Program-made: the position numbers and the translations under genes
From: Gemmataceae bacterium
GTDB lineage: Bacteria > Planctomycetota > Planctomycetia > Gemmatales > Gemmataceae
NCBI GenBank assembly: GCA_025055795.1
Contig: JANWVV010000002.1
Coordinates: 62,001-126,000 of the forward strand
Direction: 5' to 3'
DNA: 64,000 bases
Part shown: in pieces, positions 1 to 64,000 of the stretch
Position numbering within the stretch: position 1 is the first letter of the stretch
Layout of the letters: each line of letters opens with the position of its first letter
Notes under the pieces: model-generated
What the model was told of the DNA's origin: nothing
Database searches by the model: none
The model's input: the letters and a program-made list of their open reading frames with translations, nothing else

Positions 1-675
1 ATTGCCGATGGACACCATCGCTACGAAACCGCCTTACGGTACCGCGACGAATTGGCCACCGCAGGTGAAGTTCCTGATCCAGAGCATCCAGCTAATTTCA
101 CCCTGATGATGTTGACAGGGATGAGCGACCCCGGTCTGGTTATCCTGCCCACGCATCGCCTAATTGACACCCCACAGGGGGTGATGGCTGGGGAACTGGA
201 ACGATACCTGTCCGGCTATTTTGACGTGGTCCATCGCGGCCACTCCGCAGCGGCGGCTTGGGAATACCTCCAGTTAGACGAGTCTCAACAGGTACTGGCT
301 TTTGGAACGGCCGCTGACGGCCTCTGGCTAGTCGTGCGACTGCGGGACCCAGCTGTGATGGCGCAACTGGCTCCCGAACGTAGCCCTGCCTGGCGTGGTC
401 TGGCCGTCAGCATTCTTCACCGACTGGTACTCGAGCGGTTACTCCCCACTGATTTACTCGGTAATCCGCCTCGTCTTCGTTACGTTCATCTGCTGGAGGA
501 AGTACAGGGGGAGTTAGGCAAAGGGAACTGTCGCCTGGCCGTTCTTGTGCCTGCAGCGACCATCCGTGACCTGGTGGCCATCGCGGGAGCGGGCGAAACT
601 ATGCCGCCCAAATCCACCTATTTCTACCCTAAACTGCTCACGGGGCTGGTGTTTCACTCACTGCGTAAAGACTAA
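1..675 (+). CDS. DUF1015 family protein, C-terminal part (5' truncated by window edge)
   Basis: Frame 1 is open from base 1 (IADGHHRYETALRYRDEL...); the DGHHRYETA motif is typical of DUF1015. Confidence 0.85.
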   Translation: MADGHHRYETALRYRDELATAGEVPDPEHPANFTLMMLTGMSDPGLVILPTHRLIDTPQGVMAGELERYLSGYFDVVHRGHSAAAAWEYLQLDESQQVLAFGTAADGLWLVVRLRDPAVMAQLAPERSPAWRGLAVSILHRLVLERLLPTDLLGNPPRLRYVHLLEEVQGELGKGNCRLAVLVPAATIRDLVAIAGAGETMPPKSTYFYPKLLTGLVFHSLRKD

Positions 676-970
676 ATCCGGCCCCGAGGGGAAATCGTTG
701 TCCTGCCCCCATATCACTACTCAATTCTGTGACCTTAATTGGTAGCATTTTTGATTGGCTGCAATCCAAATTAACTGAGTTGTTCAAGCAGTGCTAATCG
801 AATCACCTTTTTGGGAACGCAGCTTCCCCTCGTTAGGGGACGGGATACTGTTGGACGGTTGGCGCTGACAGGAAGTGCGAAGGAGGTTATAGAGACGGCG
901 GTTCAGGGGGCTGCACCGTTGGGATTGCAGTTACGGCCCCCTTTCCTGAAGCGACAAGGAGCCAAGTGTC

Positions 971-2281
971 ATGTCGCGGGTACGTTGGAAGTTGTTGGCA
1001 GGCGGGTTAGCCCTGTCCTTAGGTGGACTAGCAGCCCTAGCCGGCCCGTGTAATCGGACTGACAACGGCAAAGGTGGTGAGGTAACCCGCTCATCAGTCA
1101 TGTCTGATCCCAATCAAGTGCGCTCCACTAGCGAAGCACCGACGATTCCCTCAACGGCCAATAGTGCCACGAAGACGGTAGGCAAAGTCGCCGCCGACAC
1201 GCACGCCACGGCTTCCGAGGTCAGGTCCGAAAAGGTCCCAGCAACCGATTCGGTCATCATCGTTGCCACCCCAGCGGCCCTGGAGGTTGTCCCCTCTCCC
1301 GCCGCTGATCCACCGGCAACACCTGCCAGAGACACAGGAAACGCTACACCGGTTCTTACTGAAGCGACAGCTCGGCCTGCCGTGCCTGAACCCCCCCCAG
1401 CGATGGAGCCGCAGCGAGAAATCCCACCCATGACACCGCCCCGACCGGTCACGGGAGCCAAAGGGGAAAGCACCCGCGATCCGGACGTACCGCCCATGCC
1501 TCCGGTATTGACAGCAACCGGCAGTGAACCCGCAGCGGTAGTCCCAGCACCACCGCCCGTCGTAACAGAGCCAGCAGTGCCCACAACGTCAGAAGAGGTT
1601 TCGCCATCGGGTCTGGTCGTCCCCAGTCCTGGGCCCCGCAGCGGCCCCATGGCGGCACCTGCACCCCCACCACCGCTTCCAGCTCCCTCGGCAGCGTCTC
1701 CGCCTGCAGCAGCGCCTGCCGTGATGAGTCCCGCGGCGGTAAGCGTGCCGCCGTCTCCAATAACCCATCCGCCGTTGTCCGCTGGAACGATTCCTCCACC
1801 GCCCGCGCCAGCAACGGTACCTGCCGCACCTCCAGCGGCTGACCAGCCGCAAGCTGTCATGCCTGCTGCGGGCAAAACCGCTCTGCACCGCGAAACCGCC
1901 CCCCTGCCAGCCGCTTCTGCAATCAGCCAACGCTACCGTATCCTGCTGCGTGTCGGTGAGGGTGAACCTGCTTTTGAAGTCCGTTGTGGTGATGACCTGA
2001 TGCTCAAAGTTATTTGCGAAAAAATTGACGTGAAGTCGCCGGAGCAGGGGGACGGCCCGATGACCGTCAAAGCCAGCGGTCGTGTTCGCTTCGTCGGCTT
2101 TGGTGCAGAGGGTACGTGTGAAGAACTTTCTTTCCGAGCGGGCGATGGCACTGTTCACCTGAATGGACAAGTGATCGTCCGCGTTAAGGACAAATTGGGA
2201 CGGGTTGAATCCGAATTGAGCGGCGACAGTTTGCGGTACCGGATCGATCCGTCTTCCGTTGCCGGAGTACTCCGACCTTGA
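971..2281 (+). CDS. Secreted Pro/Ala-rich protein with C-terminal LptA/OstA-like segment
   Basis: N-terminal hydrophobic signal, about 250 aa Pro/Ala-rich low complexity, then a beta-rich C-terminus (DLMLKVICEKIDVKSPE...VKASGRVRFVG...CEELSFRAGDGTVHLNGQVIVRV). Confidence 0.65.
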   Translation: MSRVRWKLLAGGLALSLGGLAALAGPCNRTDNGKGGEVTRSSVMSDPNQVRSTSEAPTIPSTANSATKTVGKVAADTHATASEVRSEKVPATDSVIIVATPAALEVVPSPAADPPATPARDTGNATPVLTEATARPAVPEPPPAMEPQREIPPMTPPRPVTGAKGESTRDPDVPPMPPVLTATGSEPAAVVPAPPPVVTEPAVPTTSEEVSPSGLVVPSPGPRSGPMAAPAPPPPLPAPSAASPPAAAPAVMSPAAVSVPPSPITHPPLSAGTIPPPPAPATVPAAPPAADQPQAVMPAAGKTALHRETAPLPAASAISQRYRILLRVGEGEPAFEVRCGDDLMLKVICEKIDVKSPEQGDGPMTVKASGRVRFVGFGAEGTCEELSFRAGDGTVHLNGQVIVRVKDKLGRVESELSGDSLRYRIDPSSVAGVLRP

Positions 2282-2402
2282 GCTCCTATCTCATCCAAAC
2301 CTGATGGGGAGGTACTTTGGCCGTCCCGCCAACTGCACGAGCGAACAGATCGGAAATCTGCGGATAGCCGACGGCCTCTTATCCGAAGTTGGCCGATTTG
2401 CT

Positions 2403-3239
2403 TTAGTCGCCACAGAGGCTTTCACACAATTTGGCCAAAGCTTCGTTTTCGATCTGACGGACCCGCTCTCGAGTCAGGCCGAGCCGCTCGCCGATCTCTT
2501 TGAGGGTTTTGGGTTCCTCGTCGTCCAGGCCAAAGCGCATGCGGAGCACAGCCGCCTCCCGCGGATCCATCTTGTCCAGTAGCTCCATGACTTGTTGCAG
2601 GTCGTCGGTCTCGACCATTTCGGTGTCGGGCGTCTTGGAGCGGGAGTCCATGACCATTTCTTCAATGCTCCAACCCTCATCGTCGGGATCGGGCTGCGGC
2701 AGAGCATTGTAGACCCGGATGGCTTTCTTGATGATGTTAAGCTTTTTGCGGGGCAACCCCATGTAGCGGGCAACTTCCTCATGTGTAGGGGGGCGACCTA
2801 GTTCGTCCTGAAGGCGGTTGGTGGCCCGTCGCCATTTGGCCAGCAGTTCGACCATGTAGGCGGGGATGCGAATGGTCTTTGCGGTATTCACCAGGGCCCG
2901 CTTGATACTCTGCTTGATCCAATAGCTGGCATAAGTCGAAAAGCGGGTGTTCATGTTAGGGTCGAACCCCTCGACGGCCCGCAGCAGGCCCAGGTTACCC
3001 TCCTCGATCAGGTCCTGGAGCGATAGGCCTTTACCCACATAACTGCGGGCGATGTTGACCACCAGCCGCAGGTTGGCGCGGACCATTTGGTCCCGGGCCT
3101 CGATGTCTCCTTGACTGATCCGACGGGCCAGCTCTTTTTCCTCCTCTGCGGTCAGCAAGGCCGTCGCATTGATCTCCCGCAAGTATGTCTCCAGCGGTGA
3201 CTGAACGGAATTCGAACGTTGGCGTCGCAGTCGCGTCAT
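2403..3239 (-). CDS. RNA polymerase sigma-70 family factor (RpoD/RpoS-like)
   Basis: Conserved sigma regions 2-4: LRLVVNIARSYVGKGLSLQDLIEEGNLGLLRAVEGFDP, FSTYASYWIKQSIKRAL, LKEIGERLGLTRERVRQIENEAL. Confidence 0.95.
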   Translation of the reverse strand: MTRLRRQRSNSVQSPLETYLREINATALLTAEEEKELARRISQGDIEARDQMVRANLRLVVNIARSYVGKGLSLQDLIEEGNLGLLRAVEGFDPNMNTRFSTYASYWIKQSIKRALVNTAKTIRIPAYMVELLAKWRRATNRLQDELGRPPTHEEVARYMGLPRKKLNIIKKAIRVYNALPQPDPDDEGWSIEEMVMDSRSKTPDTEMVETDDLQQVMELLDKMDPREAAVLRMRFGLDDEEPKTLKEIGERLGLTRERVRQIENEALAKLCESLCGD

Positions 3240-3950
3240 GAACAGGCTTCCTTGTCGGGTCCAGCGGACTTCCAGCGTCTGCGGAGAAGCACGGGCCGTA
3301 ACCCTTTCGCCTCAGTGCGCAAACACTATCGGCCGCTGACACGTCGGGCGGCTAATCTGGGAACGCCGGAAACGCTGGCAGAGGGGGTTGTAGACCAGCG
3401 CCGCTTGTAAAGCTCGTACAACCGGAACGCTTTCGCGACGCGGAATCTGTCTACGGCGACAGTTGCGAGTACCGCTGGGCGACCGATCGTACGGATCATA
3501 ACGACCGGACGAGAAATCGTTATGACCAATCATCATCTTAATTGCACACCGGCCAGGTTCAACCGTTTTTCTCCACCCGGAGAAATTTTTCCGCTTTCCA
3601 CAGCGTTCCCCTCGTTACCACTCCTGGAGTTTTCGCCATGAGCATAATCGAAGCTTTGTCCGCCTTGTTGCTCCCCGCTTTCGATTTGATTAACCCCCAG
3701 CGACGTAACTGATTGATCCATCATACCTTCAGTGAAAATCATGGTAAAAAATTTCCATAACAGCATCGCCCCCTAGCAAACGATGAGCAAGCCGACCCCC
3801 TTTGCCAAAAAAGTGTCTGTAGCAAACTCCTCCATTAGGACTGCAGCAAGCTCCCGCCTCTGTGCGTGGTATGGCAAATTTCGCTTGTGCTAGCACAAGG
3901 CACGCTATGGAGACTACGCATGAAACGAACCTGTAGCCGGTTAGCCTGTT

Positions 3951-5459
3951 TCAACTTTCTTTAGCAGAGGAATTCAGGCGACCGGCAGTCGTGTCATGAG
4001 ATGCGGAAGGAAACAGGGAGACCAACTGGTCAGCCAGGCGTTCCGCCTCTTCGGCACAATCGGACAGGGCGATCCCCCGGTAGGCATTGCCGGACAGGAA
4101 CAACCTTGGCCAACGCGTCAGGGCAGCATTGATACGCTTCAAGCGGGCCAAATGACCTACGACATATTGAGGAATGGCCCGGGGCCAACGAATGATGTGA
4201 TGAAACACCGGCGGCCCTTGGACTTTCAGGACGGTCGTCATTTCACGCTGAACTCTGTTCAGCAGAGTGGTATCATCCAAGTCCAGCAAGTCGGGGCGTC
4301 GCATGCCCCCGCACAGGGCCCGCCATAGGACCATCCCCGCGGGGGCCCGCTCGGGATAGATCGAGGAACACCACTGGACGCCGAGAACATCCCGGCCTTG
4401 ACTTTGTGGAGCGATGTAACCGAACCCCTCCGGCACCTGGGCACAGTCTACCTGTCGGTAGCCTAACGCCGCTACCACAATGCGGTTGTACGGAATGGCT
4501 GCCACTTCAACGGCCAGTGCGGCGTCCAGCGGAGCCAGTAACTCTGCCTGCACATAAGCGGGACAACTCAGCACAACGGCATCCGCCTGTAACGGCGGCG
4601 CGGTTGGCGAATAAACCTGCCAAACAGCAGTTGCAGGCTGATAACGTAAAGCCGTGACTGGTGCTGCCAGGTTGAGGGAAGCACCCACAGCTTGCACCAA
4701 GGTGTCGACCAGCACCTGCAATCCTTCGCGGAATGAGTACAGTTGAGACCTGGATAGCGATCCGGGAGCTTGCTGAGCCTGACGCCTCTGCTGTCGGACG
4801 TACTGAATCATACCGCGTATGACACTACCATACCGCCGTTCCCAATCGACCAGACGAGGAAAACAGGCGGCCATGCTAAGCAGTTTCGGGTCGCCTCCTT
4901 GTATTCCTGTCACCAACGCGTCGGCAAACACGTCCGCTACCTCCCGGCCAAAACGGCGGGCGACAAAGTCATAGACCGATTCATCCTGATCCCGGTTAGC
5001 TGGACTAAAGCGGATTTGCCGGCATAGACCAACTAGCAGTTCTTTTTTGCCCTCCCCACTTAACAGGGTAGACAGTAACAGCCCGACGGGATGGCTTGGT
5101 ACACGGTGCAGCTGGCCGTGCAGGTACAGAAAGCGATGGCGGCGACTGCCGCTACTAGCCGGCAGCAACCGTTCGCTCAGGCCTAACGCTTCGATCAGCC
5201 GGGGAAGCGCCGGAGAGCGAGCCAAAAATCCATTCGGTCCGCGTTCGATGCGGAAGCCATGGATCTGTTCAGTGCCGACGTTGCCACCGGCCCGTTCTCG
5301 AGCTTCCAGAAGTGTCACACGCACATAGGGAGCCCGTCGCCGCAGCCAGAAAGCAGTGGCCAGGCCAGTCAAACCGGCTCCCACTATTACAATGTGTGGC
5401 ATAGACCTAATTACGGAAACGTTTGTATCATCTCGGGTTGACTTCCATTGGACCGTCAC
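3951..5459 (-). CDS. hemG: Protoporphyrinogen oxidase (HemG/HemY type)
   Basis: FAD-binding motif IVIVGAGLTGLATAFWLRRR plus RIERGPNGFLARSP and LFLSGNAYRGIALSDCAEEAERLA. Confidence 0.92.
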   Translation of the reverse strand: MTVQWKSTRDDTNVSVIRSMPHIVIVGAGLTGLATAFWLRRRAPYVRVTLLEARERAGGNVGTEQIHGFRIERGPNGFLARSPALPRLIEALGLSERLLPASSGSRRHRFLYLHGQLHRVPSHPVGLLLSTLLSGEGKKELLVGLCRQIRFSPANRDQDESVYDFVARRFGREVADVFADALVTGIQGGDPKLLSMAACFPRLVDWERRYGSVIRGMIQYVRQQRRQAQQAPGSLSRSQLYSFREGLQVLVDTLVQAVGASLNLAAPVTALRYQPATAVWQVYSPTAPPLQADAVVLSCPAYVQAELLAPLDAALAVEVAAIPYNRIVVAALGYRQVDCAQVPEGFGYIAPQSQGRDVLGVQWCSSIYPERAPAGMVLWRALCGGMRRPDLLDLDDTTLLNRVQREMTTVLKVQGPPVFHHIIRWPRAIPQYVVGHLARLKRINAALTRWPRLFLSGNAYRGIALSDCAEEAERLADQLVSLFPSASHDTTAGRLNSSAKES

Positions 5460-5614
5460 CCCCAGCCGGGGGACTGTCAGCTCACCATTCTACTCCCATC
5501 CGCTCCGATCTATGTGCCGATTGTTCTATATTTGGGCAAGTAGGTTCGGGATATCCGGTCAGATGTTTTTTTCCTCAAGGTGTCGCTCAGTTAGCCAAGC
5601 GGAGCCTGCATCCG

Positions 5615-6709
5615 ATGCAACTATACTGCCCCCGCTGTGCAATGGTGTATCCAGGCACCACCCGTTGTCCTCGGTGTGGGGATCTGTTACTGATGCCCCA
5701 CGAGACGTCGCCATCGGTCGCTCCAGTTCTTGGCCAGACAAGTCCGGTTCCCGTAACGGGAAGCAAGCTGCGACGACTTATCGTCGGCCTCGGATTAGCC
5801 ACAGCTGCTTACATCGGGTTGCGCGAGTGGTGGCAGGCAACACCGCTGTTGGTCGGTTGGGATAAGGAGGTCTGGCCGACAACGTTGCCGGGTCTACTGA
5901 GCTTGTATGCCCTGCAGATGGTGGCAGTAATGATAGGTGCAGGGGTAGCCGCTGCGGCCCAACCCCATGGCTATACGCTGGGGTTGTGCGTCGGCCTGGC
6001 TAGTGGGACGTTGTTTTTCGCTTGGGAAATCCAACACAACCAGGCGTTACGCCAAGCCCCCGTACTTCTGGAGATTCCCCTGGTCGGTTTGGTGGGGCTG
6101 TTGGCAGGCTGGTTAAGTGAGCGGATCTGGCCGCCTCCACCCATGCTAGTCTTACCCCAGCCACGGTCCAGTCTTCTCAGTTCTTTGCAGTTTACTCGTA
6201 GTACCCTGCCGGCTGCCGCTGCGGCCGCTCCATCGCGTCCCACCCGCTGGTTCCACATCCTTGTCGGGACCGCCATCGGAGTGACCCTACTGCTGACCGC
6301 CGACACCCTCCGTTTGACCATCCAACGCTACTCCCTCGGCCTGTTCCAGGTCCAGGGAATGGGTCACGCTCTGTTCATAACCTGGTTGATAGCCGTTTTC
6401 GGCTTGTTAGTAGGTGGAATGATCGCCAGCGCGGGCACCGGTAGTGGTGTCCGTCATGGGATGCTTACCGGACTGTTGACAGCGTCGATGGTGCTGACAT
6501 ATGCTCTGCAGCGGGAAGCCCTCCCCCCAGCCCTGGAATATACTCTGACCCGTGCTGGTCTTGCTGGTGTACCACTGAATGACCCGTTGGCCGCGGCCCT
6601 GGTGCTTGGCGGTATTCTGGCATGCAGTACCCTGGGAGGCTGGTTCGGAGCAGCCCTGTTTCCCCCATTGGCATCCCCTGCCCTGCGTCGTCCTTTCCGC
6701 TCATCTTGA
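5615..6709 (+). CDS. Zinc-ribbon multi-TM membrane protein, unknown function
   Basis: MQLYCPRCAMVYPGTTRCPRCGDLL zinc ribbon followed by several hydrophobic helices; ATG at 5615 preferred over the longer ORF. Confidence 0.7.
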   Translation: MQLYCPRCAMVYPGTTRCPRCGDLLLMPHETSPSVAPVLGQTSPVPVTGSKLRRLIVGLGLATAAYIGLREWWQATPLLVGWDKEVWPTTLPGLLSLYALQMVAVMIGAGVAAAAQPHGYTLGLCVGLASGTLFFAWEIQHNQALRQAPVLLEIPLVGLVGLLAGWLSERIWPPPPMLVLPQPRSSLLSSLQFTRSTLPAAAAAAPSRPTRWFHILVGTAIGVTLLLTADTLRLTIQRYSLGLFQVQGMGHALFITWLIAVFGLLVGGMIASAGTGSGVRHGMLTGLLTASMVLTYALQREALPPALEYTLTRAGLAGVPLNDPLAAALVLGGILACSTLGGWFGAALFPPLASPALRRPFRSS

Positions 6710-7081
6710 TTGACAGAAACTGGTCTACCACCGGGCGAGGTGTGTTGTGCTTCTATCAAAATTTCGCAACTTTCTTGTCAAAATTGCTACCCATGCGATA
6801 GCGAAACACTTCTTTCAAAGTGCGGGATTGTTGGCTTGACGCTCAGATGGCTGCTAGAGTTGTGCAACGGCCGGTAAAAACAAGTGGATACCCCGAAACC
6901 GTACCTCCTGGCATCGGCTGCATGCGTATTTCTGGTCCATCTGGACCAGCCAACGCTCAGGAGGACGAACCTTCACACACAGGAACAGCATCAGGCAGAC
7001 TGAAGCCTGTTGTGCAACGACGCCGACGGGACTCAACCTAACCGGCAGCAACGGGTTCAAGCCTAAGCACGGATATCTGGC

Positions 7082-8413
7082 ATGATCGGACGTGTTTTTC
7101 TGGGGCGATACGAGGCACGGCGCCTGCTGGGCGAAGGTGGTATGGGGCGGGTTTACTTGGCCCGTCAGGTTGACACCGGCCGCGACGTGGTCGTCAAGGT
7201 CATGCATGAACATATCGCTAGCGACCGCAAGTTCCGTGATCGTTTCGAGCGGGAAATGGAATTAATGCGTCGCTTCCGGCATCCTGGAGCCGTGCAACTA
7301 TATGAAGCCGATCTGAATAATCCTTTCGGCCCCTGTCTGGTGATGGAGTATGTCAAGGGAGTGAATCTGGAAACGTTATTGGCCCGCTGCGGGCGGATGA
7401 GTCCGGCCCGCGTCGGTCGCATTATTGGTGAACTGTGCGAGGTTCTGCAGGCCGCTCATGACGAAAACATCATTCATCGCGATTTAAAACCGGCCAACCT
7501 GATGATCGTGGATCCCGACACCCCACACGAGCGGGTCAAGGTCATGGATTTTGGTTTAGCTAAACTCATAGACGTCGATGCCCTATCGAAGAAAGTAACC
7601 GATACCAACGTCGACTTTGCAGTGGGTACGCCAGGATACATCTGCCCGGAACAAGTCCGTGGCGAGGAAATGGACCACCGGGGCGACATCTACTCGGTCG
7701 GGGTGATCATGTACGAGTTGCTCAGTGGGCGGTTACCATTTGTGGGAGGCACCAGTATGGACATTCTGCTGGCTCACGCTACCGAGCCGCCCCCCCGCTT
7801 TGCCGATATCGGTTTGAAAGGGGTCATTCCCCAGGAAATTGAGGAATTGGTCCTGCAGTGCCTGGAGAAGGACCCGGCGGATCGCCCGCAGCAGGCTCGC
7901 GACCTGGCCGAACGGTACGAAACCGCACTTATTCGCTGGGAACAGCAGCAGGAAGAACGCTGGGCACGGCATCGCCCCGCCTTGGGTTCCAGTCATTTGT
8001 TGCCGGTCGACCCGTCAGCCTCCACACCTCCGCCTCGCACTGGAATGGAGGATGCTTTGAGTTTCCAGATGGAAGCCTGGCTGCCTGAACGAATAGCCCT
8101 GATGAAACTGCGGGGGTTTGTTCACGACTCGGGCGGAGAAGTCCTGGATAGCCAGCCGGGACTTGTCAAGGTACGTCTGGGGGGCAAACGTACCGGTTTA
8201 TCCTGGTTCGGGCTTTCTCGCCGGGCTAGCGGACCGTTAGACGTTGAATTACATCTCCTCCATAGTCACCCGCAGGATCCGAGCCGGCTGACTGTACAGG
8301 TCATCTTCCGCCCCTCTCATCCGACGTTGTTGGACGATCCCCATTGGCAACAACGCTGTTCCGATGTGTTCGTCCATCTTCGCTCCTACCTGATGGGCCA
8401 TGTGACTTCGTAA
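7082..8413 (+). CDS. Serine/threonine protein kinase
   Basis: GEGGMGRVYLARQ, HRDLKPANLMI, DFGLAK, GTPGYICPEQ motifs. Confidence 0.95.
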   Translation: MIGRVFLGRYEARRLLGEGGMGRVYLARQVDTGRDVVVKVMHEHIASDRKFRDRFEREMELMRRFRHPGAVQLYEADLNNPFGPCLVMEYVKGVNLETLLARCGRMSPARVGRIIGELCEVLQAAHDENIIHRDLKPANLMIVDPDTPHERVKVMDFGLAKLIDVDALSKKVTDTNVDFAVGTPGYICPEQVRGEEMDHRGDIYSVGVIMYELLSGRLPFVGGTSMDILLAHATEPPPRFADIGLKGVIPQEIEELVLQCLEKDPADRPQQARDLAERYETALIRWEQQQEERWARHRPALGSSHLLPVDPSASTPPPRTGMEDALSFQMEAWLPERIALMKLRGFVHDSGGEVLDSQPGLVKVRLGGKRTGLSWFGLSRRASGPLDVELHLLHSHPQDPSRLTVQVIFRPSHPTLLDDPHWQQRCSDVFVHLRSYLMGHVTS

Positions 8414-8552
8414 TTCTTACTTATGCCAGCACTATTGCCCCGGTATGGACCGTGCTTGAGGGTAACCGAGGCGGTGAACCAGCGCTCCGTGCCAGTGGGC
8501 CAACTCGTCATTTACTTCCAATCTTACACATCATCGGCCAAGAGGGGCGGAA

Positions 8553-9497
8553 CTAATTGTGTGATAGGATAACAGCTGCCGGACTGTCAATAACCAAGAC
8601 GTTATTACTGCTAGATTTTGGGGCTGGATGTACGTCCGGATGCAAAAGATGGGCCAGCCACTCGAGGCTATCGACCAGGCGTGGACCTGGCCGGCTGAAG
8701 TAGGCGTTTCCATCGATCCAGTACACCCGTCCCATACGCACAGCCGACAGTTGCTCATAACCGGGATAGGATTCAAGCACAGGACGGTCCTGGAGCGCGC
8801 GCGGGACATCGAATCCACAACATGCGATCACGAGCACTTCAGGATCAACCGCTCGGACCTCTTCCCACCGGAGCGTCCGGGAGGGCTTGCCTTCCTGACC
8901 CAGCATTTCCCGCCCGCCAGCCAAGCGGACAAGCTCCGGTGTCCAGTGGCCACAACAAAAGGGTGGATCAATCCACTCCAGCAGCACGACCCGAGGTCGA
9001 TACCGTACCTGCTCGCTACGACGGGCCACCCGTGCGACGCGTTCGCGAAGTGTGGCCACCACCGGACCGGCCCGCTCGGGTACCCCGGCGGCCACGGCCA
9101 CCTGCTGGATACAAGCAAAAACGTCATCCAGCCGCTGGGGTTCCAGGTTCACCACACGGGGACTTCCCGGCAGGGCACAGGCAGCCGCTCGCACTTCCGC
9201 TTCGGCCACTGCGCAAACGTCACACAAACCCTGGGTGACTAGCAGATCGGGGCGCAATTGCTCCAGCACCGGCCAGTCCAAGGTATACAATGCCCGTTGC
9301 GTTTGCAACTTTTCCCGTACCAATGCATCGATCTGCCGGCTGCTGGCCCCTGCAGGAATCAACGAACGTGTGACCCGCGGCAGACGACTCACCCACTCGG
9401 GATAATCACACTCATGAGTCACCCCCACGAGCTGTTCTTCCAAGCCCAGGCTGCAAATAATTTCGGTCGCACTTGGAAGCAGAGATACAATCCGCAC
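8553..9497 (-). CDS. Cobalamin/metal-chelate ABC transporter substrate-binding protein (BtuF-like)
   Basis: MRIVSLLPSATEIICSLGLEEQLVGVTHECDYPE, periplasmic binding fold of the BtuF type. Confidence 0.85.
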   Translation of the reverse strand: MRIVSLLPSATEIICSLGLEEQLVGVTHECDYPEWVSRLPRVTRSLIPAGASSRQIDALVREKLQTQRALYTLDWPVLEQLRPDLLVTQGLCDVCAVAEAEVRAAACALPGSPRVVNLEPQRLDDVFACIQQVAVAAGVPERAGPVVATLRERVARVARRSEQVRYRPRVVLLEWIDPPFCCGHWTPELVRLAGGREMLGQEGKPSRTLRWEEVRAVDPEVLVIACCGFDVPRALQDRPVLESYPGYEQLSAVRMGRVYWIDGNAYFSRPGPRLVDSLEWLAHLLHPDVHPAPKSSSNNVLVIDSPAAVILSHN

Positions 9498-9839
9498 CGC
9501 TGAGCCCTCCCGAACCTGAACCCAAATAAGTGTCAGATCCCGTCAATAGTTCGGGAACGTACTGAAGGCATGAAATGCACCCATCTCTACTCTACTTTCA
9601 TCAGACCTCGACTCGTAAACCAATTATTCGAGGACGTACCGTTGTTAACTATCTCCATCTGTCTAACTACCTACGATATCCACAACTGAAACCAAACTGG
9701 GCATCCTCAAAGTTTGTAGCCGCGTGGCCTCGCGTTAACTTCTCTGACTTGCTCTTTTCAAGCCGATCAGTGTCTGCCACGTCTTGTCCTTTTGCAAGTT
9801 ATCGGTGCATAGCCCAGGGGTTCAGAGCACCGACGAGGA

Positions 9840-10721
9840 TTATTCAGCCCCGTTGTGAGTACGGCAGTCGTTACCGATGGCTCGGCGGGCAGGCTCAAAC
9901 AGCGGACTACGCCATATCCGCAGGCGATGCAGCCAGTACTGAGCCACTGTGGCCACCGTTTGCAGGCCATAACGAACACTACGGCGAAAATTGATCTGAC
10001 TGGCTTCGGGGAAGTAGCGGACCGGTACTGGCACATCGCCTAGACGGAAGCCGAAATGGACCGCTTGGACTAGCAACTGCGTGTCGAAAACAAAATCGTC
10101 GCTATTGCGTTCAAAGGGGATCATTTCCAGTACTTGCCGGCGGTAAACGCGAAAGCCACTGTGGAATTCACCCAGGTTCTGTCCCAAGCAGAAGTTTTCA
10201 AAGATGGTGAGAGCACGATTGCTGAGGTATTTCCACCAGGGCATGCCACTACGTAGGGTTTCACGTCGTCCGCGTACTCGGTTGCCTAGGACCACATCGC
10301 AGATACCCAATTCAATGAAGGCCACCGCGTGGGGAATGACCCGGGCGTCGTACTGGTAGTCCGGATGGATCATGACGATGATATCGGCGTTGTGCTGGAG
10401 GCAGTAGCGGTAACAGGTTTTCTGATTGGCCCCGTAGCCACGATTGCGGTCGTGGACGATAACGCGCAGCCCCATTTGGCGAGCCAGGGCGACGGTGTTA
10501 TCTTGGCTGCCGTCGTCCACCAGCAGGATGTCGTCGACGCAACCCGGGGGGAAGTCGGCCAAGGTGGCGGCCAAGGTTCGCTCGGCGTTGTAGGCCGGCA
10601 ATACGGCAATGATCTTGTGGTGCCGCCGCGGTTCCATTCTACGGGGTTGCAGGATCCGCTCCACGGAAAACGGCTCATGAAACGGTTGCAGAGGTGGTTC
10701 CGTCAATAGTACCCTGGCCAT
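9840..10721 (-). CDS. Glycosyltransferase family 2
   Basis: [18 protein letters not shown]...[13 protein letters not shown]...[16 protein letters not shown]...[13 protein letters not shown]. Confidence 0.92.
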
Positions 10722-10763
10722 GGGGATCCTTTCTTTTTAGCTCACCCGCGAAACGTGCAACCA

Positions 10764-11783
10764 TTACGGCTGTTTTTCCGGGGGTAAAGCTGTGACGTCG
10801 ATGGGTGTGTTGTCGCGATCGTCGGCCGGACGCGTCGGATGGTGTCGGTCTGGTCGGGGAACGGTGGGTGCAGGCGGTACGTCAATGCAGGAAATATCAG
10901 GGGAGCGGTTGTCAGCTCCGTTGTGGGACGTGGTGGCTTCCCGCTCCGGAGGCGGCAGCAAGCCGATGTTTTCAGACGTGATTACTCGGGCGACGTCCGC
11001 ACGGTGCCCGAGGCGGTAGGGCACCTCCAGACCGTGGGCCTCTAGCAGGGCGGCATCGGCGAGCACTTGCCGAACGGGGCCATCGGCAATCAGTCGACCC
11101 GCGTCAAGGAGCAGGGCGCGGCTGCACACCTCCAGTACCAGCTCCAGGTCGTGAGTGGCAATGAGCTTGGCTTGGGGAAGCGTGCGTAACAGTCTAATCA
11201 GCTCGCGGCGGCCCCGGGGATCGAGGAAAGCACCGGGCTCGTCCAGCAGCCAGAGGCGAGGTTGCATGGCGAGCACACCGGCGAGGGCCACCCGCCGTTT
11301 GTCTCCACCGCTTAGTTGTAAGGGAGGCCGATCGTGCCAACAAGGAGGGAATCCCACGGCTGCCAGAGCAGCGACCGCCCGTTGTCGCGCCTCTTCAGGG
11401 CTGAATCCCAGATTCAACGGTCCGAAAGCTACGTCTTCAAGTACGGAGGGGGCAAACAACTGGTCGTCAGGATTCTGGAAGACCATGCCCACGGCCCGGG
11501 GCAGGAAGCGTCGTTGCACGGGATCAGCCGGGTCATACCCACATACGGTGATTTGTCCCCGTTCACCGGGCAAAATCCCTGTCAACCGCAGCAGAAGGGT
11601 CGTCTTACCAGCACCGTTGGGACCCACCAGGGCCACGTTTTCATTGGCACGGACCGTGAAACTAACGTCCACCAAAGCAGTCAAATGCCCGCGATAACAA
11701 TGCGACAGATGCCGGACTTGCACTACGAGGTCCGTTGCCGGCGTCGCCGACGGATCGTGCCCTCCTTCTGCCGCTGCCATCAT
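10764..11783 (-). CDS. Energy-coupling factor ABC transporter ATP-binding protein (CbiO-like)
   Basis: Walker A GPNGAGKTTLLLRL, Q-loop VFQNPDDQLF, LSGGDKRRVALAGVLAMQPRLWLLDEP. Confidence 0.92.
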   Translation of the reverse strand: MMAAAEGGHDPSATPATDLVVQVRHLSHCYRGHLTALVDVSFTVRANENVALVGPNGAGKTTLLLRLTGILPGERGQITVCGYDPADPVQRRFLPRAVGMVFQNPDDQLFAPSVLEDVAFGPLNLGFSPEEARQRAVAALAAVGFPPCWHDRPPLQLSGGDKRRVALAGVLAMQPRLWLLDEPGAFLDPRGRRELIRLLRTLPQAKLIATHDLELVLEVCSRALLLDAGRLIADGPVRQVLADAALLEAHGLEVPYRLGHRADVARVITSENIGLLPPPEREATTSHNGADNRSPDISCIDVPPAPTVPRPDRHHPTRPADDRDNTPIDVTALPPEKQP

Positions 11784-11899
11784 TGCGTCTGATCGCTGTG
11801 ATTGTGTGCGTTTATGTGTTCACTATACCCGCCTACCTGTTACGGAACAGGCTGGTGGCTTGCAGCCAAGGTCAATTTTCGTGTTCGGCACTTAATTAA

Positions 11900-12649
11900 T
11901 CAGCCTCCCTCAAGTATTTGCCGTTCCCACAAAGCCAGGCACAGGACGATGAGCCACAGCAGGACACAGGCGAGCAGGTCCCGTAGGCGGCAGGGGCGGG
12001 GCGGTGTCAGTGCAATGAACCGCCCTTGGAAACCGCGGCAGCGCATAGCAGCGGCGACCCGTTCGGCCCGCTCAGCTCCGTGGACCAGGAGGGCTCCGCA
12101 GGCGTAGCCCAGATGTCGATAACCATGCCAAGTGGGCCGTGGTCGGAAACCACGCACCCGCAAGGCAGCCCGTAGACGCTGGAACTCCCGACCCAACAAT
12201 TCGGCATACTGTCGGGCTAAAGCTACGATCCACACCAGGGCGGCGGGCAAGCCCAAACGGTGCAATGCTGCCAGCAACTCCGACCACGGAGTGGTCCCAA
12301 ACAGTGTCAGGGCCAAAAGCCCGATCGCTGCCAAGCGTAACCCTACCGCCAGACCGGTTTCCAAACCATAAGGGTGGAAAGTCAACGGTCCCCATTCGAC
12401 CCAAGCCGGTCGTCCGTCGCGGAGGGTCCATGGCAGGATCAGGACAAACGGTATGGCAGCCAGTGTCAGTATGCTGAGATACGCCACCACAAAACGAAGG
12501 GACAGCCGACTCACCCCTGCTAGCAGAGCTGCCAGGGCAAACGCCAGCAAAGCGGCATACCAGTGGTGCAGGAAAGCTACCCCTCCTGCAGCTCCTAGCA
12601 GGGCTGCCACCTTGCATCGTGGCTCCCAAGCGTGCAGCCATCCCCGCAC
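11900..12649 (-). CDS. Energy-coupling factor transporter T component (CbiQ-like)
   Basis: Multi-TM protein with ECF-T-like LRAALRVRGFRPRPTWH / AAAMRCRGFQGRF motifs; upstream of CbiO. Confidence 0.88.
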   Translation of the reverse strand: MRGWLHAWEPRCKVAALLGAAGGVAFLHHWYAALLAFALAALLAGVSRLSLRFVVAYLSILTLAAIPFVLILPWTLRDGRPAWVEWGPLTFHPYGLETGLAVGLRLAAIGLLALTLFGTTPWSELLAALHRLGLPAALVWIVALARQYAELLGREFQRLRAALRVRGFRPRPTWHGYRHLGYACGALLVHGAERAERVAAAMRCRGFQGRFIALTPPRPCRLRDLLACVLLWLIVLCLALWERQILEGG

Positions 12650-12727
12650 TGGGACCTCCTCCTACGGCACCAATCAGGATTTCCCCTTTCCTCAGCAGCG
12701 ACGCGACACTCACCCTCCGAAACACAA

Positions 12728-12762
12728 GATCCGTCGGGTGATCATGCTGTACCCGACGGATC
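12728..12762 (-). terminator. Intrinsic terminator downstream of rpmG
   Basis: Perfect 12-bp inverted repeat GATCCGTCGGGT / ACCCGACGGATC with 11-nt loop; on the minus strand followed by TTGTGTTT. Confidence 0.75.
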
Positions 12763-12784
12763 ACTAACCTCCTGCACACGCAAC

Positions 12785-12958
12785 TTACAGCTTGCTGGCT
12801 TCTTTGTATAAGACGTGCTTACGCACCGTTGGATCATACTTACGCAACTGCAACCGCTCCTTCGTGTTGTTCTTGTTCTTCTCCGTGTAGTAGCAGTGTT
12901 CGCTTACCTCGCTTTTGAGCTTCACGATGTGCCGAGCTTCTTTCCCTTTTTTCGCCAT
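12785..12958 (-). CDS. rpmG: Large ribosomal subunit protein bL33
   Basis: 57-aa ORF absent from the supplied track: MAKKGKEARHIVKLKSEVSEHCYYTEKNKNNTKERLQLRKYDPTVRKHVLYKEASKL. Confidence 0.93.
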   Translation of the reverse strand: MAKKGKEARHIVKLKSEVSEHCYYTEKNKNNTKERLQLRKYDPTVRKHVLYKEASKL

Positions 12959-13145
12959 GGTCGATTATCTCCGCAGTGTATGTGATAAAACGAGCCAATC
13001 GTGCAGCGTAGGTATTGTTCCCCTATGGTGCACCATGATTAATTCTAGCAATAGTTGCGTTGCAGAATAGGGACCCGACCGGACAAGAATTTGCGAATGC
13101 GACAGAAGGCGTATCACCTTCTTCCAAGCAGCGAATAGATGCAAC

Positions 13146-13466
13146 TTAGTCTGGCGAAACCCATTTCAACCCGATCAGGCAGATGATCAAGCCGCTCAAG
13201 AAAACTAACCGACCAGGAGTAACCGGGTCACCAAACCAGAGGATACCAATCAGAGCGGTACCAAACGCCCCAATGCCTGTCCAAACAGCATAGGCGGTGC
13301 CCAAGGGAATCGACTGTGCGGCTAGGGTCAATAACGCGAAACTGACGACTGACAAAAGGACAAAAGCGATGCTCCAGAAGGGTCGGGTCAGGCCCTGGGA
13401 TAGCTTCAAGCAAGTGGTAAAGGCACATTCGAACATTCCTGCTAGTATCAGCAACAACCAGGGCAT
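13146..13466 (-). CDS. SMR family exporter, Gdx/SugE (guanidinium) subtype
   Basis: MPWLLLILAGMFECAFTTCLKLSQGLTRP...GTAYAVWTGIGAFGTALIGI...LIGLKW; ATG at 13466 has GGGGAGGGG SD upstream. Confidence 0.85.
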   Translation of the reverse strand: MPWLLLILAGMFECAFTTCLKLSQGLTRPFWSIAFVLLSVVSFALLTLAAQSIPLGTAYAVWTGIGAFGTALIGILWFGDPVTPGRLVFLSGLIICLIGLKWVSPD

Positions 13467-13629
13467 GGGCAACCCCTCCCCGAGGCGTTGCCTGAGCAAC
13501 GTGGTCATTGAGGAAACAGCTTGGGCGAAAACTTCCTTCATCTGTCACAAGGATCAGGCCTTCCCAGGGCTGGATTATCCGGTTACGGCTGACTCTGTTA
13601 AGTGTGTGATAAGTCTCAGGTGTTCATAA

Positions 13630-14919
13630 TCAGGCTGGAATGGCCGTAGCATGCAGAGAGGGACCAGGATACGGCACCACTGTCGGTTCAACTTCTGGTA
13701 AAGGGAAGACCCGTTTCAAAGCGGCAAAGGCCTCCAATAAACCATCGATAGCTTCACTAGGGTGATTGGCATTCAATTGCACACGGAGAACCCCCGCCCC
13801 ATGGGGAACAGCAGGAAACACCACCGATTGGACGTAATACCCTCGTTCAAACAGGAACCGTCCAGCTTGCAAGGTCATCTCTTCCGGTCCCACGAGCACC
13901 GAGACAATTGGTACACAGCCACCCAGAACAACCAGTCCCAGGCGACGAGCCCCTTCTATCAGCCGACAGACGTTGGCATCCAAAGCAACTCGCAACTGCT
14001 CGTATTCAGGCGAACAGAGAATGTCTAGCACCTTTAGCAAGGCGGTCAGATATGGAGGTGGTACCGGTCCACCAAAAATCAAGGGGTGCGACCGGAGTTG
14101 CAAAACTTCTATCACGCAGCGACTGGCAGCAATGAATCCGCCAAGACACGACAACGCCTTAGACAAAGAGCCTACCACTACGACGTTTTCGTAATTCCCC
14201 AACGTCTGCCAGACGGTGCCCCGCCCCTGAGCACCAACAACGCCCGTGCCATGAGCATCGTCGACGTAAAGAAAACCGTCATGGTTACGGGCAATCTGTT
14301 GGAGTTCTTTTAGCGGTGGCAACTGGCCACTCATGCTATAGACGCCATCGACGGCCACCACGGCCCGTCGATACGGACGCAACGACCGCAAGCATCGCTC
14401 CAGGTCATCCGGATTGTTGTGCGCGAATTTGGCACTGCGGACCCCGCGGGCCTTGGCCAGACGCATCCCCTCTTCGATGGAGTTGTGGGCGTATTGATCA
14501 GCGACGATCACGTCATGGCGGGTGGTCAAGGCTGGTAACGCCCCCATGTTGGCTAGCGAGACCGAGGGGTACATCAAGGCTGCCTCCGTTCCCAGCCAGG
14601 CAGCCAGCCGTTCCTCTGCTTCAACGTTAGCCGCCACGCTGGAAAAGGCCCGTGAGGTGCCGTTGTGGGTGCCCCACTCCCGCACGCCGCGGATTAACGC
14701 TTCCTGCACTGCCGGATGCTGATCTAATCCCAAAAAACTGTCGGAACCGAAGTTACGTACCCACCGTCCTTCCACCCGGATCCAGCGTCCGGGTCGAACC
14801 GCTTCCACGGTCACGTTTTTCATCAAGATTTCCGGTTTTTCCGTTAGCAGTCGTCGAAAAAAACGGGTCATCCCCATCTGGCCTAAAATACTCGCCTGCT
14901 GCTCCAACGGCGTTGTCAT
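13630..14919 (-). CDS. Alpha-oxoamine synthase family aminotransferase (BioF/KBL/serine palmitoyltransferase-like)
   Basis: SDSFLGLDQHPAV, YVDDAHGTGVVG, PLP lysine in GSLSKALSCLGGF. Confidence 0.88.
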   Translation of the reverse strand: MTTPLEQQASILGQMGMTRFFRRLLTEKPEILMKNVTVEAVRPGRWIRVEGRWVRNFGSDSFLGLDQHPAVQEALIRGVREWGTHNGTSRAFSSVAANVEAEERLAAWLGTEAALMYPSVSLANMGALPALTTRHDVIVADQYAHNSIEEGMRLAKARGVRSAKFAHNNPDDLERCLRSLRPYRRAVVAVDGVYSMSGQLPPLKELQQIARNHDGFLYVDDAHGTGVVGAQGRGTVWQTLGNYENVVVVGSLSKALSCLGGFIAASRCVIEVLQLRSHPLIFGGPVPPPYLTALLKVLDILCSPEYEQLRVALDANVCRLIEGARRLGLVVLGGCVPIVSVLVGPEEMTLQAGRFLFERGYYVQSVVFPAVPHGAGVLRVQLNANHPSEAIDGLLEAFAALKRVFPLPEVEPTVVPYPGPSLHATAIPA

Positions 14920-15440
14920 AGGATCCTCACATTGCGGGTGAGCGTGCTCCCTTGGGGGATGGGGCCCATTCCTGGCTTCACTCTCTTTATTAACTCAAGA
15001 ATAGATTCATCCTTGTCGTTCAATGTGCAATTTAACCAGGACGCGGCTCCTCATCGCACCTCCACAGAATCATACCGTTCGGCATGGGTTGCCTAAATTA
15101 CTGCCTTGAGTTACTAGCGTGCAATGGCAACCTTTCGCGTTAGGTTCCTGACGAACGTGTCGACTTCAACACCTTGCGCAGCCTAAGACTCTGTGCCTTC
15201 TATAAACTTCAAATCGTCCCGTTAAGCACATACCCGCCTAGAGTCCATGATGACGGCCTTGTACGAAATATGGCCAAAAGCAACTTCCAGCGGCAATCCG
15301 TTTTCCTGCTGCTTTGCCTCTCATCAATCAAAATCGACACAACTACTCGTTTGCTATCGTCTTATGAATCTAGCAGCTATACCTCAGATTTGCGTACAAG
15401 TCTCTTGACTCGCGTAACCAAACCACACTACTAGTGAAAA

Positions 15441-15472
15441 ATAGACTGTTCGGACTAGTCCAAACGGTCTAT
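15441..15472. promoter_or_regulatory. Near-perfect 32-bp palindrome, probable operator for the downstream TetR regulator
   Basis: ATAGACTGTTCGGACTAGTCCAAACGGTCTAT; 14 of 16 positions per arm symmetric; upstream of tetR at 15703. Confidence 0.65.
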
Positions 15473-15702
15473 TATGATGATATCACGCATCGCGTTGGTC
15501 CCAGAACATTCACGCTGCCGAGATCAAAAATTAGCGAGTGACTGAAGTAAGAGTTGATTCATTATGTGCTTTTTTGAATCTGAACAGACCTGTTGTACAC
15601 ACCCGATCTCCGAATGCAAGGAATGATCCAAGTGTGAAGGTAGTAGCCGGTAGTCAGGACACAATGGATGTGACCGTACTGTCGAAATATGTTTAACCGG
15701 AT

Positions 15703-16509
15703 ATGACAATGACCGAAAATCCACCACCGGACATTGAATCACCTGCTACAAGCGAAACGGCCACGGCCCTTCCCTGCCAATGGTGGGATGCCATAAGCAA
15801 TGACCGAGCCGCTCCCATCTCTGAAACGGCGCGCAAACGACGTGAGCAGATCATGGATGCCGCTGAGTCGATCATCACGCATCACGGCATTGCCCGCCTT
15901 TCCTTGCACCGGATTGAAAAACAGGCGGGTATGAGCCGAGGCCAGTTACTGTATTACTTTCCCAATAAAGAATCGATCCTACTAGCCGTCTACGAGCGGA
16001 TGATCCGTCGGATGGTTCAGGAGCGTCTGGCCGCCGCGGACGTACCGCGTCCCTTGTCAGGGCAGGCGTGGCAATGCCTGCAACGAGCCCTACAGGACAA
16101 CTTAGGGCTAGGTCGGGAACCCATCGAGCACAGTCGAGAATTATTCAGTTTATTGTACACCTTCCTGGCCCAGATGGGTTATCGCGAGGACTATCGGCAA
16201 CGTCTGTCGGCGATGTACCGCTGCTGGCGGGAGCACATCGCAGCAGATATTGCCACGAGCGTTCCTTCACCCCAACCGGTACCGCCACGTATCATCGCTA
16301 GCATAATCCAGGCTCTGATCCATGGTCTGACGATGCAACTTCTGATTGATCCGGAGGCATTTGATCGCCCGGCCATGCTGCAGGCTTGTCTGCAGATGCT
16401 AGCTCCCTGGTACGGTCGGGGAGGCGAACGTGTCTGCACTGGCAAGGCGACCGATGCCGTTTCGCAGGGGTCGGCCGTTTCCCAAGGATCAACGGAGAGC
16501 CCGTCATGA
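15703..16509 (+). CDS. TetR family transcriptional regulator
   Basis: N-terminal HTH: RREQIMDAAESIITHHGIARLSLHRIEKQAGMSRGQLLYYFPNKESILLAVYE. Confidence 0.93.
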   Translation: MTMTENPPPDIESPATSETATALPCQWWDAISNDRAAPISETARKRREQIMDAAESIITHHGIARLSLHRIEKQAGMSRGQLLYYFPNKESILLAVYERMIRRMVQERLAAADVPRPLSGQAWQCLQRALQDNLGLGREPIEHSRELFSLLYTFLAQMGYREDYRQRLSAMYRCWREHIAADIATSVPSPQPVPPRIIASIIQALIHGLTMQLLIDPEAFDRPAMLQACLQMLAPWYGRGGERVCTGKATDAVSQGSAVSQGSTESPS

Positions 16510-17864
16510 ATCAAACTTCCAGTCCACCTGTCGTTCAGCCACGCACTTCTCCATCGCCTTCCGGTTCAGATGGCGTGCTGATCGAACGTGTCCAGCAACT
16601 GCGTCTGGACACGCAATTAGCAGTGCGTGGCAGTAATTGGAAATCCCGCACAGCCTGGCTACCGTGGATCCTGGTCATTCTGATGGCTCTGGCCTGGGCC
16701 GGAGCAGGACTACGCCTGTATCGCAACGGCGGCCTGACCCCTGTGCCAGCTGGCCCTGCCGCCTCCACGGCTACCCCCATCCCTAGTGGTACTACGCCTG
16801 CAACTAGTGCCACCCCTTCGGCTCCCGCGTCAGCCTCCCGCCCAAGTTCGCCTCCGGCTGCTGGCGAGTTGCTCCTGCAAATTAAAGGAACCATTATCCC
16901 TTCGTTGCAAATCAATCTGAGTCCGGACGACGTGTCCGGGGTGGTTGAGGAGATTTACTTCAAAGAGGGGGATCGGGTCAAACAGGGACAGGTGCTGGCC
17001 CGCATCCGGAACAATCGCTACATGAACGATTACTACGCGGCGCAAGCAGCCGTGGCTGCTGCCAAAGCCCGGCTAGCCGACCTGACCGGTCAGGCCGTCC
17101 GTCCCGAGGAACGGCAACAGGCAGAGGCCGAACTGGAAGAAGCCCGCGCTGCCTGGATCCGAGCTGATCAAGAGGTCAAACGTCTCAGTGCCCAACGGAG
17201 CAGCGGCACCGTATCAGCCCAGGAACTGGAGCGAGCCGACGCGGACCTGAAAGCAGCCGCGGCCCGTGTTAGTCGCCTGCAAGCTAGCCTGGCCCTGCTC
17301 ACTATGGGCGCCCGGCGGGAACGGATTGAAGCCGCTCAGGCAGAACTACGACAAGCTGAGGCCCGACTGCAGGAAGCCGAACGCCTTCTCCGCAACTGTG
17401 AAGTATGCGCCCCTATCGATGGTACTATCCTCACCAAAGTGGCTGATCGCGGTGCCTTGGTCAGTCCCATGTCCTTCAACGTTGCTGCCGGCATCTGCTC
17501 AATGGCTGACCTGAGCAAACTCGAGGTGGAAATCGACGTCCCCGAACGTCAAATCACCAAAATCCAGCGCGGCCTGGATTGCCTGGTGCAGGCTGACGCC
17601 GACCCCAACCGCGGCTATCGCGCCGTCGTCGATCGTATCATGCCTATCGCCGACGACACGAAAAACGTGGTCAAAGTCCGTATCCGCATCTATCTACCCC
17701 CCAGCGAAGAGCCTGGATCGTTCCTCAAGCCCAAAATGAGCGTCGTAGCCACCATTTACAATCGTCCGTTCGTATTCAATCTGGTCACCGACCAACCCTG
17801 GGGGGACGAGCCGGCTCGCTCGCGCGACGGTACACCACCCTCAAACCCACCCCGGCTGCCATAA
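16506..17864 (+). CDS. HlyD/MacA-type periplasmic adaptor
   Basis: TM, split biotinyl-lipoyl domain (VVEEIYFKEGDRVKQGQVLARI / LLRNCEVCAPIDGTILTKVADRGALV), coiled coil; ATGA overlap with tetR. Confidence 0.9.
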   Translation: MNQTSSPPVVQPRTSPSPSGSDGVLIERVQQLRLDTQLAVRGSNWKSRTAWLPWILVILMALAWAGAGLRLYRNGGLTPVPAGPAASTATPIPSGTTPATSATPSAPASASRPSSPPAAGELLLQIKGTIIPSLQINLSPDDVSGVVEEIYFKEGDRVKQGQVLARIRNNRYMNDYYAAQAAVAAAKARLADLTGQAVRPEERQQAEAELEEARAAWIRADQEVKRLSAQRSSGTVSAQELERADADLKAAAARVSRLQASLALLTMGARRERIEAAQAELRQAEARLQEAERLLRNCEVCAPIDGTILTKVADRGALVSPMSFNVAAGICSMADLSKLEVEIDVPERQITKIQRGLDCLVQADADPNRGYRAVVDRIMPIADDTKNVVKVRIRIYLPPSEEPGSFLKPKMSVVATIYNRPFVFNLVTDQPWGDEPARSRDGTPPSNPPRLP

Positions 17865-17974
17865 ACCAGACCTATGATCAAATAATCATGAGCACACCGA
17901 TGGTCATCCCAAAGTGTAGTCTTTATGCAGCAACCGACGCTCCAGACCATTAATCCTTCAGGAGACCCCGGTTT

Positions 17975-18697
17975 ATGCCCCCTGCTCAGCCCCTTGTACG
18001 TGTCCGCAATCTGTACAAGTCATTTACGCGTGGCAGTGAAACGATCGACGTTTTACAAGACCTGAATCTGGACGTTGGCCAGGCCGAATTTCTGGCTCTG
18101 ATGGGTCCCTCCGGTTCCGGCAAAACCACCCTACTTAATCTGATTGCCGGTCTGGATCAGCCCACCTCCGGCACAATCATGGTCGGCGACAACGTTATTT
18201 CAGAGATGTCCGAAAGTGAACTGGCCCGCTGGCGTACCCGGCACGTTGGTTTTGTTTTTCAGTTCTACTATCTACTACCGGTCCTGACCGCCTACGAAAA
18301 CGTGGAATTGCCCTTGCTGTTACTTCCCTTAAGCCGCCAGCAACGCCGCAAACAGGTCGAAACAGCGTTGGAACTAGTTGGTCTGAGCCATCGCATGCAT
18401 CATCGACCCGGGCAACTGTCCGGTGGCCAGCAGCAACGCGTTGGCATTGCCCGCGCCATCGTCACCGATCCCGAACTGATCGTTGCCGACGAACCGACCG
18501 GTGACCTTGATACCCGCAGCGCCAACGAGATCCTGACCCTGTTGGACACGCTACGGTCCCAATTAGGCAAAACCATCATCATGGTAACTCACGACCCCAA
18601 GGCTGCTGCCCGCGCCCAGCGGGTTTTACACCTGGAAAAAGGGCAATTGGTCCACGATACGGCTGCTGCCCCACTACTAGCAGCACAAGCCTCATAG
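17975..18697 (+). CDS. ABC transporter ATP-binding protein (LolD/MacB-type)
   Basis: [50 protein letters not shown]. Confidence 0.96.
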
Positions 18698-18982
18698 TTG
18701 CTAGCTCTGCCCCATTCAGGCTTGGGCACCATACACTTGGTGGCATGGCTCCCTTGGAACCTAACCGTCGGTTTTTACAAACAACGCACCGCTGGCGACC
18801 TTGCATGGAACACCCGCTTTCAACCTAGATGTTGGCTCTGAAGAAACTCCTGACCGCATCATGGCAATCGACTTGCTTGACTCATGCTGCTGACCACTTG
18901 TAGCTCGGCCTGGCCACTAGAGGAATAAGCAATCCCCTGCCTCGATGAACGAATCGCATGCCACTATGCAGGAGACCGCCTC

Positions 18983-20452
18983 ATGATGTACGGCTTGCCT
19001 GTCGATTTCGTACCCACTGGCTACGACCCCTCTTTGTTCATGCTGGCAGGCTACCTGCTGGGCTTGCTGGCTACGCTGATTCTTGGAGCCATCGTCCTGG
19101 GCATCCTGACTTTGCCGGCTTTCTTTCTGGTGCTGTTTGGAGTCGAGCAACTTGCCAGTGTTGTAGCTCACCTGAGTGGTGCTTTTGCCGCCAAACTTGT
19201 GGTGATCATGTTCCGCGGCTTGCGGCGGGCCCCGTTACGGACTTCCTTGACGTACGTCGCCCTGTTCTCTCTTACCTTCGTGCTATGTCTGATTTACGCC
19301 GTTTTATTCCTCATCAACTATGTTACTGCAGAAAAAGAAGCGAATTTTAAGGCGATTGTTACCCACAAAACACTTATCCCCAGTCAGATGCCGCCTGGCT
19401 ACTACGAAGAGTTCAAACGCGTCTGTCTGGAGGAACTTCCGCCGGAATTACGCCCCGTCAACGGCGATCTGGACCTGATGAGCTGGTCTTTCGTTCTGAC
19501 CACCACGGATAAAACCAACCCCCGTCGTGATGCGTTGATCTTCTTGTTTGCCCTCGAGCCCAACAAGGTCCTGACCATGATGGATGGGCTGGAGGAACTG
19601 ACCGGCGACGAACGGCAGCAACTGCAAGCGGCCGCCGATGAGATGATGCGCAATCCCCAGGCCATTGTCATGAGTAAACGACAGCTCAAAACTTTGAATC
19701 TGCAAGTAGGTCAGCGGGTCAAATCGTATGGTATGAATTACCCCAATCTGACCTTTGAATTCGAGATTATCGGCGAACTGCCTGAAGGACGCTACGAAGG
19801 CGTCGCCTTCATGAACCGGGTTTACCTGCTCCAGTTGCTCGACGCCTATCGCAACGACCGTACGGTGAACAAGACAGGGGAACCACATCCGATGGCGGAA
19901 AAATGCGTCAATCTGATGTGGGTCCGGCTGCCTAACCGTATGGCCTTCGAGCGACTGAGTGCTCTGATCAATGATCCCAAATATTTCGGCAAGGTACCGA
20001 TCAAGATGGAGACGGCTTCCAGCGGCATCGGCAGCTGGCTGGCCGCCTACAAGGACATCTTCTGGGGCATGAAGTACATCCTCGTACCGGCCATGATTGC
20101 CATCATGAGCCTGGTGGTAGCTAACGCTATCAGCATTTCGGTGCGGGAACGCCGCACGGAAATGGCCGTGCTGAAAGTGCTCGGTTTCCAGCCGCGCCAC
20201 GTGCTGGCCTTGGTGCTGGGGGAGGCGTTGCTGGTGGGCTTTCTGGCCGGCATCATGAGCAGCGGACTGGCCTGGGGTGCCCTAGGCAGTTTCAAATTCC
20301 AGATTATGTTTTTTGGCTCCTTTTTCGTTCCCGTGCAATCACTGATTTATGCCCCGGCGTTGGGAATGACGGTAGCCGTAGCCGGTAGCATTGGCCCCGC
20401 CTGGAACGCCAAAAACGTCAAGGTAGCTGAAGTGTTTGCCCGTTTGAGCTGA
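18983..20452 (+). CDS. ABC transporter permease (FtsX/MacB-like)
   Basis: N-terminal TMs, large extracytoplasmic domain, C-terminal FtsX-like SISVRERRTEMAVLKVLGFQPRHVLALVLGEALLVG. Confidence 0.9.
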   Translation: MMYGLPVDFVPTGYDPSLFMLAGYLLGLLATLILGAIVLGILTLPAFFLVLFGVEQLASVVAHLSGAFAAKLVVIMFRGLRRAPLRTSLTYVALFSLTFVLCLIYAVLFLINYVTAEKEANFKAIVTHKTLIPSQMPPGYYEEFKRVCLEELPPELRPVNGDLDLMSWSFVLTTTDKTNPRRDALIFLFALEPNKVLTMMDGLEELTGDERQQLQAAADEMMRNPQAIVMSKRQLKTLNLQVGQRVKSYGMNYPNLTFEFEIIGELPEGRYEGVAFMNRVYLLQLLDAYRNDRTVNKTGEPHPMAEKCVNLMWVRLPNRMAFERLSALINDPKYFGKVPIKMETASSGIGSWLAAYKDIFWGMKYILVPAMIAIMSLVVANAISISVRERRTEMAVLKVLGFQPRHVLALVLGEALLVGFLAGIMSSGLAWGALGSFKFQIMFFGSFFVPVQSLIYAPALGMTVAVAGSIGPAWNAKNVKVAEVFARLS

Positions 20453-20509
20453 CACGTGGCCCTGAGCTGACACCCGGGAGTGCCGTCAGAGCGCAGAAAA
20501 ATCACATCG

Positions 20510-22642
20510 ATGCTTCTCAAAACGAAAACGGAGACCGATAACATGTCCAGCACGGTGGCAACTCCAGAGATTAGACTGCCCCCAACTGGCTCCACATTGA
20601 TTGAATCACTAAGGCGGGCCTGGCAGCTTTTTATGCTGGGTTGCCGCGCTTTCCGCCGTCTGCTCGGTACGCTGTTTGCAATCGGTTTTTCGTTGCTACC
20701 TCTGTCGGTCTTGCTCGTAGCTCTCCCGGCGGTATCCCCCAACGAAGCGGTGCTCACTGAGACAGTGCCCCCGGCTCGCTCACGCTGGCAGCGGTTCACT
20801 CGGCGTGTGTTCGCCGTACTGACTGCCACTGCCTTACTAATTGTGTTGTTCGCGTTTGCCTTGGAAGTAGTCGCCCGCCTGCAGCTACCGAAGGGGAGCC
20901 AACTGGGAATCGTGGCCAAAAAGCTGCTCAGCTACTCGGTGGCCGACTTCGTCCCTGATGACCCGCCACCAGCGGACCTGCCGCCGGGCAAGGTATGGTT
21001 GACAGCACCGGAACTACTCGAACGGCGTGCCATCTTGCGCAAGGTGGCCGCCCGACAAAACCTCGGCCCGATGGAAAAGCGGGAAACGGAGGAACGCCTA
21101 GCTGAAGTAGAAGCGGAAATCGAACGCCGTCTGCCCCAATCACCCCGCCTACGCCTGATGCTCGATCCCGAGCTGGCCCCCCTTCTGGCCGTACCCCTAT
21201 GGCAACTGATGCCACGCTTGCTCATTGAACAGTGGCCGTTTGTGCTGCTCGTGATGTACGCGATGGACCTGGTCCTACTGCTTTTTATTGGACGAGTTCC
21301 CTTGGCTTACAATTTCCGCTACCTGTGGGTCCGCAAACGGGATACCTTTCTGACCAGCTTTGCCTTCACGGTGGTGGTTGCCCTTGTTATCATCCTGCTG
21401 GCGTTTGTCAACGGAATGTACAAGCTCAACGAGAGCACCGGCGTGCCGGGAAACGTCCTGGTGTTGTCCGAGGGATCGACCGACGAGCTATTCAGTAATC
21501 TGGCCCGCGGGGATGCGGACAATGTGGAACGGGTGGTTATTCAAGCGGACCAGTGGGGGCGGCCCCTCGGCCCAGTAGGAGTCGCCCGGGCACGGATCGC
21601 ACCCGATGGAACCATCGAACGGTTGCCTGCGGATGCCCCCTTGGATCTGCCCGGGGCCGTTTACCTGGCCAGTCGCGAGGCGTACCTGGTCATGAACCAA
21701 GCGGTGCCCACCAAGCCCGGCGAATTCCCCCGTCGCCGCTTCCTGCAGATGCGGGCCTTTCAGGACGTACGAATCGGTGCCGCGGTCCACAATATCCAAC
21801 TGGAACCCGGGGGCACCTGGTTTACCACTAATTCCATCGATCCAGGACCACCCGCCCCTGACGGTCGACAATACCTACAATGCACCCTCGGTCAGGGAGT
21901 GGCTGCCATTCTGGGCGAAGATGTCGGCAAAAAACGCCTGGAAGTTGGTGACACCTTCGAAGTAGGCGACCGCTATTGGAAGGTCGTCGGCATTATGCAG
22001 ACCGGCGGAACCGCCTACGGCTCGGAAATCTGGACGGGAAGCGATAATCCGGTCGTTCGGGCCAGCGGCAAGGGCGACAAGTTTACCACACTGGTGTTGC
22101 GTATGGCCGACGATTCCGAAACCAGCGCCAAGGCCATGGCCTGGTACCTCAACGAGGTCTACGAGCAAGCCAAGCTCAAAGCCTTTGCCGAGCCGGATTA
22201 CTACCGTGAACTGACGCGGACCAACGAGCAATTCCTCTCGGCTATCGTACTTGTCGCGATCATCATGGCAGTGGGCGGAGTCTTTGGGGTAATGAATACT
22301 ATGTTCGCCTCGATCGCCGCCCGCATCAAAGAAGTGGGAGTGCTCCGCATCCTCGGTTTCAAACGCTGGCAGATTCTTATCTCCTTCATGATCGAGTCGC
22401 TGGCGATTGCCGTGGTAGGCGGCACTCTCGGCTGCTGCCTGGGACTGCTAGCCGATGGCTGGGAAGCATCTAGCACCCTTTCGGGCGGCCAGGGAGGTGG
22501 CAAAAGCGTCACCCTAACCATGATTGTGGATGGACCCATCCTAGCAGCCGGGTTCCTCTTTACCCTGATCATGGGAAGACTAGGTGGCCTGGTGCCTGCC
22601 CTTTCTGCGATGCGGCTGAACATCCTTGAATCACTCCGCTAA
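20510..22642 (+). CDS. ABC transporter permease (FtsX/MacB-like), second subunit
   Basis: C-terminal FtsX-like GVMNTMFASIAARIKEVGVLRILGFKRWQILISFMIESL; ATG at 20510. Confidence 0.9.
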   Translation: MLLKTKTETDNMSSTVATPEIRLPPTGSTLIESLRRAWQLFMLGCRAFRRLLGTLFAIGFSLLPLSVLLVALPAVSPNEAVLTETVPPARSRWQRFTRRVFAVLTATALLIVLFAFALEVVARLQLPKGSQLGIVAKKLLSYSVADFVPDDPPPADLPPGKVWLTAPELLERRAILRKVAARQNLGPMEKRETEERLAEVEAEIERRLPQSPRLRLMLDPELAPLLAVPLWQLMPRLLIEQWPFVLLVMYAMDLVLLLFIGRVPLAYNFRYLWVRKRDTFLTSFAFTVVVALVIILLAFVNGMYKLNESTGVPGNVLVLSEGSTDELFSNLARGDADNVERVVIQADQWGRPLGPVGVARARIAPDGTIERLPADAPLDLPGAVYLASREAYLVMNQAVPTKPGEFPRRRFLQMRAFQDVRIGAAVHNIQLEPGGTWFTTNSIDPGPPAPDGRQYLQCTLGQGVAAILGEDVGKKRLEVGDTFEVGDRYWKVVGIMQTGGTAYGSEIWTGSDNPVVRASGKGDKFTTLVLRMADDSETSAKAMAWYLNEVYEQAKLKAFAEPDYYRELTRTNEQFLSAIVLVAIIMAVGGVFGVMNTMFASIAARIKEVGVLRILGFKRWQILISFMIESLAIAVVGGTLGCCLGLLADGWEASSTLSGGQGGGKSVTLTMIVDGPILAAGFLFTLIMGRLGGLVPALSAMRLNILESLR

Positions 22643-22828
22643 ACCAAGAGGGTCTCTCAACAAGTTTCGGACGAACCTGGCAGGCTGTATCGGCCCTCTG
22701 GCGGTTGCCATCAGTAACGTGCCTAACAGATACGAGGTTGGCTACCCCTCTAAAACGGCGGCGAGGACGTAACCAGGTGTTAAAATGCGTTGAGACATCT
22801 ATCTCCTGGCCTGTTAGAGGTGTTAATT

Positions 22829-22981
22829 ATGACCATCGAAGCGTCTACAACCGGTCCGGACCCAACCCTAGATGCTAGCCCATGGTATGTTCAGGCAGCC
22901 CTGGTACTTTTCACTGTTTTCAGTGTGCCGGCATTAGTCGCTCTACCGTTCTGGCTAGCGGGTTTTCTAACCGGTCCCTGA
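22829..22981 (+). CDS. Small single-TM protein (50 aa), tentative
   Basis: MTIEASTTGPDPTLDASPWYVQAALVLFTVFSVPALVALPFWLAGFLTGP with GAGG SD-like sequence upstream. Confidence 0.45.
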   Translation: MTIEASTTGPDPTLDASPWYVQAALVLFTVFSVPALVALPFWLAGFLTGP

Positions 22982-23199
22982 AAAACACCACGGGCAAGCA
23001 CTGCAAACCAGTAACCCTCGATTCTCAGCCCAACCGTCGACTTATTCGGGAAAAACGGATGCGTGAGGGGAAGGATGGCATCGTTTTTCCACTCGGTCTC
23101 TACTTAGTTTTGTTGGGATAACATCGAGTCTGTGGAACCGGGAAAGCTATCATCTCACAACAACTTTCGCTCCTGAAGCGGTTGCCGGGAGGATTATTT

Positions 23200-24186
23200 A
23201 TGAAAACACGCCCTTTTGGAGACATACCGGTTTCGGAAGTGGGACTTGGATGCTGGCAGTTAGGCGGAGATCAATGGGGAGACATGGATGATTCGACCGC
23301 CTTGGCAGTTTTGCATGCCGCTGCGGATGCTGGAGTAACTTTTTTGGACACGGCGGACGTATACGGGCTGGGCAGGAGCGAGATGCTTATCGGTCGCTTC
23401 TTGAAGGAGCGTGGTCGAAAGGGGTTTTTCATCGCCTCGAAGTTTGGCCGCTTTCCGACCCCTGGCTGGCCCGCTAATTTCAGTCCCGCTGTCATCCGCC
23501 AGCACATCGAGGCCTCTCTCCAGCGGCTCGGCATTGACCGCTTGGACCTGATCCAGCTCCATTGCTTACCACGCGAACAACTGCGGCGAGACGAACTGTG
23601 GCATACCTTGCGTCAGTTACAACAGGAAGGCAAGATAGCCCGCTTTGGCGCCAGCGTCGAATCGGTAGCCGAGGCCGACGATTGTCTGCAGCAACCTGAT
23701 TGCGCCTCGCTCCAAATCATCTTCAACATCTTCCGGCAGACCCCTGCGCTAAGCGGCCTGCTGGAACGCTGCCAACAACGGGGTGTGGCCATCATTGTCC
23801 GCTTGCCGTTAGCCTCGGGACTGCTGGGCGGACGCTATACGGTGCAAACCACCTTTCCCCCGAACGATCACCGCTACTTTAACCGCAACGGCGAACGCTT
23901 TAATGTCGGCGAAACCTTCGCAGGACTCGGATTCGAAAAAGGTCTGGAATTAGTCGAACAGCTCAAGACACTGGTACCAGCCGAACCCCCGCTGCCCTTG
24001 TTAGCTTTACGCTGGTGTCTGGACCATTCTGCAGTCACGACAGTCATCCCGGGCGCCCGCAGACCGGAACAAGCTCGGCTTAACGCCTCTGCCAGCGACC
24101 TCCCCCCGCTCCCGATGGACCTGCACCAACGGCTACGCGAATTTTTCCTTCAGCAGGTCAAACCGTGCATCCGCGGACCCGATTGA
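23200..24186 (+). CDS. Aldo/keto reductase family oxidoreductase
   Basis: VGLGCWQLGG, FLDTADVYGLGRSEMLIGRFLKERGR, IDRLDLIQLHC. Confidence 0.93.
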   Translation: MKTRPFGDIPVSEVGLGCWQLGGDQWGDMDDSTALAVLHAAADAGVTFLDTADVYGLGRSEMLIGRFLKERGRKGFFIASKFGRFPTPGWPANFSPAVIRQHIEASLQRLGIDRLDLIQLHCLPREQLRRDELWHTLRQLQQEGKIARFGASVESVAEADDCLQQPDCASLQIIFNIFRQTPALSGLLERCQQRGVAIIVRLPLASGLLGGRYTVQTTFPPNDHRYFNRNGERFNVGETFAGLGFEKGLELVEQLKTLVPAEPPLPLLALRWCLDHSAVTTVIPGARRPEQARLNASASDLPPLPMDLHQRLREFFLQQVKPCIRGPD

Positions 24187-24604
24187 TAGAGCGAACTGCT
24201 ATCGAAATGCAGACTTTTCCCTCCATCAATCGGAGTTTTGGCCGGTGAGCTCGCCGATTCAGTTAATTTGTTTGACCTGACTACTGATTTCACGATAATA
24301 TTCCCTTTTTCCGGAAGCCAACGCTGTTCCCCTATAGTCGTTGCTTCCATCAGGGTGAATGAACTCCTGATCCGCCCTGAGATCTTATCTGTCAGTAACA
24401 ACCAATTGGCGGTCGCAAATGCTTTCATGTCTCAACTAGCCCCTTGCCAAGGCAGCAAAACAGGATAGACTGGCTTGTGAAACTTTTCACAAGTGGCATC
24501 CCGCTCGTATTGGTAACGGCTGCACGCTTTGGCTTTGCAATCAAGTAGTAAGAAGGGGTAAGGGCGACGGGCCAGCAAGACGGACGGAACCAGGAGGGCT
24601 GTCT

Positions 24605-25270
24605 GTGCCGATCATTTTCCGGCGATCCCGTGACGTCCAAGTGCGACAACTGTTCGTGGGCGTGCTAGTCGGGCTGGGGTTGTTCGTGTTTGCCTGGTAT
24701 TACTACGCCCTGCCCAGTTATACCCGGGTGGGCTATACACCGGAGCAGCCGGTACCGTTTTCCCATCAGCTCCATGTGGGCCGGCTCGGCCTCGATTGCA
24801 CCTATTGCCACCAACACGTCTTCCAGTCGCCTCATGCGACAGTGCCCACGGCCCAGGTCTGCATGAATTGTCACAATCCCCGCAAGGCCCATGTCAAGGG
24901 TAACAGCCCCCTATTGGCTCTGGTACGAGAAAGTTATGAGACGGGCCGACCTATTGCCTGGAAACGCGTCCACAAATTACCTGAATATGCTTACTTCAAT
25001 CACGCAGTGCACATAAACAAAGGAATCTCGTGCGTTTCGTGCCATGGACAGGTCAACGAAATGCCGGTGGTCCGCCACGATCAGCCCTTGTCCATGGGTT
25101 GGTGCTTGCAATGTCACAATGAACCAGAAAAGCACTTGCGACCGGTGGAACAAGTCACCAACCTCACCTGGCAGCCGCAAGGGAATAAATCCATGCTCGA
25201 CATCGGTTTCGAGATTAAACGGCAACTGCAGGTGCAACCTCCGATGCATTGCCAAGGGTGTCACCGCTGA
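24605..25270 (+). CDS. actA: Alternative complex III pentaheme cytochrome c subunit (ActA)
   Basis: Five CxxCH motifs (CTYCH, CMNCH, CVSCH, CLQCH, CQGCH), N-terminal TM anchor, first gene of Act cluster. Confidence 0.92.
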   Translation: MPIIFRRSRDVQVRQLFVGVLVGLGLFVFAWYYYALPSYTRVGYTPEQPVPFSHQLHVGRLGLDCTYCHQHVFQSPHATVPTAQVCMNCHNPRKAHVKGNSPLLALVRESYETGRPIAWKRVHKLPEYAYFNHAVHINKGISCVSCHGQVNEMPVVRHDQPLSMGWCLQCHNEPEKHLRPVEQVTNLTWQPQGNKSMLDIGFEIKRQLQVQPPMHCQGCHR

Positions 25271-25329
25271 ATTTACAGAGCCGCAGCACAACCATACCAG
25301 GCCATAGCCCAGTGAGGGAAACTTCGCCG

Positions 25330-28300
25330 ATGAACCAGCGTGCTTACGTTCGCAGCCAGATAGAAGCATCAGCACCGCTGTACGAGTTTCCTGGTTATGT
25401 CAACGTTCACGCCGGCACGGGGCAGGCCGAACCACTGGATGCAGACCCAGCCACGGCCCACTGGCATCGTCGTCAGTTCCTGGCGTACTCGGCAGCCACC
25501 TTGGCCGCCGCCGCGGGTTGCCGACGACCGGAGCTACCTATCCTCCCTTACTCCGCAGTGCCCGAAGATCGGCTCGGACACGTTGTGCATGGCCTGCCCA
25601 CCTTTTATGCCACCACCCAGCCTCGTCCTTTCGGCTCCTTGCCATTGCTGGTCGAAAGTCATGATGGTCGACCGACCAAAATCGAAGGGCATCCGCGACA
25701 TCCGGCCAGTCTGGGTGCCACCGATGCCTTCGCCCAGGCAGCCCTTCTCGATCTATACAATCCCGATCGTGTTCTGTCCAAACGTTATCCCGGTGTAATG
25801 GAACGGGGAGCACCGCGCCGCTGGGACGATTTCGACCGATGGGCCCGACGACTGACCGACCGTCTCAACGCGGTCCAGGGCAAGGGGTTCGCCGTGCTGA
25901 CGGACCAAGTGCCGTCTCCCTCTTTGCGGCGTCTGCGTGAGCATCTACGACAAACCTGGCCTCAAGCCCGCTGGTACACCTATGAAGCGGTGGACTATAG
26001 CGAGGTGCTACGTGGCACGGAACTGGCCTTCGGTCAACCACTTTGGCCCCGCCTGAATCTTGAACGTCTCGATTGTCTGCTCATGCTGGATGCTGATTGC
26101 CTGGGGATCGATCCCGATGCCTTGGTGCACGCACGCCGCTTTGCCCGCCGTCGACAGCTGCGCCAGCCCGAGGACCGCCTGAACCGTCTTTATGTGATCG
26201 AATCGACATACACGCTCACCGGCGCGATGGCCGATCACCGCTGGCGGCTGCCCGCCAGTCAGATCGGCTCGTTCCTGCTCGCTTTGACCCATCAACTGGC
26301 CGCGACCTCCGCAGGCCAATGGCCTGCCATCCCGGTTGGGCTAAGGACAACAAGTTTCCAGACCTTGCCTGCGGCCCTTCAGTCATCATTGGCTCCTTTG
26401 GCTCGGGACTTGCTCCAGCATCGCGGCCGCTGTGCCGTAATCGTCGGCTACCGCCAACCCGCATGGGTTCACGCCTTGGCTCACGCTTTGAACAACGCCT
26501 TAGACGCTTTACCTCATTGGGAGTTCTATCCACCACCACCGGAAATGCTGGAACCAGGACTAGCCGAACTGACCAGCGCCTTACAGACAGGACAAGTTGA
26601 TACCCTGCTGATCATCGGTGGTAACCCTGTATTTGACGCCCCGGCCGATCTCCCCTTCGCCTCTGCTCTGCAGCAAGCCTCGGCAACCATCCGGCTAGGA
26701 TTGTACCACGACCACACCTCGGAGTTGTGCCAATGGCACTTGCCATTAGCGCATTTTCTGGAAAGTTGGGGCGACACGGAAAGCAGTGATGGTACCCTCT
26801 GTTGCATTCAACCGCTGATTGAACCGCTTAACAGCACGCCAGCCAGCGGAACCGAACTGGAACCACCGCCCAGAGGCGGTCGTTCCGCCCTGGAAGTGCT
26901 AGCGTTGTTGACGCGATTTCCCCATCCCCGCGATGGTAAACCGGTGGCTACCTATGCAGCGGCTCGTTCGGCCGCCTACGAGCTTGTGCGCAGCGTGTTT
27001 GCCACCCGTACCGGACTAGCACAAGACGATCCCCAATTCCACGTCGCTTTTCAGCGCTATAAGCAACTCGGCTTTCTGCCTCCCGACCAGGATCGGCAGC
27101 GGCGTATGCCCGTGCGCCCCACCCTGCGCCCTGTGGCAGACATTATCCAGACGTTGCCCGCCTCTCTGCCACCACCACCGGGTCGCGCCAACCTAGAGGT
27201 TACCTTTCACCCGGATTATTCCCTGTATGACGGACGGTATCTGTGGAACGCCTGGCTGCAGGAGTTGCCCGATCCGATCACCAAGCTGGTGTGGGACAAC
27301 GCAGCACTCGTTAGCCCCCAAACGGCGGAAACTTTGGGCGTCAGTACTGGCGACGTTGTCCGTCTGAGCGTAAACGATCGTCGGCTGGAGATCCCCATCT
27401 TTGTTCTGCCTGGGCAGGCCGACTATTCGATTGCATTGTTTCTGGGACAGTGCGGTCAGATGCGGATCAGCCACATACCTGGCGGCGGTGGCACCAATGT
27501 TTATCCCTTCCGGACTTCCCAGGCTCGCTACACACTCGTCGGCGTACGACTGGAAAGGACAGGCCGGCGAGCCCTTCTGGTAACCACCCAGGAACATGGT
27601 ATCATTCCTCAGGGTCGGGACATCGTCCGGGAAGTTGATCTTTCTGCTGTGCGTTCCGCATCGTTCCATTCGACCCATGCAGCAACGGCATCTCCTTCAA
27701 CGGATCACGCTGGGCGACACTCCGCCCATTCTCCAACCACTTCTGCTCCTTCATCTCCGCCTCTGGGATTAACCCCTGACGGGCATTTGACGGAAGAAGA
27801 TTTGCGTCGCGGCTTCCAAGCCGGTTATGGCAATGTCCCGCCACCTCCCATGCCGGCCCGCGATAAGCAACGCCGCTTCCCGCTCGATCTGGCCCGCCCG
27901 GAACGACTTGACAGCCCCTTCCAATGGGGCATGGTCATTGATCTATCCACCTGTACTGGCTGTTCTGCCTGCGTGATCGCTTGCCAGGTCGAAAACAACA
28001 TTCCCGTGGTGGGCAAGTACGAAGTTCAACGCAATCGGGAAATGCACTGGTTACGAATCGATCGTTATTTTTCCTCCACCGACGGCCAGAACGCCGACTC
28101 CGAGCCGCGTATGATCACTCAACCCTTGGCCTGTGTCCATTGCGAGCAGGCCCCCTGTGAGCAGGTCTGCCCGGTCAATGCCGCGGTCCACAGCCCCGAA
28201 GGCTTAAATCTGCAGGTGTATAACCGCTGCATTGGTACCCGTTATTGCGCCAATGCCTGCCCCTACAAGGCACGACGCTTCAACTGGTTTGATTTCAACA

Positions 28301-28851
28301 AGCGACCGCTCGACGAGCTACGTGTGCCCACCCCCTTGAGCTCCGAAGGCGCTGCCCTGACACGCCAACTACTCCCGGAAAGCTTGCAGATGCTTAAAAA
28401 CCCCGATGTAACCGTCCGGATGCGTGGCGTGATGGAAAAATGCACCTACTGCGTCCAACGGTTGGAACGGGCCAAATATGGGGCCCGTATTGCCGCTACG
28501 GAAGTAGCACAAGGCCGACGTATCATCCCTACGGATCCCCATTATCGACCCAACGGCCCTCCTTCGGCATACCGTAAGCCTGTGGATCCCCACACGGCAG
28601 GATATGACCTGGACCCCTGGGGACGTGTTATTGTGCCCGATGGTCTGGTTCGCACGGCTTGCCAGGCGGTCTGTCCAACCCAGGCGATTACGTTTGGCAA
28701 CCTGTTGGATCCTACAAGTGCCGTGGCCCAGGCCAAACGCCGCGTCGGAGAATACTTGCTGCTGGGAGAGCTGAATACCAAACCTCGAACCAGTTATCTA
28801 CCTCGGATACGGAATCTCAATCCTGAACTAAAGAAGTTGCGGCCAGGTTGA
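25330..28851 (+). CDS. actB: Alternative complex III molybdopterin-like/4Fe-4S subunit (ActB)
   Basis: N-terminal [19 protein letters not shown], molybdopterin oxidoreductase-like middle, ferredoxin motifs [41 protein letters not shown]. Confidence 0.93.
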
Positions 28852-30986
28852 ACACCCAACCGCACAGCTGGGATATAGCATCGATGACACCAACTACCCC
28901 CATAATTTCTCCTGGAGCCACTATAACGGCAGCTCCTGCTCGTTTGCCGGATCCGCTGCCTCGCATCCCTTTAGTCTGGGGACCGGATACTTATGAAACG
29001 ATTACCCACCAGATCAGTCGGATCACAGAAAAGCCACAACCCTGGTGGTGGTGGCCCGCTTTCCTGATCACCTCCGGGCTGCTTACGGGTGGAGTGCTAG
29101 CTGCCACCTACCTGATCTCCACCGGCGTAGGGGTGTGGGGATCCAACAATCCTGTCAATTGGGCGTTCGACATTACCAACTTTGTCTTCTGGATCGGCAT
29201 TGGACATGCAGGAACCCTGATCTCCGCCATCCTTTTTCTGTTCCGGCAGAAATGGCGTACCAGCATCAATCGCTTCTCGGAGGCGATGACCATTTTCGCG
29301 GTCATTTGCGCGGGAGTATATCCGGGAATCCATGTGGGCCGCTTCTGGTATGCCTGGTTTATGTTCCCGTTACCCAACGCCAACCATATTTTCCAGAATT
29401 TCCGCTCTGCCCTGCTGTGGGATCTGTTCGCCGTCAGTACCTATTTCACAATCTCCCTCATCTTCTGGTACGTCGGTTTGATACCTGACTTGGCCACACT
29501 CCGGGACCGGGCCAAAAGCCGCTCACGCCAGGTTATCTTCGGCCTGCTTTCCCTCGGCTGGCGGGGCAGTACCCGACACTGGCGACACTACGAGGTGGCC
29601 TATCTGATGCTGGCAGGTTTATCGACCCCCTTGGTCCTATCTGTCCACTCGGTGGTAAGCTTCGATTTCGCTACCTCAATCCTGCCGGGGTGGCACACCA
29701 CCATCTTTCCGCCCTACTTCGTAGCAGGGGCCATCTTTGGCGGCTTCGCAATGGTCTTGCAGTGCATGATTCCGGCCCGCGCCGCCTACAAACTGCACAA
29801 TCTTGTCACCATCAAACACATCGACGTGATGTGTAAGTTCCTGCTGGCTACAGGCTCGCTGGTAGGTTACGCCTATTGCATGGAATTGTTCATCGCTTGG
29901 TATTCGGGCAACCCCTACGAATGGCAAACGTTTGTCAATCGCGCCTGGAACGGTGACTACACCTGGGCTTACTGGGTCATGATGACCTGTAATCTATTCA
30001 TTCCTCAGGTGTTCTGGATCCGTTGGTGCCGCCAGACCCCTTGGTTCGTCCTGTTGGTAGTTACCTGTATCAACGTCGGTATGTGGTACGAGCGTTTCGT
30101 CATCATCGTTCAATCGCTGCATCATGACTTTCTGCCTGCCAGTTGGGGTCGTTACTACCCCACCTGGGTGGATTGGCTTCAGATGCTCGGCGATTTCGGA
30201 CTGTTCTTCACCTTAACTTTGCTGTTTATCCGCTTCCTCCCCATGATTGCCATGGCCGAGGTTAAGGCGGTATTGCCCATGGCCAACCCTCATTACCATT
30301 ACTTACCGGCGGACCGGTACCTTAAGGGAGAGGACGGTCGCTACCCCACTGCTGACCACGCTTTGGCCGCTGCTTACGGTCCTCCGGCTCCACCGCGGAC
30401 CATAGTCCCACCAGCCACGGAACCTGTCCCCGCCTTTATTCCTACTCCCGAAGGGACAGGTCAACCGTGGGGAGCTGTAGCCGAGTTCGCCAACGCGCAG
30501 GATCTGCTCCATGCCGCTCAGGCTGCCCGTCAACACGGCTATACCCATCTGGATGCCTGGACCCCCTTTTATGTCCACGGAATGAAGGAAGCGATCGGTC
30601 GGACACGTAGCCGCTTGCCTTTGTTTACCCTGGCAGGTGCTCTCACCGGACTAGCCGCCGCTGTGACTTTGCAATTCTACTTGATGACCTACTACTACCC
30701 CACGATCGTCGGCGGCAAAGAGTATCGCTCCTGGGAAGCTTTTGTTCCGATCTTCTTCGAAATGACTGTACTATTCGCCGGATTTTTCACGCTATTTGCC
30801 TTGATCGGGTTGTGCGGTCTGCCCCGCCTATTCCACCCTCTTGACGCCCATCCCACCTTTCATCGATCGACGCAGGACGGATTTTTCTTAACCATTGAAG
30901 CGACGGATCCCCGCTTTGATGTCGACCAAACCCGGGATTTCCTACGCTCCATCGGAGGTCAACATGTAGCGGTCATCGAACGATGA
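28848..30986 (+). CDS. NrfD-like ActC fused to DUF3341 ActD
   Basis: N-terminal about 480 aa NrfD/polysulfide reductase-like ([38 protein letters not shown]), linker, then DUF3341-like C-terminus ([21 protein letters not shown]...[17 protein letters not shown]). TTG start at 28848 or ATG at 28884. Confidence 0.9.
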
Positions 30987-31057
30987 AACCCAACCGGCCG
31001 ACCCCGTTGACCATCAGCCATAGCTTCAGCGGGTAATCCTAGGGAGAATAACGACCC

Positions 31058-31939
31058 ATGTACGGTATTGACCCCAACTTGTTCATGAACGTTCTGTTGA
31101 CAATCATTCTGGCCATCGGGGCAATACTGTTTGTATTGACGTTGATCCTTGCCACGATTCACTGGCGGCGCGGCCGGATTCTAATGGGCTGGCTCTACTT
31201 GGGCGACGTGCTGTTTGGGGCCTTCGCTGTGCTCGTGGGCATCCTAGGACTGCGTGGCAAAACCAGCGATGCCCCCCCTTGGCACTTCTTCCTCGACATG
31301 AAATATCAGCCCAAATACACCGCCCAAGGAAGCAGCCGCTTTTTCCCGGACGGGCGGGCCAGTCGTCTACCGCCGGAACATACGGTTCCCTACGATGGAG
31401 CCGATTACTTTGGCGATGCTGGCTTCCATCTGGATCCGCAACCTGACTTTCTGCAAGCCGACCGCCGCTATTACACTGGCATTGCCGATTCTACGGCCGT
31501 AAAAGATGAAGGGGGTGTAAAGATCCCTCAGGGCCCACGATGGCAAGATAACCAATTGATTGGCGAAGGCTACTTTGTCAATCACATTCCCTCGCTGGCG
31601 GTCGAACGTGCGGGGGGGTGGGAATCTCTGATCCGGCAGGGACAGCGACAGTTTGACATCCATTGTGCCGTCTGCCATGGGAGCAGTGGCCGTGGCGGAG
31701 CCGGTGACGCTGCTTACGGTATCGTCGCTGCCTATGGCCTGTCCGTACCCCCCTCCAACCTTGTTACCCCCGACATTCAAGCTCAACCTGATGGCCAGAT
31801 CTTCCACACAATTACCCATGGTGTCCGCAACATGCCTGCCTATGCCCACCAGGTTGGCGTACAAGATCGCTGGGCCATCATTGCCTACCTCCGCGTTTTA
31901 CAATATGCCGCCGGCAATCCCCTGATAGATAAGCGCTGA
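31058..31939 (+). CDS. actE: Alternative complex III monoheme cytochrome c subunit (ActE)
   Basis: Single CxxCH (FDIHCAVCHGSSGRGG), N-terminal TMs, position in cluster. Confidence 0.87.
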   Translation: MYGIDPNLFMNVLLTIILAIGAILFVLTLILATIHWRRGRILMGWLYLGDVLFGAFAVLVGILGLRGKTSDAPPWHFFLDMKYQPKYTAQGSSRFFPDGRASRLPPEHTVPYDGADYFGDAGFHLDPQPDFLQADRRYYTGIADSTAVKDEGGVKIPQGPRWQDNQLIGEGYFVNHIPSLAVERAGGWESLIRQGQRQFDIHCAVCHGSSGRGGAGDAAYGIVAAYGLSVPPSNLVTPDIQAQPDGQIFHTITHGVRNMPAYAHQVGVQDRWAIIAYLRVLQYAAGNPLIDKR

Positions 31940-31951
31940 CACACTAAACAT

Positions 31952-33247
31952 TTGCGGATTTCGTCTATGAACACCGGACCGATGTTCGACAATCTGAACA
32001 GTAGCACTCATGACGATCTGACATATCCAGCCGGCTTGCCGGAAAGCGTCGCTCCCCTTGGAGCACAAGCCGATGGAATAGTCCGCGCTATCGCTACTGT
32101 GACTGCCGCGGCCGCCTTCGTCTTATTCCTGGGTGCTTTCGTTAATGGCCGCCAGTTTTTCCATTCCTACCTGTTCGGTTACGTTTTCGCCTTGGATCTG
32201 GCTCTAGGAGCTCTGTTCTGGAACCTGATTCATCATATCAGCGACGCTGGCTGGTCTGTCGGACTCCGTCGCATCTATGAAAATATCCATCGGGCTATTC
32301 TGCCATTGAGTTTACTTTTTATCCCTATCCTGATTGGTATCCACTTAGGACAACTTCATCAGTGGTACGGCTTCATCCATTCCCCTCCTCCCGAAGAGAC
32401 ACACTTACAGCACTTATGGCATGTTAAACATATCTACTTCAACACCACATTCTTTCTTTTGAGACTATGTATATACTTCAGCATTTGGATCATCTTCTCA
32501 CTAATCATGAGAAACTGGTCGATGCTCCAAGACAAGGTTGGTGGAGCAACACTCACACTGAGGATGCAACGTTGGGCCCCCCTCGGGTTGGTCCTGCTCG
32601 GTCTGAGTACAACGTTTTTCGCCTTCGACATTCTTATGAGCTTGCAATACACCTGGTTTAGCACGATCTACGGCGTGTATTACTGGGTCGGGGGATTCCG
32701 GGGGAGTCTGTCACTAGCGGTATTGCTAGTTCTAGGACTTCATGCCGCAGGATATCTCCAACGTACCATCACTATCGAACACTTGCACGATGCTGGCAAA
32801 CTTATGTTTGGTCTGACCATATTTTGGGCTTATATCGCCTTTGCCCAGTATTTCCTCATCTGGTATGGAAACATGCCGGAAGAAACACAATTCTATTTGC
32901 TACGTAGAAATGGTGCATGGTATGAAATGACAATACTTTTGCCTGTTTTGTATTTCGTTGTACCATTCTTCATGCTTCTACCTCGTGCTCATAAACGTAG
33001 TCCACGGTGGCTAGCAGCCACGGCGATGTTAATTCTCCTCATGCATGCCTACGACTTGTACTGGCAAATCATGCCCGTATTACACTCAGAGACGCTACGT
33101 TTTCATTGGCTCGATGTGGCTGCTTTTATCAGCTTCAGCGGTATCGTACTCTTGGCTACTATTTGGGGATTTCAAAGAGCACCTCTGATCCCTGTCCGCG
33201 ATGCCCGTCTTCAGGAAACGATTGACTATGTCAACGAAACTCCATGA
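31952..33247 (+). CDS. actF: Alternative complex III membrane subunit (ActF)
   Basis: About ten TM helices, quinol:cytochrome c oxidoreductase-like FWAYIAFAQYFLIWYGNMPEETQFYLLR; start at 31952 or 31967. Confidence 0.9.
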   Translation: MRISSMNTGPMFDNLNSSTHDDLTYPAGLPESVAPLGAQADGIVRAIATVTAAAAFVLFLGAFVNGRQFFHSYLFGYVFALDLALGALFWNLIHHISDAGWSVGLRRIYENIHRAILPLSLLFIPILIGIHLGQLHQWYGFIHSPPPEETHLQHLWHVKHIYFNTTFFLLRLCIYFSIWIIFSLIMRNWSMLQDKVGGATLTLRMQRWAPLGLVLLGLSTTFFAFDILMSLQYTWFSTIYGVYYWVGGFRGSLSLAVLLVLGLHAAGYLQRTITIEHLHDAGKLMFGLTIFWAYIAFAQYFLIWYGNMPEETQFYLLRRNGAWYEMTILLPVLYFVVPFFMLLPRAHKRSPRWLAATAMLILLMHAYDLYWQIMPVLHSETLRFHWLDVAAFISFSGIVLLATIWGFQRAPLIPVRDARLQETIDYVNETP

Positions 33248-33282
33248 TCTTAATATAGATGACCACCGCGTGAGGTAACCAT

Positions 33283-33663
33283 ATGGATGCATCTATACAA
33301 CAAAAAATTGATGAGGGTACACCAGTGCCAGAACCGGTGTTTCCTTATCTTACCGTTGTGGCAACCTTACTGACACTATTTTTGTTCGCCAGTCTGATGC
33401 TATTAGCGTATTATTCACCCTATGCTCCTCAAGCGGATTCTGAAACGGATGCTGATGTGCTCGATCCCATGACCAAAATGGCCGAGATTCGCGCTAAAAA
33501 CCAGGCAATCTTAGAAGGACGGCAAGACGCCGGAACGCAAATGTCTCTGCAAGCCGCTATGAGCGAACTTTTGAGCAAGCTCCGCACTGAAAAAGATACT
33601 CTGCCTTTCCCTAAACCTCCTCCTTCATTAGATAATAAAGATAACAATGTACAAAAGAAATGA
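33283..33663 (+). CDS. Small single-TM protein between ActF and cbb3 genes, unknown
   Basis: 126 aa, one TM (LTVVATLLTLFLFASLMLLAYYSPYAP) and a charged C-terminal tail. Confidence 0.7.
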   Translation: MDASIQQKIDEGTPVPEPVFPYLTVVATLLTLFLFASLMLLAYYSPYAPQADSETDADVLDPMTKMAEIRAKNQAILEGRQDAGTQMSLQAAMSELLSKLRTEKDTLPFPKPPPSLDNKDNNVQKK

Positions 33664-33721
33664 ATTTCGATACATATGATTCTTATAATGATACACATAA
33701 TAAATTTGGAGGAAGCAACCG

Positions 33722-33934
33722 ATGGATCCCGTTGATGTAGCAGTCCTGTTGACCGTGTTTGGTTCCGTCCTGACTTTTGGGGGAGCAGCGGTTTGGGCGC
33801 TGAATTGGGCGGTTCAAAACGGTCAGTTTGAAAACTTCCAGCGAGGAGCATTGTCCATCTTCGATGTAGACGAACCTGTTGGTCAGGCCACAGATTACTT
33901 TCCTGGAGAAGCACCACCGCCAGCCGCATCTTGA
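33722..33934 (+). CDS. ccoS: CcoS-like cbb3 oxidase maturation protein
   Basis: Short TM protein with AVWALNWAVQNGQFENFQRGALSIFDVD, similar to the CcoS pattern; next to ccoN. Confidence 0.7.
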   Translation: MDPVDVAVLLTVFGSVLTFGGAAVWALNWAVQNGQFENFQRGALSIFDVDEPVGQATDYFPGEAPPPAAS

Positions 33935-33976
33935 ACCTTGTATTCCGAAACCATGTTGCTACGGAGGTGAAAGCCG

Positions 33977-35488
33977 ATGGCCGTTAACGTCCTCACGCGG
34001 GACGACCACCGCCTACAGGCTGCCCGTCACCGGGCGAGCATCGATCTGTCCTGCCGCGGACCGGTACTGGCTTTCTGCACCACGGCTCTTTTCTGGTTGC
34101 TAGTGGGTTCTGCTTTGGCACTGATCGCCTCGATCAAATTACATAGCCCTTATTTCCTAACAGGCAGTTCTGTGTTAACTTTTGGCAGGGTGCGAATGGC
34201 CCATTTGCAAGCCGTAGCCTTGGGTTGGTCCTCGTTGGCCGCCATGGCTGCGTGTCTGTGGCTGATGTGCCGGCTGTCGCGGGTGGAATTAACCTACCCA
34301 CGCATGTTGTATGTGGCGTGTGCATTGTGGAACATTGCTACCACCTTGGCCGTCGGAGGTATCCTGCTTGGCGACGGCACGTCCGTTGAATGGCTTGATG
34401 CCCCTGTGTATGCACAACCTTTCTTTGTTGCGGGGGTAGGTCTGGTAGCCGGTTGGGTGGCAGCCACCTTTCGCCGGCGTCAAGAATCTCACGTTTATGT
34501 CACACAATGGTACATCTTAGCTGCCGTCTTTTGGTTTCCGTGGCTTTACACGGTAGCAACATTAATGATTTTCTGGACACCAGTTACTGGTGTCGTACAA
34601 CCCGTTATCAACTGGTGGTTCAACCATAACTTTCTTGGATTGTGGCTAACTCCCATCGGCGTGGGTACTGCCTACTATCTCATCCCCAAAATCTTGGGTC
34701 GCCCTATCCACAGTTATTATCTCAGCATCACCGGCTTTTGGGCCCTCGCGTTGTTTTACTCGTGGGCCGGCATGCATCATCTGATTGGTGGGCCTATCCC
34801 TGCATGGTTGGCTACAGCAAGTACGGTGGGCAGTATGATGATGTTTATTCCTGTTATCGCCGTTGCCATCAATCATCACATGACAATGATTGGCTACTTC
34901 CATCGTCTCAAATACAGTCCATCACTACGATTTACTGTCTTTGGAGCTATTGCCTATACTGCTGTTAGCTTCCAGGGCTCTATTGAATCACTCAAAGATT
35001 TCAGCGAAGTGACTCACTTTACCCACTATACCGTGGGTCACGCTCATTTGGGGGCCTACGGTTTTGTCGCCATGATATTTTTCGGCCTATATTACTATAT
35101 GATACCACGTCTAACGGGCCGGGAGTGGGCCAGCAGTCGACTTATTCGTCTACATTTTTGGTGCAGTGCAATTGGCATCACCCTTTATTTCACAACTCTA
35201 TCTATTGCAGGCTGGTGGCAGGGACGCATGCTTAATAATCCTAATGTGCCCTTTGCCAATATCATAGCCTACATTCAACCTTACTTAGCTCTACGTAGTA
35301 TAGCTGGCATTTTAATGACAATTGGACATATTGCCTTTGCCATTCTATTTATTGTGAACATTGCAGGCTGGGGACGGTTACGAACAGCAGGACCCACTCT
35401 TTTCGTTGAACCTGTACAACAACACACACCAGAAGTGGCAACCTCTGTTCCCTATCTTCGACCACAATCTGTTCATCTACATCAATAG
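33977..35488 (+). CDS. ccoN: cbb3-type cytochrome c oxidase subunit I (CcoN)
   Basis: MAHLQAVALGW, NHNFLGLWLTPIGVGTAYYLIPK, FYSWAGMHHLIGGPIP, HYTVGHAHLGAYGF. Confidence 0.92.
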   Translation: MAVNVLTRDDHRLQAARHRASIDLSCRGPVLAFCTTALFWLLVGSALALIASIKLHSPYFLTGSSVLTFGRVRMAHLQAVALGWSSLAAMAACLWLMCRLSRVELTYPRMLYVACALWNIATTLAVGGILLGDGTSVEWLDAPVYAQPFFVAGVGLVAGWVAATFRRRQESHVYVTQWYILAAVFWFPWLYTVATLMIFWTPVTGVVQPVINWWFNHNFLGLWLTPIGVGTAYYLIPKILGRPIHSYYLSITGFWALALFYSWAGMHHLIGGPIPAWLATASTVGSMMMFIPVIAVAINHHMTMIGYFHRLKYSPSLRFTVFGAIAYTAVSFQGSIESLKDFSEVTHFTHYTVGHAHLGAYGFVAMIFFGLYYYMIPRLTGREWASSRLIRLHFWCSAIGITLYFTTLSIAGWWQGRMLNNPNVPFANIIAYIQPYLALRSIAGILMTIGHIAFAILFIVNIAGWGRLRTAGPTLFVEPVQQHTPEVATSVPYLRPQSVHLHQ

Positions 35489-35500
35489 TCATGTTCGAGG

Positions 35501-36334
35501 ATGACTATTATGGATCGTGGCATGGTCCTATTTGTAGGTGCTCTTTTAACATTCACGTCCAGTTGGTTAGGACTGGTGCTGTTTCCGTTTTGGCAGTTAC
35601 AAAATCAGCCACCCTATCGCTCAGAACCTACCGACGATCCTTATCCACGTCCCCTTCAGGGTCTTGCATGGGTAGGAATGAAAGTCTATCAACAAAGTGG
35701 TTGCATGTATTGTCATAGTCAACAGATCCGCAGCGATCGTTTTGGGAATTGGTGGGAAGAACCTATAGGTATGATGCGTACGGGTGGAGATATCAAACGT
35801 GGCTGGGGACTGCGACGCACTGTGCCGCGTGATTATATATATGACTACCCTACAATGTTAGGGACAATGCGTACGGGACCTGATCTTTCAAACGTAGGCA
35901 GCCGTTATTCTGCTCTATGGCAACACATACATACTTACAATCCACGGGCATTCAACAACTGGAGCATCATGCCATCGTTTGCCTACTTATATCGCAAGGA
36001 GAAAATAGTCGGTTCGAGGTCGGAAAAGGCCCTACCACTAGGAAGAGAATGGACGGTCCATCCTGGCTACCGCTGGCGTCCATCTGAGGCTGAATGGGAA
36101 TTAATCTTGAGGGAGCAAGGCACTTATATTCTGACAAGCTATCTTGCAGAGACACCGCAACCAGACAACCTTAATCTGGCCACACTGCAGGGAAAACGAC
36201 AATTGTTGGAATATTGGCTTGCCACCCCTGAAGAAGACTGGCAACTGGTGCCCACTCCTCAGGCTGAAGCCCTCGTAGCGTATCTGCTAACCCTACGGAA
36301 AGCCGAATATCCCCTTCCGGAGGCGAAAGAATGA
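35501..36334 (+). CDS. ccoO: cbb3-type cytochrome c oxidase subunit II (CcoO)
   Basis: TM anchor, CMYCHSQQIRSD, GPDLSNVGSRYS, HIHTYNPRAFNNWSIMPSF. Confidence 0.92.
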   Translation: MTIMDRGMVLFVGALLTFTSSWLGLVLFPFWQLQNQPPYRSEPTDDPYPRPLQGLAWVGMKVYQQSGCMYCHSQQIRSDRFGNWWEEPIGMMRTGGDIKRGWGLRRTVPRDYIYDYPTMLGTMRTGPDLSNVGSRYSALWQHIHTYNPRAFNNWSIMPSFAYLYRKEKIVGSRSEKALPLGREWTVHPGYRWRPSEAEWELILREQGTYILTSYLAETPQPDNLNLATLQGKRQLLEYWLATPEEDWQLVPTPQAEALVAYLLTLRKAEYPLPEAKE

Positions 36335-37197
36335 ATCCCATGCCTTCGAAGCCTAATGAAGATGAAACGCCAAGACCATTTGTCACCTCTCCATATCAGC
36401 AAGAGTACGTGGAAGAAGTTGAAATTGCTGACGAGGAGCGCGATACGATCCAGAGAATGATGGATGTGCTCGCTCGTGAGCATGCAGAACCGCGAGACGG
36501 GTTCGAACCAGTGCCGTTTTGGGTAGCTGTTGTATCTGCGGGACTGCTAGCTTGGGGGGGGTACTATGTGGGCACTAATTCCGCGGATTTTCGACCCGAC
36601 GTTTATGATCGAAGTGACCTGACCGTAGGAAGTAGTACATCTGCAGGCCAATCAGGCGGACCAGAACCTGATCCACAAACGGTAACCGAGCTCATGAAAA
36701 TCGGCGAACAAAAATATGCCGCTATATGTGCTTCATGCCATCAACCAAACGGGCAAGGCAACTTGGCCCAAGGCATTCCACCGCTTGACGGCTCTGAATG
36801 GGTAGTTGGCGAACAGGCATCACCGGCCAGATTGGCACGTATTGTTCTCTACGGCCTAAGTGGACCGATCACGGTTAAGGGACGCGTTTATAATGGGCAA
36901 ATGCCGGCCCAAGGAAATGTATTGAAAGACTATGAGATAGCGGCTGTCCTCACCTATATACGCAATAGCTGGACCAACAAAGCAGATAAAGAAAATAATC
37001 AATCCTCAATAGTAGCAGCTGTTATAAGGGCAGCAAGATTAGTTGAAGGAAATCGCAAAACGAATGGAACGCAGCCTTATACGGTAAATGAATTGAAAAA
37101 AATTCCGATTAATTATTCTGATTTCGGCAGCATACCCATTAAAAAAGATGAAAAAGAAACAAGAGATAAGGGGAAAACTCTAAATGAGAAAAAATAA
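36331..37197 (+). CDS. CcoP-like monoheme cytochrome c (cbb3 subunit III-like)
   Basis: One TM (FWVAVVSAGLLAWGGYYVG), one CxxCH (CASCHQPNGQG), C-terminal Lys/Asn-rich tail. Confidence 0.82.
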   Translation: MNPMPSKPNEDETPRPFVTSPYQQEYVEEVEIADEERDTIQRMMDVLAREHAEPRDGFEPVPFWVAVVSAGLLAWGGYYVGTNSADFRPDVYDRSDLTVGSSTSAGQSGGPEPDPQTVTELMKIGEQKYAAICASCHQPNGQGNLAQGIPPLDGSEWVVGEQASPARLARIVLYGLSGPITVKGRVYNGQMPAQGNVLKDYEIAAVLTYIRNSWTNKADKENNQSSIVAAVIRAARLVEGNRKTNGTQPYTVNELKKIPINYSDFGSIPIKKDEKETRDKGKTLNEKK

Positions 37198-39922
37198 TAA
37201 TGGAAATGCCAGTACAAAATTCTGTAGCAACTGTGGTATTCCACTACCACAATATCCCCTGATGGGCAGACCCTGGAATGGTGCACCGCCTGCCTATTAC
37301 TGTTGCTACGGATGCTTAGCAGTCGGCGAAGAGCATAAAGAAAAGCAACAAATCACTGAAAATACTGACACATCGCAGTTCATATCACGATTATCACTTT
37401 CAGGTTGGAAATTAGGTATATCAATATTGATAGTATCACAAATAATGATTTTTGGTATTGCTGTCAATCTACATCGTGATATATCATCTCAAACCAAATT
37501 ATTTGTAAAAATTATCATCATGATAGGTGCAATAATAGTCTCTATTGTACTAGGTAGCAATTTATTAAAAACTGTGTACATAAATCTAGTACAAAGAAGA
37601 ATTAGTATAGAGTTATTATTTCTAATAACACTATTAGGATCCTTTATTGCATCATGTGATTCATTGGTCAATGATTATGAATATACTTATTTTGAAGTTA
37701 TTCCCATTTTATTAATCACATATACATTAGGAAATATAATAGTTGCCAAGGCGCGAGAGCGAGCTATCCAAAAAGCGGCATCATGGAGCGAAGAAATATG
37801 TATAGCACGTAAGGTAACAACTAATCAAGAGTATTGCTTAGTGCCTGTTGATAAGATAGAGATAGGTGACTATATTCAGGTGCGACCCGGCGAACTGGTT
37901 CCAGTAAACGGTGTGATCACCCAGGGAACAGCATATGTCTTTTCGCATCTGCTTACAGGCAATCAACATCCAATGATACGACGAATAAATGATATAATAT
38001 ATGCAGGAGAGATAGTATATGATTCAGTTCTCTATATAAGAGTAGCAGAAAGTGGTAAAGATCGTTGGATCAATAGTATTATTAACACTGTAAAAAAAAC
38101 TCAGACAGATATACAACTAGAGCCGTCTTATGTAAATTGGATTACAAAAATATTCGTCAAAATATTAATCATTGTTTCTTTAGTAACCTTTCTTTATTGG
38201 TATGTCTTACAAGAAGTTCCCTGGCACAGAGCCTTGTATTACTCGTCAAGCGTACTACTGGTGTCATGTCCTTGCGTATTTGGAATCGCTATTCCATTGA
38301 TCACCTGGAGGACTATACGCCTACTAGCCGATAACGGATTGATAGTAAGAAAACATGATTTCATACGAAAAATCCCAGAAATCACATGTATCGTATTTGA
38401 CAAAACTGGCACACTGACACATATTGACAAATATGACATCGAAATAATAACACCTTTGCATGGACAGGAACGAAATATCCTGCTGTCGCAGCTATCATTT
38501 ATAGAACAACACACCAATCATCCAGTAGCAGTCGCACTTCGCGATCTATATAATCATACCGCAGAACATAATAGATGTATTTTACATAAATTGACAATCG
38601 TCCCAGCCTGTGGTATTACTGCAGAAATTGAACAGGATGGGACAAGGTTCACATATGACATCGGTACAAGTGACTGGATTCTGAAAATTTGTGATACATC
38701 TCTTTTCAAACAAGTATGGAACATTAATGAAAATAGTAATATACATGGCAGTATACTTATATCACGGAATAAAGTTTTATTATGTATTATGAATTTAAGA
38801 GAAAGATGGCATGATAATATTGATAATATACTAGAAAAACTAATTAATATGCGGGTCAAAATATATATACTAACTGGAGAGAAAGATAGCTATATATATA
38901 ATTCCAAGAATGTAGTATTATGTACTAATATGTCCCCAGCACAAAAAGAGCAATTTGTTCAAATGAAAATTGAGCAGAAGGAAAAGGTTCTATATATAGG
39001 AGATGGTATTAACGATGTGCCAGCCATGTGTTGCTCCTATGTGTCTATCGGAATTGCAAGCAGGAGTGATCTAGTAGCATCATTGACTGATGCTATACTT
39101 TATAATAGAGACTTAGGTATAATACCTTGGGTAATTGATATTTGTAGCAGAGCGCGTGTTGCACTAGCCAAATCCTTAACATTTGCACTAATATATAATC
39201 TTTTGGGCATCTCGATGGCTGCTATGGGCATATTAGATCCTGTCTCAGCATCATTGTTAATGACATTCTCGGGATTGACCCTAATAACCTATATGGAGAG
39301 GATATATGAACAAAGTAAATGTCACTATAGAAGAGATCTTAATAAAATGTATTCTATGAACAGAAATATACTAACAATTATTGTAGTAGTATCTATTACT
39401 ATTTACGGAACAATAATACTGCATATTTATAGATATGATTTTTTATTAATATTATATATAATTATAATTACGTTGATTTCCTATTTACTATACTTTTGGA
39501 ACATTGATTATATGATCATGTTCTCATCTATGATGATATCAGCTAGTTTAAGTCATGTTTTCAATCTCTCATCAAATATACAAAGTTCATATGCACAAAT
39601 TTGCTACCCGTTGAACTCACTAAGTGAATTTGGTGCCATAGTTTCCATGTTAATCCTAAGTAACGTATTTTCAATATTATTCTGTTGGAAGCAAACAACA
39701 AACATACATAAATTTTCTATGCTAATCGGAGGTAATCTAGGTATGCTATTGGGTTTTGGGATATTACATACAAATGTCAATAGTGTTTATCCGCCAATCT
39801 ATTACAATCATCTAATAATGGATATTGTTATGTTCCTTGGCATGACAGTCGGAACAGTCATTATGGAAAATATATTTCATTTGTCACTCAAATTTCATCA
39901 TATTTCATGCAATAGCTATTAA
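37184..39922 (+). CDS. CcoI-like heavy-metal P1B-type ATPase with atypical TGN motif and C-terminal multi-TM extension
   Basis: N-terminal CSNCGIP...YYCCYGC, CPC (SCPCVFGIAIP), FDKTGTLTH, HTNHPVA, GDGINDVPA; last about 200 aa are extra hydrophobic segments. Confidence 0.88.
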   Translation: MRKNNNGNASTKFCSNCGIPLPQYPLMGRPWNGAPPAYYCCYGCLAVGEEHKEKQQITENTDTSQFISRLSLSGWKLGISILIVSQIMIFGIAVNLHRDISSQTKLFVKIIIMIGAIIVSIVLGSNLLKTVYINLVQRRISIELLFLITLLGSFIASCDSLVNDYEYTYFEVIPILLITYTLGNIIVAKARERAIQKAASWSEEICIARKVTTNQEYCLVPVDKIEIGDYIQVRPGELVPVNGVITQGTAYVFSHLLTGNQHPMIRRINDIIYAGEIVYDSVLYIRVAESGKDRWINSIINTVKKTQTDIQLEPSYVNWITKIFVKILIIVSLVTFLYWYVLQEVPWHRALYYSSSVLLVSCPCVFGIAIPLITWRTIRLLADNGLIVRKHDFIRKIPEITCIVFDKTGTLTHIDKYDIEIITPLHGQERNILLSQLSFIEQHTNHPVAVALRDLYNHTAEHNRCILHKLTIVPACGITAEIEQDGTRFTYDIGTSDWILKICDTSLFKQVWNINENSNIHGSILISRNKVLLCIMNLRERWHDNIDNILEKLINMRVKIYILTGEKDSYIYNSKNVVLCTNMSPAQKEQFVQMKIEQKEKVLYIGDGINDVPAMCCSYVSIGIASRSDLVASLTDAILYNRDLGIIPWVIDICSRARVALAKSLTFALIYNLLGISMAAMGILDPVSASLLMTFSGLTLITYMERIYEQSKCHYRRDLNKMYSMNRNILTIIVVVSITIYGTIILHIYRYDFLLILYIIIITLISYLLYFWNIDYMIMFSSMMISASLSHVFNLSSNIQSSYAQICYPLNSLSEFGAIVSMLILSNVFSILFCWKQTTNIHKFSMLIGGNLGMLLGFGILHTNVNSVYPPIYYNHLIMDIVMFLGMTVGTVIMENIFHLSLKFHHISCNSY

Positions 39923-40743
39923 ATAATGAAGTAGTATAACGACAACATGAATGCTATTATAATTACTATGTATCGCACGAATTGAGAAGGCAATTTGCGT
40001 GCAACACTAGCTCCCGTATATCCTCCTGCCATCGCTGTTAAAATCATGGGTATTGCATAGTTCCATACAATCATATCGTTGCAAACAAATATTAAAATTG
40101 AAGCTGTATTGATCACTGCGGCAAGAAATGTTTTGACAGCATTCATGAAATGGATATTTCCAATATTCATAAAACCTAATACAGATAACATCAAAATACC
40201 TATCCCGGCACCGAAGTAACCACCATATAGTGATATCAGAAACTGAATTATGGCTGCCAATATATATTTCACTTTCGATGATGCATAATTCAATTTTGAG
40301 CTTGTGTGTTCACCATAGTGTTTCTTTACCCATCGGTATAGGGGTCCTTGAATCATGAAGAGGATTGCCGCCAATAAAATCAACCAAGGAACTAGCGCCG
40401 AGAAGATACCTGGTGCTATAGCTACTAACCAAGCTCCTATTCCACCCCCGAGCAAGCTTGGCGGCAGCATGCGCAAGGCGAAATGCCGGCAATTCCAAAG
40501 CTCTCGGCGATACCCTAATGCCCCTGCGTACGAACCAGGTAGCAAAGCTAATGTACTTGTTGCATTCGCCAGAGCCGGATCTGTGACTGCTGAAAGTGCC
40601 GGAAAGGTCAATAGGGTGCCGCCACCTGCTATAGAATTAATGACACCGGCACCAAATGCGGCCAAGCATAGTACGGTGTAGACCTCCCACTGTTCCATAA
40701 TAATAAAGCAGTACGCCGCACTGTGCGATCGACCAGTGTTCAT
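39919..40743 (-). CDS. TauE/SafE family membrane protein
   Basis: AFGAGVINSIAGGGTLLTFPALSAV and second-half LSLYGGYFGAGIGILMLSVLGF. Confidence 0.88.
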   Translation of the reverse strand: MNTGRSHSAAYCFIIMEQWEVYTVLCLAAFGAGVINSIAGGGTLLTFPALSAVTDPALANATSTLALLPGSYAGALGYRRELWNCRHFALRMLPPSLLGGGIGAWLVAIAPGIFSALVPWLILLAAILFMIQGPLYRWVKKHYGEHTSSKLNYASSKVKYILAAIIQFLISLYGGYFGAGIGILMLSVLGFMNIGNIHFMNAVKTFLAAVINTASILIFVCNDMIVWNYAIPMILTAMAGGYTGASVARKLPSQFVRYIVIIIAFMLSLYYFII

Positions 40744-40758
40744 TTGGCATGTTAGGTA

Positions 40759-42507
40759 TCAGGATCCAACGTAAATTGGGCTCCATAACTCGCTGTCCTC
40801 ACTTCGGCGATTCGCACTAATGAGTGGATGCTCGTTTTGGGGTGGGGGTAGGTATAGCGCTCCACTCCCATCAATCATCGCTTCTCCCAAACCACCTCCT
40901 TCGGGATCATCCATTGTACCAGTTACCACTAGCGACCAAGAAAGCAGTTTGCCAACATTACCAGCTCGCGTATCGCGTATCTCCAAAGTCCACCGGCCTG
41001 ATGCCAAAATGTTCCGAAATCTTGCGAGGGGCTGAACAGGGCGGAAGGTGCCGGTAAATGGAGGTCGTCCTTGCGATATATGCCTGTCTGCATCATCTGA
41101 AAACCAAGTATTTGTCAAATTGTCCCCTTTGCCCCCACTCCGATTGAACAAGACCACAGCCTGTCCATTGGGTCCGATTAATCTAATATACATATCACCG
41201 ACACCGGTGTGTCGTATATTGATCCGGACTGATATCCGATCAATCACTATCGCGTCTGTAACATTTATGACTGATTTGATTACACGGTAATCTAGAATGG
41301 CTCGATTAATATTCCAGAGATCATACCGCACCGTTGTAGTTGTATCCAATTGTTGTTCAAGTGTAAATGCATCACCAGCAGACTCACCGTTTATGCCATT
41401 GCCATTTTGATTCATCTTATTGCCATCGGAATCTTGTATGTCGGGTCCGATAGTCAATTTATATAACCCTGCAATGGTCTGTCTGGTAAACGTCACGTCA
41501 TATTGCAGATAACCACTTCCTGCAACGGGTGTAATAGTAAAAGTGGTGTTAATCGCACCGCGCGGTCCAATAAATTCAGCAATATCGTCGACTGTGAAGC
41601 TATCAGGATTTATCGGCTTGTCGAATGTAAGCCTTGCGCGATCAAATTGTCGCGGCGCCGAGCCATAGAAGCGCGCTTCCACTACCCGCGGTCCAGAACT
41701 GCCCAACACCGTCGACGCCGTGTACCGATCCCCGGGATCCTCCCCATTGACCCCATTCCCATTCTGATTCATCGCATTCCCACCCTCATCACATATCCCA
41801 GGACCCAACACCATCGTGTACGTCCCCGCTCCCGCCTGACGACCAAACACCACGTCAAACACCTTGTTCCCACTCCCCGCCACCGGACTAATCGTATACG
41901 ACGTCGTTATCGCACCCCCTGGACCCGTAAACGACACTATGTCCTCCGACGTAAACGTCCGCACATCCACCGCCTTGTCAAACGTCAAACGCAACCGATC
42001 CAACGTAAACGGCTCCACACCATACCACTCCGACCCCACTACCCGCGGCCCAGATTGTGCAGCCGAATCGAACATCTTGCCGACATTCAAGCGTCCTCCA
42101 GTCTGAACTTTACCCGCGAGATCGGAAATGGGATCGACGGAGGTTTTGAGTTTATCGATTACTTGTGTGTAACTTAGCGTCGGATGGCTTGCCCAGTATA
42201 AGGCTAATGCGCCTGTGACATGAGGGGCTGCCATAGATGTCCCGCTGTAATAGGCGTATCCGTTGTTGGGTACCGTGCTCAAAATGGAAACCCCGGGCGC
42301 GGCTAGTGTAACCGTGTTGGCACCGTAGTTTGATGAACTTGCCAATTGATCGGAGCTGTTTACTGAGGCAACAGTTATGACATTGTTATAACTTGTGGAG
42401 TAACTAGCGGGGTACTGAGGAGAAGAATCCAGATTCTGAGCACTATTGCCCGCTGCAGCAACGATGATGTGACCGGCATCCCGAGCCCGGCCAATGGCTG
42501 CAGCCAA
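40759..42507 (-). pseudogene. 5'-truncated subtilisin-like (S8) protease relic with two Ig-like repeats and a C-terminal P domain
   Basis: Asn (VAAAGNS) and Ser (GTSMAAPHVTGALAL) blocks present, Asp and His blocks absent; in-frame TAG at 42520-42522, no ATG; C-terminal proprotein-convertase P domain. Confidence 0.8.
41353..42054 (-). repeat. Two tandem about 115-aa Ig-like/adhesion-type repeats within the S8 relic
   Basis: SGPRVVGSEWYG...LRLTFDKAVD...GPGGAITTSYTISPVAGSG...MNQNGNGVNGE aligns with SGPRVVEARFYG...ARLTFDKPIN...GPRGAINTTFTITPVAGSG...MNQNGNGINGE. Confidence 0.85.
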
Positions 42508-42638
42508 AGATGGACTCCTCTAGCGATGCTTCGTGCTACGCACGACCGATCCGAACTGCCCGGACAGGGGACGTCCTCCGCTTGTACGCATAAATTAAGG
42601 TTCCAACAGAAACGATTGCACAGGAGCAACTGTACATT

Positions 42639-43994
42639 ATGAATGCTCTACGTGGGGAGATAATCGGGCTTATCGTTGGCCGTGAGTTACGCGATCAATG
42701 GCGAGACCGTCGGACCTTGTTTCTGATTTTTGGTCTGCCTGTGTTGATGTACCCGCTGTTCGTGGGGGTGGGACTGATATTCTGGACAGCACTTCAGGAC
42801 AAGCGATACGTCATCGGTGTGGTGGGAGCCGATTACCTGCCCGCAGGGGCAGCCCCTTTGGGGATAGTTACAGGCATGCCTGCGGAAGTTGTTTATACCC
42901 GTCGTGTCTATCCCCCTCTGATCCAAGGAGGGCGTTTCCTGCCCCGCTACCTGAAGGTGGGACAAAATGGTGAAGGTGACCTGCAGTTGATATTCCTCCG
43001 GGAGGCCAACGAGGAATTACTAACCGATCGGGTTGTGGATGCAATCCTGGTCATTGAGGTTGATTGTGCGGCTCGGCTGGAAGCTGGGGACCGACCCTCC
43101 ATGCGGATAATCGCCCGCGACGGCGAGGAGAATTCCAAACTGGCCGTCCTTCGCCTGGCCGACGTCTTGGAACGATGGGTGGCCGACGTCAAACGAGTAC
43201 GGTTCACCCGACAGGGGTTGCCTCCCGATTTTGATGAGCCGCTGATTATCCACAATCCTCTGACCGATAAGCCCCTGGAACGACAGGTATTCGATGAACT
43301 GCGTGATATGCTTGTCAAAGTCGTACCCTTTCTGCTAGTCATGTGGATGCTAACCGGTGCCATTTATCCAGCCATTGACATGACCGCTGGGGAAAAGGAA
43401 CGTGGCACCATGGAAACCCTGCTGATCAGTCCGGCCGAACGCAGCGAAATCGTAGTGGGCAAATTTCTCAGCGTGGCCGTCATGGGGTATGCCACAGCCC
43501 TGTGGAATGTTCTGCTGATGATTGCTGCAGCGTTGGTAGCGCAAAGGTATTTTCCCCATGAGTTGCTTTCGCTTCCAGGGTTGTTTGCAGGCATGGTCAC
43601 GGCCATACCCCTAGCCTTAGTTATCGCCGCGGCCACCCTAGCTCTGGGAGTGTTCGCTCGTAGCACCCGGGAAGGAAATTATTACATGGTACCTTTGTTC
43701 CTGGTATTGTTGCCTCTGGCATATTGGAGCATGACACCGGGTAACGAACTAAATGGCTGGACCGCTTGGCTACCCGTGGTCAATGTCCTACTGTTGCAAC
43801 AACGCCTTCTGGCCGTGCGTCCGGATCCTTTTCCGTGGCATGCCCTTCCTGGATTAGTTGTCTCACTGATGATTCTGTTGGTTCTGTTATTGGCTGCTGC
43901 TTTGCTGCAGTTCCATCGTGAAAGTGTCTTGTTCCGTGATGCTCAGGTGCCACCCCGACGCTGGTTTTTCGTTCGCCGAACCACGGATTATTAA
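42639..43994 (+). CDS. ABC-2/NatB-type ABC transporter permease
   Basis: VGRELRDQWRDRRTLFLIFGLPVLMYPL; MTAGEKERGTMETLLISPAERSEIVVGKFLSVAVMGY. Confidence 0.9.
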   Translation: MNALRGEIIGLIVGRELRDQWRDRRTLFLIFGLPVLMYPLFVGVGLIFWTALQDKRYVIGVVGADYLPAGAAPLGIVTGMPAEVVYTRRVYPPLIQGGRFLPRYLKVGQNGEGDLQLIFLREANEELLTDRVVDAILVIEVDCAARLEAGDRPSMRIIARDGEENSKLAVLRLADVLERWVADVKRVRFTRQGLPPDFDEPLIIHNPLTDKPLERQVFDELRDMLVKVVPFLLVMWMLTGAIYPAIDMTAGEKERGTMETLLISPAERSEIVVGKFLSVAVMGYATALWNVLLMIAAALVAQRYFPHELLSLPGLFAGMVTAIPLALVIAAATLALGVFARSTREGNYYMVPLFLVLLPLAYWSMTPGNELNGWTAWLPVVNVLLLQQRLLAVRPDPFPWHALPGLVVSLMILLVLLLAAALLQFHRESVLFRDAQVPPRRWFFVRRTTDY

Positions 43995-44291
43995 ACCTTC
44001 GGTTCTTGCACCACTTCTCTGAGTCGTGGTACGGCTCATCCAGCCATGGCATCTGCGAGCGAACTTGATTTGTGTTGTTACCCTTGCTGAGACATGTCTT
44101 CGTTGATCGGAGCCTAAGAAAATATTAGCCCCATCGATCGGGGGTTTTACCCTCCATGTGTGGAGCCATCATTCTACTCCGGTTTAGGGGTAAGTTTTTA
44201 CGTTAGACCGCTCTTTTTCTCGTTTTTCGCTTTCAGATAACTTGGGCCGGCAAGATGATATAATGTACTAGTGTATATGTAAGTGATTCAC

Positions 44292-45182
44292 TTAGCCGAG
44301 TAGCAATTGTAAGACGACAATGAGAAACAATCCAATACTGATGACGCCATTAACATGGAAAAAGGCCTGTTGTACTTTACTGAGGTCATGTGGTTGAACT
44401 AAGCGATGTTCGTATATGAGCAAAGCAGCTATCAGGAGTAATCCGAGGTAATAGAGAGTACCCAGACATGGTGCGGCCCAAGGTAGTGCAGCTAACAGGA
44501 GTAACATGATCAGATGGCACAGAGCAGCGATGCGAAGAGCGGGTGCGATGCCGAGCCGGGCGGGCAGGCTGTACAAACCGGCTTGCCGGTCAAACTCAGC
44601 GTCCTGACAGGCGTACAAAATGTCGAATCCGGCTACCCAAAAGGCGACAGCCAACCCCAAAATCACAGGTGTAATCCAACCGTTGAGACCACGGATGGCA
44701 ATCCAGGCGGCCACTGGGGCTAACATCAAGGCAGTACCTAACCAGAAGTGTGCCAATACGGTGAACCGCTTGGCGTACGAGTAGGCCAAAATCCACAATA
44801 GCACCGGGATACTTAGAGTCAGCGGCCACGGATTGGGGGGATCTCGCCATAGAAACACAACCGTTCCCCCAACGAAATTGACACAAGCGAAAAGCCAGAA
44901 AATGATGACTGTTGTCACGGACAACATGCCGGCAGGTAGATGACGGCCAGCTGTCCGTGGATTTGCTGCGTCGAAACGGCGATCAACCAGACGATTGAAG
45001 GCCATGGCAGCGGTGCGGGCCCATACCATGCACCAGAGGATGCCAACTAGATCCACAAAGCGAAACGGTTCTTCTGTCCAGGCCAACGCGGCAGCTGTCA
45101 GGGCAAAAGGAAGGGCAAACACGGTGTGGCTGAAACGGATCAGTTCAAGTAGATGGCGAAGCAACTGGCCGGTTTGTCGCAT
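44292..45182 (-). CDS. UbiA family prenyltransferase (4-hydroxybenzoate/menaquinone-type)
   Basis: ARTAAMAFNRLVDRRFDAANPRTAGRHLPAG and DILYACQDAEFDRQAGLYSLPARLG motifs. Confidence 0.92.
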   Translation of the reverse strand: MRQTGQLLRHLLELIRFSHTVFALPFALTAAALAWTEEPFRFVDLVGILWCMVWARTAAMAFNRLVDRRFDAANPRTAGRHLPAGMLSVTTVIIFWLFACVNFVGGTVVFLWRDPPNPWPLTLSIPVLLWILAYSYAKRFTVLAHFWLGTALMLAPVAAWIAIRGLNGWITPVILGLAVAFWVAGFDILYACQDAEFDRQAGLYSLPARLGIAPALRIAALCHLIMLLLLAALPWAAPCLGTLYYLGLLLIAALLIYEHRLVQPHDLSKVQQAFFHVNGVISIGLFLIVVLQLLLG

Positions 45183-45657
45183 AAATTGTGCCTCCTGGAA
45201 TGATGAATCCAGAGTTTGTGGGCTAGCTGTTGATTTTTTTCCAGAGTCGTACGAAAAACTGCCCGAACAAAGTGTGCAGGTGTTCCACCTTATGATGGAT
45301 CCTGGAAGGTTTCACATCTCATCTTTTTGTAGCTAACGACAGTTGTTGAGGACTGAAGGGGGAGCAACGCCGCTGTCGACTGTAACCGATAATTAGCTAC
45401 TGCAGCGGATTGTTTCACGTTGGAGCTGCTAATTCGTTGGGTCTGCTGCCGAGTATAAACGATAGTAGTAGTCTGCTGCAGCTCTACGCAAGATGTTCTT
45501 TTACTACGACCTGGCTTGCTGCAGGGCTGCTTCTGTATGTTAGCGATGACACATAATCCCTGATTTGAACGTCCGGAAGCAGAGGTAGCTCCCGCGGCAG
45601 CAGACAACGGGTATATAATTCCAACGATCCGAAGCCCAGACGCAAGCGGGTGGTCTT

Positions 45658-46098
45658 ATGAATACGTCTCTGTATGTGACGCCGGTGGCCCCAGTGGCGT
45701 TGCCGGAACCGAACCCGGCCCGTGACAGCGTCGAATTGCTACGACAAATCCTGCACATCCAGCAGGAGCAACTGCATCTGATGAAGATGCAGATGTCGGC
45801 CCAGGATCATGCAGCCCGATCACGGGCTTTCCTCCAACGATGGCAGGCAGAATACCCCGAACTTAGCAGTGGCTGTCGACAGGCGTTGCCGTTGCTGGAA
45901 CGTGCCTATGTCCACCTGCTGCGAGAAATGACCGAGCGATTAAATCAACTAGAACCTGATGAAGTCTGTGATGATTTCTGGTTGGGCGAGTTCCTTGATC
46001 GCTATGGCATGCGCCTGAGCCAGTTAGGGAACATCCTCAGCCAACTGGCCCCATTGGCAGAGGCCGCTGCGGCTACGGAAGCAGGGAACAACTCCTAG
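45658..46098 (+). CDS. Hypothetical protein, helical
   Basis: 146-aa ORF with clean start and stop, LLRQILHIQQEQLHLMKMQMSAQDHAARSRAFLQRWQAEYPEL. Confidence 0.65.
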   Translation: MNTSLYVTPVAPVALPEPNPARDSVELLRQILHIQQEQLHLMKMQMSAQDHAARSRAFLQRWQAEYPELSSGCRQALPLLERAYVHLLREMTERLNQLEPDEVCDDFWLGEFLDRYGMRLSQLGNILSQLAPLAEAAAATEAGNNS

Positions 46099-46709
46099 TG
46101 ACAAGCAATAACGACAACCTAATCAACCGGCGTGTGTGGATCTGTGGCAACTTCTGGCCTGATCGGCCAATCCTGTCAGGCTGAGACGAGGAGGCGATTA
46201 CCTCACAACAAGGGAGCTGGGCAAAAGATAATACGGACTAGGGCCCGTAAAAATAGCCGCCGACTACTTTGCAGGTGAGGCTTGCATCGTATTTAGTGCC
46301 TGTTGCACCAATCGGGACCATGTTCGCATGCCGGTCTAATTACTATTAAAAATAGGCTGTTACCAGCATGTTGCGCTCCAGGAGTTTGACTGGGGAGTTC
46401 AATGCGGGCACAGTATCCTGAAAAGGTCCTAGAAGACGCATTATTGAGAGGGACCTATGGTTCCGCGGGGCGCTGAGGGGATAACAGTTTTCACTTATTT
46501 ATTTAGGTATTAGGGAAGGATCTGCAGGAACCGAAGGTTTTACAGTGAAGAAGTGGAAACAACCAATCAAGCCGCAAGTATATGGTTTAGGTGGTCGGTA
46601 ATCGATGGCGGCTCTGAGGAAGGCGTTGGTCGCAGTTGGTGAAAAGTCGGAGGCGGGCGACATTAGTCTATCACCGCATGTTGCCCGACAGTTGCGGCAG
46701 GAATGATCC

Positions 46710-49700
46710 GTGGAAACGAGTGATCGTCAACAGGCAAGGCAACAACAACCTGGGGCTGCGGAAATAACGCAGCTTCGTGTTCTGTATTCACGGGGAAAGT
46801 ATCTGCAGGCATGGAATTTGGCTCGGCAATTTGCCCCCTTGCGGTACTGGCAAGGCACGCCGGCACGGTTGCTTGCCGGTCGATTGGCCATGCAGTTAGG
46901 GGCTCCGCGGCTGGGACAGCGATTGCACCTGGTAGCTTGGCGTCAGGCGCCAGCGCATCTGGAAGCCATCTATTACTTCACCCGCTACCTGTTGGAGCGT
47001 TTCGGTCCGGTATCAGCCTGGCGGTTTGCCCGTCAGCAGCAGGACTGGTCCGTGGCCTCGCCGGAGCTACAAGCCGATTGGTGGGCACTGTTGGCCTTTG
47101 TGGTGGCACGCTTCCGTGATTGGGACCGTGCAGAACGTTGGTTGCACCGTGCTGAGCAATTAGCCCCCGAGCATCCCTGGCCGTTGGTCGAGCGAGCCGG
47201 AGTGTATGAACTGGCTGAGCGGTACGAGGAAGGCCTGGAGGCTACTCAGCGGGCTTTGACCTTACGCCCTTGGTACCGCCCTGCGGTCCAGGCAGCGGCT
47301 CATCTCCTGTTGCGGATGGGACGGTCCACGGAAGCCCTCGACTTGCTTTTGGCTTCACAACAACATCTGGAATGCGGATTGATCGCGGCCCAAACCGCAA
47401 TCATTCATTATGAACTGGAGCAATATGACGCGGCTTTGCAAGCCTTGGAGCAATATGAGGCCCTCTCACCGTTGCTGGAGCCGCAAAGCCAGCAATGGTT
47501 GCTTGCTCGGCGGGTGGACATTTTGTTGCGACTGGGACGTGTGACCGAGGCACTACCCCTGACGCGTCAAGTCCGTGAAGATTTCTACCAGGCTCTCGGG
47601 GAGCGTTTGTCGGCCTGGACCGTGGCCACGCCGCCCCGACGGTTGCAATTACTCAAGACGCATCGCTGGCCTGGGCTGACCGCTGAACAGTTTCTCGCCC
47701 AGTGGTGGAAACACCCTGTACCGCAACCCCTACGGGAACCAACACCCTTGGTACCCGATGGCCTGCCCTCCATTACCACCCGCCTCCGATGGCAACAAGG
47801 TGGCTGGATAGTGCGGGAGTTTCGCCTGACCGCTGAAGCGGCCATCCAGTTACTGGAGCGGGACGTTCCTTTTTTCATTCATTTGGTCGAGGCAGGTTTC
47901 AACCACTTCCGCCTGGTAGTAGGTATGGACCTGCTGCGAAACACCCTGCTTTTGGGTGAGGCAGATGAACCATACCTGATGGAGGCGCCGCTACAGAATT
48001 TGCTGCAGCGCCAGGCTGCCTTTGGCCCCCGGGCCAGTGTTGTCGTTCCACAGGGGGAGGCCGCCCGGCTTGACGGAGTCAACCTACCGGACGCCGAAGT
48101 TTACGACCGGTTGGCGGACCTGCAGAAAGCCCTGCACGACCACGATCGAACCGCCGCGGTCATGCTTCTGAAGCAACTGGGTCGCGACTACCCGGATCAT
48201 CCCCTGATCTTGTTTGCCGAACTTGCCTTGGCCCACTACGACGCCCATCCAGTGCGACTGCTCCGCTGCTACGACCAATTGCTGCAGCGCCATCCTCAGG
48301 AAGTGACCTGGGTGCTGGGCAAAGTAGCCGTACTTCGCGAGTTGCAGCGCGGAGAAGAACGAGAGGCGTTGCTGCACCAAGCAAGTCAATGGCCCCAGGC
48401 CGAACCGGTGGTGTTGCTCAACCTGGCACAGACACTACTGAGCCAGGTTACTGAACGCGACCGTGCAGCCTGGTTATTGCGCCGCGTCTTGCGTGCCCGC
48501 CCGCAAGCACCTTCTGCTCATACCCTCTTCCTGCTGGCGACCTTGTTATGGGAGACGCAACGGTTCGACGAAGCCTTGGATTACTTCCGCCTCGCTTGTA
48601 CCCTCGATGAACGCGAGGATCAGTTTGCCGAGGCCTATGCCCGCACAGCACTGGTGCAGCAACAGACGGCGGACGCTCTTCGTTTGTTTCAGAATAAGGG
48701 ACCTCGGGCTTCGGTACCCCAGGCAACAGCCACAAAGGCCTTGTATTTCTTGCTGTTGGATCGTGGAGAACCCCAGCATGCCCGCTTAGCTTTGGACCAG
48801 GCCATCCGCAAATTAACCGAACAATGGGTGAAAGAGCAACAAGCTTCTCAAGGGGGGACCACCGAGCCTCCCGCTCCATCGTATCCTTTGACTGGGCACA
48901 CTACGGCATCGCACTCTGCTGATCCTGTCGTTGCCGCATCAGAGGCCGCCATAGTTTCCAACAAAGCCTCGGAGCCCGTACAAGTTGCCTCCAGTGCGGC
49001 TAAGCGTACCAAGGTCCAAGAGACCCTCGGAGAGTTACTACTATTCCGTGCTGAACTGTATGCTGCGTCCCGACAGTTCGAGGCCGCTTACCAAGACCTG
49101 GGATCGGCACGCCCGCACGTTTACACAACGCGTTGGCTGCGGGTAGCGGCCCGGGTGGCTTATTGTCAGTCCGACTTCGCCGCGGTGGTCCGCCACCTGC
49201 AGGAATTGACTCGTCTTCAGCCTTTCGATCTGGAAGCGCAGCGTAACCTGCTGATGGCGCTACAAGAAACCGAAGGCCGAGCGGCTGTACGCTCTCGCTT
49301 GTTGCAGTTGTGCCAGTTGTATCCGCACCATTATCCATTTTTGAAGTTACGCGTTGAATTCTTCGCGGCCGATCCCGATGCAGATGTTCTGCAGGCCATT
49401 CAGGCTTTGCTGGACGAATGCTCGGAGGATGCTTGGGCCTGGCGTCAGTGGGCCTGGCAATTGACGGAACGCAAACAGTTCTGCCAAGCAGAAGCCGCTG
49501 TGGAACAGGCCGGGCGTCTGGAACCAGGACACCGCGAATATTACGCGGTTTCTAGCCATCTGCTCAAGCGGATGGACCGCGTGGAAGAAGCAATACGGAC
49601 CCTGCGTTGCGCCTTGCAGCAGAACATCGACCAGGAATTGTTGATCAATGAATTGCTGCAATTGAGTCGTAGTCAAGACGAGAAACGCGCTGCCCTCGAT

Positions 49701-52700
49701 TTTATTGTTCAGCAGTTGCGGCAGCAGTCTCACAATGGCGAAGGGCTGGTTGCGTACTTCCAGCAAGCGCATCAGGTGATTGCTGCACATACCTTGCCTG
49801 ATCCGGATGAGCACCTTCAGTTGCTGGAGACATTACAGGGGCTGCTGGATCGACGTCCCGATTTGTGGGTAGCCTGGTCGCTAGTGATTCATCAGCTCAT
49901 GGGTCTGGCACGGCTGGAGGAAGCCGAGGTATATGCTCGCGAGGCGGTCGCGCGCTTCCCGTTGGTAGGCAGGCTGTGGCTGGATCTGGCACAGGTATGC
50001 CAAGGTTTGCACAAACGGGAGGAATCGGTGGAGGCCTTGCGGGGAGCATTCCGGGCGGCACCAGGCTGGCCGGCTGCCGTTCAGGCATTGGCCGAAGCGT
50101 ACAAGCAACAGGGTGAACATCAGGAAGCGATTCAGGTCTGGGAGTTGGCCGGGCCACGATTGCCCTTGGAAGGGGCCGCCCATGGTATGTGGGCAGCGAC
50201 CCTCTGGGAGGCTGGCCAAAGCACCGAAGCCCTGCAACGCTTGGAGTATGCCCTACAATTGGACCCGCACTTTGATCTGGGCTGGCAATGGCTATCCCAA
50301 TGGACGGAACAGCTTCAGCAAGCGGACCGAGCCGTTGCCTTCGCCCGGGAATTGACACGCTTACGGCCGGGTAATCCCGAGGTGTGGATCCGTTTGGCCC
50401 GTCTATTGACTCAACCATCGGACCATGAGGAGGCCTTGGCGTCCCTGGAGCGTGCCCTGACATTGGATCCTCGCCGAGTGGAAGCGTATGACCTCAAAGC
50501 GGAGCGTCTGGCAGAAATGGGACGTTACGACGAAGCTATAGCGGCGGCCCAACCCCCCTTGCTAGCCGGCAATCTGCCTTTGGTCCTGCAGGGACGCTTG
50601 GCCTGGGTAGAGGCCCGCCGGGGCAACTTTGCTGCTGCCATTCCTCCGATGCAGGCTCTAGTTGCGATCGAACCGACCTACCTTTGGGGCTGGCGCCAAC
50701 TGGCTGAATGGTACAACGCCACAGGTCAGACAGCCTTGTACTTGGAAGCGACCGAGGAACTGGTTCGCTTGCAACCCGAACATCCGCTGCATCTGGCTCT
50801 GCGCGGCGAAGCTCGCCTCAAGATGCAAGATCGTGCAGGGGCAAAAGCGGATTTGCGTGAGGCGTTGCGACTGGCCCCCGGCTTTTCCCAAGCCGCTGCC
50901 TTGCTTTTCGACATTTGCTTGGCGGACGACGAAATCCGTGAAGCCCGTCAAGCCCTGGCATTGTTGCAAGAGCATCTGTCCGGACCGGAGTCTGCTCTGC
51001 GACAGTTGCAGTTGGCCGTTCGCCTTGGCGACCGGGAAAGCGCCTTGCAGGCGTTTACTGAAATATGCGAGGGACCGGGTCAGTCTCCGGAACCACTCCA
51101 TTCGGCCCTGCAGGAGCTGAAAAAAGCAGGTTGGGAGAATGAGGGGGTACAGTTGCTGCGTCAGACCTGGCAAGGGGGGGGGCCATTTCATCCCTGGGTT
51201 CCTCTGTTGTGGATCGACTCAGCGGAGGGTCAAGCGGCCGAACCGGCCGAACGACTACGAGCGGTCGATGTACTGGTAAAGGCCTATCCCAAGTTTGTCC
51301 CTGGTCATGAGGCCAAGGCCGAACAACTGGTTCAAGCGGGTCGCTACGAGGAGGCACTGGCGGCCTGTCAGCCAGCCGACCTGAAGCCCGAGCCTCCCGA
51401 CCTGCGGGCCTGTGCTGCCTGGATCGAAGCTCAACGCGGCCGCCTGCAAGAAGCCATCCTCCGCATACGCCAATTGCTAACGGAATACCCACAGTTTTCC
51501 AGAGGCTGGCATTATCTGGCCCTCTGGTACAAGACCACCGAGCGGTACCGCGAGTGCCTTGAGGCAGCGGAGCAACTGGTACGCTTGGAGCCGCAACACC
51601 CATGGGCCTACCTGCACCGGGGTGATGCCCGCTGGCACTTGGGCGATCTGCGTGGTGCTTGTCAGGATTATCGGCGGGCGCTCGAGCTGGATCCCTCTTC
51701 TGAGGCGGCTGCTGTGCAGCTAATTGCTACGCTGCTGGCGGACAAAGAGATCGACAAAGCGGCTGAAGAGTATGAACGCCTGGCAGAGCGATACGATACA
51801 CCCCAGGTTCGATTGTTCGGTTTACAAATAGCCTGCCACCGCGGCCAGCGGGAAGATGCCCTGACACGCTTCCATGCTCTGGCGCGTGATCCTGAGACTA
51901 CGCTCGACATTTTACGCGAAGCGGCACGCAGCTTCGACCAGCAGAACTGGCAACAGACTCTGATGGCCGAGCTGAAAGTAATAGTAGACGACCCAGCTGT
52001 GCAGCCAGCGGCTGTGGCCTTGTGGGCCGAACGATTAATACCACTGGGACAACAGGAAAAACTCATCGACATGTTACCCCGCTGGCGTCTAACTCATCCA
52101 GCAGTGATCCGAGCCGGTCTGTTAGCCCTTTTGCGCACACTGCCGCAGTATGGCCATCCGGTTCGAGGGTTGATTACACATTATGCGGATCTGTTACGTG
52201 CGGATACTGAAGCGTGGGCCATAGCGGGACAAGCTTTGGCAGCCACGGGCCAGTATGCTCACGCAGCCGCCTGGCTAACGGATTGGCGTACACGCCCGGG
52301 ACTGACCCCGGCTATGCTCCGTCCCCTTGCCGTTGCTTATCGTTTGTTGGGCCAACATGATCGTGCGGCCGACGTGTGCCATGCCGCTTTGCAACTGCCG
52401 GCGGCCCCGGCCGAGTTGCTCGATTTCCGCGCTTGGGCGGCCCTGGACGCTGTCCTGGCACGCCGCACCGATGAGGCAGCCCAGCACCTAGCACGCCTGC
52501 AGGCCGACGGAATTCCCGACGAACTGTTACCGCTGGCCCACCTGACCCGTGCCGGCTTGCTAGTCCTATCCGCCACACCGCAGGACAAATCCCATGCTTT
52601 ACGCGAAGCCCGACATTTGTTGCGCTCTGTCTGGCCTCACCACAAAAAGATTCCAGGCCTGCTCCACGCCTATCGCCATACCGTGCGGCTGGTCGCCTCT

Positions 52701-52769
52701 GCTTCGGACTCGGTTCTGAGCCGACTGTGGGCTTTGCTCCTGTTAGTCCGTAGCTACCTGGTACGTTAA
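46710..52769 (+). CDS. Giant tetratricopeptide repeat protein (2019 aa) with an embedded peptidase-C39-like segment
   Basis: Many TPR units (e.g. ALASLERALTLDPRRVEAYDLKAERLAEMGRYDEAI); about aa 300-460 has VPFFIHLVEAGFNHFRLVVGMDLLRNTLLLGEADEPYLM; GTG start. Confidence 0.9.
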   Translation: METSDRQQARQQQPGAAEITQLRVLYSRGKYLQAWNLARQFAPLRYWQGTPARLLAGRLAMQLGAPRLGQRLHLVAWRQAPAHLEAIYYFTRYLLERFGPVSAWRFARQQQDWSVASPELQADWWALLAFVVARFRDWDRAERWLHRAEQLAPEHPWPLVERAGVYELAERYEEGLEATQRALTLRPWYRPAVQAAAHLLLRMGRSTEALDLLLASQQHLECGLIAAQTAIIHYELEQYDAALQALEQYEALSPLLEPQSQQWLLARRVDILLRLGRVTEALPLTRQVREDFYQALGERLSAWTVATPPRRLQLLKTHRWPGLTAEQFLAQWWKHPVPQPLREPTPLVPDGLPSITTRLRWQQGGWIVREFRLTAEAAIQLLERDVPFFIHLVEAGFNHFRLVVGMDLLRNTLLLGEADEPYLMEAPLQNLLQRQAAFGPRASVVVPQGEAARLDGVNLPDAEVYDRLADLQKALHDHDRTAAVMLLKQLGRDYPDHPLILFAELALAHYDAHPVRLLRCYDQLLQRHPQEVTWVLGKVAVLRELQRGEEREALLHQASQWPQAEPVVLLNLAQTLLSQVTERDRAAWLLRRVLRARPQAPSAHTLFLLATLLWETQRFDEALDYFRLACTLDEREDQFAEAYARTALVQQQTADALRLFQNKGPRASVPQATATKALYFLLLDRGEPQHARLALDQAIRKLTEQWVKEQQASQGGTTEPPAPSYPLTGHTTASHSADPVVAASEAAIVSNKASEPVQVASSAAKRTKVQETLGELLLFRAELYAASRQFEAAYQDLGSARPHVYTTRWLRVAARVAYCQSDFAAVVRHLQELTRLQPFDLEAQRNLLMALQETEGRAAVRSRLLQLCQLYPHHYPFLKLRVEFFAADPDADVLQAIQALLDECSEDAWAWRQWAWQLTERKQFCQAEAAVEQAGRLEPGHREYYAVSSHLLKRMDRVEEAIRTLRCALQQNIDQELLINELLQLSRSQDEKRAALDFIVQQLRQQSHNGEGLVAYFQQAHQVIAAHTLPDPDEHLQLLETLQGLLDRRPDLWVAWSLVIHQLMGLARLEEAEVYAREAVARFPLVGRLWLDLAQVCQGLHKREESVEALRGAFRAAPGWPAAVQALAEAYKQQGEHQEAIQVWELAGPRLPLEGAAHGMWAATLWEAGQSTEALQRLEYALQLDPHFDLGWQWLSQWTEQLQQADRAVAFARELTRLRPGNPEVWIRLARLLTQPSDHEEALASLERALTLDPRRVEAYDLKAERLAEMGRYDEAIAAAQPPLLAGNLPLVLQGRLAWVEARRGNFAAAIPPMQALVAIEPTYLWGWRQLAEWYNATGQTALYLEATEELVRLQPEHPLHLALRGEARLKMQDRAGAKADLREALRLAPGFSQAAALLFDICLADDEIREARQALALLQEHLSGPESALRQLQLAVRLGDRESALQAFTEICEGPGQSPEPLHSALQELKKAGWENEGVQLLRQTWQGGGPFHPWVPLLWIDSAEGQAAEPAERLRAVDVLVKAYPKFVPGHEAKAEQLVQAGRYEEALAACQPADLKPEPPDLRACAAWIEAQRGRLQEAILRIRQLLTEYPQFSRGWHYLALWYKTTERYRECLEAAEQLVRLEPQHPWAYLHRGDARWHLGDLRGACQDYRRALELDPSSEAAAVQLIATLLADKEIDKAAEEYERLAERYDTPQVRLFGLQIACHRGQREDALTRFHALARDPETTLDILREAARSFDQQNWQQTLMAELKVIVDDPAVQPAAVALWAERLIPLGQQEKLIDMLPRWRLTHPAVIRAGLLALLRTLPQYGHPVRGLITHYADLLRADTEAWAIAGQALAATGQYAHAAAWLTDWRTRPGLTPAMLRPLAVAYRLLGQHDRAADVCHAALQLPAAPAELLDFRAWAALDAVLARRTDEAAQHLARLQADGIPDELLPLAHLTRAGLLVLSATPQDKSHALREARHLLRSVWPHHKKIPGLLHAYRHTVRLVASASDSVLSRLWALLLLVRSYLVR

Positions 52770-52966
52770 ACGGGATCTGCAACTGACGGACAAGTAGATC
52801 TGAAAGGCGTTTTACAAACGGTCGGACACCAGTGTTGTCTCGACGCCTGCGAGTCGACCGCTACGATGGGTAGGGAAGGGACGGTGGATGCCGTCGTCTG
52901 TACCTCGAACAGGGCGGCGCGAGGTGGTATGTAGCACACGTTCAACAATCCAAAGAGGCTGGAACT

Positions 52967-54196
52967 GTGACTGTACGAGCCACTTTGCAGTTGATGCGAC
53001 GATTGATGCGGGAGACCGACAAGCGTCTGCTCTGGCGTCTGTTTTATCTGATGGGGTTCAAGGGGGCGTTGTCGGTTCATCGCCATAAGTTACGATTGCG
53101 TCGTGGGCGGTTTTTTCCTCCTTTTCTGTATGTCTCGGTCATCAATAGCTGCAACCTGCGTTGTCAGGGGTGCTGGGTAGACGTCTCGGCTCGTCAGCAG
53201 GCAATGCCCCCGGAAATGTTTCACCGGTTGATCCGCGAAGCCAAGCCACTCGGAAATGTGTTTTTCGGTATTGTGGGGGGCGAACCCTTGATGCATCCCC
53301 ACTTGCTGGACATGCTGGCCGAGCATCCAGATTGCTACTTCCAGATATTTACCAATGGGCATTTCCTGACACCGGAACGGGCCCGTCGGATGTATGAACT
53401 AGGGAACGTGACCCCCCTCATTTCCGTGGAAGGGACTGAGCGAGTTTCGGACATCCGCCGGGGACGCCCCGGTGTGCTAAGTAAAACGCTCCAAGGGCTA
53501 CGCCATGCTCTGGATGCCGGCTTACTGGTGGGGGTTTGCACCAGTGTGTGCCGCAGCAACATCAATGACTTGTTGCGGGAAGAATGGATCGATCAACTGA
53601 TCCGCTGGGGGGTGCTTTATACCTGGTTTCATGTTTATCGACCGATGGGGCCGCAGCCCCATCCGGAGTTATGCTTGTCGGCTGAGGAGGCTTTGCGAGT
53701 TCGACGCTTCGTGGTCGAGATGCGAGCACGCAAGCCTATCATCATCATCGATGCTTATCACGATGGCGAGGGCCGGGCCTTGTGCCCTGCTGCCAATGGC
53801 CTGAGTCACCATATCAATCCTTGGGGTGACATCGAACCTTGTCCAATTGTCCAATTTGCCTGCGAATCTATCGATCCACGTGTCGATGACCGACCGCTGA
53901 GGGATAAATTTCTGCAATCGTCATTTCTGGCCGCTTTCCGCCGCCTGGCTACCCAAACCACCCGCGGTTGTATCGTCTTGGAGCGTCCGGACCTGTTGCG
54001 GCAACTGGTGGAGCGGCATGCCGCCCGGGATACGACCGTGCGACAGACGGCTCTAGCCGAGTTGGCGGCCCTCAACCCGCGACCCTCTCAATACTTGCCC
54101 GGACAAGAAATTCCCGAACGCAACTGGCTATATCGCTGGGCGAAACGACTATTTTTCAACGACTTTGGTGTGTATCAATCCCTGGAAAGACGATGA
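52967..54196 (+). CDS. Radical SAM protein with SPASM-like C-terminus
   Basis: CNLRCQGC (CxxxCxxC), FGIVGGEPLMHPHLLDML, C-terminal LCPAANGLSHHINPWGDIEPCPIVQFAC; GTG start. Confidence 0.92.
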   Translation: MTVRATLQLMRRLMRETDKRLLWRLFYLMGFKGALSVHRHKLRLRRGRFFPPFLYVSVINSCNLRCQGCWVDVSARQQAMPPEMFHRLIREAKPLGNVFFGIVGGEPLMHPHLLDMLAEHPDCYFQIFTNGHFLTPERARRMYELGNVTPLISVEGTERVSDIRRGRPGVLSKTLQGLRHALDAGLLVGVCTSVCRSNINDLLREEWIDQLIRWGVLYTWFHVYRPMGPQPHPELCLSAEEALRVRRFVVEMRARKPIIIIDAYHDGEGRALCPAANGLSHHINPWGDIEPCPIVQFACESIDPRVDDRPLRDKFLQSSFLAAFRRLATQTTRGCIVLERPDLLRQLVERHAARDTTVRQTALAELAALNPRPSQYLPGQEIPERNWLYRWAKRLFFNDFGVYQSLERR

Positions 54197-54385
54197 GGAA
54201 CGGCTTCCCCTGCCGCCGAAGAATGCGATAAAATTAAGACTGTTACAACTCGTCATTAACAGAACAAGACGGGGAGGGACGTAGGTACGGGCCGATCCCA
54301 CCAGCTCTGCTAGTGTGGGCAACCAAGATGTTGCAATCAATGAAAGGCCCGGCCGCCTGAACACACAAGTGCCAAGGGGGTCAAC

Positions 54386-57300
54386 GTGTCGATCATCGTG
54401 CAATGTCCGCATTGCGAGATGAAGTTCAACGTTCAGGCGGATCTGGTTGGTAAGCCATTACGTTGTCCGAACATGGGCTGCCGCAAGGTTTTCAAGGTGC
54501 AGCCTCTGACGGCGGTGGAGCCGGAACCACCAGCCGGGCCTGCTCCCGCTCAGCCGGGGACAACTTCCGCAGCGATCTCTCATTCTGCAGCGAGCTCGCC
54601 GCCCCAAACAACTACTCCTCGCAGTGATAGCCTGACCCAAGAGCAGGTTAAAACGAACAAGAACCGGTCGTCTACCACAGTGCCACGTCCCCCCACTGTA
54701 GCCAGATCCCCGGCCACCGGGAGCAAACCACCTCCCCTCCCTTCTTCGCTCGCCCATGCTTCAGCGGCAACGACACCCGATCACCAGGAGGTTTCCGAGA
54801 TATCTCAGCGCACTCAGGCGGATGTGGGGAAAAGTGGTGAACCCGACCAGGCCGCACCGCGGGAAGTCGAATGGTCAGCGGGATTGGAAGCGCCGGAGGC
54901 GTCGGTATCCCCCCCTGATCGCTCAATACAAAGCGAAACGGTTACGGTGTATGAGCAGTCGTCTGCAAATGAGCTAGAGTCCCTGCTACTGCCCGAACGC
55001 CGCCGCCGATCGTGGGCTCCGCTAATCCTGATTGGTCTGTCGATCAGCGCAATATTGTTATTGGGATTTTCCGCCTTTTACCTGCTTTACTACCAGGATT
55101 TGGCGGAGCGGCAGTTGGCAGCTACAGCGGAAGAGAACTACAAGCAAGGCAATTACGCAGCGGCGGCCAAGGATTATGAGCAACTGGCCCAGGGATATCC
55201 GAATAGTCCTGAGGCGGAGAAGTACCGCTTTTTCGCTGATCTTTCCCGCTTACAGGCGGCGGTACGGGTAGTAACCAACCGTCAGGACTACACAGCCGCC
55301 TTGACCCAATGGGAAGAGTTTGTGGGAACCTACCGGCAGTCACCGTGGGCCAAACCCAACAGTGGCTATGGTCACGACATTCTCGAGGCCGGCAAAAAGT
55401 TATGTGAGGACATGATTTATGTGGCCGACGAACAGCTCCAAAAGTTCCGTAACGACCGGACGAATCAGTCTGCTTTGGAGGGGGAAGTCCGCAAGGCTAT
55501 TCCTAAAGGACGAGAGTTGGTAAAGACCCTGGAGACCTTCCGTGCCGCTGATGATCCGCCCCTAGACAAACTGCGACAGGAATGGGAACGCTTGGAAGAG
55601 GAATTGCAACGGGAAGAGTCACGTCGGCAAGCTCTGGCCCAAGCTCGTCAGCACCTGCAGACTGTGACCGATGCACGAATCGCTCAGGCTGAAAGTGCCT
55701 TGGCAGCGGCAGGTTGGCTCCAGGATCCGGAAGCGCAGGCGTTATTGAATGAGGCACGCACCCGTTTGCGCGCCCTTATTCGTTACGAACCCGACCCGGC
55801 AGCGGCCCAGACGCCCCCTGTCAGCATGACACGGAACATTTACTGCATTGCCGCCATGGGTACAACTGCCCGTTTGGCACCACCCGGGGCCGTTGAGGGC
55901 ACGTCGGCAGTGTTTCCCATTGTCGCCCGGGGGATCCTGTACGCCCTGGACGAAGACAGCGGTCAGCTGTTATGGGCCGCCCGGGTTGGCACGGACATAA
56001 CTTATACCCCCACTCAAGCGCGTCTCGCCCTGCCGGAAGGGGTCACGGAGGGACTCATCTGTCCCATACATGCCGGCGGCCAATATGGTTTGGCAGCCTA
56101 TCTGCTGCGGAGTGGCGAATTACGCTGGTATCAAACATTACCCGCACCGGCTGCAGCTCCCCCCGTGGTGGTGGGGAGCCGTGCCTATGTTGCCGTGCGG
56201 GATGAGTTGGGCACAGTTTATGAGTTCGATGTCAGTGATGGTACCCGTCGAGGTCGGATCCGCTTGGGCCAGCCACTGGCCTTCCTGATTGCTGCTCCGG
56301 AAGGAAGGTATTTATACGCAGCAGCGGAAGCGCGTCGGGTTTTTACCCTAGACGCGGGTTCCCGCGACGAAGCCGACGCTCTGCTGCCGCTGCAATGTGT
56401 GCAGGTGATCCATACAGGGCACGAACCCGGAACGCTCCGGTCTGCTCCGGTCATTCTGGATGTGCCCGCCTTGGCGGCTGCCGGCACCGAACGCCGCCTC
56501 CTATTGTGTCAGGCCAATGGTGCCCGCAGCATGAAGCTCCGGCTATTTACGCTGCCGCCTCTCCCGCCGGGGCTCCCTGCCGATGGATTGCCGCCGGAAA
56601 TCCGTCCCAACTCCGTCGATTATCCCCTCGAAGGATGGACAAGTTTCCCTCCACGCAGTGACGGCGAACGCCTGGTTGTAGTTACGGACGTCGCTCGGCT
56701 GCGGGTGTTGAATATTAATCCCAGTGGCGGGCCCGATCCTCCGTTGTCACCCCTGCCGGACCGGTCATCGCTACACACGCCAAATGATCCGAATGTTTTT
56801 CCGCTACCGGCAGCCGTGGTCCCCGCTGCTGAAGGGGCATTCCTGGTCCTGATGCGGGGAACGGTTCAGAAGTATCGACTAGGTATCCACCCCCAGCGAG
56901 GATTGGAGGTGATTGCTGTCGACACAGCCCGACCTTTGGGGGTACCGATTCAGGAACCGTTACTCAACCTGCGTCGTGACGCTGTCTGCCTGACACTACG
57001 TCAGGTGGATACCGGAGCCTGTCAGGCCGTGCTGATTCAATTGGAGGATGGGAGCATCCGTTGGCGGCGTCAGTTGGGCTTGGTGGCTGCGGATCCGCCA
57101 CAACGCCAAGGTGAAAAGGTGTTGCTACCCGGACAGGATGGCGGCCTTTTTGCCCTTGGTGCAGCCACCCTGGCCAATCCGACCGCTACGATCGTCGCCG
57201 GGACCGACCAGTTGTTAGCCGCGGTGCCGGAACAGACCGTTGGGCCAACTATGTATGCGATTTCGTCAGACCGGACACTGTTAGCCAGCGTAACACCAGT

Positions 57301-58231
57301 GGAAGAAGTTCAAAGGGACCGCAGGCAACTACGGTTACTTATCCGTCTGGTACGGGACGGACAGATCGTCCACGAAGGTCAGGTGCCCGCCCCCGCATCA
57401 CTAGCTGGGCGCCCCCTACTGGTTGGAGAGATCCTGTTGCTGCCCTTAGCCGATGGAGTCATCTACCGTCACTTACCCGGGAAAGGACTCACCGTACCGG
57501 ATAACCTTGAACCAGGACCACTGTGGCGGCAGGAACGACGCGAAACAGGGACAACAACCGCTCTGCTGGCGGCTCTGGACGACCAATCCCTACTAAGTAA
57601 CGATGGCAGCCGTTTACTCAAACGCTGGATTTGGCCCAAGGGGCAACGCTGGAGCGAGGGGGGCACCTGGGAACTACGCGAGCGGCCAGCGATTCCCCCC
57701 TTACCCTTAGTCAAGGAAGGGCGGCCTCCTCGGTTCCTCATTGCCGACGTTACGGGCAACGTCTGGTTATACTCGGCCGATCGCAGCGAGCAGGCGATAA
57801 GACGCTGGAGACCAGGTGCCGTGTTGCCCCTGGGACCGCCTACCTCAGCCATGACCCTCACGCGCGATCCCCAAGGGAACTATCGTGTGGCCTATACCGT
57901 CGATCACCGCTTCGTCGTGTGCCTGAATCCCGACCAGGACGTACCCGTGTGGATCCAACGCCATTCCGAGGGGGGGAGCGCAGCGTTGGTTGGTCCCCCG
58001 TTGGCCCTACCAGACGGAGATTGGTTAACTATTGACCTGAGTGGTCGCCTGGTCCGACTTGAAGGGGCCAAAGGAATAGCTCAAGCCACGACTGCCATCG
58101 ACCTGCCAGGTGTCTTCCCCTTGACCTCCCCCACCCTCATCAGTTCCCAAGAGGTGCTGGTGCCTCTTTCTGACGGTTCGGCTATACTCTTGACTGTACC
58201 GACGCCTGCCCAACAACCCCCGTCACCCTGA
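54386..58231 (+). CDS. Zinc-ribbon/TM/TPR protein with C-terminal PQQ-like beta-propeller
   Basis: CPHCEMKFNVQADLVGKPLRCPNMGCRKVF, TM (APLILIGLSISAILLLGFSAFYLLYY), TPR-like region, LYALDEDSGQLLWAARVG and similar blades. Confidence 0.85.
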   Translation: MSIIVQCPHCEMKFNVQADLVGKPLRCPNMGCRKVFKVQPLTAVEPEPPAGPAPAQPGTTSAAISHSAASSPPQTTTPRSDSLTQEQVKTNKNRSSTTVPRPPTVARSPATGSKPPPLPSSLAHASAATTPDHQEVSEISQRTQADVGKSGEPDQAAPREVEWSAGLEAPEASVSPPDRSIQSETVTVYEQSSANELESLLLPERRRRSWAPLILIGLSISAILLLGFSAFYLLYYQDLAERQLAATAEENYKQGNYAAAAKDYEQLAQGYPNSPEAEKYRFFADLSRLQAAVRVVTNRQDYTAALTQWEEFVGTYRQSPWAKPNSGYGHDILEAGKKLCEDMIYVADEQLQKFRNDRTNQSALEGEVRKAIPKGRELVKTLETFRAADDPPLDKLRQEWERLEEELQREESRRQALAQARQHLQTVTDARIAQAESALAAAGWLQDPEAQALLNEARTRLRALIRYEPDPAAAQTPPVSMTRNIYCIAAMGTTARLAPPGAVEGTSAVFPIVARGILYALDEDSGQLLWAARVGTDITYTPTQARLALPEGVTEGLICPIHAGGQYGLAAYLLRSGELRWYQTLPAPAAAPPVVVGSRAYVAVRDELGTVYEFDVSDGTRRGRIRLGQPLAFLIAAPEGRYLYAAAEARRVFTLDAGSRDEADALLPLQCVQVIHTGHEPGTLRSAPVILDVPALAAAGTERRLLLCQANGARSMKLRLFTLPPLPPGLPADGLPPEIRPNSVDYPLEGWTSFPPRSDGERLVVVTDVARLRVLNINPSGGPDPPLSPLPDRSSLHTPNDPNVFPLPAAVVPAAEGAFLVLMRGTVQKYRLGIHPQRGLEVIAVDTARPLGVPIQEPLLNLRRDAVCLTLRQVDTGACQAVLIQLEDGSIRWRRQLGLVAADPPQRQGEKVLLPGQDGGLFALGAATLANPTATIVAGTDQLLAAVPEQTVGPTMYAISSDRTLLASVTPVEEVQRDRRQLRLLIRLVRDGQIVHEGQVPAPASLAGRPLLVGEILLLPLADGVIYRHLPGKGLTVPDNLEPGPLWRQERRETGTTTALLAALDDQSLLSNDGSRLLKRWIWPKGQRWSEGGTWELRERPAIPPLPLVKEGRPPRFLIADVTGNVWLYSADRSEQAIRRWRPGAVLPLGPPTSAMTLTRDPQGNYRVAYTVDHRFVVCLNPDQDVPVWIQRHSEGGSAALVGPPLALPDGDWLTIDLSGRLVRLEGAKGIAQATTAIDLPGVFPLTSPTLISSQEVLVPLSDGSAILLTVPTPAQQPPSP

Positions 58232-58474
58232 AAACCACCCATCCATATTGGCATACCTCAGGCGTTTGTTATTCACTGAGATTTCCCTCTTCATTTCCTA
58301 CGATCTATGGAAACGAGTCGACGGAAACAGATCTTGGAGGGTACAACATCGGGGCTCGGGACCTTGTACTCAAGCCGGTGCGACTTCACAGGCTAAAAAC
58401 AGGATTCTTATCGGCCACCAATTAGCGCCAGGCGAAAAAATTTAGGGAAATGACAAGCCCCCACGAGGGCGAGT

Positions 58475-60484
58475 TTATCGTGCCCCGTCACTGAAGCGGG
58501 AGACAAAGTCTTGGACTTTCTTTTCTATTGCGGCCAAACTAGCCCCTAGTTGCTTGATTTCCTCGATTTCCTTCCGCTCGTTATCCCGGTTGGGATCGAG
58601 GCGATCATGAAGTTCATTAAGTTTGACCACTGCTACGGCGAAATGCTGCAACAACTGCCGCAAGGTATAGTGATCTCCTTGTTTAATGCATTCATCGATG
58701 GCGGTACCTAGTTGAGGTAAGCTGTCGCGGAAATCAGCCGTGGTGGCGACCCCCGGCCAGGTCTTCAGCAGGTACTGTCGGGCCTGGGCGTGTGCAGGGC
58801 TTTTCGGTTGCCATTCTTCCCGTAGTTTGTCCCGCCGCTGGCGGATCTCGGCATTGTCTGGAGCCAGAGTCAGGAGTTGATCGTAAGTATTTAAAGCTTC
58901 ATCGACTTCACCACGAGCTAGCAGGATGTTGATGCGAGTGATCAATGCCTTGATTTGAACGTCGCGGGCAGCGGCTTTGGGGTCGTTTTCTTGCTCGACC
59001 ACGGCTTTGAGAGCTTCAATATGTTTGGCCAGATTTTCATCGGCCTTCTTCAGAGCCGTCAGATGTTGTTGGATGTTATTAACCAGCCGTTGCGCCTCAG
59101 GGGTTTTATCAATCTGTTCACGCCAGCGTTCCAGTTCATCGGTGATCGTCTGGGTGGCGACCTGCGTGTTGCGGTGTCCCGCCTGGGCACGGGCCAGTGC
59201 CTCCTCGTTTTTGCCTTTCTTGATCAGCTCGGTAACTGCCTGGAAGCAGATAACCTGAGCGTTGCGGGCATCGGCTACCCGATTACTTAGAGTGATAAGT
59301 CCCTGGATCACAGTAGCGGCTTCGACGCGTTTGGGATCCGTTTCAAACGGAAGACTGACCACATCGTTGCCTAGGATCGGCACAGGAAATTGGCTCCCTG
59401 TTCCAGGACCCTGGGTGATGACCACACAGGCGAGATGGGCATAGGGTCGCTGCGAGCGGAACAGACCGTCCTGAAACATGAAGTTGTCCTGCGGGGACGG
59501 ATTGGCTTGGAAACCTGTTTCGCTGGCCCGGACCGTGATCTGTCCACCCGGGCGGATACTGCCTTCCTTGCTGACCAGGCGAATCGCCAATGGACCTTCC
59601 CGTGTGCCCAACTTCATGCACCGGTAGCCCAGGCCTCTGCCTGGTGGTAGTGGGGTGCGATAAGCGCTCAGAACCGCGCAGACCAGGCGGCCATCGGTTC
59701 CTACTTCACGCACGCGAAGGTAGGTATATGCCCGGGGCTGAGCCGTGAGGCTCACAGGCGGGGGGGCAGCAGGGGTAAGCAACTTGCCCGTGGCCGTCCG
59801 TGCGGGAGGTGGGGCGGGGTGATCCATCTTAAATACCTGAGCGACGGCCAATACATCGCCTACCTTCACCCAATGGTCGATGCTACCAAGCTGTCCACCC
59901 CGGACGATCACCTTAGCGGTTTCCGGGGTCGGCTCACTACTGATGTCGATAGTGCCACACAGGCCAAAATCCTGCTCCAGGAGCAGGCCTGCGGCTCGTC
60001 CCAGCCATTCAGCGGCTGTCACCCGCTGATACCGCAGGGGCGATACCAATCCGGTGAACCCGTCGTGCTGCCGGGACTGCAACTGATATACTCCATCCAC
60101 ATAATCCACACGCAAAAAATGGGTTTTGATTCCGGTTAGTTCGCGAACGGCTTCCAGTGCTGCGAACCCTTTGTCCTCATATTGTTGCCAGAGGGGATCC
60201 CATTTGTCACGAGGTGTCGAGGCCAGGTCGATTACCTCTACGGTGCCGAGTGGTCCCAAGGCCGGTTGCAGGGCTGCCAGAATGTCTCTCTCCATTTGTT
60301 GACGCACCGTGCTACCTAACGCTGGGTGCGGGGATGCTTGGATGACCACACGCCACAGATAGGGTACCTTGACCTCCGCATCCAGACTCTGACCCCATGC
60401 TGGTGACAACCAAGCCGTCATGACAATGAGCGTCACGCACGCTCTGATCATGTTGCTCACGTTCTGCTCTCGCCGCTGCATCAT
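58475..60484 (-). CDS. Secreted hypothetical protein with C-terminal helical/TPR-like region
   Basis: Signal peptide ACVTLIVMTAWLSPAWGQS; LLARGEVDEALNTYDQLLTLAPDNAEIRQRRDKL. Confidence 0.75.
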   Translation of the reverse strand: MMQRREQNVSNMIRACVTLIVMTAWLSPAWGQSLDAEVKVPYLWRVVIQASPHPALGSTVRQQMERDILAALQPALGPLGTVEVIDLASTPRDKWDPLWQQYEDKGFAALEAVRELTGIKTHFLRVDYVDGVYQLQSRQHDGFTGLVSPLRYQRVTAAEWLGRAAGLLLEQDFGLCGTIDISSEPTPETAKVIVRGGQLGSIDHWVKVGDVLAVAQVFKMDHPAPPPARTATGKLLTPAAPPPVSLTAQPRAYTYLRVREVGTDGRLVCAVLSAYRTPLPPGRGLGYRCMKLGTREGPLAIRLVSKEGSIRPGGQITVRASETGFQANPSPQDNFMFQDGLFRSQRPYAHLACVVITQGPGTGSQFPVPILGNDVVSLPFETDPKRVEAATVIQGLITLSNRVADARNAQVICFQAVTELIKKGKNEEALARAQAGHRNTQVATQTITDELERWREQIDKTPEAQRLVNNIQQHLTALKKADENLAKHIEALKAVVEQENDPKAAARDVQIKALITRINILLARGEVDEALNTYDQLLTLAPDNAEIRQRRDKLREEWQPKSPAHAQARQYLLKTWPGVATTADFRDSLPQLGTAIDECIKQGDHYTLRQLLQHFAVAVVKLNELHDRLDPNRDNERKEIEEIKQLGASLAAIEKKVQDFVSRFSDGAR

Positions 60485-60918
60485 GTGTTCCCCTATGCCA
60501 CTACAGACCAGAATAGTGAAATCTTTGAAGATAGTTCGTTGCGCACTAAGGCGGGGCCCTTTCTTCTTGTTTCAGGACTCGCCAAGAAAGTGATCAATTT
60601 CATATTACCACGGCCTTGACTAATTGCTATCGTTGAACCGATTATTCCCCACTGTTACGAACTTTGGCCGAGTGATGGTCTTTCTTGCTCATTTCCGATG
60701 CTGAGTGAGCGACCGGGGTGTTGAGCATTCCAGTAAGAACAGTGGCACACACACGATACCAGTACTACCAGTACTTCAGTATCAGCTTTCTGGAATACGC
60801 ATGGTCCTCCCCTTCTTTGGGTTGCCCGATCACAATTTGCTTTCCATGATGGAGAGTGAACTCGAAGGCATGTGGTAGCAGATGCGTAACGGCATTAGGA
60901 TGCGGGGTAAGTGTGTAC

Positions 60919-62118
60919 ATGATGAGTCCCATTCGCTGCAGCTGTGTGTGGCTGATGGTAGTCGGAACTTTGGGTTTGGCCCAGCAACCTGCCGTAGGAC
61001 CCGACAAAGCTAGCTATCCGTGGAAAGGGGTAATACCGCCTGCTGGGGCCGTGCGCGTCCGCGTGCCGATGACAGACCAGAAGACGGGCTTTTGCCACTT
61101 CTCGGCTCGTTTGCTCTTGCCACGGCCCAAGATGGCCGGCCAGACCGCTACGGCTTCTACCGATGAGAGCAAACTCCGCGAAGTGCCCATCACGATAGCC
61201 TTTGAAGCCCGGCCAGGACGCTCGCTGGTAAGTGTGCAGAAATGGCGCGAGTGGGGATTCGACGTACCGCCCCCAGGTCAAAAGGTCACGCTGCCCGAGC
61301 TGGTGATTCCGGCCATTCAGTTGCTACCCAAACCACAACGCGGTCACGACGTCTGGATCCGACTGACTCAAATTGCGCTGGACGTCGTGGATTTACCGGC
61401 GGGCAATAGTACCATTTTGGGCAGCGACCTTCTGCTATCCATCAGCGACTTGACCCGCCGGGCGGAGCACCGTTGGCAACCCCACTTCCATCTGGACGAG
61501 CTCTATCTGGACCTGACAGTACCCATCGCCCAGGTGCGGTATTCCGGCACGAGCGAATTGGTACTGCGACAGCCACCCGCTCCGACGAAACAGGCCGGGG
61601 CTTTGCTCCCGGTAGCCGTTTCCACAGCGCCCAAGGGACCACCATTGTTGAGCTATCTGTCCCTCAATGGGGTGGATCGCTATCCGCTTGCTGATGGTCG
61701 GCTCACCCCCGTTCGCGGAGTGGTGGCTTCCCTGTTGAACTGCCCTGGCGGGATCGCGTTGAGCATGGGAACCGCTCGGGCCTGTGGCATCGAACCGACA
61801 GAGCACAAAGTTCCCGGCCTAGGAGTCAATTTCAAAACAACTATTGCCAAGGCCCGTCTCAAAGAACTCCGCTTGGAACTATTCGTGGGTCCCAATTACA
61901 CCGTCCCGCGGGACCTGCTCCTGAAAGACGTCGACGTCTGGATCGATCTGCAGGATTCGGACCATCTCGTCTGGCTTGGGCCAGAGTTCTGGCGTAACTA
62001 CTTAACCGATCCCATCTATGTCTGCAGTCCCAATGGCACCTGGAAGTTGTATGGTCACGTCGATCCACAATGGCTGGCTGATCCACAATCCCGGTCAACT
62101 CATTTGCGAAAACAATAA
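60919..62118 (+). CDS. Secreted hypothetical protein
   Basis: Signal-like N-terminus MMSPIRCSCVWLMVVGTLGLAQQ, 400-aa uninterrupted frame. Confidence 0.7.
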   Translation: MMSPIRCSCVWLMVVGTLGLAQQPAVGPDKASYPWKGVIPPAGAVRVRVPMTDQKTGFCHFSARLLLPRPKMAGQTATASTDESKLREVPITIAFEARPGRSLVSVQKWREWGFDVPPPGQKVTLPELVIPAIQLLPKPQRGHDVWIRLTQIALDVVDLPAGNSTILGSDLLLSISDLTRRAEHRWQPHFHLDELYLDLTVPIAQVRYSGTSELVLRQPPAPTKQAGALLPVAVSTAPKGPPLLSYLSLNGVDRYPLADGRLTPVRGVVASLLNCPGGIALSMGTARACGIEPTEHKVPGLGVNFKTTIAKARLKELRLELFVGPNYTVPRDLLLKDVDVWIDLQDSDHLVWLGPEFWRNYLTDPIYVCSPNGTWKLYGHVDPQWLADPQSRSTHLRKQ

Positions 62119-62242
62119 CGGGCCAGAGATAGGCTACAACGGAGCATGATATCTCCACGCGTTGTGGGGATGACGCATCCGATGGAACGCTAGACCTGCA
62201 CTGATCCGGCTGAGGTGATACAACTCTAGCGCTGATTGGGAG

Positions 62243-62815
62243 TTATGACCAGTGCACTTGGGCCAGGTACATGTTGTTTTTGCCTTCGTGGGTGCTGTAG
62301 TAGCTGATCCAGAGTTGCTCTTTGTGCCAGACCAGGTCCGGGTAGCTAGTGTCGCCGCCCGAAGGTAAGGTGACTGTCGATGAAATTTTTCCCTTGTCTA
62401 TATCCAATTGCGCCAGTACCATTTTAGGTTTTCCCAAGACCGTGAGCCGACCGCACGCCCACCAACGATCATCCGACAGTCGAATCAGGTGAGGGCCTCC
62501 TAGATGCACACCAAGGTCCTTCCAAGTCGATACCCGGCATGAAGTTTCACATATCCCAAGTAAAGCGGTATTGGCTGAACCATCCCGACGCTGCAGGCAG
62601 TACACCGGATCAGGCCATCAACCCCGCACATGATCAGCACCTTCCCGGAAGACACCTAACCATCGGTCCTGCCAGCGAGGCAGGGCTGTAAAGGCGTTAT
62701 GAGGAACCTTATCCCAAATTTTGCGAACGACCACTTGCGGTAGACGTTCCTTCTGACCACTGCCTATGGACGCTAGCCAGCATCCTGGGGCGATCCCAGT
62801 CGCTAATATCAAAAA
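62243..62815 (-). pseudogene. Exo-alpha-sialidase-like pseudogene with internal deletion and in-frame stop
   Basis: N-terminal VVRKIWDKVPHNAFTALPRWQDRWLGVFREGADHVRG, in-frame TGA (62618-62620), then C-terminal WPDPVYCLQRRDGSANTALLGI...WKDLGVHLGGPHLIRLSDDRW...SGGDTSYPDLVWHKEQLWISYYSTHEGKNNMYLAQV in the same frame. Confidence 0.75.
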
Positions 62816-63242
62816 ATGTCGACGCGAGTGGGTACCTTTGCTTATTTTTCGCTCTCCGCGTCAAAATTATGATTATATTAGTGAGTTTTGCAACTTTTCC
62901 TGTAGTCCACCGTCTACTTTCAGAGACCAAAGTCCACTCCTACATACTGAAATTTCAGGTGTACGGACCTATCGGTCATAGTAAGTCCCATCTCAGGTAA
63001 GAACGCAGATACGCTCTAAAAAGAGCGCCGAGCGTTTGTGAGGTTGTGTTTGCCGTAAGTTGTTCCGTAGTTTCGTTAATGGTGGGCAATCTACTATTTT
63101 CAAGGTGCCCCTAAAATAATCGTCTCACTCCAGAATTTATTTTTCCTGCGGTCGAGCAGCCACTTACAAAAAGACGAGGGGTGCGATTGGGAAAACATCC
63201 GGGTGTATTGCAGAGTGTGCAAAGAGGCAAATGGGGGGTGGT

Positions 63243-64000
63243 ATGCCAACACGCAAGCAGGTCAAGATCGCAGTAGACCACACAGCGGCCTTAGAGCGGT
63301 TGTTGCACCTGCTTCGGGTGCCTGGCGTGACGGGCCAGGAGGAGCCAATTGGGCTCGCTCTTGCCGAGATGTTACGGACAGTTGGGGTGCCGGCGGAGGC
63401 CATTCATTTCGATGATGCCCATCAACGCATTCCGGAACCTACACCCATTGGGAACTTGATTGTTCACCTTCCGGCACGCTCGCCGCGAAATGCCACGTCC
63501 CGGAATCGGGAGAAAGCGTCACCGTTACTGTTTGCCACGCATATGGATACGGTTCCTTTGTGTGCCGGGGCCGAACCGAAGGTGGAAGGCCGACGGGTCA
63601 TCAATCTGCAGGAGGGCAAAACGGCGCTGGGAGGGGATAATCGCACCGGCTGTGCCGTTCTGGTCACCTTGGCCGCCGAATTAATTCGTCAGGAGCTGCC
63701 TCATCCGCCCCTGACACTCCTGTTCACCGTGCGTGAGGAGAGCGGCCTGTACGGTGCCCGCTATGTCAACCCCGCCGATTTGGGAAACCCTGCGTTTGGC
63801 TTCAACGTTGACGGCCGTTGTGCAGCGGAACTTACGATTGGTGCAATTGGGGCCGATCGCTGGACGGTCGACATCTATGGTCGAGCCTCGCATGCGGGAG
63901 TGGCACCGGAAAAGGGGATTTCGGCTGCTATGATCCTGGCTCTAGCTATGCAAGACATTTTCCGCACCGGCTGGTGGGGCAAAATTAGCAAAAACGGACG
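63243..64000 (+). CDS. M20/M42-type metallopeptidase (peptidase T-like), 3' truncated by window edge
   Basis: Translated by eye from ATG 63243: LLFATHMDTVPLCAGAEP, ALGGDNRTGCAVLVTLA, LLFTVREESGLYGARYV; open to window end. Confidence 0.9.
   Translation, partial: MPTRKQVKIAVDHTAALERLLHLLRVPGVTGQEEPIGLALAEMLRTVGVPAEAIHFDDAHQRIPEPTPIGNLIVHLPARSPRNATSRNREKASPLLFATHMDTVPLCAGAEPKVEGRRVINLQEGKTALGGDNRTGCAVLVTLAAELIRQELPHPPLTLLFTVREESGLYGARYVNPADLGNPAFGFNVDGRCAAELTIGAIGADRWTVDIYGRASHAGVAPEKGISAAMILALAMQDIFRTGWWGKISKNG

Follow-up and report, generated by a model that had tools for sequence, protein, structure and literature searches.

A methionine-rich six-helix extension of a CcoI-type ATPase in the Gemmata lineage as a candidate Cu(I)-handling domain

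What is the role of the approximately 205 residues by which a P-type ATPase, encoded in a 64,000-nucleotide stretch of Gemmataceae DNA (hereafter the window), continues beyond the MxxS of its last standard membrane helix? The gene (37184-39922, forward strand) is a single open frame of 912 codons for a CcoI-type copper P1B-ATPase with a C-terminal membrane extension. It is preceded on the same strand by ccoS (FixS; 33722-33934, with a match at 33770-33853 of 26.4 bits, above the cut-off), ccoN (33977-35488; COX1, 1.5e-74), ccoO (35501-36334; FixO, 1.3e-20) and a gene for a ccoP-like cytochrome c (36331-37197; Cytochrome_CBB3, 7.1e-10). This ccoS-ccoN-ccoO-ccoP-ccoI order, of which the ccoNOP-ccoI part recurs in many relatives, identifies the ATPase as the CcoI of a cbb3 oxidase. 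Convergent with ccoI lies a gene for a TauE/SafE-family membrane protein (39919-40743, reverse strand); many Gemmata-type loci retain this gene behind the tail, which suggests a role in the same pathway. Directly upstream of the ccoS-ccoN-ccoO-ccoP genes, the ORFs at 28848-33663 look, by eye, like an alternative complex III cluster.

In the alignment, the core of the window protein shows the P1B-ATPase motifs CPC (362-364), DKTGTLT (406-412), GDGIND (606-611), YN (671-672) and MxxS (693-696), so that both the DKTGT phosphorylation motif and the GDGxND of CcoI/FixI are present. The CcoI/FixI second-site motif is likewise found as YN671-672 and M693xxS696, with Gly in place of the second Ser. 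An N-terminal cysteine cluster (C14xxC17 ... YC40C41YGC44; 37223-37315, forward strand) is kept in most relatives. The protein thus shares these motifs, the cysteine cluster and the ccoSNOP neighbourhood with CcoI/FixI (a CopA2-type P1B-1 ATPase), from which it differs in adding a six-helix, Met-rich C-terminal domain and in lacking the actuator glutamate. Because N260 stands in place of this glutamate, we file the window ATPase only as CcoI-derived, by homology and position, and as a candidate pump rather than a proven active one.

NCBIfam heavy-metal ATPase models end at around residue 700, and the hydrophobic extension domain (residues 709-912; 39308-39919, forward strand) comprises six membrane helices predicted from models. 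The first-pass annotation had stated that the frame runs on as a multi-TM tail past the usual last helix, and this was borne out by conservation in relatives and by a profile built without the window copy, which still detected the window tail with 30.2 bits (none of 200 shuffles exceeded 4.3 bits), the significant local alignment being confined to the last three helices. All five extra helices listed in that annotation are present; however, the models give six in total, and helix c (DYMIMFSSMMISASLSHVF, 39509-39562), located between its second and third, had been missed.

All elements of the tail lie on the forward strand. Helices a (724-748) and b (753-770; together 39353-39493) are little conserved. 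Helix c (776-793), the most diagnostic helix in relatives, contains M779xxxM783 and H791 at a place where the family reads HxxDMxxGMLTLGNLGMxxGWWAD. It is followed by C807 (39602-39604), the single cysteine remaining of a family CC-x-C cluster, and by helix d (811-833; 39614-39682), which retains M822 from the family motif MWxGMLxxxNxAM. Helix e (840-864; 39701-39775) carries the best preserved motif, M846xxGGNxGM854, and helix f (873-911; 39800-39916) combines M879xxxM883xxxM887 with G886 and G890 of the glycine zipper. An AF2 model of the domain from a relative (locus L046) shows six helices with a pLDDT of 86. Since modelling of the complete window protein gave a poor tail (block pLDDT of approximately 30-60), tail structure was read from the relatives.

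Searched alone, the tail gave no family match in Pfam, NCBIfam or PHROGs and no match to PDB sequences, and Foldseek against the PDB and a viral library yielded best E values of 0.7 and 0.39, with nothing at E <= 0.001. The tail showed no homology to known copper transporters, and papers on the domain were likewise not found in the open-licence literature. Pfam DUF3429 matched across the junction of core and tail with E 0.0037 and 18 bits, under the 39.1 cut-off; this match and scattered weak library matches were dismissed as hydrophobic chance. With neither a catalogued family nor a PDB fold to its name, the tail would represent a new copper-handling module.

Of 298 genomes searched in the class, 35 contain the domain, with one match each; they belong mainly to the Gemmata family, and the same architecture is shared by another family within the class. 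A ccoN of this type is encoded in 37 of the 298. Both were present in 33 genomes, the tail only in 2, ccoN only in 4 and neither in 259 (raw counts, kinship ignored). The tail-only pair consists of a genome with an edge-truncated ccoN (G035) and a fragmented assembly (G161), while the four ccoN-only genomes are two fragmented assemblies (G245, G251) and two members of other families (G046, G238). In G032, G073, G094, G222, G010 and others, the tail gene and ccoN are far apart or on separate contigs, and their co-occurrence even where unlinked indicates a connection that is more than hitch-hiking.

In both G046 and G238, the CcoI encoded beside ccoN ends normally, without a tail (731 and 707-709 residues, respectively), which marks the tail as an addition in part of the class and not as a general CcoI feature. 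Two objections foreseen in the first-pass annotation, namely, that the extension is a common CcoI C-terminus or that it is absent in all relatives, are thus contradicted by these normal ends and by conservation in 35 of the 298 class genomes, respectively. Searches across the phylum and across the class of G465 added one further fused tail, in that other class (G465 itself), and two marginal matches were disregarded. A genome-wide scan with one motif pattern returned planctomycete-type loci only; one of its matches, JAIXLE010000261.1 (L046 / L084), is titled as a Bacteroidales MAG and is likely mislabelled. No tail was found in the plasmid records searched.

In nearly all cases the tail is fused to CcoI, and our searches found no stand-alone homologues away from ccoI. 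Separate tail ORFs (in G222, G301, G288 and others) were considered as such homologues and rejected: they lie directly behind the ATPase, with the core also broken in several, and are therefore read as frameshifts. The proposal that a formerly stand-alone assembly factor had been fused to the pump is left unsupported by these observations. Splits of the ccoI frame near the core/tail junction or within the core were also seen in L078, L039, L080, L081 and L034 and are probably frameshifts. Frames broken near the junction in several relatives would be expected if the tail were a chance read-through or an assembly artefact, but this explanation, to which we assign a negligible probability, is refuted by fusion and conservation across numerous independent genomes and contigs. 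Most genomes checked encode Sco1/SenC and CcoS, and a role of the tail as a replacement for either was rejected because both are present in most tail genomes. FixH is absent from most genomes checked, with or without the tail.

Alignment of 15 canonical tails revealed 12 Met columns that are invariant in all 15 (L046 domain positions 85, 89, 97, 128, 132, 140, 157, 165, 169, 195, 199 and 203). Helices c, d, e and f each contain an MX3M pair (extended to MX3MX3M in f), giving five pairs altogether, and these are interleaved with eight GX3G-type pairs (glycine zippers), besides which conserved Trp residues are found. Met content reaches 5-9% in the tail versus 1-3% in the core. Helix c opens with HxxDM, which results in HxxxMxxxM, and closes with GWWAD, followed by CC-x-C. 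Loop d-e contains a mean of 2.8 Lys/Arg residues and loop e-f 0.25; from these charges and the even number of helices we infer that the C-terminus is inside and CC-x-C outside, which would expose the cluster to the periplasm. When aligned to each other, hairpins c-d and e-f score 32.7, whereas none of 200 column shuffles exceeds 24.3, a sign of internal duplication.

Several published systems bear on what such a domain might do. The combination of MxxxM and HxxxM predicts copper import in the CcoA-like transporters needed for cbb3 oxidase (PMC6362234), and both patterns are found in the relatives' tails (H81-M85-M89 plus further MX3M), the window copy being devoid of the His. Ctr1 selects Cu+ by MX3M and packs through a glycine zipper (PMC6437178). 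In Rhodobacter, CuB requires import by CcoA and export by CcoI, and it has been suggested that a membrane complex of CcoA and CcoI would be advantageous (PMC5829832); furthermore, a functional CcoI-SenC fusion has been published (PMC8475189). Taken as precedents, CcoA-like transporters, Ctr1, the CcoA-CcoI complex and CcoI-SenC lead us to read the tail as a probable Cu(I) conduit or site. The similarities have limits in each case. The tail shares MxxxM and HxxxM in membrane helices and the tie to cbb3 oxidase with the CcoA/CalT importers, but it has six helices instead of the approximately 12 of the MFS, lacks an MFS match and is fused to an exporter. With the CTR1 channel it shares MX3M pairs and glycine zippers in membrane helices, whereas CTR1 is a trimer and the tail has no Ctr-family Pfam match and no sequence or fold match to it in the PDB. 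The engineered Rhodobacter capsulatus CcoI-SenC also places a copper-handling membrane protein at the CcoI C-terminus; SenC, however, is a periplasmic Cu chaperone from the Sco family, held by a membrane anchor, while the natural tail is almost entirely membrane helix. The best reading of these comparisons is that the tail would work like CTR1 or CcoA yet belong to neither.

We therefore propose, with confidence evenly poised between acceptance and doubt, that CcoI, the supplier of CuB in the cbb3 oxidase, carries in its fused tail a lineage-specific domain that is embedded in the membrane and handles Cu(I). The invariant Met, the MX3M pairs, Met enrichment, co-occurrence with ccoN, operon order and the six-helix model are all in favour of this proposal, while the absence of homology to known copper transporters and the motif losses in the window copy count against it. 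The suggestion in the first-pass annotation that the tail may be an undescribed metal-handling module is upheld in part: neither family nor fold is matched, and the invariant MX3M, HxxxM and CC-x-C motifs and the cbb3 tie agree with it, copper transport itself being our interpretation. Mechanistically, the tail methionines would form the lining of a path or binding site for Cu(I), and copper might be exchanged directly between tail and pump, in either direction, which would keep it apart from the free pool. We lean weakly towards inward movement, in the manner of CcoA or CTR1, feeding the pump, because the invariant Met span the whole depth of the membrane and a passive Cu+ path runs inward. 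In a bolder version, which we regard as rather doubtful, the tail would represent a Cu(I) transporter or channel fold not described before, in which a Met/Gly hairpin occurs in duplicate and which is permanently fused to CcoI, so that one polypeptide would both import copper and export it for CuB loading.

Ranked close behind the inward conduit is an exit-side acceptor, in which the periplasmic CC-x-C would take Cu(I) released by the pump and, acting as a membrane chaperone built into the protein, hold it or pass it on to CcoN or Sco. The predicted periplasmic location of CC-x-C, the fixed fusion to an exporter together with the cbb3 co-occurrence and the functional artificial CcoI-SenC fusion (PMC8475189) speak for it. 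We nevertheless judge it unlikely, given that invariant Met also occupy those halves of helices c, d and e that are predicted to be cytosolic, where they would be superfluous for an exit-side site, and that most tail genomes already encode Sco1/SenC. Met residues beside Gly could also serve helix packing alone, and a structural scaffold for docking CcoI to CcoN or for pump dimerisation would accommodate the glycine zippers and conserved Trp, which are typical packing elements, as well as the genomic link to ccoN. Twelve strictly invariant, MX3M-spaced Met plus His/Cys positions exceed the needs of packing, however, and in the window tail Met positions were retained more often than other conserved positions (7/11 versus 6/25), although marginally (Fisher p = 0.056); we thus hold the scaffold to be less probable still than the acceptor.

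The preferred Cu(I)-handling reading is drawn from the relatives, and the window tail, a member of the family by homology and position, appears eroded. Of the 12 invariant Met it retains 8, and of the four that are lost one is replaced by His791. Also missing are GWWAD, two of the three Cys and, from HxxDM, the His and Asp; the Gly, Trp, His and Asp residues of helix c are gone. In the core, the actuator motif reads TGN (258-260; 37955-37963, forward strand), compared to GE in 14/14 extension-bearing relatives; the position of N260 is also occupied by Glu in the CcoI of G046, which has no extension. This glutamate, which acts as the phosphatase residue, has been described as a feature of all pumps (PMC10654040), and its loss here had gone unmentioned in the first-pass annotation. 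Further changes are TGD to TGE in the P-domain (564-566; 38873-38881, forward strand), LHP to LDP, and the last Ser of MxxSS to Gly. From these substitutions, the pump cycle of the window ATPase is probably impaired; with its frame intact, the pump would be either in early decay or shifting its role.

GC content is approximately 35% in the window ccoI and 28% in its tail, compared to 50% in ccoN and around 50% in the neighbours, a drop seen in the window's genus and not in the other loci compared. Between the window and its congener G001, the ATPases share 41% identity versus 88% for ccoN; in other pairs, whose ccoN identity is 91-93%, the ATPases remain at 78-83%. The core/ccoN branch-length ratio, summed from trees, was approximately 7.8 in the window's clade versus 2.7 and 2.0 in two others. 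In a comparison of the window with L083, ccoI evolution in the genus appeared around 3-4-fold faster. Replacement by a foreign AT-rich gene is not needed as an explanation, since the 41% versus 88% identity demands fast change within the genus anyway, although a single older transfer may have taken place.

For the window species only, these data raise the possibility that pump and tail are decaying and CcoI is losing function, with the frame still open through recency or weak selection. The four core substitutions, the low GC of core and tail relative to ccoN and the elevated branch-length ratio are as expected from decay. However, 912 codons without a stop at such a GC content, the membrane helices and 8/12 Met retained, and the congener G001, whose ATPase is AT-rich and fast too, yet keeps TGE/TGD and all tail motifs, argue in the opposite direction, and we hold this reading tentatively, at somewhat below even confidence. 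It covers the window copy alone and is compatible with every reading of the domain. The window copy also poses the question of whether a CcoI without the actuator glutamate can still support an oxidase. More generally, the fate of CcoI-exported copper has been described as unclear (PMC5829832), and the natural, conserved fusion would place a candidate partner on the pump's own chain and offers an obvious set of residues for mutation.

Finally, the linker between core and tail in several Gemmata-type genomes carries in-frame palindromic repeat DNA (e.g., CCCCCTCCCTGCAGGGAGGGGG). Such repeats were located at L033:4028-4204, L043:5860-6021 and L096:9840-10136, and are translated into SPSxLRGGVGEG-like peptides.
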